DNA of 64,000 nt, from assembly GCF_902833045.1 (NCBI RefSeq), contig NZ_CADFDU010000001.1, forward strand, positions 699,927-763,926. Reading direction: 5' to 3'. Shown here in pieces: positions 1-64,000 of this stretch. The translations under genes and the position numbers were made by a program. This stretch comes from Burkholderia sp. BCC0322 (lineage in GTDB: Bacteria > Pseudomonadota > Gammaproteobacteria > Burkholderiales > Burkholderiaceae). Each line of letters begins with the position of its first letter. Positions within the stretch are counted from its first letter, which is position 1. Under the pieces are notes generated by a model. It did no database searches. It saw nothing but the letters and a program-made list of their open reading frames with translations, and had not been told where the DNA came from.

Positions 1-365
1 CCGATCTGCTCGGTGCGCTGCAGCTCAACCCGAAGCTTCGCGTGCTCGCGGAGAATGGCTTCCACGATCTCGCGACGCCGTTCTTCAACACCGAGAAGCA
101 ACTCGCGCGGCTGCAGACGGTGAAGGGCCTGAATCCGAAGCTGCAGGTGAACTTCTTCCAGGGCGGCCACATGATCTACCTGGATGACGTCGCCCGGCCG
201 CAGATGAAGCGGGACCTGAAGACGTTCTACAAGGGCGCGCGGATTCCGACGGCGCTGACGCTGCATACGCTGCCGCCGCCGTGGCCGGATGAAAACCCGC
301 CGAGCGTACCGACCGGCAGCGTCCCGGGCGCAACGGCCGCGACGACGCTGGCGGCGGCCCCTTGA
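1..365 (+). CDS. S10 serine carboxypeptidase-like protein, C-terminal end (5' truncated by window)
   Basis: Only the last 120 codons are present; the frame is open from base 3. The fragment carries two blocks typical of the end of peptidase family S10 (serine carboxypeptidases): GFHDLATPF, which fits the catalytic Asp region, and GGHMIYLDD, which fits the catalytic His region. The nucleophile Ser would lie upstream of the window. A Pro/Ala/Thr-rich tail follows the catalytic part. S10-like proteins in Burkholderia are usually exported, but the signal region cannot be seen here. The next gene is in the same direction after about 65 bases. Family assignment is fairly sure; substrate is unknown. 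Confidence 0.75.
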   Translation, partial: DLLGALQLNPKLRVLAENGFHDLATPFFNTEKQLARLQTVKGLNPKLQVNFFQGGHMIYLDDVARPQMKRDLKTFYKGARIPTALTLHTLPPPWPDENPPSVPTGSVPGATAATTLAAAP

Positions 366-430
366 GCGACCGTGAACGACGGACTCCTTGTCAAAGGAAC
401 CCTCTATTCATCCATTGAATGCGAGTGATC

Positions 431-850
431 ATGTCCCTAATCAATTTGATGCGGCGTATGTCTTCGTTGATCGTCCTCGGTGCCGTGATGAGCAGTGCCT
501 ATGCGTTGCCGCCGCAGGCGGTGGCGCCGGTGAAGCTGCCGCACGGCGGGCGCGGTGTCGACGGTCCGTTCTTTCCTGCCACGAAAGCGGCGCCGGTGTT
601 GCCGTCGACCGGCGCGACGCTGCAGCAGCAGGCGCAGCAGCGTGTCGACGCGCGGCTCGGCGCCAATACGGTGCTGAGCAACGGCGCGGCCGTGACGAAG
701 GCGCAGGCGCAGAGCAACGGCCTCGGCTTCGTGTCGAAGCATTTCGACGAAATCGATACGAAGCACACCGGCCGCGTGACGATGAGCGATGTGCGGCAGT
801 TCATCCAGCAGCGGCAGGTGCAGGCGCAGCAGGAACAGCAGGACGAGTGA
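431..850 (+). CDS. Small secreted protein with degenerate EF-hand
   Basis: A protein of 139 residues if the ATG at 431 is used; an ATG at 419 gives four more and cannot be excluded. The N-terminus (MRRMSSLIVLGAVMSSAYA) is a good signal peptide, so it is probably periplasmic or secreted. The middle is low-complexity, rich in Gln, Ala and Pro. Near the C-terminus the segment DTKHTGRVTMSD resembles an EF-hand loop with Asp at position 1, Gly at 6 and Asp at 12, but Lys at 3 and Thr at 5, so calcium binding may be weak or lost. A Gln-rich tail ends it. It follows the S10 peptidase gene and may be co-transcribed. Function unknown. Confidence 0.7.
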   Translation: MSLINLMRRMSSLIVLGAVMSSAYALPPQAVAPVKLPHGGRGVDGPFFPATKAAPVLPSTGATLQQQAQQRVDARLGANTVLSNGAAVTKAQAQSNGLGFVSKHFDEIDTKHTGRVTMSDVRQFIQQRQVQAQQEQQDE

Positions 851-913
851 CGTAGCAGGCAGGGCGGCGGCCGGTGCGGGATGATTCGCACCGGCCGCCG
901 GAAGGTGAACGCC

Positions 914-1924
914 CTATTCCATCCGCTGCTTGTCGCGTCGCTGTCCGAAGCGTGCGCGATAGTCGCGCGGCGATACGCCGACCTGCTTCGCGAACGCACG
1001 CTGCAACGCGTCGACACTTCCGAAACCCGAGCGCTCGGCGATGCGTTCGAGCGGCCAGTCGGCCCGCTCGAGCAGCGCCTTCGCGCGCTCGATGCGTGCC
1101 GCCAGGACGAACTGCGCGGGCGATCGTCCGGTCTCCTTGAGAAAATGACGCGCAAACGTGCGTTCGCTCATGTGCATCCGTGCGGCCAGCGCGGCGACGC
1201 CGAGATCGCCGGTCGGATCGTCGGCGATCTCGGTGAGCAGCGCGCGCATCCGCGGTGTCGCGTCGGCCAGCGTGCCGAGTCCGACGCTGAATTGCGCTTG
1301 CCCGCCGGGACGGTGCATGAACAGCACGAGTTCGCGCGCGACGGCGACGGCGGTCGGCGCACCGCAGTCCGCCTCGACGAGCGCAAGACACAGGTCGATG
1401 CCGGCCGTCACGCCGGCCGACGTATGGAAGGGCGGATCGCTGACGTAGATCGCGTCGGGCTCGACGCAAACGTCAGGGCACAGCGCCTGCAGCGTCGAAC
1501 ACTGGTTCCAGTGCGTAGTCGCGCGCCGGCCGTCCAGCCAGCCGCCCGCGGCGAGCACGAATGCGCCGGTGCAGATGCTTGCGATGCGCCGTGTGCCCGC
1601 GAGCCGCGTACGCAGCCACGGCAGCACGCCGGCGTCGGACGCCGCGTGTCGCAGCGCCGTTTCGCTGCCGCCGGCGACGATGATCGTATCGATCCGGCCG
1701 GGCAGTGCCGCGAGCGCCGTCGTGCCGGCGAGCCGCAAGCCCGCGTGCGTGACGATGTCGTCGCCGTCCTGCGATGCGAGCGTCAGCCGATACGGCGTCG
1801 CGTGATCCGGCCGGTAGCGGTTCGCGATCGCGAATACCTCCATCGGGCCGGTGATGTCGAGCGACTGGACGCCTTCGAAGCCGATCACGACGATGTCGCG
1901 TACCGGTTGCAGGGGCTGGGGCAT
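914..1924 (-). CDS. GlxA-family transcriptional regulator (DJ-1/PfpI domain + AraC HTH)
   Basis: 336 residues. Residues about 8-185 form a DJ-1/PfpI-type amidotransferase-like domain with the nucleophile-elbow motif SICTGAF (Cys118). Residues about 235-325 form an AraC-type double helix-turn-helix (MHMSERTFARHF and GFGSVDALQRAF). This order is the GlxA/FtrA/CdhR architecture, in which the first domain senses a ligand and the second binds DNA. The start at 1924 is chosen because the conserved VVIGFEGVQSLD strand follows directly. It is divergent, with a gap of about 60 bases, from a secreted DJ-1/PfpI protein, which is its likely target. Ligand unknown. Confidence 0.9.
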   Translation of the reverse strand: MPQPLQPVRDIVVIGFEGVQSLDITGPMEVFAIANRYRPDHATPYRLTLASQDGDDIVTHAGLRLAGTTALAALPGRIDTIIVAGGSETALRHAASDAGVLPWLRTRLAGTRRIASICTGAFVLAAGGWLDGRRATTHWNQCSTLQALCPDVCVEPDAIYVSDPPFHTSAGVTAGIDLCLALVEADCGAPTAVAVARELVLFMHRPGGQAQFSVGLGTLADATPRMRALLTEIADDPTGDLGVAALAARMHMSERTFARHFLKETGRSPAQFVLAARIERAKALLERADWPLERIAERSGFGSVDALQRAFAKQVGVSPRDYRARFGQRRDKQRME

Positions 1925-1986
1925 GGCGGAAAGTGCGGTGGAGTTGTCCTTGTGACCGCGAGCATGATCCTTGTAATTTCCCGGGC

Positions 1987-3138
1987 ATGCAATCGAATGA
2001 CGCGGGGTGGACGATGCGGGAACGAACGGGACGGCGTGCAGGACGCGCGTGGATGGCGCTGCTTGCGTGCATGTTGCTTGGCATGTGGGCATGGCCGGCG
2101 CAGACGGCCTGCGCCGCGGCGACAGGCGCACCGATGCCGACGCCGATGCCGACGCTGATGACGGCCGCGCCGAAGGACGGCCGCTCGCGCCCGCTCGTGG
2201 CGATCGTGGCGGACAACGCAGGCACGGAGACGACCGATTTCGTCATCCCTTACTCGATCCTGAAGGCGTCCGGCGCGGTGGATGTCGTCGCCGTGTCGAC
2301 GGATGCGGGGGCCGTCGAACTGATGCCCGCGCTGCGCGTGCTGGCCGACGCGACCTTCGAACGATTCGATGCCGCAACGCCGGCGGGAGCCGACGTGGTG
2401 ATCGTGCCCGCGCTGCACCGCGCGGACAGCCCGGCCGTATTGGCATGGCTGCGCAAGCAGGCGGCCGGCGGCGCGACGATGGTCGCGATCTGCGATGGCG
2501 CGGAGGTGCTCGCGAACGCGGGCCTGCTGCGCCATCGTGCCGCGACGTCTCACTGGTATTCGCGCGACGGCCTGCGCCGCCGCTTTGCCGATACGACCTG
2601 GATCGACGATCGCCGCTATGTGATGGACGGCAACGTGATGACGACGAGCGGCGTGTCGGCGTCGCTGCCTGCGTCGCTTGCCTTGCTGAGCGCGCTGGCC
2701 GGGCTCGAGGCAGCGCGCGAGACCGCGCGGCGCATCGGTGTGCAGGCCTGGAGCGATCGTCACGACGGAAGCCGGTTCGCGCTGAGCGCGCGCACCGTGA
2801 TGTCTGCGCTGGCGAATCGAGTGGCGTTCTGGCGGCACGAGACGTTCGATCTGCCGGTCGAGCGCGGTTTCGACGAACTGCCCGTGGCGCTGACGGCCGA
2901 TGCATGGGCGCGGACATGGCGCGGCGACGTCGTCGTGACGGCAGACGCGCGCGAGATCGTTTCGAAGCACGGGCTGCGGCTACTGGCGCAGCCGGCGGGC
3001 GTCGGTCACGCGCCCATCGTCATTCCGGAAGGGCGGCGCGGCGATGCGGTGCTGCCCGGCGTGCTCGAGGACATCGCATCACGCTACGGTGGCGCGACGT
3101 CCGATTGGGTGGCGTTGCTGCTGGAGTATCCGCGTTAG
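1987..3138 (+). CDS. Exported DJ-1/PfpI-family protein
   Basis: 383 residues from the ATG at 1987; an in-frame ATG at 2014 is an equally possible start. An Arg-rich n-region followed by a hydrophobic stretch (residues about 21-37) and Ala-x-Ala sites looks like a signal peptide, so the product is probably periplasmic. The rest matches the DJ-1/PfpI fold seen in GlxA-type regulators, including VAICDGAEVLANAG with the nucleophile-elbow Cys169, and ATSHWYS. It has no AraC DNA-binding domain. It is divergent from the GlxA-family regulator at 914-1924, which suggests joint control. A catalytic or sensing role cannot be told from sequence. Confidence 0.75.
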   Translation: MQSNDAGWTMRERTGRRAGRAWMALLACMLLGMWAWPAQTACAAATGAPMPTPMPTLMTAAPKDGRSRPLVAIVADNAGTETTDFVIPYSILKASGAVDVVAVSTDAGAVELMPALRVLADATFERFDAATPAGADVVIVPALHRADSPAVLAWLRKQAAGGATMVAICDGAEVLANAGLLRHRAATSHWYSRDGLRRRFADTTWIDDRRYVMDGNVMTTSGVSASLPASLALLSALAGLEAARETARRIGVQAWSDRHDGSRFALSARTVMSALANRVAFWRHETFDLPVERGFDELPVALTADAWARTWRGDVVVTADAREIVSKHGLRLLAQPAGVGHAPIVIPEGRRGDAVLPGVLEDIASRYGGATSDWVALLLEYPR

Positions 3139-3154
3139 CGGCGCCGTGCCGGGT

Positions 3155-4645
3155 TCAGGCCGAGGCCAGTGCCGTACGCCGGGCGCACAGGCGATTCCAC
3201 AGCATGCCGGAGCGGCTGCCGCTGCGGCAGTACGCGAGCACCGGCTTCGGCAGCGTGTCGACCACTTCACCGAATGCATCGATCTGCGCATCGCCGATGC
3301 CATCGCGCTCCACCGGCAGATAGCGCGCTTCGAGGCCCAGCTCGCGGGCCGCCGCGGCGATGTCATCGAACGCCGGATGGTCGTCGCCTTCGCCGTCCGG
3401 CCGGTTGCAGATCACCGAGCGGAAGCCGGCATTGCGGATCGCCTTCAGGTCGGCCGGCGTGATCTGCCGTGAAGCGGAGAACCCGTTCGCCGCCGTCGCG
3501 CGACACTGTTCGATCGCGTGGCGGAAACAGGCGATCGCGAAGTCGACGTCCTGCTCCGTCGTGAAGCGGCCGAAGCTCACGCGCACGGTGCGGCCTGCCG
3601 CTTCCGCATCGAGGCCGATCGCGGTCAGCACGTGGGACGGTGCGCCGCTGGTCGAGTTGCACGCGGACGTCGACGATACGGCGAGCGCGTCGCCGAGCAT
3701 GAACGGGAAGAAGCCCGGCGCGTTCACCGTCAGGCTCAGCGTGTGCGGAATGCGGCGCGCGGTGGCCGAGTTCTGCGTGACGTCGCCGAGCGTGACCAGC
3801 GCGTCCGTCAGGCGGGCGCCGAGCGCCGCGATCCGGGCGGCTTCGCCGTCGAGCTTTTCAGCGGCCAGTTCGCATGCAACGCCCATGCCGACGATCTGGT
3901 GGGTGGCGAGCGTGCCCGAGCGCAACCCGCGCTCATGCCCGCCGCCGTGAATCTGAGGGGCGATCCGGCTCGCGATGTCGCGGCGCACGAACAGCGCGCC
4001 GATGCCCTTCGGGCCGTACACCTTGTGCGCGGACATCGACAGCATGTCGATGCCGAGCGCGCGCACGTCGATCGGCGTCTTGCCGAGCGCCTGCGCGGCG
4101 TCGACGTGGAGCAGCGCGCCCGCGTCATGCACGATGCGCGAGATTGCGCCAATATCGGTCAGCGTGCCGAGCTCGTTGTTCACGAGCATCAGCGACACGA
4201 GGCCCGTGTCGGGGCCGATCGCGGCAGCGACCGCGTCGGCGGTGATCTCGCCGTCGCGCGTGGGCGTCAGGAACGTGACCGACGCGCCATGCTTAGACAG
4301 GTTCGCCATCGTGTCGAGAATGGCCTTGTGCTCGATGCGGCTCGTGATCAGGTGCCGCTTGCCGGTCGCGTGTTCCGCATAGCCCTTCAGCGCGAGGTTG
4401 TTCGATTCGGTGGCGCCCGAGGTCCAGACGATCTCGTCGGCATCCGCGCCGATCAGCGCGGCGACTTGCGCACGTGCCTGCTCGACCTTGTCTTTCGCCA
4501 GCCGGCCGGCGGCATGCGAGCTCGATGCGGGGTTGCCGAAGATGCCGTCGAAGCCGAGGCAGGCCGTCATCGCGTCGATCACGCGCGGATCGGCGGGCGT
4601 CGTGGCGGCGTAGTCGAGGTAGTGCAGCGTGGTGGTGTCGCTCAT
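3155..4645 (-). CDS. Cysteine desulfurase fused to DUF442-type (CRSGSRS) phosphatase/sulfurtransferase domain
   Basis: 496 residues. Residues 1-380 are a class V, PLP-dependent NifS/IscS-like cysteine desulfurase: SGATESNNLAL near 76, PLP lysine K208 in SAHKVYGPKG, and the persulfide loop SSTSACNSTSGAPS with Cys329. Residues about 388-485 are a second domain of the DUF442/TIGR01244 family (beta-lactamase-hydrolase-like phosphatase fold): ADLKAIRNAGFRSVICNRPDGE and a terminal CRSGSRS loop with Cys473. DUF442 domains are known as partners of sulfide and persulfide enzymes. The fusion suggests that sulfur removed from cysteine is handed to Cys473, but this is inference. It is convergent with the DJ-1 gene upstream in coordinate. 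Confidence 0.9.
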   Translation of the reverse strand: MSDTTTLHYLDYAATTPADPRVIDAMTACLGFDGIFGNPASSSHAAGRLAKDKVEQARAQVAALIGADADEIVWTSGATESNNLALKGYAEHATGKRHLITSRIEHKAILDTMANLSKHGASVTFLTPTRDGEITADAVAAAIGPDTGLVSLMLVNNELGTLTDIGAISRIVHDAGALLHVDAAQALGKTPIDVRALGIDMLSMSAHKVYGPKGIGALFVRRDIASRIAPQIHGGGHERGLRSGTLATHQIVGMGVACELAAEKLDGEAARIAALGARLTDALVTLGDVTQNSATARRIPHTLSLTVNAPGFFPFMLGDALAVSSTSACNSTSGAPSHVLTAIGLDAEAAGRTVRVSFGRFTTEQDVDFAIACFRHAIEQCRATAANGFSASRQITPADLKAIRNAGFRSVICNRPDGEGDDHPAFDDIAAAARELGLEARYLPVERDGIGDAQIDAFGEVVDTLPKPVLAYCRSGSRSGMLWNRLCARRTALASA

Positions 4646-4844
4646 GTCCGTCTCTTGCTCGTTTCTTTCGGAATGGAAGAAATGATACGGGGGGCAGGCG
4701 GGAAAAAGGATCCAAAGTGGGCTGTCGATTCAGCTTGATATGGAATAACGTTTTATCTGATTGTGGATTGGGGGAATTTATTTTTCTTGTGGCTAGCGGG
4801 TGCGATTTGCGTGTCCGCAGCCCATTTTGCGAGGGATGGTCGAG
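4646..4844. promoter_or_regulatory. Divergent AT-rich promoter region
   Basis: The gap between the divergent cysteine desulfurase fusion (minus) and the NIPSNAP-like gene (plus) is clearly AT-richer than the genes on both sides, notably between 4720 and 4800, as expected of promoters. A purine-rich GAGGGA at 4831-4836 sits at correct spacing before the ATG at 4845 and decides that start over an ATG at 4836. No operator was recognised. Confidence 0.4.
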
Positions 4845-5459
4845 ATGCAGTATGAACTGACGACGTTGTCGTGTTTGCTGCTGGCGCAGGATGCCGTTTC
4901 CGCCGGTGTGCATCGATGGGTATCGGATCCGGGGGCTGGGGGGCGTCTCCTCGGCGCATGGCGTTCGGAAATCGGCGAGTTGGGGCAGATCGTCGTGTTG
5001 CGAGGCTTCGACGATGTCGGCGAACTGCAGCAGGAGCGCCGTCGTGCGTTGATGAGCGGCGGGCCGTTCAATATCGACGGTGACGACGTCGGTCTCAACA
5101 TGGAAACCTACGAGCTGTTTCCGTTCCTGCCCGAGATCGAGCCGTCGACACTCGGCAGGTTCTACGAATTTCGCCGCTATTGGCTCAAGCCGGCCGGGAT
5201 CGCGCCGACGATCGCCGCGTGGGAGCAGGCAGTCGGCCCAGCCGAAGCCTATACGTCGCATCTCGTCGCGAACATGTACGCGATCGATGGCCCGCCTCGC
5301 ATTGCCCATATCTGGGGGTTCTCGAGCCTGGAGGAGCGCATGGCATTGCGGGCGCGCCACTATGCCGAAGGGCTTTGGCCACCCAAGGGCGGACCGCAGC
5401 AGATCGAGCGGGCCACGTCGACGATTTGCCTGCCGGAAGCGTGGTCTCCGCTGTGTTGA
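4845..5459 (+). CDS. NIPSNAP-like family protein
   Basis: 204 residues. The start at 4845 is chosen for the well-placed GAGGGA upstream; an ATG at 4836 would lack a ribosome binding site. The sequence resembles two-copy NIPSNAP/dimeric alpha-beta barrel proteins: an opening YELTTLSCLL strand, a repeated strand-helix pattern, METYELFPFLPEIEPS at the middle and LRARHYAEGLWPPKGG near the end. There is no signal peptide or membrane segment, so it should be cytosolic. Members of this family are of uncertain function and often sit in catabolic gene groups. It stands alone between the desulfurase fusion and the hydroquinone cluster. Confidence 0.65.
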   Translation: MQYELTTLSCLLLAQDAVSAGVHRWVSDPGAGGRLLGAWRSEIGELGQIVVLRGFDDVGELQQERRRALMSGGPFNIDGDDVGLNMETYELFPFLPEIEPSTLGRFYEFRRYWLKPAGIAPTIAAWEQAVGPAEAYTSHLVANMYAIDGPPRIAHIWGFSSLEERMALRARHYAEGLWPPKGGPQQIERATSTICLPEAWSPLC

Positions 5460-5499
5460 ATTTTCAATGAATCGCCGATGAGGCCGCCCCGCCCCGCCC

Positions 5500-5520
5500 C
5501 GTGCTGCCGAGGGCAGCACG
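5500..5520 (+). terminator. Hairpin after the NIPSNAP-like gene
   Basis: A perfect 9-bp GC-rich inverted repeat, CGTGCTGCC and GGCAGCACG, with a 3-base GAG loop, lies 40 bases after the stop codon. No T-run follows, so it is a weak intrinsic terminator or an RNA 3' end structure. Confidence 0.5.
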
Positions 5521-5763
5521 ATGCGAAGGCAACTGGCCGTATCAACCACCCCGAAACGGCTGGCTTGCCGCGTTTCTTCGCTGAACCGCGGCAAGCACCG
5601 GGGCGTGCTCGAATGGCGGTACGCCGTGTTCACGCAGGCGAAATGCCGATGCCTCGATGTCTATGAGGGATTCCCCCGTGACACGCGAACGTGTGCTGCT
5701 TCAACGCCGCTTTCGTTCGCTCCGCGCTTCTCCGTCGATGCTTTCCGCGCACCGCCCGCGATT

Positions 5764-5780
5764 ATTTGCGTTTCGCGAAT
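5764..5780 (+). promoter_or_regulatory. T-N11-A box, copy 1 (likely LysR site for MFS gene)
   Basis: ATTTGCGTTTCGCGAAT is an imperfect dyad (ATT[T/C]GCG either side of TTT) that fits the LysR T-N11-A rule. The same 17 bases occur in reverse complement at 8332-8348 before the hydroquinone dioxygenase genes. This copy is about 205 bases before the MFS start. The LysR protein at 7390-8319 is the likely binder. Confidence 0.6.
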
Positions 5781-5986
5781 GGCGCGTTCGCCGGTTGTTC
5801 GATACCCGATTGGCGCCCTTGCACCTATCGTGGTGACGTCGGCTGCTTGAACGCAATGCAACGCGTCGCACCCGCACCGCGGCCGGCACTTCCCCGCGAC
5901 TCGCGTCGCACACAAAAGACATCGGACCTGGCTCGTGCGCTCGCGCTGCGGCGCGCGCAGGCGAAGCCGTGTCCACGGAGACGGAC

Positions 5987-7240
5987 ATGAAAGCAAACGA
6001 GTGGGATACCTCATACGAGTGGAAGGCGGTCACGCTGCTGGCGCTCGGCTTCGGGCTGGTCGGCCTCGACCGCTGGCTGATCGCGCCGCTGTTCCCTTCG
6101 ATCATGAAGGACCTCAACCTGAACGCGCAGGACGTCGGCAACTGTATCGGCGTGCTCGGCCTGTCGTGGGGCATCTTCGCGGCGCTGATGGGCGGCATCT
6201 CCGACAGGATCGGCCGCCGGAAGGTGCTGATTCCGGCCATCATCGCGTTCTCGCTGCTGTCGGGCTTCTCGGGGCTCGCGGGCGGCCTGCTCGGGCTGAT
6301 CGCGATTCGCGGCCTGATGGGCGTCGCGGAGGGCTCGTTCTGCCCGACGAGCTTTGCCGCGACGGCCGACGCGTCCCATCCGCGGCGGCGCGGGCTGAAC
6401 CTTGGCCTGCAGCAAAGCGGTTTCGCGCTGTTCGGGCTCGCACTGTCGCCGATCATCGCGACGCAGCTGCTCGGGTTCGTGTCGTGGCGCTGGGTCTTTG
6501 CGCTCGTCGCCGTTCCCGGCCTGATCCTCGGCGCGATCATGTTCGTCGTCATCCGTGAGCCGAAGGTCACGAAGGCCGTCGCGTCGGAGCATGCGCCGGC
6601 GTCGCTCGGCCATGTGCTCAGGAGCCGCAACATCCTCGTCGCGATGGCCGCCCTGTGCTGCGCGATGACGGGCGTATTCGTGCTCGGCGCGCTGCTGCCG
6701 CTGTACCTGACCGGCTATCTGGCGCTCGGCACGCAGAAGATGGGCCTCGTCGTGTCGGCGATCGGCTTCGGCGGTTTTCTCGGGCAGTTCGGGTTGCCTG
6801 GGCTGTCCGACCTCGTCGGCCGTCGTCTTGCGAGCATCGTCGGCTTCGCGGGGACGGCCGTGATGCTCTACCTCTTCCGTGGCCTCGGCCCGCAACCGCT
6901 CGCGCTGTTCGGGGTCCTGTTCGTCGCGTCGTTCTTCACGCTCGGGCTGGTGTCGCTGCTGTCCGGCCCCGTGGCGACCGAGGCTGCGCCCGTCGGGCTC
7001 GTGTCGACGTCGATCGGCGTGGTGGTCGGTGTCGGCGAGATTTTCGGCGGCGGCATCGCGCCGGCGATGGGCGGCTACGTCGCTGCACACTTTGGCATCC
7101 AGAACATTCTGTGGCTGCCGATGGTCGCGGTGCTGCTGGGCATCGCGGTCAGCCTGCTGTTGAAGGAAACCGCGCCGGCCGTGCTGCAGCGCCGCGCGGC
7201 CGTGCAGCCGGCGCTGGCGGCGGGCGAGCAGCAGCGTTAA
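5987..7240 (+). CDS. MFS transporter, probably aromatic compound uptake
   Basis: 417 residues. The ATG at 5987 is preferred over an in-frame GTG at 5969 because CGGAG lies six bases before it. About 12 hydrophobic segments are visible, with the MFS signature between segments 2 and 3 (GGISDRIGRRK) and a weaker second copy in the C-terminal half (GLSDLVGRR). An acidic residue in the first membrane segment (GLVGLDRW) resembles the aromatic acid/H+ symporter group. Because it shares its upstream 17-bp dyad with the hydroquinone dioxygenase genes, the cargo is probably a phenolic or related aromatic; this is inference from context. Confidence 0.85.
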   Translation: MKANEWDTSYEWKAVTLLALGFGLVGLDRWLIAPLFPSIMKDLNLNAQDVGNCIGVLGLSWGIFAALMGGISDRIGRRKVLIPAIIAFSLLSGFSGLAGGLLGLIAIRGLMGVAEGSFCPTSFAATADASHPRRRGLNLGLQQSGFALFGLALSPIIATQLLGFVSWRWVFALVAVPGLILGAIMFVVIREPKVTKAVASEHAPASLGHVLRSRNILVAMAALCCAMTGVFVLGALLPLYLTGYLALGTQKMGLVVSAIGFGGFLGQFGLPGLSDLVGRRLASIVGFAGTAVMLYLFRGLGPQPLALFGVLFVASFFTLGLVSLLSGPVATEAAPVGLVSTSIGVVVGVGEIFGGGIAPAMGGYVAAHFGIQNILWLPMVAVLLGIAVSLLLKETAPAVLQRRAAVQPALAAGEQQR

Positions 7241-7389
7241 GGCCCGCGCGCGACGGTCGGCGCAGGCGTGGGCCGGCGCCGCCGCCGCCGATTGACATCC
7301 ATTGCGTGACACAGTGACGCCTTTCGCATGACCCAGCCCGTGATCCGCACGGGTAGACTGCCGGTTTCGCTGTCGAAAAAGGGCGCGGT

Positions 7390-8319
7390 ATGGACCGGTT
7401 TCTGAGCATCGAGGCATTCGTCAGGGTGGCGGAGGCGAGCAGCTTCGCCGAGGCGGCGCGGCAGCTTGGCGTGACCAGCTCCGTCGTGACGAATCGCATC
7501 CAGCAGCTCGAGAAGTTCGTCAACGCGCCGCTGTTCCATCGCAGCACGCGCCACGTGCGCCTGTCCGAAACGGGCGAGGCGTTCTATCGCGAGTGCGCGG
7601 AGGTGGTGGGGCGCGTCAACGAGCTGACGGACCAGATGCGCGAGCTTCGCGCGACACCGACCGGGCGGCTGCGGATCCAGATGCTGCCCGGTTTCGCGCT
7701 CGATCACTTCGGCGCGCCGCTGATGGAATTCAACCGGCGCTACCCGGGCATCCAGCTCGACGTCATCGTCAATGACCGTGTCGTGGACCCGGTCGAAGAA
7801 GGGTTCGACATCGCGTTCCAGATATTTCCGCCCATTTCCGAATCGCTGATCGAACGGCGGCTGTTCACCGTCAGGCGCCTCTTTTGCGCGTCGCCCGCGT
7901 ACCTCGACGCGCATGGTGCGCCACAACATCCGCGCGACCTCCTGCACCACACCACCGCGCTGTATTCGGGCTATCCGTCGCGCAACCGCTGGACGATGAC
8001 GCGCGGCGACGAGGTCGTCGAAATGGAGTTGCCCGGCATGATCCGCTCGAACTCCGTGCACCTGCTGCGCGAGTACGCGCTGTCCGGCGGCGGTGTCGTG
8101 TGCCTGCCGACCCTCGTGGCGAGCGAAGCGCTCGTCGCCGGCCGGCTGGTGCCCATCCTCACCGACTTCCAGCTCGCGCCGCTGAGCTTTGCCGCGGTGT
8201 ATCCCGCCACGCAGCGACAGGCGCTGAAGGTGAAGGCGCTGGTCGAATTCCTCGCGGAAGCCATCGGCGACGAACCGCCGTGGGATCTTCCCCTTCTGGC
8301 GCGTGGCTGGGTGCGTTGA
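7390..8319 (+). CDS. LysR-family regulator of the hydroquinone cluster
   Basis: 309 residues. The N-terminal winged helix-turn-helix (residues about 1-60: FVRVAEASSFAEAARQLGVTSSVVTNRIQQLE) is typical of LysR, with a substrate-binding-like effector domain from about 90 onward. It has the CrgA-like style of LysR protein (LRATPTGRLRIQM). It lies between the MFS gene and the dioxygenase genes, all in the same direction. Two copies of a T-N11-A dyad flank this trio, one before the MFS gene and one just past the stop of this gene. That makes it the likely activator responding to hydroquinone or a pathway intermediate. The effector is inferred. Confidence 0.9.
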   Translation: MDRFLSIEAFVRVAEASSFAEAARQLGVTSSVVTNRIQQLEKFVNAPLFHRSTRHVRLSETGEAFYRECAEVVGRVNELTDQMRELRATPTGRLRIQMLPGFALDHFGAPLMEFNRRYPGIQLDVIVNDRVVDPVEEGFDIAFQIFPPISESLIERRLFTVRRLFCASPAYLDAHGAPQHPRDLLHHTTALYSGYPSRNRWTMTRGDEVVEMELPGMIRSNSVHLLREYALSGGGVVCLPTLVASEALVAGRLVPILTDFQLAPLSFAAVYPATQRQALKVKALVEFLAEAIGDEPPWDLPLLARGWVR

Positions 8320-8331
8320 GCCGCGCGGATT

Positions 8332-8348
8332 ATTCGCGAAACGCAAAT
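8332..8348 (-). promoter_or_regulatory. T-N11-A box, copy 2 (before hydroquinone dioxygenase)
   Basis: ATTCGCGAAACGCAAAT is the exact reverse complement of the box at 5764-5780. It lies about 85 bases before the start of the dioxygenase small subunit, a normal distance for LysR-type activation. Confidence 0.65.
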
Positions 8349-8396
8349 GCCGTAGTCGCCGTCCCGTGCCTTGTTGCGGGGGGGCCTTGCCCCTAG

Positions 8397-8422
8397 AGTT
8401 GAATCCAACAAGCGGTTCAACT
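8397..8422 (+). promoter_or_regulatory. Inverted repeat at the dioxygenase ribosome binding site
   Basis: AGTTGAA (8397-8403) and TTCAACT (8416-8422) form a 7-bp inverted repeat with a 12-base gap. It ends just before the Shine-Dalgarno AGGAG at 8424-8428. It may be an mRNA hairpin affecting translation, or an operator; only the repeat itself is seen. Confidence 0.4.
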
Positions 8423-8434
8423 CAGGAGACAGCA

Positions 8435-8929
8435 ATGACCGACACGGCATTCCATACCGTCCTTGGCTCGCTCGACAGCTACCGGAAGGGCGAGATCGAA
8501 ATCACGAGCGGCAGCGCTCAACACTACGCGTTCTCGAATGTCTTCGAGGTCGCATCGAAGTCGGCCCCTTACGAAAAGGTCGTCGCCGGCAAGAACCTCG
8601 AATACGTGATCGAAGTGCTGCGCACCGACGGCCAGTCGCCGTGGTTCGCCTGCGCGCACGACGAGTTCGTGATCCAGATGGATGGCGAAGTCCGGATCGA
8701 ATTCATCAAGCTCGATACGCCGCCGGCATCGGGGCGCGGAACCGTGAGCGCCGGCACGCAACCGGCCGGCCGCAAGATGGGCTACGTCGTATTGCGCCAG
8801 GGCCATCAGGCGCTGCTGCCGGCCGGCTGCGCATACCGCTTCACCGCGAGCCGGCCGGGCGTCGCGCTCGTGCAGACCGTCCTGGGCGAGCTGTCGGTGG
8901 AGAAGTGGGCCGACATCTGCCTGCACTGA
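8435..8929 (+). CDS. Hydroquinone 1,2-dioxygenase, small subunit (HapC/PnpC1-like)
   Basis: 164 residues from the ATG at 8435, which has AGGAG at good spacing. Length and sequence type fit the small subunit of the two-component, Fe(II)-dependent hydroquinone 1,2-dioxygenase (HapC/PnpC1, about 165 residues). That enzyme cleaves hydroquinone to 4-hydroxymuconic semialdehyde. A cupin-like strand pattern is present (FACAHDEFVIQMDGEVRIEF). The larger subunit follows after 38 bases, and the dehydrogenase and maleylacetate reductase of the same pathway come next. Assignment relies on family recall and on this gene order; paralogues acting on substituted hydroquinones are possible. Confidence 0.8.
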   Translation: MTDTAFHTVLGSLDSYRKGEIEITSGSAQHYAFSNVFEVASKSAPYEKVVAGKNLEYVIEVLRTDGQSPWFACAHDEFVIQMDGEVRIEFIKLDTPPASGRGTVSAGTQPAGRKMGYVVLRQGHQALLPAGCAYRFTASRPGVALVQTVLGELSVEKWADICLH

Positions 8930-8967
8930 TTCGTCCGACCTCATTCGACTATTCCAGGAGACACGTT

Positions 8968-9987
8968 ATGGCCACCCTCGACACCCTCGACCCCTCCGTG
9001 GGCTTTGCCGCCGATCTGGTGCGATCGACCGAAGCCGATGCCGTCACCGGCTATCGCCGCTTCCAGCTCGGCGCGTTCGAGTTCCAGCGCGACGAATATT
9101 TCGTGAAGATCAGCTGGCCCGCGAAAGGCCGGACGCGCACGCATGCGATGCCGGCGGACGCGTTCCTGCGCGCGATGATGCGCGACGTGGCGTGGGGCTT
9201 CTTCTACGGCTGGGTGAACTTCGACCACGTGTTCGGCACGCGCAATCACTACGGCAAGGTGGATATGTATGCGGGCACCTTCAACGGCATCCTGAAGGAC
9301 GCCGGCGTCGACTACACCGAGACCTTCGAAACGCCCACCATCATGGCGACCTTCAAGGCGATGCTGCACGACTGGACGAACGAGGGCTTCGACCCGTTCG
9401 CGGCGCCCGAGGAAACCGGTACGGCGTTCGGACGCAAGCACGGCGACAACGGCTCGGCGATCGAGCGCACGCGGATCGCGACGCGCCGCATGCCGGGCCT
9501 CGAGGGCGATTCGCCGCTGCGCGACGACCTGCCGGTCAACCGCGCGTTCCTCGACGTCGCGCAGGACGAACCGGAAGTGCACGTCGAGCCGGGCTTCGAA
9601 GGCGAGCTGCACGCGTTCAACCTGTTCAAGTACCTGTCGCGCTCGGACGTGACGTGGAATCCGTCGGTCACGTCGGTGTGCGGGCGCAGCCTGTTCTGCC
9701 CGACCACCGAGGAATTCATCCTGCCGGTGTTCCATGGCAACGATCGCGTCGAATGGTTTCTGCAGCTATCCGACGAAATCGTGTGGGACATCGGCGACAA
9801 GAACACCGGCGCGCCGCGTGCGCGCGTGACGATGCGCGCCGGCGACATCTGCGCGATGCCCGCCGACATCCGGCACCAGGGCTACTCCACGAAGCGCTCG
9901 ATGCTGCTGGTCTGGGAAAACGCCACGCCGGATCTGCCGCAACGCTACGAGAGCGGCGAGCTCGCGCCGTATCCGATCGCGTTCTGA
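8968..9987 (+). CDS. Hydroquinone 1,2-dioxygenase, large subunit (HapD/PnpC2-like)
   Basis: 339 residues, the usual size of the large, catalytic subunit of hydroquinone 1,2-dioxygenase (HapD/PnpC2). The ATG at 8968 has CAGGAG upstream. The C-terminal part has cupin features expected to hold Fe(II): ILPVFHGNDRVEWFLQLSDEIVWDIGD followed by a conserved His in PADIRHQGYS near residue 300. The protein has no signal peptide. It sits 38 bases after the small subunit and 45 before the aldehyde dehydrogenase, so the three are almost surely one operon. Ring cleavage of hydroquinone is the expected reaction; exact substrate range is not visible. Confidence 0.82.
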   Translation: MATLDTLDPSVGFAADLVRSTEADAVTGYRRFQLGAFEFQRDEYFVKISWPAKGRTRTHAMPADAFLRAMMRDVAWGFFYGWVNFDHVFGTRNHYGKVDMYAGTFNGILKDAGVDYTETFETPTIMATFKAMLHDWTNEGFDPFAAPEETGTAFGRKHGDNGSAIERTRIATRRMPGLEGDSPLRDDLPVNRAFLDVAQDEPEVHVEPGFEGELHAFNLFKYLSRSDVTWNPSVTSVCGRSLFCPTTEEFILPVFHGNDRVEWFLQLSDEIVWDIGDKNTGAPRARVTMRAGDICAMPADIRHQGYSTKRSMLLVWENATPDLPQRYESGELAPYPIAF

Positions 9988-10032
9988 GCGGCGCTTCCGT
10001 TTCCGCTTCAAGCCCTACATCGAGGACGATTC

Positions 10033-11499
10033 ATGCAAACCCAACTCTTCATCGACGGACGCTTCGTTGACGCCGTCGACCGCGGCACGATCGACGTGCT
10101 GAATCCGCACGACGGCGCCGTCATCACGAAGATCGCCGCGGCCACCGCGGCGGATGTCGACCTGGCCGTCGAAGCGGCGGCCCGCGCGTTCCCCAGGTGG
10201 TCGGCGCTGCCGGCCGCCGAACGCGGCCGCTTGCTGCTGCGCCTGGCCGATGCGATCGAGGCCAACGCGGAGGAGCTGGCGCAGCTCGAATCGCTGGACA
10301 CCGGCCACCCGATTCGTGATTCGCGTTCGCTCGACGTGCCGCGCACGGCGGCCTGCTTCCGTTACTTCGGCGGCATGGCCGACAAGCTGCAGGGCTCGGT
10401 GATTCCCGTCGAAACCGGCTTCCTGAACTACGTGCAGCGCGCGCCGATCGGTGTCGTCGGCCAGATCGTGCCGTGGAATTTTCCGCTGATGTTCACGAGC
10501 TGGAAGATGGGCCCGGCGCTCGCGGCCGGCAACACGGTGGTGCTCAAGCCGTCGGAAATCACGCCGCTGTCGACGCTGCGCATCGTCGAGCTGATGGCCG
10601 AGGTCGGGTTCCCTGCCGGTGTCGTCAACATCGTCCCCGGCTACGGGCATACGGCGGGGCAGCGGCTCGCCGAACATCCGGGCGTCGGCAAGATCGCGTT
10701 CACGGGATCGACGGCCACCGGCCGCCGGATCGTCGAAGCGTCGCAGGGCAACCTGAAGCGCGTGCAGCTCGAACTGGGCGGCAAGGGCGCGAACATCGTG
10801 TTCGACGATGCCGACCTCGACGCGGCCATCAACGGCGCCGCGTGGGCGATCTTCCACAACCAGGGGCAGGCGTGCATCGCCGGCTCGCGTCTCGTGCTGC
10901 ACGAACGCATCGCGGATGCGTTCCTCGAGCGCTTCGTCGCGCTCGCGTCGTCGATCCGCATCGGCAACCCGCTCGATGCGAACACCGAGATGGGGCCGCT
11001 CACCTCGAAGCAGCACCTCGATCGTGTGCTGTCGTTCGTCGATGTCGCGCGCGAGCAGGGCGGCCGCGTGCTCGCCGGCGGCAGCGTGCCGCAGGATCCG
11101 GCGCTTGCCGACGGCTACTACGTGCGCCCGACGGTCGTCGAGGCAAGGAGCGCGACCGACCGCATTGCGCAGGAGGAAGTGTTCGGCCCGTTCGTCACGG
11201 TGCTGCGCTTCGGCAGCGACGACGAAGCGCTGGCCATTGCGAACGCAACCGAATACGGGCTGGGCAGCGGCCTGTGGACGAAGGATCTTTCCCGCGCACA
11301 CAAGATGGCGTCGCGGATCAACGCGGGCATGTGCTGGATCAACTGCTACAAGCGCGTCAATCCGGGCAGCCCGTTCGGCGGCGTCGGCAAGTCGGGCTAC
11401 GGCCGCGAGATGGGCTTCGAGGCGATGCACGACTACACCGAAGCGCGGTCGGTGTGGGTCAACGTCGACGGCAACGTACCGCCGCACTTCAAGCGCTGA
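10033..11499 (+). CDS. Aldehyde dehydrogenase, probable 4-hydroxymuconic semialdehyde dehydrogenase
   Basis: 488 residues, a normal class ALDH. The general base is Glu247 in LELGGKG and the nucleophile is Cys281 in NQGQACIAGSR; the NAD-binding FTGSTATGR is at 223-231. In hydroquinone clusters the dehydrogenase at this position oxidises 4-hydroxymuconic semialdehyde to maleylacetate, and that is the best call here. It follows the dioxygenase large subunit by 45 bases and precedes the maleylacetate reductase by 8. The catalytic residues are seen; the specific substrate is inferred from gene order. Confidence 0.85.
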   Translation: MQTQLFIDGRFVDAVDRGTIDVLNPHDGAVITKIAAATAADVDLAVEAAARAFPRWSALPAAERGRLLLRLADAIEANAEELAQLESLDTGHPIRDSRSLDVPRTAACFRYFGGMADKLQGSVIPVETGFLNYVQRAPIGVVGQIVPWNFPLMFTSWKMGPALAAGNTVVLKPSEITPLSTLRIVELMAEVGFPAGVVNIVPGYGHTAGQRLAEHPGVGKIAFTGSTATGRRIVEASQGNLKRVQLELGGKGANIVFDDADLDAAINGAAWAIFHNQGQACIAGSRLVLHERIADAFLERFVALASSIRIGNPLDANTEMGPLTSKQHLDRVLSFVDVAREQGGRVLAGGSVPQDPALADGYYVRPTVVEARSATDRIAQEEVFGPFVTVLRFGSDDEALAIANATEYGLGSGLWTKDLSRAHKMASRINAGMCWINCYKRVNPGSPFGGVGKSGYGREMGFEAMHDYTEARSVWVNVDGNVPPHFKR

Positions 11500-11507
11500 G
11501 GTTCGCC

Positions 11508-12575
11508 ATGGATCGCTTCGTCTATCAGGGCACCCCTTCCCGCGTGGTGTTCGAATGGGGCGCGCTCGCCAGGCTGCCGGACGAGTTGTCGACGCTCGGT
11601 GCCCGCCGCGCACTGATCCTGTCCACGCCCGAGCAGCGGCCGCTCGCCGAGCGTGTCGCGGCGATCCTGGGCGAGCGTGCGGCCGGCATCTGCGCACAGG
11701 CGGTCATGCATGTGCCGATCGAGGTCGCGCACGCGGCTCGCGAGATGGCCGGCGAACTGGGCGCGGACTGTTGCGTCGCGATCGGCGGCGGGTCGACGAT
11801 CGGGCTGGGCAAGGCCATCGCGCTCGAGTCGGTGCTGCCGATCCTGGCCGTGCCGACGACTTACGCGGGCTCGGAGATGACGCCGATCTTCGGGCTCACG
11901 GAAGGCCGGCTGAAGCGCACCGGGCGCGACGCGCGCGTGCTGCCGCGTACCGTGCTCTACGATCCGTCGTTGACGTTGTCGCTGCCGCCGGCCATCTCGG
12001 CGGCATCGGGCATCAATGCGATGGCGCATGCCGTCGAGGCGCTCTATGCGGAAGACGCGAACCCGGTGATCAGCCTGATGGCCGAGGAATCGATCCGCGC
12101 GCTCGGCGAAGCATTGCCGGTCGTGGTGCGCAATCCGGAAGATCGTGCGATGCGCAGCCGCGCGCTGTACGGCGCGTGGCTCGCGGGAACCTGCCTGGGC
12201 GCGGTCGGCATGGCGCTGCACCACAAGCTTTGTCACACGCTCGGCGGCACCTTCAACCTGCCGCATGCGCAGACACATGCGGCGATGCTACCGCACACCG
12301 CGCACTACAACCATGTTGCCGCACCCGATGCGCTGCGCCGCGTGGCGCGCGCGTTGGGCGGGAACGATGCGGCCGAAGCCGGCCCGCTGCTGTTTGCGCT
12401 GAACGCGCAGCTCGGCATCGCGCCGGCGCTCGCCGATCTCGGGATGCCGGAGGCTGGCCTCGACGAAGCTGCCGATCTCGCTTGCCGCAACCCGTATGCA
12501 AACCCAAGGCCGATCGAACGCACGGCGATTCGCGCACTGCTTCAGCACGCGTGGGAAGGGCGCGCGCCGCAATGA
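11508..12575 (+). CDS. Maleylacetate reductase
   Basis: 355 residues, iron-containing alcohol dehydrogenase superfamily, maleylacetate reductase branch. Visible marks are the nucleotide-binding loop AIGGGSTIGLGKA, the VPTTYAGSEMTPIFG segment typical of maleylacetate reductases, and the metal-site region MALHHKLCHTLGGTFNLPHAQTH with several His. It reduces maleylacetate to 3-oxoadipate using NAD(P)H, the last special step before the beta-ketoadipate pathway. The start at 11508 is eight bases after the dehydrogenase stop. Strong family match and strong context. Confidence 0.92.
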   Translation: MDRFVYQGTPSRVVFEWGALARLPDELSTLGARRALILSTPEQRPLAERVAAILGERAAGICAQAVMHVPIEVAHAAREMAGELGADCCVAIGGGSTIGLGKAIALESVLPILAVPTTYAGSEMTPIFGLTEGRLKRTGRDARVLPRTVLYDPSLTLSLPPAISAASGINAMAHAVEALYAEDANPVISLMAEESIRALGEALPVVVRNPEDRAMRSRALYGAWLAGTCLGAVGMALHHKLCHTLGGTFNLPHAQTHAAMLPHTAHYNHVAAPDALRRVARALGGNDAAEAGPLLFALNAQLGIAPALADLGMPEAGLDEAADLACRNPYANPRPIERTAIRALLQHAWEGRAPQ

Positions 12576-12603
12576 GCGGCCCGATGCGTCAATGGAGAAA
12601 GAC

Positions 12604-12747
12604 ATGAGCCATGACCGCCATGACGGCGACGCCAGGCTGAACGAGCAGGTCGTCGCCAGCTTCGACGGCACACCAAGCCCGCGCTTGCGCACGCTGATGC
12701 AGAGCCGCGTGTGGCATCTGCATGCATTCGTCCTCGATCGGAGCTGA
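12604..12747 (+). pseudogene. Remnant of an intradiol (hydroxyquinol 1,2-type) dioxygenase, N-terminal fragment
   Basis: A 47-codon frame with a good ribosome binding site (GGAGAAAGAC) encodes a peptide containing LNEQVVASFDGTPSPRLRTL followed by MQSRVWHLHAFV. This closely resembles the N-terminal helical dimerisation segment of hydroxyquinol/catechol 1,2-dioxygenases. It then runs into a stop, and no frame downstream continues the family: the catalytic Tyr/His iron-binding domain is absent. The parent is usually about 280-290 residues. It is best read as a decayed or deleted gene left in the operon. It might still be translated as a short peptide, but no function is expected. Confidence 0.7.
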
Positions 12748-12752
12748 TCGCC

Positions 12753-13064
12753 ATGGCGCGTTTCTTTGCGGTGTTTGCGACGGACCAGCCGGGCATGCGC
12801 GACGTGCGCGATCGCGTGCGGCCGATTCACCGGACTTACCTGCGCTCGGCCGATCAGCACGGTGTGGTGGTGCGGCTCGGCGGCCCGACGCTGGATCCGC
12901 ACGGCGACGCGATGAACGGCACGCTGCTCGTCGTGGAGGCGGACGACATTCAGGCGGTGATGCAGTTCATCGGCAACGATCCGTATGTGAAGGAAGGGCT
13001 GTTCTCGCATGTGGAGGTGCGGCCGTGGGACTGGAGCCTCGGCAACCCCGAGCAGAGAGTGTGA
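12753..13064 (+). CDS. YCII-related small protein
   Basis: 103 residues with the YCII/YciI pattern: an opening FFAVFATDQPGM strand, RPIHRTYLRSADQHGVVVRLGGPTL in the middle and a closing SHVEVRPWDWSLG. YCII-like proteins have a ferredoxin-like fold with a His/Asp pair, and often sit in aromatic degradation operons as muconolactone isomerase-like or lyase-type enzymes. Its ATG lies five bases after the end of the dioxygenase remnant, and its stop codon touches the start of the Rieske gene (stop ends 13064, next ATG 13065). Such coupling shows one operon. The reaction is not known. Confidence 0.75.
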   Translation: MARFFAVFATDQPGMRDVRDRVRPIHRTYLRSADQHGVVVRLGGPTLDPHGDAMNGTLLVVEADDIQAVMQFIGNDPYVKEGLFSHVEVRPWDWSLGNPEQRV

Positions 13065-13403
13065 ATGATGGAAGCACGACCACTCTGCCGCTTTTCCGAT
13101 GTGCCTGACGGCGGCGCGTCGGTCGTCGACGAAGCATGCATCGGGCGCCCCGTGATCGTCGTGCGACGGGGCGAGCAGGTGTGGGCGTATGTGAATCGTT
13201 GCCCGCACTTCTCGGTGCCGCTCGATTTCGTGCCGGGCAGCGTTTCCTGTTACCGGTCGCAGGTGTTGATGTGTGCCCATCACAGCGCGCTGTTCCGGTT
13301 CGACGATGGCGTGTGTATCGACGGGCCTTGCTCGGGCTCGGCGCTGGAGGCCGTGGTTGTCGAGGTGGATTCCACCGGGTGGGTCGTCTATCGCGGTGCT
13401 TGA
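13065..13403 (+). CDS. Rieske [2Fe-2S] ferredoxin-like protein
   Basis: 112 residues. Cys46-Pro-His48 and Cys70-Ala-His-His73 form the Rieske C-x-H ... C-x2-H cluster-binding motif, though the spacing between the halves and a short extra Cys segment (CIDGPC) make it an atypical member. The ATG pair at 13065/13068 follows directly on the stop of the YCII-like gene, so translation is coupled. It may pass electrons to an oxygenase or protect the Fe(II) of the hydroquinone dioxygenase, as ferredoxins do for other ring-cleaving enzymes; both roles are inference. No partner oxygenase is present in the cluster. Confidence 0.8.
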   Translation: MMEARPLCRFSDVPDGGASVVDEACIGRPVIVVRRGEQVWAYVNRCPHFSVPLDFVPGSVSCYRSQVLMCAHHSALFRFDDGVCIDGPCSGSALEAVVVEVDSTGWVVYRGA

Positions 13404-13600
13404 TCCGGGTGAGTTGGCGAAGTGCAGACAAGGCCGGTTGATGCGGCGGTTGTTGTATCTATAAATCAGTAAAGCTAATCATATTCAACGCGTCGGGAAA
13501 ACGACACCCGAAAGACGGCGATTCCTTGTGCAGCACCGGGCGAGCACCTGCCACGCAGCAGGTGGCGGTCCCGCATTTTCATAAAAAAGACGGAGACGGA

Positions 13601-14689
13601 ATGAAACTCAGGTTTGGAGCAGTGGCGATTCTTGCCGTGGCGCAGGGCGCATGGGCGCAGAGCAGCGTGACGATGTTCGGGCTGATCGACGCCGGCGTGT
13701 CTTATGTCAGCAACGAGGGGGGCGGAAAGAACGTCAAGTTCGACGACGGCATATTCGCGCCCAATCTCTTCGGCTTTCGCGGTACGGAAGACCTTGGCGG
13801 CGGATATCGCGCGATCTTCGCGCTCGTGAACCAGTTCTCGATGGCCAACGGCAGCATCGTCGGGACCGGGATTTTCGGGCGCAACGCGTACGTCGGCCTC
13901 GAAAGCAATCGGCTCGGCAGCGTCACGCTGGGCAATCAGTATGACTTCATGGTGGATTCGCTGTTTTCAAAGAACAACGCGATTTCGCGGGATATCTCGG
14001 GGCTGTACGGTTTTCGCAATGGCCCGTTCCAGCGTCTCGCGCTCCCGGACAATCCGACCGGTGCGTTCGATTGGGACCGCACGGCTGGCAGCAAGCCGAT
14101 CGCGAACGCCGTCAAGTACAGCTCGCCGACGGTCGCGGGTTTTTCCGGCGGCGTGATGTATGCGTTTGGCGGGGTGGCCGGTTCGGTTGGTGCGGACAAT
14201 GCCGTCAGCGCCGGGGTGAACTATGACGCGGGCGCGTTTGGTGTAGGCGTGGCTTATACGAACGAGAAGTACGGTCCCGCGCCCGGCGTGCCGTCCACCA
14301 GCGTGCGCAACTGGGGCGTCGGGATGCACTACGACTTCGGTGTCGTGACCGCGAGTGCGCTGGTGACCGCCGTGCGGAATTCGTTCAACGATGCCGGGGT
14401 GTGGATGGCCGAAGCGGGCGGGTTGTGGCACGTGCGACCGGATGTCGTGCTGGGGGCGAAATACATGTACATGAAGGGCAATGAAGCGGTGAACGACAAC
14501 CACGCGCACCAGGTCAGCGTGGCGCTTCAGTACCTGTTCTCGAAGCGGACGATGGTCTATGTGTCGGCGGATTATCAGCGGGCGAACAGCGGCGCGAATG
14601 CGCAGGTCAATGGCGTGCTCGATCCGAATGGGGCTTCTAGTTCGGCGAGCCAGACGGTGGCGCGGGTGGGGGTGCATACGGTGTTTTGA
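13601..14689 (+). CDS. General porin (Burkholderia/Neisseria type, gram-negative porin)
   Basis: 362 residues with a clear signal peptide (cleavage after GAWA, mature start QSSVTMFGLIDAG). The sequence is a textbook beta-proteobacterial trimeric porin: SSVTMFGLIDAGVSYVSN at the start, FGFRGTEDLGGGYRAIF, RNAYVGLE, and a C-terminal strand ending in Phe (RVGVHTVF). It should sit in the outer membrane. GGAGACGGA lies just before the ATG. It is separated from the Rieske gene by about 200 bases with an AT-rich stretch around 13460-13490, so it may have its own promoter. Its place suggests a channel for pathway substrates. Confidence 0.93.
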   Translation: MKLRFGAVAILAVAQGAWAQSSVTMFGLIDAGVSYVSNEGGGKNVKFDDGIFAPNLFGFRGTEDLGGGYRAIFALVNQFSMANGSIVGTGIFGRNAYVGLESNRLGSVTLGNQYDFMVDSLFSKNNAISRDISGLYGFRNGPFQRLALPDNPTGAFDWDRTAGSKPIANAVKYSSPTVAGFSGGVMYAFGGVAGSVGADNAVSAGVNYDAGAFGVGVAYTNEKYGPAPGVPSTSVRNWGVGMHYDFGVVTASALVTAVRNSFNDAGVWMAEAGGLWHVRPDVVLGAKYMYMKGNEAVNDNHAHQVSVALQYLFSKRTMVYVSADYQRANSGANAQVNGVLDPNGASSSASQTVARVGVHTVF

Positions 14690-15053
14690 TTGGGCCGTGG
14701 TGCCGCGCTTCATTTTGTCTACGGGTCGTTTCGTCGGCACGTACGAGATCGCGTCGTCGAGCTCGGCTCCTGCGCGCTGGCCGGATCGGGTGCGCCACCC
14801 GATGTCGAGATTCACTCAACTTGGTTCCGACGCGCCAGCCGTACACGGCCTACCGGAAAACGCGCTTATTCAATGTTGAATTCGCGGTGCATTCAACGTT
14901 GAACTTCCAAGGGCAGCTTGGCTCGGTCGCGCACGGGCGACCGGCTCTCATCGACCCGAAGCGGAAGTAGCCGACTCGAAATCCGACGACGCAAAGCGGT
15001 CATCCCAGCTTCTACGCCGCACGGGGCCACCTTCCCGACGTGCTAGCGGTCGA
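14690..15053. other. Intergenic region after the porin gene
   Basis: About 360 bases with no credible gene. It holds two 12-bp palindromes at 14869-14880 and 14892-14903. It marks the left margin of the accessory region, since the genes that follow are of unknown type and composition falls further on. Confidence 0.4.
14869..14903. repeat. Pair of 12-bp palindromes, TTCAAyGTTGAA
   Basis: TTCAATGTTGAA (14869-14880) and TTCAACGTTGAA (14892-14903) are perfect or near-perfect palindromes whose centres are 23 bases apart, about two helical turns. This is what a dimeric repressor binding twice on one face would use. No gene starts close by, so they may be a relict operator. Confidence 0.5.
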
Positions 15054-15431
15054 CTACGCGTCGCCACGGTTCGCGGTGAAAGACCGAAGCGTATCCTCTC
15101 GGGGCAGTTCTGAGGGTGCATCACCGGCGAGTCCGTAAACTTCGATGCCACTTAGCAAACCAGCGCTCTCGTAAATGAAGATTCCCGCCGGCGCGTCGTC
15201 CGGGCCAAAGAGAAAGTCCCCGAGAACATGCACCCCCGGCGGCGCAGGTTGGTTGCCCTTGATCTGAAAATTGATACTTGCACAGCCGCAGGGGCAGCGC
15301 CACGGTGTGACTTCGGCCACCGCGAGTTGTTCGAGAAACGCTCGCGCCTCCGGTTCGCCATGTTCCAGCATCCAGCGAGCGAGCGACATCTCGGAAGCCG
15401 ACAGTGGGCGATTTACTTCGCGAGGATTCAT
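15054..15431 (-). CDS. Conserved hypothetical protein with CPCGC motif
   Basis: 125 residues from the ATG at 15431. An N-terminal helix pair (LARWMLEHGEPEARAFLEQL) leads into WRCPCGCASINFQIKG, a Cys-x-Cys-x-Cys cluster that could bind metal, then a beta-rich part (PPGVHVLGDFLFG, IFIYESAGLLSGIEVYGLAG). No signal peptide or membrane segment is present. I recognise it as the type of conserved protein found scattered in proteobacterial accessory regions, but know no function. It stands alone on the minus strand at the left side of the island. Confidence 0.65.
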   Translation of the reverse strand: MNPREVNRPLSASEMSLARWMLEHGEPEARAFLEQLAVAEVTPWRCPCGCASINFQIKGNQPAPPGVHVLGDFLFGPDDAPAGIFIYESAGLLSGIEVYGLAGDAPSELPREDTLRSFTANRGDA

Positions 15432-15687
15432 GGTTTGGGCAATCGAACGGATGCAAGCGAGTTTAGCAGGCGGGTGGCGGGTGGCCGCTTCTTCGACGGG
15501 AGACACTGAAAGCGGACGCTCGCAAACGACTCTTCCTGGCCGAACTGAGCCACAGAGCAACCTTGAGGCCGGCGGACCGGCATTGACCACAACCTTGAAG
15601 TAACTTTAGAGGTCGGCGTTGAGTGAGCAAAGTTCCCAGTAGGATGAATCTCGACACCCGACCAAGGTAGGGCTCCTCCGGCACGTC

Positions 15688-15715
15688 TTGCCCGCTATCC
15701 GATTTTCGGTATAAT
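15688..15715 (+). promoter_or_regulatory. Sigma-70-type promoter
   Basis: A perfect -10 box TATAAT (15710-15715) is preceded at a 16-base spacing by TTGCCC (15688-15693). Transcription would begin near 15722, at the first hairpin of the leader. Confidence 0.55.
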
Positions 15716-15721
15716 GAACCC

Positions 15722-15892
15722 GCGTTCGGAATGTCGAACGTAAGAATTCAAGCATCCAGAGTCGGGCTATCCGACGCCAACCTGCCCTCCCGGGCAAGGT
15801 GGACGCCTTCGAGGCGATGCGGCCGATTTACGGCAACGAAACGGGAGCAGCATGGCTGGCACCGGTTCGATAACCACTCATCCGGAGCCACC
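15722..15892 (+). promoter_or_regulatory. Structured 5' leader with possibly sequestered ribosome binding site
   Basis: Between the predicted transcript start and the ATG at 15893 lie six inverted repeats in a row: 15723-15740 (CGTTCG/CGAACG), 15761-15775 (GTCGG/CCGAC), 15783-15796 (TGCCC/GGGCA), 15804-15816 (CGCCT/AGGCG), 15822-15834 (GCCG/CGGC) and 15853-15890 (TGGCT/AGCCA with inner CCGG/CCGG). The last one encloses the Shine-Dalgarno GGAG at 15884-15887. It looks like a cis-acting leader, but short stems arise easily in GC-rich DNA and I cannot match it to a known riboswitch class. Confidence 0.35.
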
Positions 15893-16249
15893 ATGCGTCA
15901 AGCTACCTCCACTTCCTGCCCCGCAGTCTGTGAAGACTGGTCGCATTTCCTTCCCGGTTTCACGCTGACGCATACGGTTCATCTCGTATCGGGATTGAAT
16001 CCGGGCATAGTCTCGACGGCGGCCGCCGTACTCGAAGATGAAACCGCCACGGTTGACCGCTGGGCCATCACCCGCTGTGGGGGCGTTCTGGAGCAGAAAA
16101 TCGTTCTCGGGGAAATGACGGAAGGGCAGGCGGTTCGATTGCGCGAACGACTTGCGGCGCTCGATGGCGTGTTTCGCACGAGGGTTGAGCATCATTTCGT
16201 TCGGGCGGGTTCGGGGGCGTCCTACAATGCGCCGGAGAGCGGTCGTTAG
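15893..16249 (+). CDS. Hypothetical protein, possibly ACT-like
   Basis: 118 residues. The ATG at 15893 is chosen because CGGAG is six bases upstream and the product then begins cleanly; the frame is open further 5' but that part overlaps the structured leader. The core (FTLTHTVHLVSGLNPGIVST, ... DRWAITRCGGVLEQKIVLGEM, ... AVRLRERLAALDGVFRTRVEHHFVR) has the beta-alpha-beta-beta-alpha-beta rhythm of a small ACT-like ligand-binding domain, but with no firm family match. If it is an ACT protein, the long leader upstream would fit regulation by a small metabolite. Function unknown. Confidence 0.5.
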   Translation: MRQATSTSCPAVCEDWSHFLPGFTLTHTVHLVSGLNPGIVSTAAAVLEDETATVDRWAITRCGGVLEQKIVLGEMTEGQAVRLRERLAALDGVFRTRVEHHFVRAGSGASYNAPESGR

Positions 16250-16724
16250 GCGGGGCATTTGCGTCGTCGCGGTGTCTGCTGATGGCGTTCCGGATTTAAA
16301 GCCTTTGCATGTCATGCTCTACCCGCGCGAGTGAAACGTCTGGACGGGCGTCTACTCGTCCTGCTCTGGCAACGGCCCGAAGGTACGGCGTCTTCGCTGC
16401 AGTGCCCTCTCTGGTTGCTTTGTTAGCTTACTTGCGCTGCGGCTATCTGCGAGCAAGCCCATTTTGGGTGGGTCTGAGCATCGCTGAATCGAGTCCGCTG
16501 ATTCCGCCAGGGCGACCATCTCCGACTCGAACCCTTTAGATTTGGAGCCCTGCATCGGTTCTATTTGGCACCTCGCCAAGAGAATCAAACGGAGAACGTT
16601 AAAGGGGTTTCTTTTCCCTATCAATCGAGAGCTTCGAGACGACGGCAAACCGTTTGCATCGGCAGATTGAGGGGGATGTCAAACAGTTTTCTGTTAGGGC
16701 GAGGTGAGGCTATCATTCAAATTC
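16250..16724. other. Intergenic region at the left of the AT-richer block
   Basis: About 475 bases with only short, unconvincing frames on both strands. Composition shifts here toward that of the defence genes. AT-rich stretches between 16600 and 16725 probably contain the promoter of the next gene. Confidence 0.35.
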
Positions 16725-18059
16725 ATGAAGACCCCGTACGTCCCCCATTTCTTCGGAACCGACGCGTTGGCAAAGGTGGCCGACCGGATTGGCTGGCTAA
16801 CAGTCGGCGTTGCCTCGTCCATAGCGTGGCCAGTTGATGACGTTTGGGTTCAATACGACGGCTCTGAATACCTGCTCCACGGGGTTCGACAGGAGGGGCA
16901 GCGACGTATAGCGCCGAGCGTCAGCACACCGGCTACTCGCGAGGAAATTGATGAAGCCCTTTCGCGGCTTTATCGGTTCGTGTCCGTGCTCGGTTTCTTC
17001 AAGCGGGGATATGTAGATATCACTGGCCGAAATTGGGCCGGTCACGTCATGCGCAACGTCACGCTAGGTGAATCGCTTGGCACGGTGCTTCAGGGAGGGG
17101 AGCGGGGATTCAGCTGTAATCACATGCCAATTGTTGAGGATGACAAAGTGCGTAAGGCACTTGCATTCCTCCGCGAGGGGCGCAGATTGGAACGGGTGCA
17201 TGAACCCTACTCGTTCCTGTCGTTTTTTAAAGTCATAGAGAGCCAGTTTCGGCCGCGTGATCGTGTTGCATGGGTTGAGGAAAACTTGGCGCTTGTCACG
17301 CAGGAGCGGGCCGTCAACCGCATCAATGAGTTACGGGGACAAGGTGTAAACGTCAACCAGCATCTGTTCGATTCCGGGCGATGCGCGGTGGCTCACGCGA
17401 GCGTAGACGGTAACATTGTGGACCCGGACATACCGGCAGACCGGAAGCGCATTGCCGCTGACCTAGACATAATTTCGGCACTGGCAGACCGCTACATCAA
17501 AATTGACGCGGGCGTGCCTGACGAGATGGACCTTTACAAGTCACGGGATCGCGTAGCGCCGTGGCATGCTTTGATGCCCGCAGAATCCGTCGCCACGTTG
17601 AAAGCCGGTGGTAATTTGGGCTCGGAAAAAGATCTTGGCCAGCTCGATGGCGCGACGGTGTCAGTGCGGTTGTGGCCTGATGCACCCGCTCCGCAGTTCG
17701 AACGGATGACGCTGCTGCCGACGGCGAGCGTTAATGGTGCTGTGAAATTCATTGCACTGAGTGCCCACGGCACCATCGTGCTGGCGTTCGCGATGGACGT
17801 GAAAAACGGCCGTATGCATACGCTGCTGAACGAGGGTGGTATGCGCGCTGGCGTTGAAATTGGGGAAGAAGATATCGAGGATTACACGCGCTACTTCCAT
17901 AGTGTCGTGGGTAACCGCATTGTAGAGCTGATTATCGACGGCACTGAGCCGGTTGACTGTGAGGTAGTTATACCAGTCAACATCATTCCGCAGGCGCCAG
18001 AAGAGGCAGTTGCCCATGCTCTCGACCAGTTCAGGCGGTCTAGGCAGCAGGGCGTCTAG
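16725..18059 (+). CDS. MauJ-like protein with HEPN-type R-x4-H motif
   Basis: 444 residues from the ATG at 16725; an in-frame GTG at 16704 is possible. The region around YSFLSFFKVIESQF (162-175) and the later SGRCAVAHAS (218-226) recalls proteins annotated as methylamine utilisation protein MauJ, but no other mau gene is near. Arg219 and His224 form R-x4-H, the motif of HEPN ribonucleases. The C-terminal third is a beta-rich domain (FIALSAHGTIVLAFAMDVKNG). Codon use is AT-richer than in the flanking genes. It precedes a second R-x4-H protein and a Hachiman system, so a defence role is plausible but unproven. The name MauJ should not be taken as function. Confidence 0.6.
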   Translation: MKTPYVPHFFGTDALAKVADRIGWLTVGVASSIAWPVDDVWVQYDGSEYLLHGVRQEGQRRIAPSVSTPATREEIDEALSRLYRFVSVLGFFKRGYVDITGRNWAGHVMRNVTLGESLGTVLQGGERGFSCNHMPIVEDDKVRKALAFLREGRRLERVHEPYSFLSFFKVIESQFRPRDRVAWVEENLALVTQERAVNRINELRGQGVNVNQHLFDSGRCAVAHASVDGNIVDPDIPADRKRIAADLDIISALADRYIKIDAGVPDEMDLYKSRDRVAPWHALMPAESVATLKAGGNLGSEKDLGQLDGATVSVRLWPDAPAPQFERMTLLPTASVNGAVKFIALSAHGTIVLAFAMDVKNGRMHTLLNEGGMRAGVEIGEEDIEDYTRYFHSVVGNRIVELIIDGTEPVDCEVVIPVNIIPQAPEEAVAHALDQFRRSRQQGV

Positions 18060-18061
18060 TT

Positions 18062-18184
18062 ATGCCTTATCAGGTAACTCTTAGCCGCCGGTCCGACGAA
18101 GAGGTCACCGCGAAGTACGGTGTGAGTAGGAGGATGTACACCTATTGCGTCTCGATGACCCGCGTGAACCGGCAGTTTCGGTGA
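18062..18184 (+). CDS. Possible 40-residue peptide
   Basis: An ATG two bases after the stop of the MauJ-like gene opens a 40-codon frame with Arg-rich, polar content and no recognised motif. Its end overlaps another short frame (18145-18345, TTG start) that itself overlaps the next gene. The two might be halves of a frameshifted small gene. Coupling to the upstream stop is the only support. Confidence 0.25.
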   Translation: MPYQVTLSRRSDEEVTAKYGVSRRMYTYCVSMTRVNRQFR

Positions 18185-18328
18185 CGAGGGAGCCGCAGCG
18201 AAAGCGGCGTGATGTGTTTATGCGGCCGCCTCAGTTGGTACTCAAAGCGCTTGCAGTCCCCAGCGGTATGTGTAAAGAGATGCACCATTTCCGGCGGGCG
18301 TTGGAGATGACCAGAAAAAAGGGCTGCA

Positions 18329-18922
18329 ATGAGCTTTGCCAATGAATTCGCAGTCGTAGACTTGGTAGCAAAGAGCCAACTCGCAACCAGCGCGGTAGAT
18401 GCATTTTCGCTCGCCATCGTCAAGATGGAGCGGCAAATGCGGAAGCTCTTTACATATCTCGTCTATCAGGCTCACGCTTTCGGTCCTGAAAGTGTGGAAG
18501 AACTTAGACAAGTGTTGGGTGCGAGTAGGAAAGCGTACTTTGAAGGTTTCGAGCGAGGCATAAATGAACTTTCCGCAGCCTCAATCGAAAAAATGGTGGG
18601 GCAGCAATACAATGGACTTCGGCCAATCCTTGTGGACGCATTGGACGTTCGAAACAAAGTCTTCCACGGCCAATTGACTACGCGTTGTCTCCAGCGAGAC
18701 CAACTCGATGAGCTGACCGACTTTATCAGGCACTGGTGCAATTTGCTTGCCGACGGGGCAAGCAGAGCAGTTGGATACGACGGGTTTGGGCGCAACTCGT
18801 TTCAAAAAGGGCCAGACGGGCTGGTAGAGACGTTCAAAGTTCAAATAGACACGGTGGAAAAGTATCGAGCATTTATCCGGGACCATGTAGAGCGGCCCTC
18901 GCGCCGAGGTCAAGGGGTATAG
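18329..18922 (+). CDS. Predicted HEPN-domain protein
   Basis: 197 residues, almost wholly alpha-helical by composition. DVRNKVFHGQLT carries Arg108 and His113 in the R-x4-H arrangement with the Asn after Arg and Gly after His that mark HEPN domains. HEPN proteins are often RNases of toxin, abortive infection and CRISPR systems. The preceding helices (VDAFSLAIVKMERQMRKLFTYL) and following helix (LDELTDFIRHWCNLLAD) fit the four-helix HEPN core. It ends with a basic tail. It lies between the MauJ-like gene and hamA in the AT-richer block. RNase activity is inferred from the motif only; no MNT partner is seen next to it. Confidence 0.6.
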   Translation: MSFANEFAVVDLVAKSQLATSAVDAFSLAIVKMERQMRKLFTYLVYQAHAFGPESVEELRQVLGASRKAYFEGFERGINELSAASIEKMVGQQYNGLRPILVDALDVRNKVFHGQLTTRCLQRDQLDELTDFIRHWCNLLADGASRAVGYDGFGRNSFQKGPDGLVETFKVQIDTVEKYRAFIRDHVERPSRRGQGV

Positions 18923-19322
18923 CATTCGCGAAATTGCTGGCGGCGGGCAAGAGGGGAATTTTTTAGCGAAAAGAGAACGTTTCATCTGCATCTTTTCAAT
19001 AAATCGTTGCCAACGATATCGCAACCACTTGCATCCAGGCAACATGGGTAGTTACGAAATTTCCGCCGTAACCATCTCCGCTGTCAAAATTGACAGGATG
19101 CCCTCAACTTTCTGCGGCATCGACCGTAGATACGTCAAGCAGTATAGTTTTCGTCTTGGACGCGCGATGTCGATTGAGAAGCGTCAACGCGCAACGAATC
19201 ATCGTTGGAGCCTAGCCGTCAGTGCGCCCTCATGGCGTTCGGCGAGTCAAGATATGCAAGACGCGTATCTTGACGGTGCTCTCTCCACCTGTTTCTGGGG
19301 GGGGGCGGAAAACTGCGTGAAA
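18923..19322. other. Region between the HEPN gene and the chosen hamA start
   Basis: About 400 bases. The hamA frame is open from 19029, so part may be coding if an upstream start (ATG 19044) is used. This stretch has no recognisable domain. It includes the nine-G tract at 19297-19305 and AT-rich sequence at 18955-19010 suitable for a promoter. Confidence 0.4.
19297..19305 (+). repeat. G9 homopolymer before hamA
   Basis: Nine consecutive G bases, in a region where such runs are otherwise absent. It ends 17 bases before the ATG at 19323. If an upstream start is used it lies inside the coding sequence, where a one-base slip would shift the frame. Confidence 0.8.
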
Positions 19323-20384
19323 ATGACCGATAATGATGTGGCTAGCATGCTTCGCATGCAAGTTTCTAATAGTCGATATTTCGACCAACCAGTTGTCCGT
19401 GTCTTCAAAATGGAAGCCAACAACGCAGTGAACTCGAGAATCGAGCAGTACTTCAAACCTCTCATCGGCAAGCATATTGTCGTGAACCGAATACGCCGGA
19501 TATCGACGGGTGGCAAATTGGAACCGTCTGTCTCGGCGCATTTCCTGTATCCAGCGTTCGAGCGTGGAAAGCCGGCGATGGACGCACTCATCGAGGCCTT
19601 GAAACTAGAGATTCCAGCTTTTTGCACTACAAAGCAAGAGCGAGCGAAAGCGTTGGCGAAGGATAGAGCAGGAGGATTGGAAACCTTCGAGACGCAAATG
19701 TTAGTAGACAAAGCGAGACGACTGTTCATCAAAGCCACGGCGGGAAAGAAGGACTCTGGCGAAGGCGGGGAGCTATTGCTGTTCGCGTTCATCGAGCATT
19801 TCCTTGAGGCGCCCATCATTTTATCCAAGATGAGGTTGAAGACAAACACACAGATGCCCGTGCATGGAGCTGATGGTGTTCACGCAAGATGGGACAGTGA
19901 AGGCAATCGGCTTGTCGTCATATTTGGTGAATCTAAGGTCCATGCATCGATTCACGGAGCGCTCAAGGCCGCTGCGGAATCAGTTGGCTCTTTCGTCGCA
20001 GATGTCGAAGGCAGAAAAACGCATGAGCTTCTGTTGACGACTGACCACGTTGACCTCGATGGTTTTCCTGAAGAGTACAAGGAGGAGCTCATACGCTATC
20101 TCCATCCATTCGCTACGGAAGAGGGCGCACGTCGTCAAGAAAGATTTGCCATCTTGCTTGCGTATACGTCGAAAGGATACGCGACGCTAGACAGGCTTAC
20201 GGCTACTGAAGCGGAGAGGGCGTTCTTGGACGACTACAACACGAAACTGTCGCCGGCACTGCGTCTCGCAAAGAAACATCTCGCGCAGGCTGGCGTGGAA
20301 CTCGATACAGTCGACCTGTTCGTTTTGCCTATGCCAAGTGTGCAGGAATTTCGCGACAAGTTCGACGAGGTGCTGGATGGCTGA
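19323..20384 (+). CDS. hamA: HamA, DUF1837 nuclease of a Hachiman antiphage system
   Basis: 353 residues from the ATG at 19323; an ATG at 19044 would add 93 residues without recognisable similarity. The DUF1837 core is clear: GGELLLFAFIEHFLEAP (148-164), LSKMRLKTNTQMPVHGADGV (167-186) and IFGESKVHASIHGAL (200-214). Asp184 and Glu203-x-Lys205 make a PD-(D/E)xK-like active site, as known for HamA, a DNA-degrading effector held by HamB. The stop overlaps the hamB start by 8 bases, so the two are translated together. A G9 tract lies just upstream. Family assignment is strong; the N-terminal boundary is uncertain. Confidence 0.85.
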   Translation: MTDNDVASMLRMQVSNSRYFDQPVVRVFKMEANNAVNSRIEQYFKPLIGKHIVVNRIRRISTGGKLEPSVSAHFLYPAFERGKPAMDALIEALKLEIPAFCTTKQERAKALAKDRAGGLETFETQMLVDKARRLFIKATAGKKDSGEGGELLLFAFIEHFLEAPIILSKMRLKTNTQMPVHGADGVHARWDSEGNRLVVIFGESKVHASIHGALKAAAESVGSFVADVEGRKTHELLLTTDHVDLDGFPEEYKEELIRYLHPFATEEGARRQERFAILLAYTSKGYATLDRLTATEAERAFLDDYNTKLSPALRLAKKHLAQAGVELDTVDLFVLPMPSVQEFRDKFDEVLDG

Positions 20385-22929
20385 CTTTAGAACAAGATTG
20401 GCAGACGAGGTCTCGTCAAACAGAGAGTTTTGTGCGGCATATGATGTCCTGCAGAGAGACAGTCTAAGCTCGTTATTGAATGGGAACAGGCGGCTCAGTT
20501 CGGCCCTGGCCACGAAACTCCTCCGTTCGGCTCTAATCTTTGCTCAGAGCAGCCGCGAGTCTCACTTCATGCTAGCGCAGAACATTGCTTACTGCCTTGC
20601 GACAGCGTCTATCACCGATGAAGAGCGTATCGTGTGTCGCCATATTATGGCAAGCGTCGGAAATTTTCCGGCGGGCGAATTCATTTCATCGGAAGTGGGG
20701 GACGATTGCCAACTGCCTTGGCAATTGGCGTTGTCGGAACTAGCGAGGCGAGAAGGTAATACGGTGCTTGTATCGGGAAAACCCGAGCTGTTCACTGATT
20801 TTCAGCGTAATGTCTGGAATGAACTGCAGCAACGGCAGCATGTCAGTGTTAGAGCGCCGACCTCCGCAGGGAAGTCATACATCGTCCAAGCTTTCATCAA
20901 AGAAACGCTTGAAAAATCCGATGCTGTGCTCGACATCGCGTACATCGTTCCCTCTCGGTCATTGATTCACGAAGTTCAAGGGAACCTCGCCCGGTTGCTC
21001 GAACAACTGCCGACCCCGCCGGTTATCAGCAGCGTACCTCGAACAAGGCCCGAACTTGCGTCACACCAATCGCGAGTCTTTGTTTTTACGCAAGAACGTC
21101 TGCGAACCGCTCTCGACCAGAGCGATTTGTCGCTCGACATACTCATTGTCGATGAAGCTCAGCAAATCGCGGATGGGGCGAGAGGAATGCTCTTGCTGGA
21201 TTGCCTCGAAGACGTCGCGTCAAGAATGCCGCAGTCCAGGTTACTCTTCATTACCCCTGGGACGCAGAGCGCAGCTACCATCGGTAGATTGCTTGGCGTT
21301 CACGGCGTAGTGGATGTTGGAACGAATCTGAGGCCAGTGCGGCAGAATCTGATTTTCGTCAATTTCGAAGAGGCCAAGCGTGACGAGCATATGGTGCTGA
21401 CGCTCCAGCGGCCTGAAGGCGGGCGGCTCACTATCGGGAGGTTGCCGGCCAGGCCTTCGAATACTGAAATCGGCCGCTTCATCGATGCGATACTCCAGCT
21501 CGGGACGGAGGGGCAGAGCCTCGTTTACGCTTCTTCCAAGCATCCCGCGGAGAGCATCGCGAATGAGTTGGCAAACGCCAGTAAGTGTGAACCGAACGCA
21601 CGTTTGCTCGAGTTGGCTGGATTCATTCGAAAACACGTCCACCCGGAATTTACCTTGGCAAACTGTGTGGAACGCGGTGTGGGGTTCCATTTCGGCAATA
21701 TGCCGACAAACCTCACAAAGGCCATAGAAGAGTACTTCGTAGAAGGCTTGCTGCATACATTGGTCTGCACGTCGACTCTCCTTCAGGGGGTCAACCTTCC
21801 TGCTCGCAACATCTTCTTGTACAAGCCGGAGAAAGGCAACCACACGCCGATGAATCCGGATGACTTCTGGAATTTGGCGGGGCGTGCCGGACGGCTCAAG
21901 AAGGATACTCACGGGAACGTCTTCTTGGTTAGCTATGACACGTGGAAGAATAGGCCGGCCCACGAACCTCCGTCGACAGAGGTTACTGCCGCGTTTACAA
22001 CGGCACTGACGACAGAGCAGAAGACTCTCTTGAAGTTCGCACAAAACGCTAATCACCGCTCCGGCGTACGCCAGACGGCATTCGCCGAAAGTGTATTTTC
22101 TCGTTTGGTTACTGACATCAAAACTGGTGCACTTGCAGAGACGGTTCGGCGCGTTGCGCCAAACGGTCTTCACGCCGATGCTATACAGACGATTGCGGTG
22201 GTAGAAGAGCAGTTGGATAAGGTGACCCTTCCGCCGGAAGTGCTGAAACGTCATGGGATGATTTCGCCACTACGTCAGCAGCAAATGTATGACGTGCTTC
22301 GGGTCGCGGTTCGCGCAGGGCAGCTCGAGGAGCACGTACCTCTTCATCCTCAGCACAAATACAGCGAGGTGAAGACTCGCTTCATGTTCATTCTTTCTCT
22401 AATTCATACGAATCTCGAAGGTATTTCGAATCGTGCCCACCGTTACTACAGTTGGTTCGCTTTGTCGTGGATGAGAGGTCGTTCCTTGTACGAGATGATT
22501 GACTTCCAGCTTAAAAGGGCCAGGGAGAAAGCGAAGGAGGAGGGGTATGACGGGCTCGTGCCTGCGGGCGAAACGATTAAGAGTGTGATGAAGCAAATCG
22601 AGGAGCAGTTGAGGTTCAAATATGTGAAATTCGTCGCTTGCTACATCGACCTACTTCGCTTGGCGGCTTTAACGGAGAAGGGTTTGGATTTGCAAGATAT
22701 TCCGCCTATTCCGCTTTTCTTGGAGCTCGGGGCTTGCTCAGGAACGATGATTGGATGCATGGACTTGGGAATGTCAAGAATTGCGGCAAGAGAGGTGACA
22801 GACGTTTTGGATGGCCGGGACTTGAACTCTGTAATTGTCAAGAAAAGATTGAAGGCGCTATCGCCCGAGCGATTTAGACGGTTGTCACCCTTAGTTAGGC
22901 GAGAATTGCAGAGGCTCGCGTTGATTTGA
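20377..22929 (+). CDS. hamB: HamB, DEAD/Ski2-like helicase of a Hachiman antiphage system
   Basis: 850 residues from the ATG at 20377, inside the end of hamA. Superfamily 2 helicase motifs are in order: Walker A APTSAGKS (160-167), DEAQ Walker B (259-262), FITPG (motif III-like, 291-295), and motif VI NLAGRAGRLKKD in the second RecA domain. The long C-terminal half is helical and typical of Ski2-like enzymes. In Hachiman, HamB is the ATP-driven sensor that loads on DNA and releases the HamA nuclease upon phage damage. Direction, order and overlap with hamA match known systems. No integrity problem is seen: no stop or frameshift. Confidence 0.87.
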   Translation: MADFRTRLADEVSSNREFCAAYDVLQRDSLSSLLNGNRRLSSALATKLLRSALIFAQSSRESHFMLAQNIAYCLATASITDEERIVCRHIMASVGNFPAGEFISSEVGDDCQLPWQLALSELARREGNTVLVSGKPELFTDFQRNVWNELQQRQHVSVRAPTSAGKSYIVQAFIKETLEKSDAVLDIAYIVPSRSLIHEVQGNLARLLEQLPTPPVISSVPRTRPELASHQSRVFVFTQERLRTALDQSDLSLDILIVDEAQQIADGARGMLLLDCLEDVASRMPQSRLLFITPGTQSAATIGRLLGVHGVVDVGTNLRPVRQNLIFVNFEEAKRDEHMVLTLQRPEGGRLTIGRLPARPSNTEIGRFIDAILQLGTEGQSLVYASSKHPAESIANELANASKCEPNARLLELAGFIRKHVHPEFTLANCVERGVGFHFGNMPTNLTKAIEEYFVEGLLHTLVCTSTLLQGVNLPARNIFLYKPEKGNHTPMNPDDFWNLAGRAGRLKKDTHGNVFLVSYDTWKNRPAHEPPSTEVTAAFTTALTTEQKTLLKFAQNANHRSGVRQTAFAESVFSRLVTDIKTGALAETVRRVAPNGLHADAIQTIAVVEEQLDKVTLPPEVLKRHGMISPLRQQQMYDVLRVAVRAGQLEEHVPLHPQHKYSEVKTRFMFILSLIHTNLEGISNRAHRYYSWFALSWMRGRSLYEMIDFQLKRAREKAKEEGYDGLVPAGETIKSVMKQIEEQLRFKYVKFVACYIDLLRLAALTEKGLDLQDIPPIPLFLELGACSGTMIGCMDLGMSRIAAREVTDVLDGRDLNSVIVKKRLKALSPERFRRLSPLVRRELQRLALI

Positions 22930-22987
22930 CACATATAAGAATCTTCCGAGAGCAATCAAACACGCCTACGGCGCGCGCAGGTGACGA

Positions 22988-23275
22988 ATGCTGAACTTCA
23001 AAGATTGGTGTGCGACAGAGAAATCTACCGTGGGATTACATGAGTTGCGCGTGGTTACCGTCAACCCGGCAAAGCTAAGTATCGGAATTGCCGCGACTGC
23101 CGAAGTCGTTCCGTCTCATTACGCGTCGGAGGAGCGTATTGCCCGACTTTTGTCTCGGTTGGGGAAGCCGGAAACTTCGGAGAACTTTGCTCCGCGAGCC
23201 TCGACCGGACTGGCTACATTCGTGACGAGACTGCTAAAGGTCCGTAGACGGAGCCTATACAGGTCAGGGCACTGA
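22988..23275 (+). CDS. Small orphan protein after hamB, possibly truncated
   Basis: 95 residues. Not recognised with certainty. The first 65 residues look like the N-terminus of a longer, folded protein (FKDWCATEKSTVGLHELRVV and YASEERIARLLSRLGKPE), whereas the last 30 are Ser/Arg-rich and unlike a natural end, so a frameshift or truncation is suspected. It begins 58 bases after hamB in the same direction and has matching base composition. It may be an accessory gene of the defence locus in decay. Confidence that it is a real gene or gene fragment is moderate; function unknown. Confidence 0.4.
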   Translation: MLNFKDWCATEKSTVGLHELRVVTVNPAKLSIGIAATAEVVPSHYASEERIARLLSRLGKPETSENFAPRASTGLATFVTRLLKVRRRSLYRSGH

Positions 23276-23704
23276 TTACGCGATTCATTCGGAGTTATAC
23301 CCGAGCGTGAGTTAGCCCAGTTGGTACTTGGTAATCGGGGGAGAGTTACCAGGAAGTTAAGCGTCCACTGCGAGCGCGGCACGAATAGTTGGGACGAAGG
23401 CCAAGGGGTCAGCACAAAAAGCTTTCTGTTTCGTGCTGAGACAAGAATTGGTTGTTCGCGAGCGACAAAAATTGTGCAACTACAGACCGATTATAGCTAC
23501 AACGCACTGGATGCAAGTTTTTTGCGCTAGTAACTGGCTAAGCAGAAACTCTCTAGTCCGCAGTACGGGTTCCCCCGCGTTGCGAACGACTCTAGGTAAT
23601 ACTGTAACACCGCGATGTGTCCTTTAGCCATCAGGCTCTGTGCCATGGAAACTCGGCCCCTGACTGTGCTTGAAAGTCTACATGCTTCGGGTTCTGGGAG
23701 GTAA

Positions 23705-23742
23705 GTAGGGGCTCGGCCTACTGCTTTTCGCCCCGTTTTTTT
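23705..23742 (+). terminator. Possible terminator downstream of the defence genes
   Basis: GTAGG (23705-23709) and CCTAC (23717-23721) can pair around GGCTCGG. Further on, CCCC is followed by a run of seven T. The T-run is 14 bases after the hairpin, so the match to a standard intrinsic terminator is loose. Confidence 0.3.
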
Positions 23743-23913
23743 GGGGAAAATCTGCTATGGGAGGTGGAGGCGGGACTATTTGGAGCCGCGGGGCGCTTTC
23801 ATTTTGGCTGACGGCATGAGACCGGGTTGACGCCCCGAACACCCGCTTGATGGAATTATTTCGGTGTAACTTTTTCGGATTCTCCTCGCTGAAGTGAGTA
23901 ATTTTTCGTTGCA

Positions 23914-24008
23914 GGATTAGAGGCGTTTACGTCAAAAAACAAGCGTTTTGATCCAAAAACTGGGTCCTGACGGGATGGAAGCGTTTACGTGAAAACGCTT
24001 CTAATCCG
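23914..24008. repeat. Cluster of repeated AGCGTTTACGT-type motifs next to glmS
   Basis: Direct copies are GGCGTTTACGTCAAAA (from 23922) and AGCGTTTACGTGAAAA (from 23980), with a diverged AAGCGTTTTGATCCAAAA at 23941-23958. An inverted copy, AAACGCTTC (23993-24001), makes a 9-bp hairpin with GAAGCGTTT (23978-23986). The outer parts GGATTAGAGGCGT and its near reverse complement ACGCTTCTAATCC extend this into a large imperfect inverted repeat. Such arrays occur at transposon ends and in replication or operator sites; which one applies here is not known. Confidence 0.55.
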
Positions 24009-24019
24009 GATTGCCACTG

Positions 24020-24040
24020 AAAAGGGCATGAAACGCCCCC
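24020..24040 (-). terminator. glmS terminator
   Basis: Read on the minus strand directly after the glmS stop, GGGC and GCCC pair around a 7-base loop and are followed by TTTT. The stem is short (4 GC pairs), but place and T-run fit an intrinsic terminator. The attTn7 insertion point would fall in or just beyond it. Confidence 0.5.
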
Positions 24041-25870
24041 TCACTCCACCGTCACCGACTTAGCCAGATTCCTTGGCTTATCAATATCCGTCCCCCTTGC
24101 CAGCGCCGCGTGATACGCAAGCAATTGCATCGGCACCGTATGCAGAATCGGCGAAAGCGGCCCGTAGTATTCATTGAGCCGAATCACCTCGATCCCCTCA
24201 CTCGGCACCAGCCCGCAGTCGACATCCGCAAAGACAAAAAGCCGTCCATTCCGCGCACTGACCTCATGCATGTTCGACCGGAGCTTTTCGAGCAGCATGT
24301 CGTTCGGCGCAACCGCAATCACCGGCATCTCGTTACTCACCAGCGCCAGCGGCCCATGCTTGAGTTCGCCAGCCGGATACGCCTCCGCGTGAATATAAGA
24401 AATCTCCTTCATCTTCAACGCGCCCTCGAGCGCGATCGGAAAATGCATCCCCCGCCCGAGAAACAGCATGTTGTCGTGCCTTGCGAGCAGTTCCGACCAC
24501 GCCATGATCTGCGGCTCCAGCGCGAGCACTTTCGACATCGCATCGGGCAGATGCCGCAGCGCACGCAGATGCGCCTTCTCCTCGTCGTCGCTTAACCGCC
24601 CGCGCACCTGCGCAAGCGACAACGTCAGCAGGAACAACGCAACGAGTTGCGTCGTGAACGCCTTCGTCGAAGCCACCCCGATCTCGACGCCCGCACGCGT
24701 GACGAACTGCAGCGCACATTCCCGCATCAACGCACTCGTCGCGACGTTGCAGATCGCGAGCGTATGCATCATTCCAATGCGCTTGGCGACATGCACGGCA
24801 CCCAGCACATCAGCCGTCTCGCCGCTCTGCGACACCGCGACAACCAGCGTGCGCGGATTCGGCACGCTGTCGCGATACCGGAACTCGCTCGCAATTTCCA
24901 CGCTGGCCGGCAGCTTCGCGATGCTCTCGATCCAGTACTTCGCCGTGAGCGCCGCGTGATAGCTGCCGCCGCACGCGAGCAACAACACCGAATCGACGTC
25001 ATTGAAAACCCGCCACGCTCCGTCGCCGAACAACTCCGGCATGATCGAAGACACATCGAGCAACGTATCGGCCACCGCCTGCGGCTGCTCGAAGATCTCC
25101 TTCTGCATGTAGTAGCGATACGACCCGAGATCGGCCGCGCCGCTATGCGCGGCGACCCGCTGCACCGCGCGCTCGACGCGCTGGCCGGCCGCATCGACGA
25201 TCCAGTAGCGATGAAGCTGAATATCGGCAACATCACCGTTCTCGAGGTAAGCGATGCGATCCGTGATCCCCGACAACGCAATCGCATCCGATGCCAGAAA
25301 ATTCTCGCCTTCACCGACGCCGACGACGAGCGGCATCCCGTCGCGCGCGCCGACGATCCGGTGCGGCTCGTCGCGGCACATCACCGCGATCGCATAGCTG
25401 CCGCGCAGTCGCGCGACCGCACGCCGCACCGCATCGAACAGATCGCCGTCGTACAGATGATCGATCAGGTGCGCGATCGCCTCGCTGTCGGTCTGGCTCG
25501 CGAACACATAGCCATGCGCCTGCAATTCGGCGCGCAGTTGATCGCAGTTCTCGATGATCCCGTTGTGCGACAGCGCGATGCGCGCGTTGGCGTCGCTCGG
25601 CGAGAAGTGCGGGTGCGCGTTGAGCGTGACGGGCGCGCCATGCGTGGCCCAGCGCGTATGCGCGATGCCGGTGTAGCCCGACAGCGCATGCTCGGCGATC
25701 TCGCGCTGCAGGTTGGCCACGCGCTCGACGCTGCGAGCGCGCGCCAGCGCCCGGTCGCGATAGACCACGACGCCGCACGAATCGTAGCCGCGGTATTCGA
25801 GCCGCTTCAGGCCGTCGACCAGGTTCGGCAGGATGTCCCGCTGGGCGACCGCCCCGACAATTCCACACAT
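24041..25870 (-). CDS. glmS: Glutamine-fructose-6-phosphate aminotransferase (isomerizing)
   Basis: 609 residues, the normal GlmS length. It starts MCGIVGA, so Cys2 is the free N-terminal nucleophile of the glutaminase domain after Met removal. Residues about 290-600 form two SIS sugar-isomerase domains ([42 protein letters not shown]), and the end is [12 protein letters not shown]. It makes glucosamine-6-phosphate for peptidoglycan and LPS. The true start is the conserved Met at 25870 rather than the longer frame to 25927. Burkholderia carry several glmS copies, each a possible Tn7 attachment site; here an accessory region lies right after its 3' end. Confidence 0.96.
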
Positions 25871-25930
25871 ATCGCGCTCCCTAAATGTCCTGTCTGGATC
25901 AGTGAGAGCGATGGTAGGGCGAGCCAAATG

Positions 25931-26001
25931 GAATTAAATTTCAAAATACAAAAGTAGATGAAATAAATGGCAGGTCAGCTATCATGTTGAAATTAAATTT
26001 C
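25931..26001. promoter_or_regulatory. Two palindromic AATTAAATT operators in the glmS/AsnC gap
   Basis: GAATTAAATTTC (25931-25942) and the perfect palindrome GAAATTAAATTTC (25989-26001) lie 59 bases apart between the divergent glmS and AsnC/Lrp-family genes. AT-rich palindromes of this kind are typical Lrp/AsnC sites, so the regulator probably controls itself and perhaps glmS. Confidence 0.55.
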
Positions 26002-26026
26002 ACGACCTGACTGGAAGGAGCCGCCG

Positions 26027-26518
26027 ATGGCCGGCATCACCCTCGACGATCTCGACCTGCGCATCCTCGCGATCCTGCAGGACGACGCGTCGGTGTCGAA
26101 CCTGCAACTGGCCGAGCGCGCGCTGTCGTCGCCGCCCACCTGCATGCGCCGCGTGCGCCGGCTGACGGAAGCCGGCGTGATTCGCCGGCAGGTTGCGGTG
26201 CTCGATCCGGTGGCGATCGGCACGGCCGTTACCGCGCTGATCGAGATCAGTCTCGACCGGCAGACCGCGGAAGACTACGACGCGTTCGAAGCGTACGTAT
26301 GCGCGGAGCCGGCCGTCACGCAGTGCTACCGCGTGTCGCCGGGGCCCGATTTCGTCGTGGTGGCCGATCTGGCCGACGTCGCCGAATACGACGAATTCGC
26401 GCGAAGGCTGTTCACCGGCGCATCGAACGTCCGCAACGTGCGGACGTTCTTCTCGACACATCGCGCGAAGTTCGAAGCGAATGCGCGGGTCACGCATGCG
26501 ATGCGCAAGCGCGCGTAG
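26027..26518 (+). CDS. Lrp/AsnC-family transcriptional regulator
   Basis: 163 residues. It begins LDDLDLRILAILQDDA, the classic AsnC start, with a helix-turn-helix at about 22-50 (SNLQLAERALSSPPTCMRRVRRLTEAGVI, shown only in part as conserved). A RAM effector domain follows at about 65-150 (VAVLDPVAIGTAVTALIEI, VTQCYRVSPGPDFVVVADL). GGAAGGAG lies just before the ATG. Such proteins form octamers that sense amino acids. It is divergent from glmS with two AT-rich palindromes between. A role in hexosamine supply would be unusual, so glmS control is only a suggestion. Confidence 0.92.
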   Translation: MAGITLDDLDLRILAILQDDASVSNLQLAERALSSPPTCMRRVRRLTEAGVIRRQVAVLDPVAIGTAVTALIEISLDRQTAEDYDAFEAYVCAEPAVTQCYRVSPGPDFVVVADLADVAEYDEFARRLFTGASNVRNVRTFFSTHRAKFEANARVTHAMRKRA

Positions 26519-26550
26519 TGCCCGTCGTGCGTGTCGTGCCCATCGTGCCA

Positions 26551-27408
26551 TCACGCAGCCGCGTCGGCCGCGCCCGCCAGTTGCAGCGGCTTGCCGTACC
26601 CGAAGCAATGCGCGGGTTCCGGGAACGCACGCTGGCGCACGTCGTGCGCGTACTGGCGGATCGCCTCGCGCGTCACCGCATTCGCATCGGCATAACGCTT
26701 CACGAAGCGCGGGGTGTACGCATCGAATGCGCCGATCATGTCCTCGGTCACGAGCACCTGCCCGTCGCATGCGGGCGATGCGCCGATGCCGATCGTCGGG
26801 ATCGTCAGCGTTTCCGTCAGATGGCGCGCAAGCGCTTCGGCGGTGCCTTCGATGACGACGCAGAACGCGCCTGCCCGTTCCGCGGAGCAGGCCGCGTCTA
26901 ACACCTGCGCGGCCGAACGCGGGTCCATCCCCTGCGCGCGGAAGCCACCCGTCGCGTTGGCCTGCTGCGGCATGAGGCCGACGTGCGCCATCACCGGGAT
27001 GCCGCGCTCGGTCAGGAAGCGGATCGTGTCGGCCATCTCGGCGCCGCCTTCGAGCTTCACGGCCTGCGCGCCGGTTTCGGCGAGCAGACGCGCGGCGGAG
27101 CGGTACGCTTGCGCGGGCGATTCCTGATACGTCGAGAACGGCAGGTCGACGACGACGCACGCCTGCGCGGCGCCGCGCACGACGGCCGCACCGTGTGCAA
27201 TCATCATGTCGAGCGTGACGCGCAGCGTATCGGGCATCCCGTACAGCACCATGCCGACGGAGTCGCCGACGATGATCACGTCGGCCACCTCGTCGACCAG
27301 TTTCGCGATCGGCGCGGAATACGCGGTCAGCGACACGAGGCTGCCGATGCCCTTGGTCGAACGGATCGCGGTGACGGTCTTGCGGGTGGTGCGGGTATGA
27401 GCGCTCAT
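26551..27408 (-). CDS. panB: 3-methyl-2-oxobutanoate hydroxymethyltransferase
   Basis: 285 residues, a TIM-barrel PanB. Typical segments are [30 protein letters not shown] with the metal-binding Asp, [28 protein letters not shown] with the catalytic Glu, and [16 protein letters not shown]. It transfers a hydroxymethyl group from methylenetetrahydrofolate to ketoisovalerate, the first step of pantothenate synthesis. The start at 27408 is set by the [13 protein letters not shown] block that begins PanB proteins. No panC is adjacent, so this may be a second copy. It is convergent with the AsnC gene and divergent from the AraC gene. Confidence 0.95.
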
Positions 27409-27485
27409 GGGTGGAAGCCGTGTGAAGGAAGAGCCGCCACGGTAGCATCGCGCTCGTTCGTGCAATGACCTTCGGAGGACGTCTT

Positions 27486-28304
27486 ATGTTGCTGGCGGGA
27501 CAATCGGGTGACCCTTACGCGGTGCCGCCGATGGCGCGCCTGCCGAGGCCGCTGTACGTGCGTGCGTTCGGGATTCCCGGCAATGTGAGCATCGACGCGC
27601 ACAGTCATCCGTGGGCGCAGCTGATGTATGCGATGAGCGGTGTGCTCGAGGTCGCGACGCCGTCGGGCCGGCACCTGCTGCCGCCGCACTATGCGATGTG
27701 GATTCCGCCGCACGTGCCGCATGCGGTGTCGACGCGCGATGGCGTCGCGTTTCACAGCCTGTATCTCGATGCCGCGATCGCGCGCGACGACGTGCACGAC
27801 GATTGCGCGATCCTCTGCATGACGCCGCTGCTTCGCGAGCTGGTGCTCGCCACGGCTGAATTGCCGGTGAACTACGACGAGGCGGGGCCGGACGGTGCGC
27901 TCGTCTGCCTGATCGCCGACCGGATCGCACGCATGCGGCAGGCGCCGCTGACGGTGCCGCTGCCGCGCGATCCGCGTCTGCTGAAAATCGCGCGTGCGCT
28001 GCATGCGTATCCGGGCGATACGCGCAATCTCGACGAATGGGGCCATCAGGTCGGCGCGACGCGTCGCACGCTGTCGCGGCTGTTCCGGCAGGACACGGGG
28101 CTGTCGTTTACCGAATGGCGGCAGGCGGTACGGCTGCTGGCGTCGCTGCCGCTGCTCGACGCGGGCGAGCCGATCGGCTCGGTGGCCGCGCAACTGGGTT
28201 ACGACTCGACGTCGTCGTTCATCGCGCTGTTCCAGGCGAAATTCCAGGTGACGCCCGGCGCGTATGCGAAGCGTGAAGCGCGCCGGCCCGTGCTGAACGC
28301 TTGA
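27486..28304 (+). CDS. AraC-family regulator with cupin N-terminus
   Basis: 272 residues. The N-terminal half is a cupin sensor (HSHPWAQLMYAMSGVLEVAT, LLPPHYAMWIPPHVPHAV), and residues about 170-262 hold the two AraC helix-turn-helix units (VGATRRTLSRLFRQDTGLSF and LGYDSTSSFIALFQAKFQVT). The ATG at 27486 is preferred over one at 27465 because GGAGGA lies about six bases before it. It is divergent from panB with about 75 bases between them. Effector and target are not visible; the family often controls a neighbouring exporter, but none is adjacent here. Confidence 0.92.
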   Translation: MLLAGQSGDPYAVPPMARLPRPLYVRAFGIPGNVSIDAHSHPWAQLMYAMSGVLEVATPSGRHLLPPHYAMWIPPHVPHAVSTRDGVAFHSLYLDAAIARDDVHDDCAILCMTPLLRELVLATAELPVNYDEAGPDGALVCLIADRIARMRQAPLTVPLPRDPRLLKIARALHAYPGDTRNLDEWGHQVGATRRTLSRLFRQDTGLSFTEWRQAVRLLASLPLLDAGEPIGSVAAQLGYDSTSSFIALFQAKFQVTPGAYAKREARRPVLNA

Positions 28305-28323
28305 CGCGGCCGCGTATCGCGAC

Positions 28324-28857
28324 TCAGAACGCGAGCGCCTGCTGCACCGGATGGTGGGCGCCGCGCTCGAACCCCGCGCCTTCGAGCGACAGCAGCGCGC
28401 GCTTGCGGTCGATGCCGCCGGCATAACCGGTCAGGCTGCCCGACGCGCCGACCACGCGATGGCACGGCACCATGATCGACACCGGGTTACGGCCGACCGC
28501 ACCGCCCACGGCGCGCGCGCCGCTCATCGGCAACCCGACGCGTTCGGTGATGTCGCCGTACGTCACGAGTTCGCCGAACGGAATGGCGAGCAATGCCTTC
28601 CATACCCGTCGCTGAAACGCGGTGCCGCGCAAGTGAATCGGCACCGAGAACGTTTCGCGCATGCCGGCGAAGTACTCGGCGACTTCTTCCGCGACTTTGC
28701 GCGCAAGCGGCGACCTCGCGGCCGCGTCCGCTTCGGTCACGATCGCAACCGGCGGGAAGTATTTCTGGCCGACGAAGTAGAGGCCGGTCAGCGCATCGTC
28801 CTCGATGCGCACGGCGATGTCTCCCAGCGGGCTCGGAATCAGGTGAGCGGGAGTCAT
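28324..28857 (-). CDS. ogt: Methylated-DNA-[protein]-cysteine S-methyltransferase
   Basis: 177 residues. The active-site motif is MVPCHRVVGASG with acceptor Cys132, preceded by FQRRVWKALLAIPFGELVTYGDI, the helix-turn-helix of O6-alkylguanine transferases, and followed by the LTGYAGGIDRKRALLSLEG signature. It removes O6-methyl groups from guanine in a suicide reaction. The start at 28857 overlaps the end of the Ada/AlkA-like gene by four bases (ATGA), so the two are translated together as a repair operon. There is no regulatory Ada domain in this protein; that function sits in the upstream gene. Confidence 0.94.
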   Translation of the reverse strand: MTPAHLIPSPLGDIAVRIEDDALTGLYFVGQKYFPPVAIVTEADAAARSPLARKVAEEVAEYFAGMRETFSVPIHLRGTAFQRRVWKALLAIPFGELVTYGDITERVGLPMSGARAVGGAVGRNPVSIMVPCHRVVGASGSLTGYAGGIDRKRALLSLEGAGFERGAHHPVQQALAF

Positions 28858-30338
28858 CGCAACACATCTCCATGAAGGCGCCACACGTGCAGTGCGGCAT
28901 ACGCGCGCCACGGCGCCCAGCGCGCCGCATGCGGCGCGGATGATGGCACACGGGTGCGTTCGGCGCGGGCGGGAAGCCACGCATCGTCGGCCGGGAACGC
29001 ATTCGGCCACGCCATCGCGCGCATCGCGACGTACTGCACCGCGTGTTCGTCGAAGCCGGGCAGCGCGCGCAATGCGTCAAGCGTCGTATCGAGCGGCGCC
29101 ATCGGTTCGAGCGAGAGCGTGCCGTCGTCGACGGCGCGGGCGAGCGACACGATCGCCTGTGCGGCTTCGCGCGCGATGCCGATCGTTTCGAGCGCGGAAG
29201 GCGGCAGCGCGGCCAGCGTCGCGGCGGATGGCAGCGCGTGCGTGAGGCCCGGCGGCGCGCCGTCCACCGGCGTGCCGAAACGTTCGGCGATGCGCGCCAG
29301 CACCGGCGCGCCGGCATGCGCGGCCGCAAGCCGTTCGCCCGCGATCGCACGGATCGCGATCTCGACGCCGTCGAACGCGCCCGGTACGCGCAGGCCCGGC
29401 GAGCCGCTCGCGAGTTCGCCGAGATGCGCGTCGATCACGTCGGGGCGGCTGTCGAGATCGAACAGCCGCCGCACGCGCGCGAGCACGGCCGGCACGACCG
29501 GCGTCAGCGCGGGCGACACGTTGACGGCCAGCGCGAAGCGCTGCGGCACATGCGCGACGGACAGCCAACCGGTGACGCGCCCGTAACCGCCGCTGCCGTT
29601 GCCGTTCCGGTTCGGCCATTCCACGACGCGCGCATAACCCTGCGCATCGATCCGCTCGACACCGGCGATCTGCCGCTGCGCGAGAAAGCGCATCAAGTCG
29701 GCCCACGCGAACGGCGGGCGATACGGCAGCGGGAACGTCATGTCGCCATCGGCCGACGCGCGCGCCCCTTTGCGCAGCCGCAGCGGATTGAGGCCGTAGC
29801 GCTGCAGGAACAGGTCGTTGAAGCGCCGCACGCTGCCGAACCCGGCCGTCGACGCCACGACGGCCACCGGCAGCGCGGTATCGGTCAGCAAGCGCTTGGC
29901 CATCAGCAGCCGGTGCGTCTGCGCGAACTCGACCGGCGATACGCCGAACTGCGCACCGAAGATCCGGCGCAGGTGGCGTTCCGTTACGCCCACGCGCTGC
30001 GCGAGCGCCTCGACGGAATGCACGTTCAGGAAACCCTCCTCGATCAGCGTGGCGGCCGCGTCGGCGAGATTGCCGGACAGGTCGAGCAGCCCGTGGCCGG
30101 GCGCGAGCTCGGGGCGGCAGCGCATGCAGGGTCGGAAGCCGGCTTTCTCGGCGGCCGCGGCGCTCGGGTAGTAGCTGCAGTTCAGCGCTTTCGGCGGCTT
30201 CACCGGACAGACCGGGCGGCAATACACGCCCGTCGTCGCCACGCCGACGAAGAACCAGCCGTCGAAGCGGCGATCCCGCGAAAGCAGGGCGTCATAGCAG
30301 GTGTCGGGATCGAGGCGCATGAGGCGACTGTAAACCAT
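28854..30338 (-). CDS. Ada-type regulator fused to AlkA-type 3-methyladenine DNA glycosylase
   Basis: 494 residues from the ATG at 30338 (another ATG at 30320 is possible). Three parts are visible. Residues 1-80 are an Ada metal-binding domain with Cys40, Cys44, Cys71 and Cys74 (YCRPVCP, CMRC). Residues about 85-185 are an AraC helix-turn-helix. The rest is AlkA: an N-terminal beta domain and a helix-hairpin-helix glycosylase with LPGFDEHAVQYVAMRAM and the catalytic Asp region FPADD. It should sense methyl phosphotriesters, activate transcription and excise 3-methyladenine. It overlaps ogt by four bases; together they rebuild the Ada response in two proteins. Confidence 0.93.
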   Translation of the reverse strand: MVYSRLMRLDPDTCYDALLSRDRRFDGWFFVGVATTGVYCRPVCPVKPPKALNCSYYPSAAAAEKAGFRPCMRCRPELAPGHGLLDLSGNLADAAATLIEEGFLNVHSVEALAQRVGVTERHLRRIFGAQFGVSPVEFAQTHRLLMAKRLLTDTALPVAVVASTAGFGSVRRFNDLFLQRYGLNPLRLRKGARASADGDMTFPLPYRPPFAWADLMRFLAQRQIAGVERIDAQGYARVVEWPNRNGNGSGGYGRVTGWLSVAHVPQRFALAVNVSPALTPVVPAVLARVRRLFDLDSRPDVIDAHLGELASGSPGLRVPGAFDGVEIAIRAIAGERLAAAHAGAPVLARIAERFGTPVDGAPPGLTHALPSAATLAALPPSALETIGIAREAAQAIVSLARAVDDGTLSLEPMAPLDTTLDALRALPGFDEHAVQYVAMRAMAWPNAFPADDAWLPARAERTRVPSSAPHAARWAPWRAYAALHVWRLHGDVLR

Positions 30339-30527
30339 CCCGGCCCCCGATTCTGGCTGGAATCGGACCTGTGTATCGACCGCCGTCCCCGCGCACGTCC
30401 GCCGGGAAAATCCGGGAAAAACGGTTAATGGCACGTTGCGAAACAGTCGTCTCTTTTGCCGCGACCAATTTGAGATGACTCATCGAAATCCCCGACTGAC
30501 AGGGCGCCGGCACACGCCCTATCCTTT

Positions 30528-30541
30528 AAAAAACGTTTTCC
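30528..30541. promoter_or_regulatory. LacI-type operator before the MFS hexuronate carrier
   Basis: AAAAAACGTTTTCC contains the 10-bp palindrome AAAACGTTTT (30530-30539). It shares its right half, CGTTTTCC, with the perfect operator at 33163-33178, and lies about 120 bases before the carrier start. Confidence 0.6.
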
Positions 30542-30658
30542 TGATTGATCGGTGGGATCGGCCGTGCGCGACAGCGCGCCGCCGTCCGCCCCGGCGCCGG
30601 TCGCCGGACAACGAACATCGTGCGGCGCGACGGGCGCGGCCGCGCATCGGAGACATTT

Positions 30659-31951
30659 ATGCAATCTGCCGTCGTCGGCACGGTGCGCGCCGTCGCCAGC
30701 CGCTACCGCTGGACCGTCTGTGCGCTGCTGTTTTTCGCGACCGTCATCAACTACATGGATCGGCAGATCCTCGGCCTGCTCGCGCCGATGCTCCAGCACG
30801 ACATCGGCTGGAGCCAGGTGCAGTACGGCCGCATCGTGATGGCGTTTTCCGCGTTCTATGCGCTGGGCCTGCTCGGCTTCGGGCGCATCGTCGACCGGCT
30901 CGGCACGCGTATCTCGTATGCGCTGGCGATGCTGGTGTGGAGCATTGCCGCGATGCTGCACGCGGCGGTCGGCTCGGTGATGGGCTTCGCGTTCGTGCGC
31001 GCGCTGCTCGGCATCGGCGAGGGCGGCAACTTCCCGGCCGCGATCAAGACGACGGCCGAGTGGTTCCCGCGCCGCGAACGCGCGCTCGCCACCGGCATCT
31101 TCAACTCGGGCGCGAACATCGGCGCGGTGTTCGCGCCGGCGATCATCCCGGCGATCGCGGTGGCCTACGGCTGGCGTGCGGCGTTCGTGATCATCGGCGC
31201 GATCGGCCTCGTGTGGCTCGCGGTGTGGCTCGTGTTCTATCGCCAGGCCGATACGCGCGCGCTGGCCGCGGAGTACGACGAGCCGCGCGACGAAGCCGAA
31301 GCGATGGATGCGGCAAACGCAAATGCCGGTGCGCCGCGCTGGGGTGAACTGATCCGCAAGCGCGAGACGTGGGCGTTCCTGATCGGCAAGTTCCTGACCG
31401 ACCCGGTGTGGTGGTTCTACCTGTTCTGGCTGCCGAAGTGGCTCAACGAATCGCGCGGGATGGACATGCAGCACATCGGCCTGCCGCTCGTCTGCATCTA
31501 TGCGCTGACGACGGTCGGCAGCATCGGCGGCGGCTGGCTGTCGTCGATGCTGCTGCGCGCGGGCTGGAGCGTGAACCGCGCGCGCAAGACGGCGATGCTG
31601 ATCTGCGCATGCTGCGTGCTGCCGATCGCGTTCGTGTCGCAGGTGCAGAGCCTGTGGGTCGCGGTGCTGATCGTCGGCCTGGCCGCCGCTGCGCACCAGG
31701 GCTGGTCGGCGAACCTGTTCACGACGGCATCCGACCTGTTCCCGCGCCGTGCGGTGGCATCGGTGGTCGGCATCGGCGGGATGGCCGGATCGATCGGCGG
31801 CGTGCTGTTCTCGGAAGTGATCGGCCAGGTGCTGCAGCGCACGGGCCACTACTGGGTGCTGTTCGCGGTCGGCGCATTGGCCTACCTGATCGCGCTGGCA
31901 GTGATGCACGTGCTCACGCCGAAGATGAAGCCGGCGCAGCTCGACGCATGA
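30659..31951 (+). CDS. MFS transporter, hexuronate/aldarate type (ExuT-like)
   Basis: 430 residues with about 12 membrane segments. YRWTVCALLFFATVINYMDRQ at the start is characteristic of the anion:cation symporter family that includes ExuT (hexuronates), GarP and GudP (aldarates). A loop rich in Glu/Ala lies between the two halves. GGAGA precedes the ATG at 30659. A LacI-type operator upstream matches that before the uronate dehydrogenase gene 1.2 kb downstream of the next gene, so galacturonate or glucuronate is the likely cargo. It is convergent with the LacI gene, with a shared strong terminator. Confidence 0.88.
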   Translation: MQSAVVGTVRAVASRYRWTVCALLFFATVINYMDRQILGLLAPMLQHDIGWSQVQYGRIVMAFSAFYALGLLGFGRIVDRLGTRISYALAMLVWSIAAMLHAAVGSVMGFAFVRALLGIGEGGNFPAAIKTTAEWFPRRERALATGIFNSGANIGAVFAPAIIPAIAVAYGWRAAFVIIGAIGLVWLAVWLVFYRQADTRALAAEYDEPRDEAEAMDAANANAGAPRWGELIRKRETWAFLIGKFLTDPVWWFYLFWLPKWLNESRGMDMQHIGLPLVCIYALTTVGSIGGGWLSSMLLRAGWSVNRARKTAMLICACCVLPIAFVSQVQSLWVAVLIVGLAAAAHQGWSANLFTTASDLFPRRAVASVVGIGGMAGSIGGVLFSEVIGQVLQRTGHYWVLFAVGALAYLIALAVMHVLTPKMKPAQLDA

Positions 31952-31978
31952 GTGTGTGATCGAGCGTCGACAGACGAA

Positions 31979-32004
31979 CGCGCCGCCCAAGGGCGGCGCG
32001 TTTT
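31979..32004. terminator. Bidirectional terminator between MFS and LacI genes
   Basis: CGCGCCGCCC (31979-31988) and GGGCGGCGCG (31991-32000) pair perfectly around AA, followed by TTTT on the plus strand. It sits between two convergent stops, 28 bases after one and 26 before the other. Confidence 0.85.
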
Positions 32005-32029
32005 CTTTCGAAGGCGCGAAGCAGGGCGC

Positions 32030-33022
32030 TCAGCCGGCCGCGGCCGTCGACGCGCGCATGATCAGCCGCGGCTCGAACGTCGAATAGCTCGCATCGGTGC
32101 GGCCCGCGAGCGCATCGATCAGCTTCTGCATCGCGAGTTCGCCCATGTTCTCGCTCTGGATGTCGACGGTCGTCAGCGCGGGCGCCGCGTATGCGCCGTA
32201 CGGCACGTTGTCGATGCCCGCCACCGATACGTCCTGCGGCAGCCGGAAACCGAGCGATGCGGCTTCCTTCATGAAGCCGAGCGCGATCAGGTCGTTGTAG
32301 CAGATCACGGCCTGCGGGCGCTGCGGCCCGAGCATCACGCGCGAGCACGCACGCTCGCCGGCCTCGGCGGTCGGCGCATGCGCATCGTGCACGTCGAGCG
32401 TGAGCCCGGCTTCCGCGAGACAGTCGCGCGCACCCTGAATCCGCTCGTCGTTCACGCGCGCCGTGCCGAAGCCGAGATACGCGATGCGCGTGTGACCGAG
32501 ATTGAGCAGGTGGCGCGCGAGCATGTAGGTCGACAGCCGGTTGTCGATGCCGACGCTCGGAATCGGCAGGCCGGGGCTGCGGCGCAGCAGCACGAGCGGC
32601 TTGTTGAGATCGAGCATCCAGCCGGCTTCTTCATCCGGCATCCGCGTGCTGACGATCAGCCCGTCGACGCGCTGCGCGAGCGCCTCGATCAGCGAGCGCT
32701 CGCGTGCCTGGCTCTCCTCGGTATCGACGAGCAGCAGCGTGTAGTCGTGCTGCAGCGCGACGCGGTTCGCGCCCTTCACCACGTTCGTGAAGTGCGGGTT
32801 GCTGATGTCGAGGATCACGAGGCCGATCGTGCGCGTGCGGCCGGTGATCATCGAGCGCGCGAGCGGGTTCGAACGGTAGCCGAGCCGGTCGATGGCTTCC
32901 TTGAGCCGCGCTTCGACGGTCGGCGAGAAGCGCTGCGTGCCGTTCACGTACTTCGATACCGTCGCGACCGACACGCCGGCTTCCGCCGCCACGTCGCGGA
33001 TCGTCGGGGAAACTTTTTTCAT
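32030..33022 (-). CDS. LacI-family repressor of the uronate genes
   Basis: 330 residues. Residues 1-58 are the LacI DNA-binding domain (TIRDVAAEAGVSVATVSKYV and the hinge helix RSNPLARSMITGRTRTIG). A periplasmic-binding-like ligand domain follows. The start at 33022 is set by MKKVSPTIRD. Matching palindromes with the LacI-type central CG occur before the carrier at 30659, before the uronate dehydrogenase at 33216, and as a half site just upstream of this gene (33031-33041), which fits autoregulation. The inducer is probably a uronate or an aldarate intermediate. The gene is divergent from the dehydrogenase. Confidence 0.92.
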   Translation of the reverse strand: MKKVSPTIRDVAAEAGVSVATVSKYVNGTQRFSPTVEARLKEAIDRLGYRSNPLARSMITGRTRTIGLVILDISNPHFTNVVKGANRVALQHDYTLLLVDTEESQARERSLIEALAQRVDGLIVSTRMPDEEAGWMLDLNKPLVLLRRSPGLPIPSVGIDNRLSTYMLARHLLNLGHTRIAYLGFGTARVNDERIQGARDCLAEAGLTLDVHDAHAPTAEAGERACSRVMLGPQRPQAVICYNDLIALGFMKEAASLGFRLPQDVSVAGIDNVPYGAYAAPALTTVDIQSENMGELAMQKLIDALAGRTDASYSTFEPRLIMRASTAAAG

Positions 33023-33030
33023 CGGAAGGG

Positions 33031-33041
33031 TAACGTTTTCG
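33031..33041. promoter_or_regulatory. Half LacI operator before the lacI-type gene
   Basis: TAACGTTTTCG keeps the ACGTTTTC half of the operator found before both target genes. It lies nine bases before the repressor start, where binding would block its own transcription or early elongation. Confidence 0.4.
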
Positions 33042-33162
33042 TTCGATAACGCCGGATTGTGGCAGAAAAAGGGGGCGTGCGGCCACGCGCCGATATCGGG
33101 AAAGTGCGGATGGTTGCCAACGGGTTCGACCATTGACGTTCAGCGGCGCTCCCGCGTATAGT

Positions 33163-33178
33163 TGGAAAACGTTTTCCA
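33163..33178. promoter_or_regulatory. Perfect LacI-type operator before uronate dehydrogenase
   Basis: TGGAAAACGTTTTCCA is a perfect 16-bp palindrome with the central CG typical of LacI/GalR sites. It lies about 37 bases before the dehydrogenase start and about 140 before the divergent repressor gene. Confidence 0.8.
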
Positions 33179-33215
33179 CCTCAGTCAGATTTCAGGTCAG
33201 ATTCAAGGAGATTCG

Positions 33216-34049
33216 ATGAACGCCTCATCCACCGGCACGCGCAAACCGTTCGGGCGCCTGCTGCTGACGGGCGCGGCCGGCAACCTCGGCCGCCAGTTGC
33301 GTAGCGCGCTTGCCGACTGGGCCGACGTCGTGCGCGTCAGCGACATCGCGACGCTCGGCGACGCGGCTGCGCATGAAGAAACCCGCGTCGTCGACCTGGC
33401 CGACCGGGCCGCGGTGATGCAGCTCGTCGACGGCGTGGACGCGATCGTCCACCTCGGCGGCATTTCGGTCGACGCACCGTTCGACGATCTCGTCGGCGCG
33501 AACATCACCGGCACGTACAACCTGTACGAAGCCGCGCGCAAGCATGGCGTGAAGCGCGTCGTGTTCGCGAGCTCGAACCATGCGATCGGCTTCCATCCGG
33601 TCACGGAGGTGCTCGACGCCGATTCGCCGTTGCGGCCCGACAGCCTGTATGGCGTGACGAAGTGCTTTGGCGAATCGCTGTCGCGCTACTACTTCGACCG
33701 CTTCGGGATCGAAACCGTGTGCCTGCGGATCGGCTCTTCGTTCGAAGTGCCAAAGAATCCGCGCATGCTCGTGACGTTCCTCAGCTATCGCGACTTCATC
33801 GAGCTCGTGCGCTGTTCGCTGCTGACGAATCGCGTCGGGCACGCGATCGTGTACGGCGCGTCGGACAACCCGGTGAAGTGGTGGGACAACACGAAGGTGG
33901 GTTTCCTCGGCTTCCGTCCGCGCGACAGCTCCGAGCAGTTCGCCGGGTTGTTCCCGGTGACGGCGCCGACCGCCGACTACGACGATCCCGCGCAGCGGTT
34001 CCAGGGCGGCGGGTTCGTCGTCGGCGAGCCGATGGAGCGCAAGGCGTAG
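33216..34049 (+). CDS. udh: Uronate dehydrogenase (NAD-dependent), SDR family
   Basis: 277 residues, extended short-chain dehydrogenase fold. The NAD loop TGAAGNLG is at 18-25 and the catalytic pair Tyr145-x3-Lys149 is in LYGVTKCFGE. VVFASSNHAIGF and the late blocks IVYGASDN, WWDN and FLGFRPRDSSE are those of bacterial uronate dehydrogenases, which oxidise D-galacturonate or D-glucuronate to the aldaro-lactone. AAGGAG lies just before the ATG at 33216. The shared LacI operator ties it to the ExuT-like carrier. Later steps of the oxidative pathway (lactonase, aldarate dehydratase) are not in the window. Confidence 0.88.
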   Translation: MNASSTGTRKPFGRLLLTGAAGNLGRQLRSALADWADVVRVSDIATLGDAAAHEETRVVDLADRAAVMQLVDGVDAIVHLGGISVDAPFDDLVGANITGTYNLYEAARKHGVKRVVFASSNHAIGFHPVTEVLDADSPLRPDSLYGVTKCFGESLSRYYFDRFGIETVCLRIGSSFEVPKNPRMLVTFLSYRDFIELVRCSLLTNRVGHAIVYGASDNPVKWWDNTKVGFLGFRPRDSSEQFAGLFPVTAPTADYDDPAQRFQGGGFVVGEPMERKA

Positions 34050-34277
34050 GCGGTCATGGCAGGCTCCTCGACGTGATGCGGTTCGTGCGTCGCTGGCGCC
34101 ATCATCGCGACGCGGGCGGCGCGCGTCGATTACCTGCGACGCAAGCGAATCCGCACGGCTGCGGAACGGCGCACGCGCGTGCCGGCAGAGACACCGCTCG
34201 CGCGGCACGGCAGCACCCATGCGTATCGCTGGCCCGCACGCATCGTCGGCCGGTGCGGCCGTTCAGCCGCGTCGCCG

Positions 34278-34976
34278 TCAATGCGGCTTGCCGCACGCCG
34301 GATCGGTGTCGCGCTGTTCGGCCGACTCGCACCAGTCACTCGGCCGCCACGCTTCGAACGTGACGGCTTTCGCCGCATTGGCGCGCGTGACGCGCACCGG
34401 GTCGGCCTTCAGCGCATCGCCGTTCGGGTCGTCGTTGGGCCGCCAGTTCCGCATGACTTCGCGATGGAACACCCAGGTGCGATGCGCGGCGTCGTAGCGA
34501 AACGTCACGCGGTCGCGCCAGTGGCTCGGTCCCGCGAATACGCCCTGTTCGACCGTGAAGGTGCGCGGTTCGATCGTGAGCGCGTTCTCGGCGACGCCAT
34601 CGAGATACGGGTCGCCCATCCCGCCTTCGTCGGCTTTCATGATCACGGTGTCGTTGCGCGCCGCGAGCCGGTAGTGCCCGTCCTTGCCTGGCACGAAGAT
34701 CATCAGCGGGCGCGGCGACGCGTGGCGCATCGAGTCGTCGGGCCGATGCGCGACGACGACATAGCCGATGCGGGCGCTGTCGGTCAGATGCCCCGACGCG
34801 GCGTCCAGCGCGGCGTAGCCGGCGGGAAGCTGCGCGACGATGTCGGCCGGAAGGTTGGGTGTGCCGGGGCACGCGGACGACGCAGGTATGTCGCCGCACG
34901 TCGCGGCGCAGGCGTCGCCGATGCCGAACGTCAGCAGTGCTGCGACGAGGAATCCTCTGATGCGGGGGATCGTCAT
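34278..34976 (-). CDS. Exported hypothetical protein
   Basis: 232 residues from the ATG at 34976, which gives a clean signal peptide (IPRIRGFLVAALLTFGIGDACAA). The frame is open much further 5' but that part is Arg/Ala-rich and unlike a protein start. The mature part has CGDIPASSACPGTP near its N-terminus (possible disulfide), a beta-rich core (HYRLAARNDTVIMKADEGGMGDPY) and DWCESAEQRDTDPACGK at the end. It looks like a periplasmic protein of unknown function. About 230 bases without genes separate it from the dehydrogenase, and it is followed in coordinate by the MerR gene, also on the minus strand. Confidence 0.7.
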   Translation of the reverse strand: MTIPRIRGFLVAALLTFGIGDACAATCGDIPASSACPGTPNLPADIVAQLPAGYAALDAASGHLTDSARIGYVVVAHRPDDSMRHASPRPLMIFVPGKDGHYRLAARNDTVIMKADEGGMGDPYLDGVAENALTIEPRTFTVEQGVFAGPSHWRDRVTFRYDAAHRTWVFHREVMRNWRPNDDPNGDALKADPVRVTRANAAKAVTFEAWRPSDWCESAEQRDTDPACGKPH

Positions 34977-35080
34977 GCGGATCGGGTCTTGAAGTCGCGC
35001 CGCGCCAGCCGGCGCACACGCGTCGGTTCGTCTCGCCGCAGCGCGGGTCGATTGTTTTTCAGGTGACGCAGTGTAACGAG

Positions 35081-35551
35081 TCATGCGCGCTTGCGCGTCG
35101 GCCGCGGAACCGGCGCGGGTGCGGGCGCGGGCACGGGCGGTTCGTCGGCCTGCGCGCACAGCCGGTCGAGCATCCGTTGCGCGGCGCCCGCGCAGTCCTC
35201 GCCCTCCGGCTTGTTCACGATCTCCTCGATCAGCACCTCCAGATGTTGCCGGTTCTGCGCGAGACGCTGTTCGAGCAGCGCGATTTCGTCGACCTTGTGC
35301 CGCAGCGCGGCCAGCAGTTCGTCGTGCGGCCACGCGCCGAGATCGGGCGGCAACACCGCGCGGATTTCGTCGAGCGCAAAGCCCGCACGCTGCGCACGGT
35401 CGATGATCGCGAGACGCGTCAACGCTTCCGACCCGTATTCCCGATAGCCGTTGGCCTGCCGACGGGCCGGTTCGAGCAGGCCGCTCGCTTCGTAGAAGCG
35501 GATGCGCGATGCCGCGATACCGCTGGCCCGCGCCAGTTCGCCGATTTTCAT
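35081..35551 (-). CDS. MerR-family transcriptional regulator
   Basis: 156 residues. The winged helix-turn-helix is at the start (MKIGELARASGIAASRIRFY, then EASGLL and NGYREY), followed by a long coiled-coil dimerisation helix (about 80-120) and a Pro-rich, basic tail. The start at 35551 follows GGAG at good spacing. No Cys pattern for metal sensing is evident, so it is more like the redox or small-molecule sensors of the family. It is divergent from an Old Yellow Enzyme gene, and an interrupted dyad lies in the 19-base promoter spacer between them, as MerR activators use. Confidence 0.9.
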   Translation of the reverse strand: MKIGELARASGIAASRIRFYEASGLLEPARRQANGYREYGSEALTRLAIIDRAQRAGFALDEIRAVLPPDLGAWPHDELLAALRHKVDEIALLEQRLAQNRQHLEVLIEEIVNKPEGEDCAGAAQRMLDRLCAQADEPPVPAPAPAPVPRPTRKRA

Positions 35552-35569
35552 GCGGTGCTCCAAAAGGGC

Positions 35570-35600
35570 TTGACCTTAAAGTTGACTTTAAAGTTATCGT
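35570..35600 (+). promoter_or_regulatory. MerR-type promoter with dyad in long spacer
   Basis: A -35-like TTGACC (35570-35575) is followed by the inverted repeat CTTAAAGT-TG-ACTTTAAAG and then a -10-like TTATCG about 19 bases later. An over-long spacer filled by a dyad is the signature of promoters activated by MerR proteins. Confidence 0.6.
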
Positions 35601-35628
35601 TGGGCATCGTCAATCGAGGGTGCCCTCC

Positions 35629-36873
35629 ATGAACCTGTTTACACCGCTGACACTGCCCAACGGGGCGGTGATTCCGAACCGTCTGGCCAAGGCCGCGATG
35701 GAAGAGAACATGGCCGATGCGAATCACGCACCGTCCGACGCGTTGCTGCGCCTGTACCAGGCGTGGGCCGATGGCCAGGTCGGCCTGATCCTGACCGGCA
35801 ACGTGATGGTGGACGGCCGCGCGATGACGGGGCCGAACGGCGTCGTGCTCGAGAGCGACGCGCATCTCGACCGCTTCCGCCGCTGGGCGCAGGTGGCGCG
35901 CTCGGGCGGCGCACACGTATGGATGCAGATCAATCACCCGGGGCGCCAGATGCAGGCGGCGCTTGGCCAGACGACGCTCGCGCCGTCGGCCGTGCCGCTC
36001 GCGCTCGGTGCGTTGTCGAAGCAGTTCCCGGTGCCGAAGGAGATGACCCAGGCCGATATCGCCGACGTGCAGCGGCGCTTCGTGCGCGCCGCGCAACTCG
36101 CGGAGCAAAGCGGCTTCACGGGCGTGGAGATTCACGCGGCACACGGCTATCTGCTGAGCCAGTTCCTGTCGCCGCTGACGAACCGCCGGCAGGATCAGTG
36201 GGGCGGCAGCATCGAGAATCGCGCACGCCTGCTGCTCGATATCGTGCGGGACGTGCGCGCGACGGTGTCGCCGGAATTCGCGGTCGCGGTCAAGCTGAAC
36301 TCGGCCGATTTCCAGCGCGGCGGCTTCAGCGCGGACGATGCGAAGCACGTGGTCGAACTGCTGAATCCGCTGGGCGTCGATCTCGTCGAACTGTCGGGCG
36401 GCAGCTATGAAGTGCCGGCGATGCAGGGCGAGGCGCGCGACGGGCGCACGCTGACCCGTGAAGCGTATTTCCTCGAATTCGCACGCGACATCACGGCCGT
36501 CGCGCGGATGCCGCTGATGGTCACGGGCGGCATCCGGCGTCGCGTGGTTGCCGAGCAGGTGGTCGACAGCGGCGTGGCGATGGTCGGCATCGCGACCGCG
36601 CTGTCGATCGAGCCGAACCTGCCGCGCGACTGGCGGGCCGGCAAGGACAGCGCGCCGGTGCTGGAGCCGATCCGGTGGAAGAACAAGGCGCTGGGCGCGC
36701 TGGCCAACATGGCCGTCGTCAAGTTCCAGCTCACGCGCCTCAGCGAAGGCCGCCGCACGCACCCGCAGGTGTCGCCGCTGCGCGCGCTGGTCAGGCAGCA
36801 ACTGGCCGCGCAGTGCCAGACGCGGCGCTACCGGAAATGGATGGCGGGGCGCGCAACGGGCACGCGTGCGTGA
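35629..36873 (+). CDS. NADH:flavin oxidoreductase, Old Yellow Enzyme family
   Basis: 414 residues, a TIM-barrel flavoprotein. Typical OYE features are LTLPNGAVIPNRLAKAAM at the start, QINHPGRQ for flavin and substrate contact, GFTGVEIHAAHGYLLSQFLSP, NRRQDQWGGSIENRARLLLD, and VTGGIRRR near the end. Members reduce activated alkenes and nitro compounds with NAD(P)H. The start at 35629 fits the conserved N-terminus. It is divergent from the MerR regulator with the dyad promoter between, so it is probably induced by an electrophile or oxidant. Natural substrate unknown. Confidence 0.93.
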   Translation: MNLFTPLTLPNGAVIPNRLAKAAMEENMADANHAPSDALLRLYQAWADGQVGLILTGNVMVDGRAMTGPNGVVLESDAHLDRFRRWAQVARSGGAHVWMQINHPGRQMQAALGQTTLAPSAVPLALGALSKQFPVPKEMTQADIADVQRRFVRAAQLAEQSGFTGVEIHAAHGYLLSQFLSPLTNRRQDQWGGSIENRARLLLDIVRDVRATVSPEFAVAVKLNSADFQRGGFSADDAKHVVELLNPLGVDLVELSGGSYEVPAMQGEARDGRTLTREAYFLEFARDITAVARMPLMVTGGIRRRVVAEQVVDSGVAMVGIATALSIEPNLPRDWRAGKDSAPVLEPIRWKNKALGALANMAVVKFQLTRLSEGRRTHPQVSPLRALVRQQLAAQCQTRRYRKWMAGRATGTRA

Positions 36874-37053
36874 CGTGCGCGCGGGGCCGAATCGACGGCC
36901 CCCCCGCCGCACGGCGGGTCGTTTCAACGCTCGATCCTTTCGGATTGCTTTCCGTAATATCGAGCCTGTTTACTGGATTATTCCGGCGCCTGAGCGCGAT
37001 TCCGGCGTGGCATAATCCACCACCTTCATCGCATTCCATCCTCGTCGCGCGTC

Positions 37054-37437
37054 ATGCACGTCGCCCGTTTCCGCAAGCCCGGCAGCCTGATCGGATTGAT
37101 CGCAATCCTGATGATGGCGCTCGCCCCTGCGGTCTCGCAGATGATGGCGTCGCGTCACCGGCTCGTCGATGTGCTGGCCGTCTATTGCACGGCGAGCGTC
37201 GATGAAGCGGTGGTCGCGCACGATGACGGCAAGCCCGCGCATGGCGTCAAGGCGCACTGGCAGGCTTGCCCTTATTGCAGCTTCGTTGCCCACGCCGTTG
37301 CACTGCCGGGCCATGCCGTCGCGTTCGCCGTTCCGCTTCCGGACGCGCAGCAGCCGATCGTGTCGGCATCGATTCCGGCGCGCGTGCGTCTCGTCCATAC
37401 CGTCGCGCAATCACGCGCGCCTCCCGCGTTCTCCTGA
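37054..37437 (+). CDS. DUF2946-like membrane-anchored protein (metal-associated)
   Basis: 127 residues. A hydrophobic N-terminal segment (LIGLIAILMMALAPAVSQMM) acts as signal or anchor. The periplasmic part has HWQACPYCSFVAHAVALPGH, a Cys-x2-Cys with nearby His, as in DUF2946 proteins. This family is known from copper-responsive gene groups and probably handles metal, but its mechanism is not established. It opens a short run with an outer-membrane protein and CopC, all in the same direction. A similar CGYCG protein lies at 43361-43792, on the other side of the TonB receptors. Confidence 0.75.
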   Translation: MHVARFRKPGSLIGLIAILMMALAPAVSQMMASRHRLVDVLAVYCTASVDEAVVAHDDGKPAHGVKAHWQACPYCSFVAHAVALPGHAVAFAVPLPDAQQPIVSASIPARVRLVHTVAQSRAPPAFS

Positions 37438-37546
37438 GTTCGTCTGATTTTTCTGCCTGACAAGCCGCCGCTTCGCGACTGGAGCGGGCGGCCGTTCGTC
37501 GCGCACGTGCGCGACGGCATCGAACGACAACCGGAGAACCCACAAC

Positions 37547-38464
37547 ATGCCCCGCTTGAACGAACGGCACGCGCTCCGCGCCTGTGCCGCGCTGCTGGCC
37601 GCCATCGCCGGCCTTTCCCATGCTTCCTTCGCAAACGCGCACGCCGTGGTCGGCGACCGCGTCTTTCCCGCGACGATGACCGTGGACGACCCCGGCGTCG
37701 GCGACGAATTCGACACGCAGTTCGGCCACATCAAGTCCACCGACGACAGCGGCAACGCCATCAACGTCAATACCGTGTCGTACGAGTGGGACAAGCTGAT
37801 CACGAAGAACCTCGCGTTCAGCGTCTCGAGCCAGTACGTGTCGCAGAACGCGCCGGACGGCGGCTCCGCGAAGGGCTGGGACAACGTGACGCTCGGCGTG
37901 AAGTACCTCGCCTACACGAACGCGCAGCACGAATTCATGGCGTCGGTCGGCCTGAAAACCGAGATCGGCGGCACCGGCGCGAAATCGATCGCGAACGCGT
38001 ACTCGACGTTCACGCCGGCCGTCTACGTCGGCAAGGGCTTCGGCGATCTGCCCGCGTCGCTCGGCTATCTGCGCCCGCTCGCGCTCACGGCCGAACTCGG
38101 GCCGAACCTGACCACCGCGTCGTCCGACCAGGGGCCGAATGCGCTCGGCTGGGGCATGACGCTGCAATACAGCATCCCGTACCTGCAGCAGCAGGTGAAG
38201 AACCTCGGCTTGCCGCAGCCGCTCAGCAACATGGTGTTCGTCGTCGAGGCGCCGATGAGCACCTGCACCGCGGGCGCGTGTTCGGGCCAGACGACCGGGA
38301 CGATCAATCCGGGCGTACTGTGGCTCAATCGCTACGGGCAGTTCGGTGTCGAGGCGCAGATTCCGGTCAATCGCGCGAGCGGCAATCACGTCGGCGTGAT
38401 CTTCGATGCGCATCTGTATTTCGACGACCTGTTCCCCGGCTCGCTCGGCAAGCCGCTGTTCTGA
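37547..38464 (+). CDS. Exported, probably outer-membrane beta-barrel protein
   Basis: 305 residues with a signal peptide (ACAALLAAIAGLSHASFANA). The mature protein is rich in alternating aromatic/polar strands (NLAFSVSSQYVSQNA, WDNVTLGVKYLAY, EFMASVGLKTEIGG, GVEAQIPVNRASGNHVGVIF) and ends in Phe, as barrel proteins do. I do not know a named family for it. It lies between the DUF2946-like gene and copC, 16 bases before the latter, so a role in metal passage or storage at the outer membrane is suggested by context only. Confidence 0.7.
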   Translation: MPRLNERHALRACAALLAAIAGLSHASFANAHAVVGDRVFPATMTVDDPGVGDEFDTQFGHIKSTDDSGNAINVNTVSYEWDKLITKNLAFSVSSQYVSQNAPDGGSAKGWDNVTLGVKYLAYTNAQHEFMASVGLKTEIGGTGAKSIANAYSTFTPAVYVGKGFGDLPASLGYLRPLALTAELGPNLTTASSDQGPNALGWGMTLQYSIPYLQQQVKNLGLPQPLSNMVFVVEAPMSTCTAGACSGQTTGTINPGVLWLNRYGQFGVEAQIPVNRASGNHVGVIFDAHLYFDDLFPGSLGKPLF

Positions 38465-38480
38465 TCGACGGAGAAACGCC

Positions 38481-38846
38481 ATGAACCGACTGACCCCTCT
38501 GCACATGGCCGCCGCGGCGCTGCTGCTCGCGGGCGCGCAGTTCGCGCATGCCCATGCGTTCCCGACGCATCAGGCGCCGTCCGCGGGCGAGACCGTGACC
38601 GGCGCACCGAAGACAGTCGCGATCGATTTCGACGACGGGCTCGAGCCCGCGTTCAGCTCGATCGCCGTGACCGATGCGCAGGGCCACGCCGTCACGAGCG
38701 GCAAGGCCGAGGTCGATGCGTCGAACCGCAAGCACATGTCCGTCGCGCTGAACCCGCTCGCGCCGGGCGTCTACACGGTGGCGTGGGTGGCCGTCGCGCT
38801 CGACGGCCACCGCACGCAGGGGCACTACGCGTTCACGGTGAAGTGA
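38481..38846 (+). CDS. copC: CopC-family periplasmic copper-binding protein
   Basis: 121 residues. After a signal peptide (MAAAALLLAGAQFAHA) the mature chain starts HAFPTHQAPSAGE, placing a His at or near the N-terminus as in CopC Cu(II) sites. The C-terminal ALDGHRTQGHYAFTV provides further His, and the core VAIDFDDGLEPAFSSIAVTDAQG is the CopC cupredoxin-like fold. It carries copper in the periplasm. It has no CopD domain or separate copD beside it. Sixteen bases separate it from the barrel-like gene, and GGAG precedes the ATG at 38481. It is convergent with the first TonB receptor. Confidence 0.9.
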   Translation: MNRLTPLHMAAAALLLAGAQFAHAHAFPTHQAPSAGETVTGAPKTVAIDFDDGLEPAFSSIAVTDAQGHAVTSGKAEVDASNRKHMSVALNPLAPGVYTVAWVAVALDGHRTQGHYAFTVK

Positions 38847-38915
38847 CGCTCACCGCCCGCGCCCGCGGCCGTGCATGCGCGCGGCGGCGGGTGCGGCGCA
38901 CCGCACCGCACGGCG

Positions 38916-41033
38916 TCAGAACCGGTAGTTCGCCACCACTTCGAGCCGCCGGTCGTTGCCGAGGAGGTACTGCGTCTCGTTGTAGTACGCGGACTGCACG
39001 AAGCGGCGGTTGAACACGTTGTACGCACGCGCGGTGATCGTCGTGTCCTTGCGCGGCTTCCACGCGAGGCCGAGGTCGACGGTGGTGTACGACGGCATCA
39101 CGAGCTGGTTCGCGGTATCGGCGAAGCGCTTGCCGACGTACTTGACGCCCGCGATGCCCGTCCAGTCCGGCGCGAAGTGCCAGCTCACCCACAGGTTCGC
39201 GAGCCGCTGCGGCGCCGACACCGGCACGTTGCCGGCGCGCGAGACGGTCGCGCCGCCGGACGTCTGCTGGAAGTCGTCGTATTTCGCACGCAAGATCGAC
39301 ACGTTCGCGTCGACGCGCCAGTCCTTCGCGATCTCCGCGCCGACCGTCGCCTCGAGCCCGCGCGACGACTGCTGGCCGACCTGGATCGACTGGTTCGGGT
39401 TCAGTGGATCGGCCGTCAGGAGATTGTTCTTCACGATCCGGTACGCGGCGAGCGTCCATTCCGCCTTGCCGCCGAGGAGCGACTGCTTCACGCCGATCTC
39501 GACCTGCCGGCCGGTCGCGAGCGTGAAGTTCGCCTTCGACGCATTCAGCGACAGCAGCGAGCTGATCGGGTCGGCCGCGACCGAATACTGGCCGTACACG
39601 GCGAGGCCGGGCTGCACGTCGTACACGGTGCCGATGCGCCAGCCCGTGTTCGCGAACACCTTCGTGAACGCGGCGCCGTTCACGAGATCGTCGCGGTTCA
39701 CGCTCGCGTGGTCGTAGCGCAGCCCGCCGATCACTGACCAGCGCGGCGTGATTTCCAGCCGGTTCTCGGCGAACAGCGCGTACTGGTTTGCCTGGCTGCG
39801 GTACTTCGGATAGGTGCCGGCCGTGTTGATGAAGCTGCCCGGATCGAAGTTGAACGGATCGACCGTCGACGTGCCCGAGTACGGCGAGTTGTTGTCGTGC
39901 TGGAACGTCGTGTGATTGAACTCGACGCCCGTCGAGAACGTGTTGCGCATGCCGAGCAGCGCGGTGGTCACGGTGGCCGCCGTCACGTTGCCGTACTGTT
40001 CCTGGTCGTGGAAGATCTCCGTGAAGCTGCTGCGCCGCACTTGCGCGGTCGACGGCAGGTACGTGTAGTACTCGGCGTCCTTCCAGTGGCGGTTGCTCTT
40101 CATCCGGTACAGCGTGCTCGTCACGTTCAGGCTGTCGCTCGGCTGCCAGTTCGCCGACACCGTCGCCCAGCTGTCGCGGAACGCGATGTCGCTGTCGCCG
40201 ACGTTGTAGTTCTTCTTGTCGAGCGCGCGATCGCGCGCGCCGTTCACGAGCGGCGCACCGAAATACTGCATCGGATGCTGGAAGCCCTGCGCATACGACG
40301 CCGTCACGTACAGGTCGGACGTCACGTCGTAGCGCAGCGCGCCGGAGATCGACAGGTTGCGCGAATCGCCGCGATCGACCCAGTTCGACGAGCGGTTGCC
40401 GCTGATGTCGAAGCGGTACGACAGCTTGTCGTTGATCGCGCCGCCGCTGCCGAACGCGACCCGCGCCGTGCCCTCGGTGCCGCCGCCGACCTGGAGCTCG
40501 TTCTGGATCGCGCCGCGTGTCGGTTTCTTCGGCACGATGTTGACGACACCGCCGATTGCGCCTTCTCCGTAGATCACCGACGCCGGGCCGCGCAGCACGT
40601 CGATATGGTCGACCGACCACGTGTCGAACGGAAACGTGACGCCGATCGCGCCGTACGGGCGCACGCCGTCATAGAGCTGCGTGACCGACGACGCGCCGAC
40701 GAAGCCGCGCGCGCCGAGCTCCGAGCCGCCGTTGCCGGGATGCGGCGACGCGCTGATGCCGGCGGCGCGGCTCACCGCGTCGACGATCGACGCGTCGCCG
40801 CGGGTGCCGAGCGTCGTGCGATCGATCTGCTCGACGCTCGCGGGCGTTTCGAGCGAAGTCAAGCCGAGGCGGCTGCCGGTGTCGAGCGGCTGCGTGAGCG
40901 GCGCCGCCTTCTGTGCGTTGACGCGAATCGGCGCAAGCGTGGCGCCGGTGTGCTTGACGTCGCTTTCCTGTGCCTGCCCGGCGGGGGAGAAGGCGGCGAG
41001 CAAGGCGGCGGGCAGCATCAATCTGAACTTCAT
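38916..41033 (-). CDS. TonB-dependent receptor (likely metal or metallophore)
   Basis: 705 residues with a signal peptide (MLPAALLAAFSPAGQAQ), a plug domain (about 45-165: PASVEQIDRTTLGTRGDASI, IDVLRGPASVIYGEGAIGGV) and a 22-strand barrel ending in VVANYRF. It imports a ligand through the outer membrane with TonB energy. Among neighbours are CopC, DUF2946-like proteins and a PepSY membrane protein, so copper or a metal-chelate is a likely ligand. No Fur box was found upstream. It begins 53 bases after the stop of the second receptor in the same direction, so both are probably co-transcribed. Confidence 0.92.
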   Translation of the reverse strand: MKFRLMLPAALLAAFSPAGQAQESDVKHTGATLAPIRVNAQKAAPLTQPLDTGSRLGLTSLETPASVEQIDRTTLGTRGDASIVDAVSRAAGISASPHPGNGGSELGARGFVGASSVTQLYDGVRPYGAIGVTFPFDTWSVDHIDVLRGPASVIYGEGAIGGVVNIVPKKPTRGAIQNELQVGGGTEGTARVAFGSGGAINDKLSYRFDISGNRSSNWVDRGDSRNLSISGALRYDVTSDLYVTASYAQGFQHPMQYFGAPLVNGARDRALDKKNYNVGDSDIAFRDSWATVSANWQPSDSLNVTSTLYRMKSNRHWKDAEYYTYLPSTAQVRRSSFTEIFHDQEQYGNVTAATVTTALLGMRNTFSTGVEFNHTTFQHDNNSPYSGTSTVDPFNFDPGSFINTAGTYPKYRSQANQYALFAENRLEITPRWSVIGGLRYDHASVNRDDLVNGAAFTKVFANTGWRIGTVYDVQPGLAVYGQYSVAADPISSLLSLNASKANFTLATGRQVEIGVKQSLLGGKAEWTLAAYRIVKNNLLTADPLNPNQSIQVGQQSSRGLEATVGAEIAKDWRVDANVSILRAKYDDFQQTSGGATVSRAGNVPVSAPQRLANLWVSWHFAPDWTGIAGVKYVGKRFADTANQLVMPSYTTVDLGLAWKPRKDTTITARAYNVFNRRFVQSAYYNETQYLLGNDRRLEVVANYRF

Positions 41034-41086
41034 GTTTCGGTTTCCTTTGAATCTTTGCAATGAGCACGGCTGCGGGCGGCGGCGCA

Positions 41087-43201
41087 TCAGAACGCGTAGC
41101 GCATGCCGGCGAACACGCTGCGTCCTTCACCCGGATAGAAGATCGCGGTGTTCGCGGTGCGCGCATTCGCGACCGTGCTGATGTCGCTCACGTAGCGCTT
41201 GTTGGTCAGGTTGCGTGCGTCGACGAACAGCGACAGCCCGTTGCGGAAGTCGTAACCGGCCTGCAGCCCGAGCAGCGTGTAGCTCGGCACGCGCAGCGTG
41301 TTCGCATCGTCGGCCCATGCGCCCGACGGCACCCAGTCGAGGGTCGCCGCGATGTGGAAGCCGCTCGGGCGCGCGTAACCCAGCGTCGCGCGCAGCACGT
41401 TCAACGGCACGCCCGCGATCCGGTTGTTGCCGTACTGCGGGTCGTTCTTGAAGCGGAAGTCGTTCAGGTTCCAGATGCCCGACAGCGTGACCTTGTCGCC
41501 CGCGCCGCGCCCCGTGACGTTACGCAGCAACTCGACCGACGCGCCGGCCTCGATCCCTTGCAGCACCGTCTTGTTCGCGTTGAACGTCGACGCCGGGACA
41601 TCCGGGTTCGTCGTGTACTGCAGCAACTGGTCGCGCACGAGCGAGCGATAGGCGGTCACGTCCCAGCTCACGCGCTCGCGCGAACCGCGCGTGCCGAACT
41701 CGATCGTCCACGCGTGCTGCGCCGCGAGCGGCGTGAAGCGCGTCGTGTTCGAGAAGGTCTGCGTGAGGTCGGTGAAGTCGGGCACGTCCTGGCTGCGCGT
41801 GACGTCGACGTAGGCCTGGGTGTTCGCATCCGGCTGCCACAGCAGCCCGAGCTTCGGGTTGACGCCGCTGTAGCTCGCATTCGTCGACTTGTAGTTCGGG
41901 TTGCGCGGCAGGCCGCCGTTGTCGATGTACTCGCGCACCGAGTGCAGTACCTTCACGCCGGTCATCAGCGCGACGGTCGGCACGAAGAACAACCGGTTCT
42001 CGACGTACGCCTCGTAGTTGAACGCCGTCTGCGTCGAGTCGAGCGTTTGCGCGCCCTTGTCGCCGTTGACGTTCACGTACTGGTTCGCCTGCGTGCGGCC
42101 GCCGAAGAAGCGCGCACCGACGATCAGGTCGTTGCGCATCCCGCCGAGCGTGAGGCGCCCCGTGTAGCGCGGGGCGAAGCCGTAGGTCCAGCCGTCCTGG
42201 TCGAGCGCCTGGAAGATCGGGTGATAGAGGCTCTTGTGGATCGCCCACGTGTCGAACTGCAGTTCGCCCGAATCGAGCTTCACCGTCGTGCGGTTCGCGA
42301 TCCGCTCGGTGCGCGTGTTGCGCGCCTGGTCGCCCGACACCGCGTTCGGCGCGGCCTTGGTCGGATTGCTCAGCGCGTCGGACAGCGACAGCGTGCCGGG
42401 CAGCAACTGGTCGACCACGTACACGCCGACGTAGAAGCGCGTCTCGACCGTCGGGCTGAACCGGTAGCCGACGTTCGCGTTGAACTGCTCGTATTGCCCC
42501 TTCGAATGATCGCGATAGCCGTCCGCGTGATTGACGCTGAAGTTCGCGAGGAAGTCGAGCGGGCCGAGCACGCGCGAGATCTGCGCGCTGGTGCGCACCG
42601 TGCCGTAGCTGCCGCCTTCCACGCGCACGATGTTCGGCGCGTCGGCGGTATGGGCGGTGGGCGTGATGAAGTCGATCGCGCCGCCGAGTGTCGACGCTCC
42701 GTACGCGAGGCCGTTGCCGCCCTTGTAGACCTGCACCGCCTGCAGCGCGAGCGGATCGATCTGGTAGTAGTCGCCGCTGCCGTCCGCGAGGTTGGTCGGG
42801 ATGCCGTCCTGCAGGATCTCGAGGCCGCGCGTATGGTATCCGCGGGCAATCCCCGAGCCGCGAATCGACAGCCGCAATTCCTGCCCGTAGCGGTTTTCGA
42901 CGAACACGCCGGGCACGTCCTTCAGCACGTCGCGCAGCGTGAATGCATAGGTGTTCCGGTAGCTGTCGGCGTCGACGAAACCGACCGAGCCGACCGTCTG
43001 GCCGAGCGTGCGTTTCAGGTCGTCGGTCGATTTCGACGTCAGCGAATCCGCCGTGCGGGTCGCGTTGACGTTGATGGCGGGCAGCGTCGAAGCGGCCGGC
43101 GCTTCGGCCGGCGCGGCGGCGCTTTGTGCGCATGCGCTCGAGGCGAACAGGACGGAGATCGCACCGGACAGCGCGACGGCAATACGGGTCAAGGGAAACA
43201 T
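41087..43201 (-). CDS. TonB-dependent receptor, second of the pair
   Basis: 704 residues. Signal peptide (MFPLTRIAVALSGAISVLFASSACA, part shown), then a plug with LPAINVNATRTAD, VPGVFVENRYGQELRLSIRG and VQVYKGGNGLAYGASTLGGA, and a barrel ending AGMRYAF. It resembles receptors of the FecA/PhuR-like or copper (NosA/OprC-like) size class; the ligand cannot be told. It is 160 bases downstream of the DUF2946-like gene on the same strand and upstream of the first receptor. Long open frames on the opposite strand here are composition shadows. Confidence 0.92.
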   Translation of the reverse strand: MFPLTRIAVALSGAISVLFASSACAQSAAAPAEAPAASTLPAINVNATRTADSLTSKSTDDLKRTLGQTVGSVGFVDADSYRNTYAFTLRDVLKDVPGVFVENRYGQELRLSIRGSGIARGYHTRGLEILQDGIPTNLADGSGDYYQIDPLALQAVQVYKGGNGLAYGASTLGGAIDFITPTAHTADAPNIVRVEGGSYGTVRTSAQISRVLGPLDFLANFSVNHADGYRDHSKGQYEQFNANVGYRFSPTVETRFYVGVYVVDQLLPGTLSLSDALSNPTKAAPNAVSGDQARNTRTERIANRTTVKLDSGELQFDTWAIHKSLYHPIFQALDQDGWTYGFAPRYTGRLTLGGMRNDLIVGARFFGGRTQANQYVNVNGDKGAQTLDSTQTAFNYEAYVENRLFFVPTVALMTGVKVLHSVREYIDNGGLPRNPNYKSTNASYSGVNPKLGLLWQPDANTQAYVDVTRSQDVPDFTDLTQTFSNTTRFTPLAAQHAWTIEFGTRGSRERVSWDVTAYRSLVRDQLLQYTTNPDVPASTFNANKTVLQGIEAGASVELLRNVTGRGAGDKVTLSGIWNLNDFRFKNDPQYGNNRIAGVPLNVLRATLGYARPSGFHIAATLDWVPSGAWADDANTLRVPSYTLLGLQAGYDFRNGLSLFVDARNLTNKRYVSDISTVANARTANTAIFYPGEGRSVFAGMRYAF

Positions 43202-43360
43202 GTCGTTGTGTGTGTGGTGATAGTGAATGCGGAACCGATACGGCACACGCCACGGCCGGCGCGCTGCGCGCGCTCGTGCGCGATTTCAGGTATCGGCGTG
43301 GTAGGCAAGCTGTGCGAACGACGCCGGCACGCACGTGCGTCGGCTCGTTCGAGAAGCGCG

Positions 43361-43792
43361 TCAGGCGCGGGCGGACGGTGGCCCGCGCGCGGCGAGCGCG
43401 TAGGGCTTCGACGGGGGGCGAGCAGGGAGGATCGGTGGCTCGGGCAGCGCATGCCGCACGGCCGGGGAGGCGGACAGGAGCACCGCGTACTGCAGCGGCG
43501 GATGGCCGGCGAGCAGGCCGCAATAGCCGCAGCGGTCGACATGCCGGTCGGACGGCGAATCCGACGGCGCATGCGGTTGCGCGTGCGTCACGAGCGTGTT
43601 GCCGGTTGCCGAGCAGATCGGCGCGGCCGGCAAGCCGTCGTCGGATGCGGCTGCGCGCAGTTGCGAGATCAGCGGCGCGACCAGCGCGAGCACGAGCGCG
43701 AACAGCCCGAGCCACGCCGTGGCCCGGGCTTGCCGTGTCGGCGCGCGGCGTGTGCCGGCGCGCGACGATTCAGGCGGCTGCGCGTGCCGCAC
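43361..43792 (-). CDS. DUF2946-like protein with CGYCG motif
   Basis: 143 residues if the GTG at 43792 is the start, which overlaps the end of the PepSY gene by 23 bases. A hydrophobic segment (WLGLFALVLALVAPLISQL) is followed by a periplasmic part with His-rich ATGNTLVTHAQPHAPSD and HVDRCGYCGLLAGH, the Cys-x2-Cys typical of DUF2946, and a Pro/Ala tail. Probably involved in metal handling with the PepSY protein and TonB receptor. The start codon is uncertain. Confidence 0.7.
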   Translation of the reverse strand: MRHAQPPESSRAGTRRAPTRQARATAWLGLFALVLALVAPLISQLRAAASDDGLPAAPICSATGNTLVTHAQPHAPSDSPSDRHVDRCGYCGLLAGHPPLQYAVLLSASPAVRHALPEPPILPARPPSKPYALAARGPPSARA

Positions 43793-45233
43793 GGCCGAAC
43801 AGCAGGCGGTCGATCAACCAGACCGCGACGATCGTCGCGCCCATCAGCGGAAAGACGATGCCGAGCAGCACGAGTCCCGCGGCCCAGCCGCGCATCGGCG
43901 GCGTGCCGCGTTCGCGCGACGGCGCGCCCAACTTGCCGGCCGGGCGGCGCTTCCACCACATCACGGTACCGGTGACGGCCATCGCGGCCAGCCCGAGCGA
44001 CAGGACCGCGCAGAGGATCTGGTTCGCGAGCCCGAAGTAGCGGCCCATGTGCAGCGACGTGCCGTACGACACGGCCTGCGATACCGCGCCGTAGTCGTCA
44101 TAGCGGATGTCCTTCAGCACGGCTCCGCTGTACTGGTCGATGTAGATCGTGCGCTCGGCCTTCGGGTCGGCCGGGAAGTACGACGCGGTGAACACGCCGT
44201 CCGTGCCGGACGGCAGCGCAAGCGTGTAGCCGCTCGTCACGCCGAGGCCCGCGACGATCGCGATCGCGCGCGCGAGCGGCAGCGGTGCCGGCGTCGGCGC
44301 CGACGGCGAGTGCGGCACGGGCACGTTGCCGACCGCCCACGGCGTTTGCGGCAGCGGCAGGTCGTCCATCACCATTCCCGGCATCGAATCGCCGGATTCG
44401 TGGTGATGACCCGACGGCGCAGCGGCCTGGGCAGGCGCGGGCGCCGCGGCAGCACCCGGGCGCGTCGAGCGCACCGACCCGCCGCCCCATGCGCCTTCCG
44501 GCGCGCCGAGGTTCACGGTCGCGGCCAGCGCCTTGAAGTTCTTGCCCCACGAGCCCGACCACGGCAGCCCGGTCAGGATGAACGCCACCGTGCCGGCTGC
44601 GAGCCAGATGCCGGCCGTCGCGTGGAGGTTTTTCCACAGCGGCCGGCCGCGCAGCGACAGGTCGGGACGCAGCGCCTGCCCGACGCGCGCCGCGCCTCGC
44701 GGCCACCACAGCGCGATGCCGGTGCCGATCATCACGAAGGTCCAGCACGCGGCGAGTTCCATCAGCAACTCGCCGGTCTTGCCGAGCAGCAGCTTGCGAT
44801 GCAGCATCCGGTCGATCTGCATGAAGCGGTTCTCGACGCTCAGCGTGCCGAGCACGCTGCCGTCGTACGGGTTCACATACACGCTCTCGCGGCTGCCGTC
44901 GCGCAGCCGGAACACGTATTCGGCGCTGCGGTCCGGCGCGGTCGAGACCTGGACGGACACCGGCGTCGCGCCGGCCGGCATCGCGGCGCGCGCGTTCGCG
45001 AGCAGCGCGTCGGCATCGAGCCGCGGTGTGGCGCGCGGCTCGACGACGAGCCGGTGCGGATACAGCAGCGGCTCGATCTGCGGCTGGAAGCAGTAGAGCG
45101 TTCCGGTGATCGCGAGGACCACCAGGAACGGCATGACGAACAGGCCGGCATAGAAGTGCCAGCGCCAGAGCGTCCGGTAGCCGGCGTGGGCGGATTGGGC
45201 GGGCGAGAGGGCTCGCTCGACGGTGGTCGACAT
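43770..45233 (-). CDS. PepSY-domain membrane protein (PiuB-like)
   Basis: 487 residues with four or more membrane helices: WHFYAGLFVMPFLVVLAITGTLYCF near the start, a mid pair, and a last helix near LVLLGIVFPLMGATIVAVWLI. It is the PepSY/PiuB type often found with TonB receptors, where it may act as an inner-membrane reductase in metal-chelate use. A periplasmic loop has GHHHESGDSMPGMVM, a His/Met cluster that suggests copper. It lies between the 161-residue exported protein and the DUF2946-like gene on one strand, with overlap to the latter. Function inferred from family and neighbours. Confidence 0.88.
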   Translation of the reverse strand: MSTTVERALSPAQSAHAGYRTLWRWHFYAGLFVMPFLVVLAITGTLYCFQPQIEPLLYPHRLVVEPRATPRLDADALLANARAAMPAGATPVSVQVSTAPDRSAEYVFRLRDGSRESVYVNPYDGSVLGTLSVENRFMQIDRMLHRKLLLGKTGELLMELAACWTFVMIGTGIALWWPRGAARVGQALRPDLSLRGRPLWKNLHATAGIWLAAGTVAFILTGLPWSGSWGKNFKALAATVNLGAPEGAWGGGSVRSTRPGAAAAPAPAQAAAPSGHHHESGDSMPGMVMDDLPLPQTPWAVGNVPVPHSPSAPTPAPLPLARAIAIVAGLGVTSGYTLALPSGTDGVFTASYFPADPKAERTIYIDQYSGAVLKDIRYDDYGAVSQAVSYGTSLHMGRYFGLANQILCAVLSLGLAAMAVTGTVMWWKRRPAGKLGAPSRERGTPPMRGWAAGLVLLGIVFPLMGATIVAVWLIDRLLFGRAARAAA

Positions 45234-45476
45234 GGTGTCAGCTCCTCGTGTTCGTTGAGCGGCCGCGCCGGCGCGAGCCGACGGGCGTCAACGCGCGTTG
45301 CGCCCGCCAGCGCGCATCGATGGAACGGGCGGCGCGGCGTCATGCGCGGAAGGGGCGCATGACGGCGTCGCCCGCGCGATGCGGGCATGCAGGTGAACGC
45401 TTTGAATCAGGTCGTGTGAGACGAACGGAATGCAGGCCAGCGCACGTCGACGTGCACGAGCCGCTGGGCGGAACCG

Positions 45477-45962
45477 TCAGCAGAACAGAGGAGGAGCGCG
45501 GGAGGGGGGGCGATCGTCGAAGATCGATCGCACGACGGGAAACCGGTCGAAGCGAATCCGGAAGCGCCGCGGCGCGACGGCGGGAAACAGCAGCACCCGC
45601 AGCACGAACGACGCCAGCGCCGTGAACAGCGCGGCGCCGAATACGCACAGGCTGTCGCCGCTGCCGGACGACGCCGTCTGGTCGGCATGCGCGTCATGCT
45701 TGAGCACATCGGCGAGCGCCCGCGCATCGTTGGCCGGTGTGATCGGCGCGCCGGCATCGAAGCGGGCGGCGAGTGCAGCCACATTGACGATCAGCGGGCC
45801 GCGGCCCGAACACAGTACCACCGAGCCCGCATCCGGACCGTCCGGATCGAGCATCACGGCGCCCGACATCAGCGCGCGGGACAGCAGCGTCACGAGGAGG
45901 AACCCCCACAGAAGCTGTCGCGCGACGCCTTGCCGGAGCAGGAAGTGGCGAAGTGCGTTCAT
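45477..45962 (-). CDS. Hypothetical exported/membrane protein, DUF2946-like context
   Basis: 161 residues from the ATG at 45962. One N-terminal hydrophobic segment (ARQLLWGFLLVTLLSRALMSG) and one near the C-terminus (SLCVFGAALFTALASFVLRVLL) frame a periplasmic stretch with single Cys residues (VVLCSGRGP and DSLCVFG) and His-rich DVLKHDAHADQ. It is the first of the PepSY-DUF2946-TonB run on the minus strand, 243 bases before the PepSY gene. It may be another copper-site protein of the group; not recognised with certainty. Confidence 0.6.
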   Translation of the reverse strand: MNALRHFLLRQGVARQLLWGFLLVTLLSRALMSGAVMLDPDGPDAGSVVLCSGRGPLIVNVAALAARFDAGAPITPANDARALADVLKHDAHADQTASSGSGDSLCVFGAALFTALASFVLRVLLFPAVAPRRFRIRFDRFPVVRSIFDDRPPSRAPPLFC

Positions 45963-46065
45963 GGCGCGCGATTGTACCTCCGTTTGCGCGGAGGAGCCGG
46001 CTGGCACGCTGATTCGCGGTATCAGCCCGGCGTGCGGCCGGAAGCGGATGGGGCGCCCGCTGCGG

Positions 46066-46611
46066 CTATCCGGAACCGAACGATCCGCCGCCGGGCGGTG
46101 TGTTCGCCGGGCCATATGACCAGGTGCCGTCCGCGCGGGCGGTCAGCACGTTGCCGGAACGCCGGTCGTACAGATGCCACTGTTCGTCGGCCGGGTCGTC
46201 GCCGTAGGGCCAGGTCGTCAGCTTGCCGCCGAGATCGAAGTCGAACGCCCACGAACCCGGCTGCGCGCAGGGCGCGATCGATTGCAGGATCTGTCCGTCG
46301 AGCCGTTGCGCGGCGGCCGCGATGTCGCCGGATCGGGATTCGCTGTGCGCGAGTTCGTGACCGTCGAGCGCGATCGACCAATGGCAGTAGCAGATCCACA
46401 GATGCCCGTTGCCGGCGACCGTCACGCGCCGCGACGCGAGCCTGTCGCGCGCCGCCGCGGACAGGCCGGGCGAGCCGGCGAGCGGCTCCCTGACGTACAG
46501 CGCGGGTTGCCCGAACTCGAACGTGAGAAAGCTGCCCTGGCCCTTCGTCACGGACCAGGCCGGGGTTGTGCAGATGGCCGACCAGATCCGGTCGAAGTCG
46601 ACGGCGTTCAC
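46066..46611 (-). CDS. Hypothetical protein
   Basis: 181 residues from a GTG at 46611, which lies at the stop codon of the preceding small gene, so translation is coupled. The content is mixed alpha/beta with aromatic segments (HLWICYCHWSIALDG, SWAFDFDLGGKLTTWPYG, DEQWHLYDRRSGNVLTA) and a Gly-rich tail. No signal peptide or membrane helix. I do not recognise the family. It is the last of three small hypothetical genes on the minus strand. Confidence 0.6.
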   Translation of the reverse strand: MNAVDFDRIWSAICTTPAWSVTKGQGSFLTFEFGQPALYVREPLAGSPGLSAAARDRLASRRVTVAGNGHLWICYCHWSIALDGHELAHSESRSGDIAAAAQRLDGQILQSIAPCAQPGSWAFDFDLGGKLTTWPYGDDPADEQWHLYDRRSGNVLTARADGTWSYGPANTPPGGGSFGSG

Positions 46612-46841
46612 GGCGCGGGCCTCACCTCGGCGAAACCGGACTCGTCGTCGGCGGCGCTGCCGTCATCGCCGGCCAGCAGATCGGACAGGTCGGCCGGCGA
46701 CAAGCGGCGCATCGTCCGCTCGACGTCGTGATCGTGGCGGCGATCGTTCGGGTCGAGATGCTTCTGCGCGTTGCGGCCGTAGCGTTTCACGAACACGCCG
46801 AGTGCGCCGGCCAGACGGTTTCTCCGGTTCCTGGCGATCAT
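46608..46841 (-). CDS. Small hypothetical protein
   Basis: 77 residues from the ATG at 46841. The first half is very basic (ARNRRNRLAGALGVFVKRYGRNAQKHLDPNDRR, partly shown), the second acidic (LSDLLAGDDGSAADDESG). This charge split is typical of small adaptor or nucleic-acid-associated proteins. It overlaps the start of the next gene by four bases and follows the 107-residue hypothetical at 46935-47258. Unknown function. Confidence 0.6.
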   Translation of the reverse strand: MIARNRRNRLAGALGVFVKRYGRNAQKHLDPNDRRHDHDVERTMRRLSPADLSDLLAGDDGSAADDESGFAEVRPAP

Positions 46842-46934
46842 GCGGCGAGGTCGTCGGGCATGCGCGCGCCGCGAATCGGGAGGGGCCGCCGCGGTCGTGC
46901 GTGACGCCCGCGGCAGCCGATGCATTGCGCCGGC

Positions 46935-47258
46935 TCAGGCCGGATACGCATCGTCGACTTTCAGGTTCGCGAGCCGGAACAGCGTGCGCAGCGTCTGCGG
47001 ATGAATGTCGCGGTGCGCGGCGAGCGACGTCAGCATGAAGTCGAGCACCTTCGCGTAGCGGAGCAGCACGAGGCAGCGCGCGAGGTCGGGCGTGCGGCCG
47101 CGCATGTCCTCGGCGAGGTGAACCATTTCGGTGGACAGCGAGCGTGCCATCTCGAGTTCCATCTGCTGTTTTTCGGTCCAGTCGGGCAACGGCTGTTCGA
47201 GCAGCTTCGCGAGAAAGAGCTGGAACGACGTGTCGGACGAATTGGGCAGCGTATCCAT
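46935..47258 (-). CDS. Small alpha-helical hypothetical protein
   Basis: 107 residues from the ATG at 47258, chosen because the longer frame to 47354 starts with Arg/Thr-rich sequence of no signal. The protein is almost wholly helical (SFQLFLAKLLEQPLPDWTEK, ARCLVLLRYAKVLDFMLTSL, PQTLRTLFRLANLKVDDAYP). It has no membrane segment. It leads two other small hypothetical genes in the same direction. Family not recognised. Confidence 0.6.
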   Translation of the reverse strand: MDTLPNSSDTSFQLFLAKLLEQPLPDWTEKQQMELEMARSLSTEMVHLAEDMRGRTPDLARCLVLLRYAKVLDFMLTSLAAHRDIHPQTLRTLFRLANLKVDDAYPA

Positions 47259-47850
47259 GAAGGGCCTCGTAACTTGCTCGGATCGTTCGGGCGTGTCCGG
47301 TGGATGCGCCCGAAGGTGGGTTCGTGTCCGCGCGGTGAACGGCGCGGTTGTCACCCGAACGGAATGCAGTTTTCGTACCAGCGCCGCGAGACGATTGTTG
47401 AGTATTGTTGAGCCGCGATGCGAGGCGGGCGGCGAGTCCCGCCGATACTGGGTAGCGGAGGTGATCGAGGCGGCCGTCTAGATGCGTGGCGCGACGCATA
47501 TCGGGTACGCGGAGCGGCTCGCCGAGGCGAAATGCTTCACGGATGTAACGTAACGCCGGGATAAATTGCGTGGCGCGTTCCCCGCGTGTCTGACGAAACG
47601 GGCCGGCGCGCGTGTGCCGCCTGCGCCCGCCGGGCGTCCGGGCCGCCGGAAGCGGTGGAAATGGAAGTCCGCCATGGTCGGCAAAAACCGCCGGCGAATG
47701 TGACGGGTGTTTCAAAACCGAGACGGATTCGCGTGCGGCAACCCGGAAGCGCGGCCCGTCCAACTGGCCCAGCGAATGGAAGGGCAATTGTCCATGGGCA
47801 GACGGCGCGCGTTTGCCAACAATCCCCTAACCATCCTTGCGAGGTTCGAC
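47259..47850. other. Intergenic region between divergent small hypotheticals and LysE
   Basis: About 590 bases without a credible gene; frames on both strands are Arg/Ala-rich shadows. Promoters for both directions should lie here. No operator was recognised. Confidence 0.4.
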
Positions 47851-48483
47851 ATGAGCGTCCACGCCTTCTTCTCGGCCAACCTGCTGCTGGCCTACACGGC
47901 CTATTTCATCGGTACGGCCAGCCCCGGGCCAAGCAATCTCGCGATCATGTCCGTCGCCGCGAACCAGGGCCGCAAGGCGGCGCTCGCGTTCGCGCTCGGC
48001 GTCATGTCCGGGTCGATGCTCTGGGCGACGGTGGCGGCGCTCGGCGTGTCGGCCGCGTTGCTCGCGTGGTCGAAGCTGCTGGTCGCGATCAAGCTGTTCG
48101 GCGGGGTGTATCTGCTGTGGCTCGCGTTCAAGTCGGGGCGCACGGCGCTGTCGGGCAAGGGGGCAGCGTCGCTGAACGCAGCAGGCGAGCAGCGGCTGTC
48201 GCGCTTCTATGTGCGTGGCGCGATGCTGCACCTGACCAATCCGAAAGCGATCCTCGTGTGGGTGTCGATCGTGGCGCTGTCATCGAACGGCGCGGGCGCG
48301 TCGCACGGCGCCGTCGTGCCGGGCTGCCTCGTGATCGGGTGCCTGGTGTTCGGCGGTTACGCACTCGTGTTCTCGATGGACGGTGCGCGCCGGCTGTACG
48401 TGCGCGGCCGGCGCGCGATGGAAGCGTGTCTTGCCGTCGTGTTCGGCGTGGCGGGGATCAGGCTGCTGGCGTCGAACGTCTGA
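47851..48483 (+). CDS. LysE/RhtB-family amino acid exporter
   Basis: 210 residues from the ATG at 47851 with GCGAGG upstream; the longer frame has no signal. Five to six membrane helices are visible, and the family blocks AYFIGTASPGPSNLAIMSVA (near 15-34), GVMSGSMLWATVAALG, KLFGGVYLLWLAFKS and LTNPKAILVWVSIVAL are present. Such proteins export amino acids or homoserine lactone-like metabolites. It is alone on the plus strand and convergent with a LysR gene 18 bases away. Substrate unknown. Confidence 0.9.
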   Translation: MSVHAFFSANLLLAYTAYFIGTASPGPSNLAIMSVAANQGRKAALAFALGVMSGSMLWATVAALGVSAALLAWSKLLVAIKLFGGVYLLWLAFKSGRTALSGKGAASLNAAGEQRLSRFYVRGAMLHLTNPKAILVWVSIVALSSNGAGASHGAVVPGCLVIGCLVFGGYALVFSMDGARRLYVRGRRAMEACLAVVFGVAGIRLLASNV

Positions 48484-48501
48484 GGTGGCGCACCCGCGCA
48501 T

Positions 48502-49470
48502 CTAGCGGGCAGCGCGCCGGGTTGCCGGGCGCCCGGCGCTGCCCGGCTGCTCCGCCGGACGCGTGAACAGCGACACGATCGTCTGCCGCAGCCAGCGGTG
48601 CGCGGGATGGCTGTCCCAGCGCTGATGCCAGATCACGCAGTAGGGCCGCGCGGGCATGCGCACCGGAGGTTGCCGCGACACCAGTTCCTTTTCATGGATC
48701 GATAGATCGAGCAGTGTGGTCGGCAGCACGCCGATGAAATCCGACTCCCGGATGATCGCCAGCGCGGGCGAGTACGCATTCAGCGTGAGGACGAGATTGC
48801 GTTGCAGGCCGTGCGCGGAGAGCAGGCTGTCGTACACCGGCACCCGCATGCCCGAAAACCCGACGTCGAGATGCCGCGCCGCGAGGAAGCGCTTCAGCGT
48901 GAGCGGCCCCTTCGCGAGCGGGTGATCCTTGCGCATCAAGCAACTCCAGTGGATCGGCCACATCTCGTGCGTGCGCACGCCGCTGCTCGGGCTCGAGTCG
49001 TTCAGGTAGCCGCCGATCGCGAGATCGACGCCGCCGCGGTCGAACATGCCCGGCAGGTCGGCGACGCTGAACGGCGTGAGCTCGATCCGCATCGACGGAG
49101 CATGCGTGCCCATGTATCGCGCGAGGCGCGGCATGATGCGCTCGACCGAGTAGTCCGACATCGCGATCGTAAAGGTGCCCCGATGTGCTTGCGGGTCGAA
49201 CTGGTCGGGCGAGATCGCCTGCTTCAATGCGTCGAAGTGCGGCTGGACCGCCGACCACAGCTCGCGCGCACGCGCGGTCGGCCGCACGCCCGAGACGGTC
49301 TTCTCGAACAGCACGTCGTCGAGCGATTCGCGCAGCCTGCGCAGCGCATTGCTGACCGCCGACTGTGAAAGCGCCAGCCGCTCGGCGGCGCGCGTGACGT
49401 TGCCTTCGGCCATCAATGCCGCGAACACGCGCAGCAGGTTGAGGTCGAGCTGGCGGAACACATCCTTCAT
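48502..49470 (-). CDS. LysR-family regulator (NodD-like type)
   Basis: 322 residues. FRQLDLNLLRVFAALMAEGN at the start, the helix-turn-helix VTRAAERLALSQSAVSNALRRLR, and the effector domain beginning near 90 (GTFTIAMSDYSVERIMPRL) mark the NodD/LinR/PcpR-like subgroup. The start at 49470 is set by conserved KDVFRQLDLN. It is divergent, with about 270 bases between, from an MFS carrier that is followed by an M24-type hydrolase, the likely target pair. No effector can be named. Confidence 0.92.
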   Translation of the reverse strand: MKDVFRQLDLNLLRVFAALMAEGNVTRAAERLALSQSAVSNALRRLRESLDDVLFEKTVSGVRPTARARELWSAVQPHFDALKQAISPDQFDPQAHRGTFTIAMSDYSVERIMPRLARYMGTHAPSMRIELTPFSVADLPGMFDRGGVDLAIGGYLNDSSPSSGVRTHEMWPIHWSCLMRKDHPLAKGPLTLKRFLAARHLDVGFSGMRVPVYDSLLSAHGLQRNLVLTLNAYSPALAIIRESDFIGVLPTTLLDLSIHEKELVSRQPPVRMPARPYCVIWHQRWDSHPAHRWLRQTIVSLFTRPAEQPGSAGRPATRRAAR

Positions 49471-49741
49471 CGCACATCTCCGGTTCGGGTGCCGGCATCC
49501 CGCACATGGCTGCGGAAAGCGGAACGTTGCGGCTGCCAGTGTCCGCGCGACACGGCATGCGGGCAAGGCCGCGTTTGCCCTTGCAGCAAGCCGGCCTGGC
49601 GGCCCGACGAAGCCGCATGCAGGCTCACACCATTATTCACGTTGGTGATGATCATATTCCGGAAATCCGTTGGACGCGGTAACGGTGCGCATCGAACATG
49701 AGCACGAAGCCACTGCAGCCAGCAGGTGGAGGAGACAGACG

Positions 49742-51070
49742 ATGAAAGAGGATGCAGTGAATCCGGCCGACGCCCTGGCGCTCGATCGCCGATCGGCGGG
49801 GGCGCCGCCGTCCGCGCGAACGGGCATGCTGCGCGACGTCGCGGCCGCCGCCGCGGGCAATGCGCTCGAGTGGTTCGACTTCGTGATCTACGGCTATTTC
49901 GCCAGCGTGATCGCGAAGCTGTTTTTCCCGGTGGCCGGGCAGGTCGGGTCGCTGTTGCTCGCGACGGCGACCTTCGGCGTGGGGTTCGTCGTGCGGCCGC
50001 TCGGCAGTATCGTGCTCGGGCTGTACGGCGACCGATACGGCCGCAAGGCGGCGATGTCCGTCACGATCTGGCTGATGCTGGCCGGCACGGCCGCGATCGC
50101 GGTGGCGCCGCCGTATGCGCAGGCCGGCTGGCTCGGCGCCACGATCCTCGTGCTGGCGCGGCTCGTGCAGGGCTTCGCGGCATCGGGCGAATTCGGCAGC
50201 ACGGTTGCCTTCCTCGCGGAAAAGGCGCCGCCGCATCGACGCCATTTCTTCGTGAGCCTGCAGATGTCGAGCACGATGCTGGCCATCGTGCTGGGCGGCA
50301 TGATCGGCACGATTCTGACGACGTCGCTCAGCCCGCATCAGATCGAAAGCTGGGGCTGGCGTGTGCCGTTCGTCGTCGGGTTATTGATCGGCCCGGTCGG
50401 CTTCTATATCCGCAGGAACGTGTCGGAAACCGATGCGTTCGTGCACGGCGAAGCGCTGCCGGTTTCGCAGGTGCTCGAGCGCCTGTTCGGCGAGCACCTC
50501 GCGTCGTTCGTCGCGGCGATCGGCGTGACGATCGTCAGTACTGCGTCGTTCTACATGTACCTGATCTACATGCCGACGTTCGCGGTGAAGCAGCTCGGGT
50601 TGCCGATGTCCGCGCCGTTCATGAGCACGACGGTTGCCGGCATCGTGATGGTTGCGATCGCGCCGCTCGCGGGCCTGCTCGGCGACGTCTGGCGCCGGCC
50701 GGTCGCGATGGTCGCCGCCGCGATCGTCGTGCTGTCCGCGATCACGCTGCCGCTCTATACGTGGGTCATCGCGAGCCCTTCGCTGCGCAACCTGCTGATC
50801 ATGCAGGCCGCCGCCGCCGCGCCGATGGGCGTGCTCGTCGGGCTGGTGCCCGCGCTCGCCGCGCGCGCGTTCCCGGCCGCGGTGCGCAGCACCGGCCTCG
50901 CGGTGTCGTACAACATCCCGACGACGGTGTTCGGCGGTTTTTCCCCGCTGATCGTCACGTGGCTGATCGCGACCACGCACAACAAGGCGTCGCCCGCGCT
51001 GTACATCGTCGCGATGTCGGTCGTGAGCCTGGTCGCGCTGCTCGGGTTCCGTCGTATGGCGAGCGAATAA
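49742..51070 (+). CDS. MFS transporter, metabolite:H+ symporter (MHS) family
   Basis: 442 residues, about 12 membrane helices. AAAAGNALEWFDFVIYGYFA near 42-61 and RPLGSIVLGLYGDRYGRKAA are hallmarks of the MHS family that includes proline/betaine ProP, citrate and shikimate carriers. GGAGGAGAC lies well placed before the ATG at 49742. The next gene, an M24-type hydrolase, starts about 130 bases after its stop. A small amino acid, betaine or creatine-like compound would fit as cargo; this is inference from the pair. Confidence 0.92.
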   Translation: MKEDAVNPADALALDRRSAGAPPSARTGMLRDVAAAAAGNALEWFDFVIYGYFASVIAKLFFPVAGQVGSLLLATATFGVGFVVRPLGSIVLGLYGDRYGRKAAMSVTIWLMLAGTAAIAVAPPYAQAGWLGATILVLARLVQGFAASGEFGSTVAFLAEKAPPHRRHFFVSLQMSSTMLAIVLGGMIGTILTTSLSPHQIESWGWRVPFVVGLLIGPVGFYIRRNVSETDAFVHGEALPVSQVLERLFGEHLASFVAAIGVTIVSTASFYMYLIYMPTFAVKQLGLPMSAPFMSTTVAGIVMVAIAPLAGLLGDVWRRPVAMVAAAIVVLSAITLPLYTWVIASPSLRNLLIMQAAAAAPMGVLVGLVPALAARAFPAAVRSTGLAVSYNIPTTVFGGFSPLIVTWLIATTHNKASPALYIVAMSVVSLVALLGFRRMASE

Positions 51071-51198
51071 GCGAGCCGGATTCAGTCGATGAGCGTGTTG
51101 TTGAAATGCAGGATAACGAATGAAATGTGCTGCTGTAGCGACATCGCAATGACCGGCCAGTGCGGCCGCCCCCTCACCCTCAACAGGAGAAGTCACGC

Positions 51199-52365
51199 AT
51201 GAAGTTCAAACCCACGTTCGCACCGCCCAGCGAGGCGGAACTCGAAGGGCGTCTCGACCGCGTGCGCGAACGCATGGCGGAAGCCGGCCTCGATCGTTAT
51301 GTGGCGTTCTCCCCGGACAACATCTACTACCTGACGAACTTCGCGAACATCGTCCACGAGCGGCCGTTCGTGCTGGTCATTTCGCGCAGCGGCCCGCCGC
51401 AGTTCGTCGTGCCGCAGCTCGAGCAGCCGCATGTGCGGACGCGCTCGATCGGCGAACTCGAGCTGATTCCATATTTCGAATTTCCGGCGCCGGCCGGACG
51501 CGAATGGAGCGACCGTTTCAACGCGCTGTTCGGGCCGGGCGAGCGTGTCGGTGTCGAGTCGGTGTGTCCGTTGCAGGTCTATGCGCGGACGCCGGGCGAG
51601 CGCGTATGCATCGACATCATCGACGACGTCCGGATGATCAAGTCAGACTACGAGATCGGCCGCCACGTGTATGCGTGCGGGATCGCGACCGACGCGCACA
51701 ACTTGCTGCTGAGCGAAGCGCGCCCGGGACTCGGGATGGCGGAAATGTCGTCGCGCATTCGCGGCTTCATCATGCAGCGGCTGCTGGCCGACGATCCGTC
51801 GCTGAACCCGTTGGCGACGCGGATCGTCGCGGTGTTCCAGCCGGGCAGCGTGTCGCACGATCCGCACAACTTCAGCAACATCGACATGCGGATGGAGGAG
51901 GGCGGTCCGCACGTGTCGATCGTCAATGCGGTGATGAACGGCTACGGCGCGGAAGTCGAGCGGACCTTCTTCCTCGGCCACGTGCCGGACGCGGCGCGAC
52001 GCGCGTTCGACGTGATGTCGGAAGGGCGGCGGCTGGCGTTCGACGCGGCGATGCCCGGCGCGCTGCTGAGCGACGTCGATCGCAAGGTCAACGACTATTT
52101 CCGCCGCGCGGGGATGGGCGACCGGATGCTGCACCGGACCGGGCACGGAATGGGTGTCACCGCGCACGAGGCGCCGTTCTTCGCCGAAGGCTACGACCGG
52201 CCGATCGAGAAGGGGATGTGCCTGACGATCGAGCCGGGCATCTATATCGAGGGTGTCGGCGGCTTCCGTCATTCCGATACGGTGCTGATCGGCGATGAAG
52301 GCCCGGTTCTGCTGACCGGCGGGCCGCTCGATCTCGACGCATTGACGTTCCAGGTTCGGGCGTAG
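51199..52365 (+). CDS. M24-family hydrolase with degenerate metal site (creatinase-like)
   Basis: 388 residues, N-terminal creatinase/prolidase domain (about 15-145) and C-terminal pita-bread domain. Of the five metal ligands of M24 aminopeptidases, only two are kept: His316 (RTGHGMG) and Glu345 (IEPG). The two Asp positions are Asn243 (IVNAVMNGYG) and Glu252 (AEVERTF), and the last Glu is Ser359 (FRHSDTV). Loss of this site is known in creatinase, which hydrolyses creatine without metal. The partner MHS carrier supports a small C-N-bond substrate. AGGAGA precedes the ATG. Peptidase activity is unlikely. Confidence 0.85.
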   Translation: MKFKPTFAPPSEAELEGRLDRVRERMAEAGLDRYVAFSPDNIYYLTNFANIVHERPFVLVISRSGPPQFVVPQLEQPHVRTRSIGELELIPYFEFPAPAGREWSDRFNALFGPGERVGVESVCPLQVYARTPGERVCIDIIDDVRMIKSDYEIGRHVYACGIATDAHNLLLSEARPGLGMAEMSSRIRGFIMQRLLADDPSLNPLATRIVAVFQPGSVSHDPHNFSNIDMRMEEGGPHVSIVNAVMNGYGAEVERTFFLGHVPDAARRAFDVMSEGRRLAFDAAMPGALLSDVDRKVNDYFRRAGMGDRMLHRTGHGMGVTAHEAPFFAEGYDRPIEKGMCLTIEPGIYIEGVGGFRHSDTVLIGDEGPVLLTGGPLDLDALTFQVRA

Positions 52366-52381
52366 TTGCGCGCAGGGTCAA

Positions 52382-52417
52382 AAAAAGCCGCTGCACGGGC
52401 GCGTGCAGCGGCTTTTT
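52382..52417. terminator. Strong bidirectional terminator
   Basis: A 16-bp perfect stem, AAAAAGCCGCTGCACG and CGTGCAGCGGCTTTTT, with a GGCG loop, ends both the M24 gene (plus) and the GapN-like gene (minus), whose stops are 17 bases to either side. Confidence 0.92.
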
Positions 52418-52432
52418 CGCGAACGGCTCGCG

Positions 52433-54061
52433 TCAGAAAATGAAGCCCGTATTGATGAACTTCGAGTAGTGATCCGACACGATCGAATCGAGCAGCTGCT
52501 TGCTGCCTTCGGTCTGCTTCGCCGCGACCATCGAGCGGATCGAGAACGCGCGCAGCGCGTCGCTCACCGACAGCGTGCCCTCGGCCGAATCCTTGCGCCC
52601 CGCGAACGGGAACACGTCGGGCCCGCGCTGGCACTGGCAGTTGATGTTCACGCGGCACACCTGGTTCACGAGCGGATCGACGAGCGCGCCGATCTGCGCC
52701 GGATCGGAACCGAAGATGCTGACCTGCTGGCCGTGATCCGACGTCGTCACGTAATCGAGCGCGGTGTCGACGTCGTCGAACGGCGCGACCGGAATGATCG
52801 GCCCGAACTGTTCCTCGCGGTACAGCTTCATCCCTTCCGACACCGGATACACAACGGCCGGATAGAACAGCGTCTTGCTGAACTCGCCGCCCGAATGGTT
52901 GACGACCTGCGCACCCTTGGCCTTCGCATCGTCGATCGCGTCCGTCATGTAGGCCGTGCGATGCATGCCGGGCAGCGGCGTGATGCTGACGCCCTTCTCC
53001 CACGGCATGCCGATCTTCAGCTGTTCGAGCGCGGCGGTGAAGCGCTTCAGGAATTCATCGACGATCGAGCGGTGCACGAGCAGCATCTTCAGCGCGGTGC
53101 AACGCTGGCCGTTGAACGACAGCGCGCCAAGCAGGCATTCCTTCACGGTGAGGTCGAGATCGGCGTCGGGCAGCACGATCGCCGCGTTCTTCGCGTCGAG
53201 GCCGAGGATCGCGCGCAGCCGGTGCGATTTCGGGTGCTGCTTCTTCAGGTGGTCGGCCACCTTGCTCGACCCGATCAGCGCGAGCACGTTGATCTTGCCC
53301 GACGCGAGCATGTGCGGCACGACCACCGCGCCCGGTGCATAGATCGTGTTGATCACGCCCTTCGGGAACGCGTCGCGGAACGCTTCGAGCAGCGGCTCGA
53401 ACAGCAGCGTGCCGTACTGGGGCGGCTTGAACACCACGGTGTTGCCCATCAGCAGCGCGGGGATCAGCGTCGCGAAGGTCTCGTTCAACGGATAGTTGTA
53501 CGGGCCCATGCACAGCACGACGCCGAGCGGCGTGCGGCGGATCTGGCCGATCGTGCCTTCGGCGATCACGAAGCGCGAATTCGCGTTGTCGAGTTCCTTC
53601 AGCGCGTCGATCGTCTGCGTCATGTACGTGACGGTGCGGTCGAACTCCTTCTGCGAATCGGTGAGGCTCTTGCCGATCTCCCACATGATCAGGTTCACCA
53701 CCCGCTCACGCTGCGCGACCATCCGCTTGATGAAATCCTGCATGCACGCGATGCGCTGCTCGACCTTCATCGTCGGCCACTCGCCACGACCGGCGTCGTA
53801 CGCGCGCACCGCGGCGTCGAGCGCCGCGTCGCTTTCCGTTTCGCCCATCACCGGGTAGCTGCCGATCTCGACCTGCTCGACGCTGCCGTCCGCCTGTCGC
53901 ACGCACACCGGCGACAGCACGGTCTTGGTCGCGCCGTCCCACGGCCGTAACGCGCCGTCGACGAGCGACACGCGCTGGTGAATCGGCGAAGTGAGCCGGT
54001 ACTCGGCGGGAATGTCCTGAAAGGCGGGAAACAACTGCTGCAGGGAGGCGGAATCGGGCAT
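52433..54061 (-). CDS. GapN-type NADP-dependent aldehyde dehydrogenase
   Basis: 542 residues, longer than ordinary ALDHs at the N-terminus. The nucleophile is Cys321 in FNGQRCTALKM, and GPYNYPLNETFATLIPAL is the block of non-phosphorylating glyceraldehyde-3-phosphate dehydrogenases. The usual general-base Glu of LELGGK is replaced: the aligned segment is ILGLDAKN with Gly287. This suggests another residue takes over the base role, or different chemistry. The expected reaction is oxidation of glyceraldehyde-3-phosphate to 3-phosphoglycerate with NADP. It stands alone on the minus strand, sharing a terminator with the M24 gene. Confidence 0.85.
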   Translation of the reverse strand: MPDSASLQQLFPAFQDIPAEYRLTSPIHQRVSLVDGALRPWDGATKTVLSPVCVRQADGSVEQVEIGSYPVMGETESDAALDAAVRAYDAGRGEWPTMKVEQRIACMQDFIKRMVAQRERVVNLIMWEIGKSLTDSQKEFDRTVTYMTQTIDALKELDNANSRFVIAEGTIGQIRRTPLGVVLCMGPYNYPLNETFATLIPALLMGNTVVFKPPQYGTLLFEPLLEAFRDAFPKGVINTIYAPGAVVVPHMLASGKINVLALIGSSKVADHLKKQHPKSHRLRAILGLDAKNAAIVLPDADLDLTVKECLLGALSFNGQRCTALKMLLVHRSIVDEFLKRFTAALEQLKIGMPWEKGVSITPLPGMHRTAYMTDAIDDAKAKGAQVVNHSGGEFSKTLFYPAVVYPVSEGMKLYREEQFGPIIPVAPFDDVDTALDYVTTSDHGQQVSIFGSDPAQIGALVDPLVNQVCRVNINCQCQRGPDVFPFAGRKDSAEGTLSVSDALRAFSIRSMVAAKQTEGSKQLLDSIVSDHYSKFINTGFIF

Positions 54062-54983
54062 GACGGTCTCGTTTGACGGGGTGTCCGGGAAGGACGGGCG
54101 CTGCGAATCCTGAGCTGGGTGATCCTCGATCCTGATTCGGCATCATGACGCGCGGACGACGACGCGTCACGCGCGAACATGGCCGAATCAACGAATGAAA
54201 CCAGTTCCATTAAAAAGGAACGCCGGCGTGAACGCAAGATTTGCCGAACCGTGCCGCATCCGCCGTAAGCATCTGGAAAGACTGTTGCCGAATGCTTGGT
54301 ATAACACGCCAATCGCACCCGCAAACGTTTCCCTTGGGCCGGATTGCGCGGATAATTGTCCGGCGCGGCGAAGAGAAAAATGAAGTGAGCCTGAGAGCAT
54401 ATGTAGTGAAGAACGGAAGAAAGTCCGCCGCGCTGCCGATGCGAGGTCGGCTGCCCGGAGCGCCGGGTCGGGGTTGCCCGGTCCGGCGCGCACCGGACTT
54501 CCCATGCGTTCCGCCTGCTTCGACGGATGCTTCGTGATCCTCTCCAGTATTTCTATCGTCGTCTGCCGAATCCCGCCTTCTGCCTGCCCCTTCATCGCCC
54601 GATGTGGTCGATCGAAATCTTTCGTTTTAATTACGCGCGGGTCGCATTAAATCCCGAAACAGAAAGGCATTCGTCAGGAATGCGGAACGCCATGTGCCTG
54701 CCCGTTGCAGGCAGGCGACACGTTAAAAATTAACTAAAAATACGAATCATTCTCGTTTAATATTTCGCTCCGTTACACGCCGTGACGGAACGTCACGGCT
54801 GGTTTCGTGCCGGCCTGCAGCCATCCGCGCCGGCCGTCCACCGGCCCGCCAGCGCGACGAGGCGATCCCCCGCGCGCCGTTTCCTGTTCACGGAAAGGAT
54901 TTCGCCAGCCGATTCACTGCGTGGTTCGCGCGTTGGCCGGATGCGTTTTCGTTCGCCGTTTTCCCTCTGCCCTTACTTCAACG
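54062..54983. other. Long intergenic region before the siderophore receptor
   Basis: About 920 bases. Frames on both strands (for example 54188-54595 minus, 54195-54383 plus) lack ribosome binding sites and coding composition. The right part is AT-rich and contains a Fur-like box at 54741-54757. The left part probably holds the promoter of the GapN gene. No small RNA could be identified by eye. Confidence 0.45.
54741..54757. promoter_or_regulatory. Fur box
   Basis: TACGAATCATTCTCGTT, within an AT-rich stretch, is close to Fur sites of beta-proteobacteria (pattern around AATCATTCTC). It is 227 bases before the receptor start and would give iron-dependent repression. Confidence 0.6.
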
Positions 54984-57113
54984 ATGAAATTCAACAAGAG
55001 CGCGTGCCACGTCCTTCTGATCGCCTCGTCGCTTGCCGGCACACGCGCCGCCTGCGCGCAGGCAAGCGACGCCGCCGCGACCCTGCCCGCGATCTCCGTC
55101 AATGCAACCGCCGAGCATGCGTCGTACGACGGCGGCCACTCGCGCGCGGCGACCAAGACCGACATGTCGCTGATGGACGTGCCGCAGACGGTGAACGTGG
55201 TGCCGCACGCGGTGATCGAGGACCAGAACGCGACGTCGATGCAGGATGCGCTGCGCAACGTGCCGGGCGTCGGTTTCTCGGTCGGTGACGGCCAGCGCGA
55301 CCAGATCACGATCCGCGGCTTCAACAGCATCACGGACCAGTACGTCGACGGCATCCGCGACGATGCGCTCTACTATCGCGACCTGTCGAACGTCGACCGC
55401 GTCGAAGTGCTGAAGGGGCCGGCGGCCGTGCTGTACGGGCGCGGCTCGGCGGGCGGCATCGTGAACCGCGTGTTGAAGCGGCCGTTGGCGACGCCGGTCA
55501 ACGACGTCGGCGTGACGCTCGGCACGCGCGGCGAGCGGCGCGGCGAATTCGACCTCGGCTGGAATGCGAACGATGCGGCGCGTTTCCGGATCACCGGCGC
55601 GGCCGAGAACTCGAACAGCTTCCGCGACCAGTTCCAGCTCAACCGTCAGGCGATCGCGCCGTCCGCGCAGTTCAAGCTCGACAGCGACACGGTGCTGAAC
55701 GTCGAATTCGACTACCTGCACGACCGCCGCACGTCCGACCAGGGGCTGCCCGCGTATCTCGGGCGGCCGGTCGATGTGCCGATCAACACGTACTACGGTT
55801 CGGCCGACGCGGCGAACAGCTCGTACAACGACGTCTCCGCGAAGAGCGCGACGGTGTCGCTCGACCATCGCTTCAGCGATTCGCTGTCGTTCCATGGCGC
55901 GATCCGCGCGTACGACTTCTCGCTCGAACGCAAGAACTACGTGACGTACGAGCCGATCAAGACCGCCGCGCACCCGGTCGTGACGCTCGACCAGTCGACG
56001 CGCCAGCGCACCGACCACGGCATCGACGGCCTGTTCGAACTCACGCAGAAAACCTCGCTGTTCGGCATGCGCCACGAGCTGCTGTACGGGCTCGAACTGT
56101 CGCAGCAGCAGAAGTTCGACACGATCTACAGCGTGTCGAAGGTGGCGACCTACGATCTGTTCAATCCGCAGGCGGTGATGCTGCCCGGCGTGCCGACCGG
56201 CGCGCGGGCGAAGACGAACGCGTCGACCGTCGTCGGGCTCGCGGGGGGCTACGCGCAGGACCTGATCTCGCTGACCGAACACTGGAAGGTGCTCGCGGGG
56301 CTGCGTTTCGACTACCTGAACCAGATCCGCCACGACTACACGTCGGCGAACGTCAACCTCGACCGCACCGATCACGCGTGGAGCCCGCGCGTCGGCCTGA
56401 TCTACGAACCGCTCGACTGGCTGACGCTGTACGGCTCGTTCAGCCAGTCGTTCTCGCCGCTGGCCGACACGCTGATCAGCGCCGGCGCGTTCGCGAACGG
56501 CGCCGCGCTCGCGCCGCAGAAGACCACCGCGTATGAAGTCGGCTCGCGCTTCGATCTCGGCGGCAAGGCGACGGCCAGCGTTGCGCTGTTCGACATGCGC
56601 CAGACCAACCAGCAGATCGGCGACCCGGCGAATCCCGGCTATGCGCTGCCGATCGGCACGCAGCACGTGCACGGGATGGAGCTGGGCTTCACCGGCGAGA
56701 TCGCGCCGAAGTGGTCGGTGTATGCGGGCTACGCGTACCTAAACGGCACGGTCGACGGCTCCGCGCAATCGACGGCGGCGGGCGTCGCGGTATCGAGCAA
56801 CACGCCGGGGCTGATGCCGCGTCACAGCGCGAACCTGTGGCTCAAGCGCGAGCTGCCGTACGGTTTCTACGCGGCGGCCGGCATGCAGTTTCAGTCGGCG
56901 CGCTACACGTCGGCGAGCGATCTCGTCACGCTGCCGTCGTTCACGGTGTTCAACCTGGGGGCCGGGTATCGCAGCAAGAAGGTCGACGTGACGCTCACGC
57001 TCGACAACCTGTTCGATCGCCGCTACTTCATCGCCGCGCACGGCAACGCGGACCTGTACAACATGCCCGGCGATCCGCGCACGCTGACCGCCACGGTGAA
57101 GTGGCACATGTGA
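54984..57113 (+). CDS. TonB-dependent siderophore receptor
   Basis: 709 residues. Signal peptide (MKFNKSACHVLLIASSLAG), TonB-box region ISVNATAE, plug (DVPQTVNVVPHAVIEDQNAT, QDALRNVPGVGFSVGDGQRD, RVEVLKGPAAVLYGRGSAGG) and a barrel ending ATVKWHM. The plug pattern is that of the siderophore (TIGR01783-like) branch, with FhuE/catecholate receptors. A Fur-like box lies upstream, so expression should rise when iron is low. There is no synthesis or ABC transport gene next to it, so it may use a foreign siderophore. Confidence 0.93.
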   Translation: MKFNKSACHVLLIASSLAGTRAACAQASDAAATLPAISVNATAEHASYDGGHSRAATKTDMSLMDVPQTVNVVPHAVIEDQNATSMQDALRNVPGVGFSVGDGQRDQITIRGFNSITDQYVDGIRDDALYYRDLSNVDRVEVLKGPAAVLYGRGSAGGIVNRVLKRPLATPVNDVGVTLGTRGERRGEFDLGWNANDAARFRITGAAENSNSFRDQFQLNRQAIAPSAQFKLDSDTVLNVEFDYLHDRRTSDQGLPAYLGRPVDVPINTYYGSADAANSSYNDVSAKSATVSLDHRFSDSLSFHGAIRAYDFSLERKNYVTYEPIKTAAHPVVTLDQSTRQRTDHGIDGLFELTQKTSLFGMRHELLYGLELSQQQKFDTIYSVSKVATYDLFNPQAVMLPGVPTGARAKTNASTVVGLAGGYAQDLISLTEHWKVLAGLRFDYLNQIRHDYTSANVNLDRTDHAWSPRVGLIYEPLDWLTLYGSFSQSFSPLADTLISAGAFANGAALAPQKTTAYEVGSRFDLGGKATASVALFDMRQTNQQIGDPANPGYALPIGTQHVHGMELGFTGEIAPKWSVYAGYAYLNGTVDGSAQSTAAGVAVSSNTPGLMPRHSANLWLKRELPYGFYAAAGMQFQSARYTSASDLVTLPSFTVFNLGAGYRSKKVDVTLTLDNLFDRRYFIAAHGNADLYNMPGDPRTLTATVKWHM

Positions 57114-57209
57114 TGCACGTGATGCATGCGTCAGGCGACAATGCGGGTCTTCGTCACGATGACCCGCACCTCACTGCCCATGATCCGCCAATCGATTGAT
57201 GTGTCGCAC

Positions 57210-57674
57210 ATGACCGGCCGCGCCCGCGTGCTGTGCGCCGTGTTGTGGCTGGCTTGTGGCCCGGTTGCAGCACGCGCGCAGACGATCCCGGGCGATGCCG
57301 AACCCGAATGCCATTCGGTGCATGTCGCCCGGGCGATCACGCTGTCGGGCCGTTACACGCTCGATTACGGCGACGAATCGAGCGGGCCGGACGTGTGGTT
57401 CGAGGAGGACGACGCATCGGCGCGGCGCCTGCCTGACCGTTCGCAACGCGCGGGTGTGATCCGGTTCACGAACCAGCGCGATGCACGGCGCGGCCTGCGG
57501 CTGCCCGCCGCGCAACCCGACGGCGTGTGCCGGTTCGACGGGCGCGCGACGGTCGTGATCCGCGATCTGGACACGGTGTGCCCGGGGCTGGAGGAGCCCG
57601 ATCACGCGCGGCTGGTGAAGGTGGTGAAGGCCAGTCCGCCGGCGCGACACGCGTGCGAGGCCACCGCGCCATAA
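57210..57674 (+). CDS. Exported hypothetical protein
   Basis: 154 residues from the ATG at 57210, which gives a signal peptide (RVLCAVLWLACGPVAARAQ). ATGs at 57180 and 57126 are in frame but add only unconvincing sequence. The mature part contains three or four Cys (EPECHSVHVARA, DGVCRFDGRA, DTVCPGLEE, RHACEATAP), which could make disulfides, and a beta-rich middle. It is 96 bases past the receptor gene and may be co-transcribed under Fur control. Not recognised. Confidence 0.6.
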   Translation: MTGRARVLCAVLWLACGPVAARAQTIPGDAEPECHSVHVARAITLSGRYTLDYGDESSGPDVWFEEDDASARRLPDRSQRAGVIRFTNQRDARRGLRLPAAQPDGVCRFDGRATVVIRDLDTVCPGLEEPDHARLVKVVKASPPARHACEATAP

Positions 57675-57693
57675 GCATGGCGCGACCGCGACG

Positions 57694-58641
57694 TTACTCG
57701 ACGTCCTCGTCGTCCACCATCTCGCCGCCCTCCGCGTCGAAATCCGGCGCCGCATACGCGCTCGCCTGCTCGAGCAGCCAGCCGCGAAACAGCTCCAGCG
57801 GCTTGCTGTGGCTGAACTCCGTCGGATACACGAGGTAGTACGCGGAATCGCCGACGGTCGCCGCGTCGCACGGCACCATCAGCCCGAGCTGCTGCAACTG
57901 TTCCTCGACGAAGAATTTCGGCACGAGCGCGACGCCGAGCCCGGCCGCGGCCGCGCTGATCAGCATCGTGTGCAGCTCGTAGCGCACGCCCTGCATCGTG
58001 CGGATGTCCTCGACGCCGTGCGCCTCGAACCACTGCGCCCACGCGCCGGGGCGCGTCGTCGAGTGCAGCAGCGGGTAGGCGAGCAGATCCTCGACGCTGC
58101 GCACGGGCCCGTCGAGCAGCGCCGGCGAGCAGATCGGCACGACTTCCTCGCCGAACAGGTAGTCGGACGACGTGCCGGGCCAGGTCGGCTTGCCGTAATG
58201 GATCGCGGCCTCGAAGTGGGTGTCCTCGAACGAGAACAGGTCGGTGCGGCTCCCCATGTTCACGCGCACGTCGGGCGTGCGGTCGTAGAAGTTCTTGATG
58301 CGCGGGATCAGCCAGTGCGACGCGAAGGTCGGCAGCACCGCCAGCTCCAGGTAGCCGCCGCCGCTGCCGTGCGCGATGATCGACAGCGTGTCGCGGTCGA
58401 GCGCCTCGAGCGCGCGCCGCACCTGCGTGCCGTACAGCTTGCCGGCGCGCGTCAGCACGACGCGCTGCTTCACGCGGGCGAACAGCCGCACGCCGAGGCT
58501 CGCTTCGAGCGTCGCGATCTGCCGCGATACCGCGCTTTCGGTCAGGAACAGCTCCTTGGCCGCGTGCGTGAAGCTTTCGTGGCGCGCGGCGGCTTCGAAA
58601 GCCACGAGCGCGCCCATGTTCGGAATCTTGAATTTGCGCAT
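57694..58641 (-). CDS. LysR-family regulator (GcvA-like), divergent from DUF1338 gene
   Basis: 315 residues. The start KIPNMGALVAFEAAARHESF and helix-turn-helix THAAKELFLTESAVSRQIATLE are those of GcvA-like LysR proteins; an effector domain follows from about 92 (LELAVLPTFASHWLIPRI). It ends with an unusual acidic tail (EGGEMVDDEDVE). It is divergent, about 225 bases, from a DUF1338 (2-oxoadipate dioxygenase) gene and is the likely regulator of that lysine-catabolic step. Convergent and 19 bases from the exported hypothetical. Confidence 0.92.
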   Translation of the reverse strand: MRKFKIPNMGALVAFEAAARHESFTHAAKELFLTESAVSRQIATLEASLGVRLFARVKQRVVLTRAGKLYGTQVRRALEALDRDTLSIIAHGSGGGYLELAVLPTFASHWLIPRIKNFYDRTPDVRVNMGSRTDLFSFEDTHFEAAIHYGKPTWPGTSSDYLFGEEVVPICSPALLDGPVRSVEDLLAYPLLHSTTRPGAWAQWFEAHGVEDIRTMQGVRYELHTMLISAAAAGLGVALVPKFFVEEQLQQLGLMVPCDAATVGDSAYYLVYPTEFSHSKPLELFRGWLLEQASAYAAPDFDAEGGEMVDDEDVE

Positions 58642-58867
58642 GATGTTCGATTCGTCTGACGATCAGGCCCGCGCGACACAAGGCGGGAGGCGGAGCAGCG
58701 GAGCGGCCGATAATTCCAAAAACTCATCACGTATCAATTTAATCTCGCTTTACGCCCGGCTGCAACCCTTTGAATAATGCTCCCCACGCAAGGCCGTGCG
58801 CCCGCTGGGCGGCCGGCCAACGAGTTGCCGGCACGTTTGCCGGCGATCCCCCGAGACGAGAATCCTG

Positions 58868-59896
58868 ATGCGCAATCCGAATATCGAGAGCTTGCTGACG
58901 AAGCTGCTGGGACAGGCGAAGACCGACGCCCTGTTCTCGACCCTGAACATGCCGGCCATCCTCGAAGAATGGGAAGACGGCGTCGTGACGCGCGCGGAAA
59001 TCGCGCAGACGATGAACATGGCGCTGTTCGAAGGGCTGCTCGAACGTTCGGCGAACGGCCGCGCGTATACGGCCGACGCGATCGAAAGCGGCGGCTCGGT
59101 CTATTTCGACCACGGCGCGCTGCGCACGGTGCGCTGGCCGCACACGGGCGCGCTGCCGCCGGGCGAGGCCGCGTTCACGCGCATCCTGCGTCCGCTCGGC
59201 TTCCGCCTGAACGGCCGCTACCCGCTCGACAAGCTCGGCATGACGGGCCGCGCGTATGCGCATGAAGACGCACCGGACGAAATCGCGCAGTTCTTCGTCA
59301 GCGAGTTGCATCCGGAACGTTTCTCGAAGGAATTCCAGCAGGCCGTGACGAACGTGGTGAGCACGTCGCGCGATCCGCTGTCGCCAGCGGCCGTCGCGCT
59401 GCTGTGGGAAGTCGAGCGCGAAGGCTGGCTGCCGCTGGAGGCCGCGCACGCGCTGCTGCCGGAGATCGTCGGGGCGTTCGCGCGCCAGCACGACCTGCCG
59501 AGCGAACTCGACTACGAAACGCTGCTGCTCGAATCGGCGGAAATGGCGTGGATCTCGACCGAAGGTAATGCGTTCAACCATGCGACCGACCGCGTCGCCG
59601 ACGTGTTCAAGCTGGCCGACGACGAGAAGGCGAAGGGCCGGCCGATGAAGCCGGAAGTCGAGCGTTCGCGCTCGGGCCGCGTGTTCCAGACCGCGTATCG
59701 CGCGGATATCGTCGAGCGCGAATTCCGCACGCGCGACGGCGGCACGGTGAAGCGCAACGTGCCGGGTTCGTTCTACGAGTTCATCACGCGCAAGCGCACG
59801 TTCGACCAGGCGGCGCGCCGCTGGGTGACCGACCTGCGTTTCGATGCCGGCAACGCGCAGGGCATCTTCAAGATGACGGCGAACGCGGCGAAGTAA
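58868..59896 (+). CDS. 2-oxoadipate dioxygenase/decarboxylase family (DUF1338, HglS-like)
   Basis: 342 residues, a DUF1338 protein of the shorter type. Proteins of this family (HglS/YdcJ) convert 2-oxoadipate to D-2-hydroxyglutarate with O2 and Fe(II) in D-lysine breakdown. His82 (FDHGALR), His238 (AFNHATD) and Glu304 (SFYEF) are spaced like the known His-His-Glu iron site of HglS, so the centre seems intact. The start at 58868 follows GAGACGAG. A hairpin terminator follows. The divergent LysR gene suggests substrate-induced control. No other lysine-pathway gene is in the window. Confidence 0.87.
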   Translation: MRNPNIESLLTKLLGQAKTDALFSTLNMPAILEEWEDGVVTRAEIAQTMNMALFEGLLERSANGRAYTADAIESGGSVYFDHGALRTVRWPHTGALPPGEAAFTRILRPLGFRLNGRYPLDKLGMTGRAYAHEDAPDEIAQFFVSELHPERFSKEFQQAVTNVVSTSRDPLSPAAVALLWEVEREGWLPLEAAHALLPEIVGAFARQHDLPSELDYETLLLESAEMAWISTEGNAFNHATDRVADVFKLADDEKAKGRPMKPEVERSRSGRVFQTAYRADIVEREFRTRDGGTVKRNVPGSFYEFITRKRTFDQAARRWVTDLRFDAGNAQGIFKMTANAAK

Positions 59897-59995
59897 CGCA
59901 GGTGAAGTAACGCAGGCGAAGTGGCCAGCGGTGCGTGCGGCGGCGTGATCGCCGTGCCGGCGCCGGCGGGCCGCTCCCGATGGAAAGGATGGCCG

Positions 59996-60027
59996 ATCGG
60001 GCAGGGCGTGACCGCATCCTGCCCGAT
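59996..60027 (+). terminator. Terminator after the DUF1338 gene
   Basis: ATCGGGCAGG (59996-60005) and CCTGCCCGAT (60018-60027) form a perfect 10-bp stem with a 12-base loop, followed by TGCGTTT. It lies 100 bases after the stop and 30 before the stop of the convergent gene. Confidence 0.65.
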
Positions 60028-60056
60028 TGCGTTTGGCGGCGTGCGTCAGGCGTGCG

Positions 60057-61565
60057 TCAGTCGCGCGGCGCCGTTGCGTCGCGCAAGGTCCGCGCGTCGT
60101 AGCGACGGGCGCTGTCCTCCGCGGTCCCCGGTTCGACGACGCGGAACGTGGCCGGATCGGCGCCGTCGATTTCAACGAGGCTCACGTAGCCGACGATATA
60201 CGCATGCTTGCTGTCGCGCGCGAAATCGTCGTCGAGGAATTCGAGCGTCGGCAGGTGCACGCGCTTCGTCGAAACCGGCCGGCGGCCGAAGAACAGCTTG
60301 TCGCCAGCGCGCAGGAAGGTCGGGTGCAGCACCTGGAGCGCGCTGGCCGGCACGTCGACCTGCAGCGGCTTGCCGTCGCAGAACAGGCGCTCGCCGTCCC
60401 ACGCATAGCTGCCTTCGACCTGCAGCCGATCCGGATCGATGCCTTTCTTGACGACGCCGAGATGAAACGCCCGCGTCGCGTCGCGCGCCCAGCCGCCCGA
60501 CAGCACGCGGAACGCGGCCGGATCGGCGCCGCGCAGCGGCTGCGGCTGGGAGGGCGTGAACGCGTAGAACACCGTGACGCCATCGGTGAAATAGTGCGGG
60601 CCGAGCACGCGCAGCGCATCGATCGGCTGGTCGGAGAAACGGGTCAGCTCGATCGGCATCTCGGCAGAGGTCCGGTATGCCCAGTGAATGCCGTGTGCGT
60701 CGCCGCACAGCCACTCGATCGCACCGAAATCGAACAGCGTCTCGCGCGCGGCGAAGGTCGCGGGATCGAAGCCGGTCAGCGTCGCGTCCCCGAATCGCAC
60801 CGTCGTGTCGGCCGCCGGCTGTTGCTGCCGATGCCACCAGTAGTCCCGCAGTTCGGGGCGCATCGTGAAGAAGCCGCGCCAGTCGTCGAACATGCGCGTC
60901 TCCTGCACCGTCTGCCGCTCGCCGGATTCGATCGGGCCGGCCCGGTCGGTGCATCGCAGGGTGCCGGCCTCGTCGGGCCCGCACAGGAAGCTCGCGCGAT
61001 CGATGTCCTTCGGCCGGCCGTAGTAGTACACGCGATCGGCATCGGCGAAGTAGCCGCCAGGGAAGCCGATCGCGCTCGCGCCATGCGAGCCGTTGATGCG
61101 GCGGCCGTTCATGTAGATCGATTCGTCGTCGATCGCGATGTACTCGTGCTCGCACCGCTCGAACGTCACGCCGCGGCCGTCGGTCGGCCGGCTCCAGGTT
61201 TCGTAGACGAGCGGCCGGAATGCGTGCGGGCTGCGCGTGCGGATCGTCCTGCCGGTGATGTAGTACGCCTGCCGCGCATCGCGTGCGTAGCGCTGGTTCA
61301 GGATCTCGAAGGTCTCGAGATCGGCATCCTCGATCCGGTAGTAATACAGCCTCACCATCGCGCTGCCGAGTTGCCCTTGCACGATCACGTGTACGCCGTC
61401 GGTGAACCAGCGGCCGCCGATGCAGCGGAACGCGTGCGGCCGTTCGATCGGCAGCGGCTTGCCGTCCTTGCCCCACAGCGGCAGGCCGTCCGGGCGGCGG
61501 ATCACGGTGTCGCCGGCGATCGCGTAGTCGGGATGGTTGGTGTCCTGCAGGGGCGGCTGGGGCAT
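60057..61565 (-). CDS. DKNYY-family protein
   Basis: 502 residues. It is built from repeated units in which a Tyr-rich strand alternates with DADSF-like segments (GVHVIVQGQ, RVYYYGRPKDIDRASF, HAYIVGYVSLVEIDGADPATF), which is the pattern of DKNYY repeat proteins. No signal peptide or membrane helix is clear. These proteins are of unknown function, possibly surface or scaffold repeats. It is alone on the minus strand, convergent with the DUF1338 gene. Confidence 0.8.
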   Translation of the reverse strand: MPQPPLQDTNHPDYAIAGDTVIRRPDGLPLWGKDGKPLPIERPHAFRCIGGRWFTDGVHVIVQGQLGSAMVRLYYYRIEDADLETFEILNQRYARDARQAYYITGRTIRTRSPHAFRPLVYETWSRPTDGRGVTFERCEHEYIAIDDESIYMNGRRINGSHGASAIGFPGGYFADADRVYYYGRPKDIDRASFLCGPDEAGTLRCTDRAGPIESGERQTVQETRMFDDWRGFFTMRPELRDYWWHRQQQPAADTTVRFGDATLTGFDPATFAARETLFDFGAIEWLCGDAHGIHWAYRTSAEMPIELTRFSDQPIDALRVLGPHYFTDGVTVFYAFTPSQPQPLRGADPAAFRVLSGGWARDATRAFHLGVVKKGIDPDRLQVEGSYAWDGERLFCDGKPLQVDVPASALQVLHPTFLRAGDKLFFGRRPVSTKRVHLPTLEFLDDDFARDSKHAYIVGYVSLVEIDGADPATFRVVEPGTAEDSARRYDARTLRDATAPRD

Positions 61566-61643
61566 GGCGGATGGCGCGCGGGCGTCGTGGCGGTCGCCGT
61601 AGTATGCCGTGGAATACGGGCGGCGCGCGCCGGCGCCGCGCCG

Positions 61644-61727
61644 TCAGAAGATGTGCGTGATCAGATAGAACAGCACCAGCAGCCCGACCGGTACGCCGAG
61701 CAGCCAGGCGATCAGGTATTTGCCCAT
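61644..61727 (-). CDS. 27-residue hydrophobic membrane peptide
   Basis: A short frame from ATG at 61727 encodes one membrane helix (KYLIAWLLGVPVGLLVLFYL) with little else. Similar tiny hydrophobic proteins are conserved near csbD-type stress genes in proteobacteria. It is 55 bases after the csbD-like gene on the same strand. Too short for ordinary gene finders; support is composition and placement. Confidence 0.6.
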   Translation of the reverse strand: MGKYLIAWLLGVPVGLLVLFYLITHIF

Positions 61728-61782
61728 GTCGTTGTCCTGGTGGCCGCGACGCCGTGGGCGCCGCGGTGGTTGCGTTGTCGCG

Positions 61783-61980
61783 TTACAGCTCGCGGTCGAA
61801 TTCCTTCAGCTGCTTCTCGGCCGCGTCGCGGGCGATCCCGTAACGCTCCTGGATCTTGCCGGCCAGATACTCGCGATTGCCATCCGCGACGGCCAGGTCG
61901 TCGTCGGTCAGCTTGCCCCACTTGGCCTTCAGCTTGCCGGAGAGTTGCTTCCACTGGCCCTTGATCTTGTCCTCGTTCAT
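61783..61980 (-). CDS. CsbD-family stress protein
   Basis: 65 residues, typical CsbD: NEDKIKGQWKQLSGKLKAKW, GKLTDDDLAVADG, LAGKIQERYG. It is a small, charged, helical protein induced in many bacteria by general stress; its molecular job is unknown. The ATG at 61980 has GGAG upstream on the minus strand. It lies between the BON-domain gene and the membrane peptide, and all three are probably co-transcribed. Confidence 0.92.
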   Translation of the reverse strand: MNEDKIKGQWKQLSGKLKAKWGKLTDDDLAVADGNREYLAGKIQERYGIARDAAEKQLKEFDREL

Positions 61981-62036
61981 CGTGTGCTCCTTGTCATGCA
62001 GGGATAAAAGGCGCGGCGGCGTGCCGCGCCGGGAGG

Positions 62037-62387
62037 TCAGGCCTTTGCCTTCAGGCCGGATGCGTCGACGTGCTTCACGCCCTTGACCGCGCGCGACACG
62101 GCGATCGCCTTCTTCACGGCGATCTTGGTCGGCAGCACGCCGGTCAGCGTGACGACGCCGTCGACCGTCGTCACGCTGATGTCGACGCTCTTCAGGCCGT
62201 CGACGGTGGCCAGCCGGCTCTTCACCTTGGTCGTGATCCACGTGTCGGTGACGGGCTGGTTCGATTCGGCCTTCATGCCGTTGTCGGTCGATGCGTCCTG
62301 CGCAACCGCGTTCGTGAGCGGCGCGGCGCCGAGCAGGAAAGCCCCGCTGACGGCGAGCAGCGTCGAAAGGTGGCGGGTCTTGTTCAT
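62037..62387 (-). CDS. BON-domain periplasmic protein
   Basis: 116 residues. Signal peptide (TLLAVSGAFLLGAAPLTNAVA) and one BON domain (DTWITTKVKSRLATVDGLKS, VTLTGVLPTKIAVKKAIAVS, VKGVKHVDASGL). OsmY-like BON proteins bind membranes or stabilise the envelope in osmotic stress. It is 56 bases upstream of csbD on the same strand, with GGAGGA before its ATG. Stress-group membership is supported by neighbours. Confidence 0.9.
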   Translation of the reverse strand: MNKTRHLSTLLAVSGAFLLGAAPLTNAVAQDASTDNGMKAESNQPVTDTWITTKVKSRLATVDGLKSVDISVTTVDGVVTLTGVLPTKIAVKKAIAVSRAVKGVKHVDASGLKAKA

Positions 62388-62446
62388 GGATGGGTCCTCC
62401 TTCGGGATAAGCGTGTCAAATCAGCGAGTGCGAGCCGGGTCGTCCG

Positions 62447-62614
62447 TCACCGGGCGATCGGCGTGTCGTAGCCGGGCTCGCGCGGCGGGAGGTCCGGGCG
62501 CGGCACGTCGGGCGGCAGCGGAACCGGCGGATCGGTGCCGGGCGGCGGTTCGGGCGGGCTGTCCGGAGGCGGTTCGGGCCGCGTCGGATCGGGTGTCTGA
62601 TGCAGCTTCATCAT
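62447..62614 (-). CDS. Short proline-rich peptide
   Basis: 55 residues from ATGATG at 62614/62611, followed by a run of Pro/Asp/Glu repeats (PDPTRPEPPPDSPPEPPPG, PLPPDVPRPDLPPREPG). AGGAGA lies before the ATG. No fold is expected. It is the first of four genes on the minus strand before BON, CsbD and the membrane peptide. Proline-rich frames can arise by chance in GC-rich DNA, so confidence is moderate. Confidence 0.45.
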   Translation of the reverse strand: MMKLHQTPDPTRPEPPPDSPPEPPPGTDPPVPLPPDVPRPDLPPREPGYDTPIAR

Positions 62615-62982
62615 GCTTCTCCTCTACGGTTCGGAAAGGCAGCGCATGAGCGCCGATGCAGTACCAGCGTACCGATGCGAACGCGCGCCGACATCGCGCA
62701 AATTCACCTGATCGGCTAGTGCGTTTGCACGGGGTGTCGTCACGGGGAGGCGGTGCGCGTGGTGGCGGGGGCGCGCGGGAAGCCGGTGCGGCGGATGTTT
62801 TCGGGATCGGCGAGGTACCGCACGGAGGCGGCGCGCGGCGCGAATGTACTATGGCGGATAGTGCATTCACATCTGTCGCGCACCGGTGCGGCACGCGATC
62901 ATCGCCACACGCGCCGGCCGGCGCGTGTCGGCGCAGCGGCAACCGGGCCGGCGGTCATGCAGACGACAGGGACAACCATTCG
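62615..62982. other. Intergenic region between stress genes and PAS sensor
   Basis: About 370 bases with no credible gene. It should contain promoters for both directions. No operator or sigma factor site was recognised with confidence. Confidence 0.4.
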
Positions 62983-64000
62983 ATGAACGAACAGGTAAAC
63001 GAACAGGCGCTGAAGTCACATACCGACCGGCGCCAGCTGCACCAGATCATCTCGGGGCTCACCGAGGGCGTGATCCTGATCGAGCCCGACCAGCGGATCG
63101 TCTGGGCGAACGAAGCCGCGCTCGCGATGCATGGCGTGACCGAGCTGAAGGCGCTCGGCGCGACCGTCACCGATTACCGCGAGCGCTTCCGGCTGCGCTA
63201 CCGGAACAACCACCCGGTGCGCGACGGCCACTATCCGATGGATCGCGTGATCGCGGGCGAGGAGTTCAGCGACGTGACGGTCGAAGTCGAATCGGCCGCC
63301 GACGAGACCGTGAGCTGGGTCCACCGCATCCGCAGTCTCGTGCTGACGAACGCGGCCGGCGAACCCGACTGCCTCGCGCTCGTGCTGCACGACGCGACGG
63401 AATGGGCGAGTGCCGAGGAGCGCTTCGAGCGCACCTTCAACGCGAACCCGGCGCCGGCGGTGATCTGCCGGCTCGCCGACCTGCGCTACGTGAAGGTCAA
63501 CCAGGGCTTTCTCGACATGACCGGCTATGCGCGCGACGACGTGCTCGGCCGCTCGGTGTACGAGGTCGACGTGCTCGAACAGGCCGAGCGGCGCGAACTC
63601 GCGATCGAGCGGCTTGGCGAAGGCGCGACGATTCCGCAGATGGAGGCCGTGCTGAAGCTCGCGGACGGCAGCGCGAAGGCCGTGGTCGTCGCCGGGCAGC
63701 CGATCGACATGAACGACGAGGCCTGCATGCTGTTCACGTTCATGGATCTCGAGCCGCGCAAGCAGGCCGAGCGCGCGCTGCGGCAGAGCGAGGAACGCTT
63801 CGCGACGGCGTTCCGGATGGCGCCGGTCGCCACCGCGATCGTCACGGCCGAGCGCTTCGAATTGCTCGACGTGAACGACGCGTTCGCCACGATGACGGGC
63901 CATGCGCAGGACGACCTGCTCGGTAAATCCGCGGACGAGATCGGGCTGTGGGCCGAACGCGGCGCGTGGCAGCGCATCGAAGGCCGGCTCGCGCGCGACG
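62983..64000 (+). CDS. PAS-domain sensor protein, N-terminal part (3' truncated by window)
   Basis: 339 codons are visible from the ATG at 62983 and the frame is open at the window end. At least three PAS units follow one another: about 20-135 (LTEGVILIEPDQRIVWANEA), about 148-265 (TFNANPAPAVICRLADLRYVKVNQGF), and one from about 270 (FRMAPVATAIVTAERFELLDVNDA). There is no N-terminal membrane segment, so sensing should be cytosolic. The output domain (kinase, GGDEF/EAL or LuxR) lies outside the window. No regulator target can be named. Confidence 0.88.
   Translation, partial: MNEQVNEQALKSHTDRRQLHQIISGLTEGVILIEPDQRIVWANEAALAMHGVTELKALGATVTDYRERFRLRYRNNHPVRDGHYPMDRVIAGEEFSDVTVEVESAADETVSWVHRIRSLVLTNAAGEPDCLALVLHDATEWASAEERFERTFNANPAPAVICRLADLRYVKVNQGFLDMTGYARDDVLGRSVYEVDVLEQAERRELAIERLGEGATIPQMEAVLKLADGSAKAVVVAGQPIDMNDEACMLFTFMDLEPRKQAERALRQSEERFATAFRMAPVATAIVTAERFELLDVNDAFATMTGHAQDDLLGKSADEIGLWAERGAWQRIEGRLARD

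What the first reader, a model, noticed from the sequence alone, without database searches (positions are those of the whole stretch)
19323..22929. Complete Hachiman (HamA-HamB) antiphage system in a Burkholderia accessory region
Seen: a DUF1837 protein with GADG and ESK motifs followed, with an 8-base overlap, by an 850-residue Ski2-like helicase with intact motifs. Known: this pair is Hachiman, where HamB senses damaged or phage DNA and frees the HamA nuclease. HamA here may be longer than usual (353-446 residues) because of an N-terminal part without known similarity, which could be an added sensing or control element.
Basis: partly seen in the sequence, partly recalled or inferred. Interest (0 to 1): 0.8.

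Follow-up and report, generated by a model that had tools for sequence, protein, structure and literature searches.

The report
Ordinary Hachiman anti-phage gene pair
The two genes are a complete, ordinary Hachiman phage-defence pair (a nuclease and a DNA-sensing helicase) sitting in a variable spot next to the glmS gene; the suspected extra front part of the nuclease is most likely untranslated DNA, and a fragment of a second Hachiman nuclease gene lies just behind the pair.

Summary
Confirmed: window 19410-20384 (+) encodes HamA and 20377-22929 (+) HamB, overlapping by 8 bases. PADLOC calls HamA1 (E 1.7e-118) and HamB1 (E 7.1e-282) over nearly whole profiles; Pfam HamA 6.1e-43. Nuclease residues D155, E174, K176 and the helicase motifs are intact. 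A Paraburkholderia homologue is 74% and 78% identical. It is a canonical Hachiman (HamAB) locus whose mechanism is published, so interest is low.

Not supported: a long HamA with an added N-terminal control element. Frames of 30 homologues leave only 0-48 codons before the M128 column, DNA similarity to the nearest one begins at 19405, and coding signal fades upstream of about 19320. HamA is most likely 324 aa, possibly up to 353.

The pair lies in low-GC DNA at the glmS 3' end; none of 10 relatives examined has it, and one is nearly empty there. In passing: frame 22988-23272, just behind hamB, holds the first ~61-65 residues of a different-lineage HamA without its catalytic part, probably a relic. 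No structure could be predicted.

The parts
19410..20384 (+). hamA, most likely 324 aa (ATG 19410; ATG 19323, 19347, 19356 or GTG 19317 cannot be excluded). Nuclease effector with D155, E174, K176.
   Evidence: PADLOC PDLC00168 E 1.7e-118 from frame residue 131; Pfam PF08878 6.1e-43; DNA similarity to L002 starts at 19405.
20377..22929 (+). hamB, 850 aa, Ski2-like SF2 helicase, overlaps hamA by 8 bases
   Evidence: PADLOC PDLC00187 E 7.1e-282, profile 1-847 of 851; Pfam DEAD and Helicase_C; motifs APTSAGKS, DEAQ, STLLQGVN, NLAGRAGR.
   Evidence: no Pfam or PADLOC match to frame residues 1-130, no blastn similarity to L002 upstream of 19405, codon score 0.020, homologue frames closed by stops.
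22988..23272 (+). 95-codon frame; its first ~61-65 residues are the N-terminus of a second, different HamA lineage (PDLC00159); catalytic part missing
   Evidence: PADLOC E 1e-14 (profile 1-65 of 257); 38-55% identity to 5 of the 7 loci compared, weak or no match to the other 2; 43 plasmid records at E<=1e-3.
16704..18059 (+). neighbour: MauJ-family protein (PF17419), 451 aa; not beside hamAB in the two relatives checked
   Evidence: Pfam 3.4e-23; no tblastn match in L002 or L024.
18329..18922 (+). neighbour: 197-aa protein with an R-x4-H (RNKVFH) motif, possibly HEPN-like (label mine); not beside hamAB in the two relatives checked
   Evidence: Pfam HEPN_RiboL-PSP below cut-off, E 0.096; 64% homologue behind a type I restriction gene in G042.
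24041..25927 (-). glmS-like gene whose 3' end borders the variable site
   Evidence: SIS and GATase domains; near-full-length match of 24041-26500 in 37 of 41 same-genus genomes, only ~70% paralogue matches listed in the other 4.

Best explanation
A canonical two-gene Hachiman (HamAB; PADLOC HamA1/HamB1) anti-phage system carried as cargo in a variable spot next to glmS. Inferred from the published ECOR31 system: HamB holds HamA inactive while scanning intact DNA; a free single-stranded DNA end from damage or phage replication triggers ATP hydrolysis by HamB, which switches on HamA, a D-ExK nuclease, and phage and host DNA are destroyed (abortive infection). Shown here: gene identity, order, overlap, intact active-site residues, constraint on the proteins, accessory location. 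Inferred: complex formation, activation signal, DNA degradation, phage protection. HamA is of ordinary length, with no added sensing domain.
For: (profiles). (intact frames, 8-base overlap). (D, E, K in 31 of 31 aligned HamA rows, window included). (Walker A GK[ST] in 29 of 29 HamB rows; motif VI in 18 of 29; the other 11 have a gap there, 10 because the fetched locus ends, and L026, whose frame stops short of the locus end, for a reason not examined). (against L002: pN 0.143 vs pS 0.809 for hamA, 0.136 vs 0.784 for hamB; synonymous sites saturated); 7 of the 34 plasmid records were fetched; in 6 of 7 a DUF1837 gene is annotated next to a DEAD/DEAH helicase gene, the seventh record is unannotated and has a HamB frame. 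(HamA profile hits 9wh1_A, AbpA/HamA C-terminal type, E 4.6e-8). (HamB hits 8vx9_B, ECOR31 HamB, E 1.7e-10). Mechanism from PMC12278908.
Against: No experiment and no structure model of these proteins. The PDB searches did not return the ECOR31 HamA chain: not with phmmer at E<=0.001 (its three hits are HisF-type chains with no stretch passing on its own, taken as chance) and not with the 12-row profile at E<=1 (besides 9wh1_A two SPT2 chains at E 0.96-0.99). HamB matches ECOR31 HamB only over residues 440-541 of the 863-residue frame. Motif II is DEAQ rather than DEGH.
Confidence: 0.94

Rival explanations
1. HamA here is 353-451 aa with a genuine added N-terminal sensing or control domain.
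For: The frame is open back to at least 19029; a purine-rich stretch precedes GTG 19317/ATG 19323; the segment 19323-19409 scores 0.134 per codon in frame, above zero.
Against: No family matches frame residues 1-130. In 30 homologues the stop-to-stop frame leaves 0-48 residues before the M128 column: 20, 4 and 0 in L002, L024 and L041, 12 and 48 in L038 and L039. Blastn similarity to L002 starts at 19405. Codon score is 0.020 for 19029-19409 against 0.237 for HamA, and the upstream G+C pattern over codon positions is flatter. The 19323-19409 score is noisy: a reverse-strand frame of it scores 0.272.
Confidence: 0.05
2. The pair is a decayed or inactive Hachiman relic, like the fragment behind it.
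For: A truncated second hamA lies directly downstream.
Against: Both frames are intact, active-site residues are kept, and constraint against L002 is strong.
Confidence: 0.03
3. Hachiman works together with the two upstream genes (MauJ-like and HEPN-like) as one larger system.
For: Same strand and same low-GC segment; the 197-aa protein has an R-x4-H motif and its homologue sits behind a restriction gene.
Against: Neither gene matches in L002 or L024, the two relatives checked with long upstream flanks. The gap from 18922 to 19410 is about 490 bases. The G042 homologue of the 197-aa protein has no HamA or HamB match in its 14-kb stretch; a MauJ homologue on a Xanthomonas plasmid has no Hachiman gene annotated in the stretch shown.
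Confidence: 0.03

Closest known systems
Hachiman (HamAB) of E. coli ECOR31 (PMC12278908; PDB 8vx9)
   Same: DUF1837 D-ExK nuclease plus a Ski2-like helicase as two proteins
   Different: HamB 850 aa vs a 1174-aa chain in 8vx9; DEAQ vs DEGH in motif II; only local sequence similarity
Hachiman of Paraburkholderia sp. Ac-20340 (L002, NZ_JAAGPR010000007.1)
   Same: 74% (HamA) and 78% (HamB) identity, same order
   Different: no blastn similarity upstream of 19405; neither upstream neighbour present; the fetched locus ends close behind the hamB match
AbpAB (E. coli; related PDB 9wh1)
   Same: HamA-like C-terminal domain plus Ski2-like helicase
   Different: AbpA carries an N-terminal Cap4 nuclease and a HamA domain described as inactive; here no fusion and an intact D-ExK
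HamMAB nuclease-protease Hachiman (PMC12799240, passages)
   Same: HamA/HamB core
   Different: protease fused to HamA and a separate HamM nuclease; no match to either was seen here

Membership tests
Hachiman (HamAB) | HamA with DUF1837/PF08878 domain | tested here: met
   PF08878 E 6.1e-43, 147.7 bits vs cut-off 25; PADLOC HamA1 E 1.7e-118
Hachiman (HamAB) | HamA D-E(X)K nuclease residues | tested here: met
   D155, E174, K176; conserved in 31 of 31 aligned rows, window included
Hachiman (HamAB) | HamB Ski2-like SF2 helicase adjacent to hamA | tested here: met
   PADLOC HamB1 E 7.1e-282; motifs intact; 8-base overlap
Hachiman (HamAB) | HamB N-terminal helical domain that binds HamA | tested here: inconclusive
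   the PADLOC HamB1 profile covers HamB from its first residue, but no structure could be predicted
Hachiman (HamAB) | phage protection and DNA degradation on damage | not testable with these tools
   needs experiments
AbpAB / fusion-HamA variants | extra N-terminal effector domain on HamA | tested here: not met
   no Pfam or PADLOC domain in frame residues 1-130, no conservation, little coding signal upstream of ~19320
HamMAB | protease-HamA fusion with HamM nuclease gene beside it | tested here: not met
   Pfam finds only HamA in the HamA frame; the two genes upstream match MauJ and, weakly, HEPN. No HamM model was searched as such

The most novel reading that the evidence does not exclude
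The 95-codon frame behind hamB is translated, and the leftover HamA N-terminus of another lineage still touches HamB, acting as a small competitor or regulator of the intact HamAB rather than being a dead relic.
Probability: 0.03. Interest if true: 0.55.

Novelty: new member of a known kind. Interest (0 to 1): 0.15.

Why it matters
It adds one intact Hachiman locus of a HamA lineage that is uncommon among the relatives searched: PDLC00168 matched 1 of 399 genomes of the order at E<=1e-30 and 8 of 398 of the phylum at E<=1e-15; HamA of any kind (PF08878) matched 16 of 299 of the family. It shows that the HamA 'extension' is most likely a start-site artefact. The second HamA fragment suggests that Hachiman lineages followed one another at the glmS site, an example of defence-gene turnover. 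No new mechanism is indicated.

Tried and rejected
Added N-terminal HamA domain: rejected. AbpA-like or protease fusion: rejected. Co-working with the MauJ/HEPN neighbours: no match in L002 or L024. Viral carriage: none in viral contigs with the single sequence; 5 loci with the alignment, 28% identical; in the phage collection 1 record, 32% over residues 108-252. Repeats bounding the insertion: none convincing at 18 bases or more in 15600-24200. Promoter-like sites in 18900-23100: 3 against a shuffle mean of 2.5 (sd 1.6); terminator-like 7 against 4.5 (sd 2.4). Pieces of a second hamB in 22930-24040: each frame searched apart, only the HamA fragment gave a convincing match to a Ham protein. 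Literature, listings only: Hachiman plus Burkholderia gave 7 papers, none about this locus by title; the glmS/Burkholderia/island search gave 3, unrelated by title. Supplements were not searched.

Full report
What is there. Two + strand genes overlap by 8 bases: hamA ending at 20384 and hamB 20377-22929. PADLOC assigns HamA1 (PDLC00168, E 1.7e-118, profile 3-311 of 312) and HamB1 (PDLC00187, E 7.1e-282, profile 1-847 of 851); Pfam gives HamA PF08878 (6.1e-43) and DEAD/Helicase_C. NCBIfam gave no HamA match and, for HamB, only helicase models below their cut-offs. Each frame has only its terminal stop. The catalytic D, E and K are at 155, 174 and 176 of the 324-aa HamA and are shared by all 31 rows of an alignment of the window with 30 homologues. 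Rows left out: L001 and L040, which repeat L024; L046-L048, fetched, which gave no match at E<=1e-3. Among 29 HamB rows the Walker A GK[ST] is kept in all; motif II is DEAQ in 13 (window included), DEAH in 8, DEFY in 7, DEIQ in 1; motif VI is seen in 18, and 11 have a gap there, 10 of them because the fetched locus ends.

Constraint. Against Paraburkholderia sp. Ac-20340 (L002; the only locus returned by the genome-contig scan) protein identity is 74% (HamA) and 78% (HamB), with pN 0.143 and 0.136 against pS 0.809 and 0.784 over 324 and 834 codons. Synonymous sites are saturated, so this shows strong constraint but no usable dN/dS.

The N-terminal extension. Four results speak against it being protein. 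(a) The best HamA profile begins at frame residue 131, three residues after M128. (b) In 30 homologues the stop-to-stop frame leaves 0 to 48 residues before the M128 column: 20 in L002, 4 in L024, 0 in L041, 12 and 48 in L038 and L039. These are upper limits, since a frame starts before its start codon; whole frames are 283-388 aa. (c) Blastn similarity to L002 begins at window 19405 and runs to 22811. (d) Codon scores trained on hamB and the two upstream genes are 0.237 per codon for held-out HamA and 0.020 for 19029-19409; in sliding windows of 180 bases they rise from windows starting at 19260 onward. A start at 19317-19356 is still possible: 19323-19409 scores 0.134, though a reverse-strand frame of that short piece scores 0.272, and a purine-rich stretch precedes GTG 19317/ATG 19323. 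HamA could thus be up to about 353 aa, still an ordinary length.

Place in the genome. G+C is 51-56% in 17001-24000; neighbouring bins (13001-17000, 24001-26000) are 58-63%, and most of the rest of the window is 63-72%. Ten of the 41 same-genus genomes were examined beyond glmS. By blastn none of the 10 matches the window between 16270 and 24021 (matches over 60 bases). The last 150 bases before glmS differ from the window in all 10 and mostly from one another, though some share short ends. A small conserved ORF (15731-16249) and glmS are only 22 bases apart in G020 (L022), so there about 7.77 kb is missing. Of 65 genomes of the nearest genus, 6 have short matches to 16270-24036 and none a long one. 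Those of G040 and G025 lie next to glmS (from 23806 and 23842), and those of G018 lie at the left edge (16317-16690), so the foreign DNA may be as short as about 16.7-23.8 kb. No integrase or transposase was recognised among the 14 window proteins given to Pfam; not all genes of the window were scanned. Tn7 is known (recalled) to insert beside glmS, but no sign of it was seen in these calls, so the mode of entry is open. ARAGORN found no tRNA in the window.

Neighbours. Upstream on the same strand are a MauJ-family protein (16704-18059) and a 197-aa protein with an RNKVFH motif (18329-18922; the HEPN label is mine, Pfam E 0.096, below cut-off). Neither matches in L002 or L024. A 64% homologue of the 197-aa protein lies behind a type I restriction gene in G042; a 48% MauJ homologue lies on a Xanthomonas plasmid, with no Hachiman gene annotated in the stretch shown.

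A second HamA fragment. The frame 22988-23272, 58 bases after hamB, matches positions 1-65 of another HamA profile, PDLC00159 (E 1e-14). It is 38-55% identical to HamA frames of that lineage in 5 of 7 loci compared (L046, L047, L048, L071, L072), beginning at about the same residue and ending before the catalytic part; L073 (E 0.001) and L074 (no convincing match) agree weakly or not at all. 43 plasmid records match at E<=1e-3, and most of the 20 listed are annotated as Hachiman HamA. No other frame between 22930 and 24040 matched a HamA or HamB convincingly. The simplest reading is a relic of an earlier, different Hachiman locus at the same site.

How it works. From PMC12278908 (outline and abstract, Results part 1 of 3, Discussion, and passages), HamAB is a heterodimer in which HamB surveys DNA and HamA degrades it when damage or a free single-stranded end is met, killing infected cells. 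The locus meets every sequence-level criterion tested. Protease-HamA fusions (about 5% of systems) are reported to lack the D-GEXK motif in virtually all cases (PMC12799240, passages); other fusion types are mentioned there without the state of the motif in the passages seen. AbpA carries a Cap4 domain (PMC10732053, passages) and its HamA domain is described as inactive (PMC12278908). Here the site is intact and no fusion partner is seen, which agrees with HamA itself being the effector.

Limits. The window's own genome is not held; 'Burkholderia' is an inference. No structure was predicted because the machine was full. The ECOR31 HamA chain was not returned by the PDB sequence searches, so the link to it rests on the family profiles. 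Function is not tested.

Noticed in passing
window 22988-23272 (+): Truncated N-terminus (about 61-65 residues) of a HamA of another lineage (PDLC00159) right behind the intact hamAB; suggests successive Hachiman loci at one site.
   Followed up: yes
window 16270-24036: The glmS 3' flank is a variable site: none of 10 relatives examined shares this segment, and it is nearly empty (22 bases) in G020.
   Followed up: partly
window 18329-18922 (+): 197-aa protein with an R-x4-H motif, possibly HEPN-like; its 64% homologue in G042 follows a type I restriction gene. No PADLOC match.
   Followed up: partly
window 16704-18059 (+): MauJ-family (PF17419) protein in a defence-type island; 48% homologue on a Xanthomonas plasmid.
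   Followed up: partly
window 23920-23995: An 18-base repeat (two copies, 58 bases apart, 89% alike) just beyond the glmS 3' end; the stretch around it is shared with G040 and G025.
   Followed up: no
PDB 9wh1 chain B: A helicase chain deposited as 'DNA polymerase theta (Helicase domain only)' is the best-scoring solved relative of this HamB by sequence, and chain A of the same entry is AbpA/HamA-like, so the name looks misleading.
   Followed up: partly
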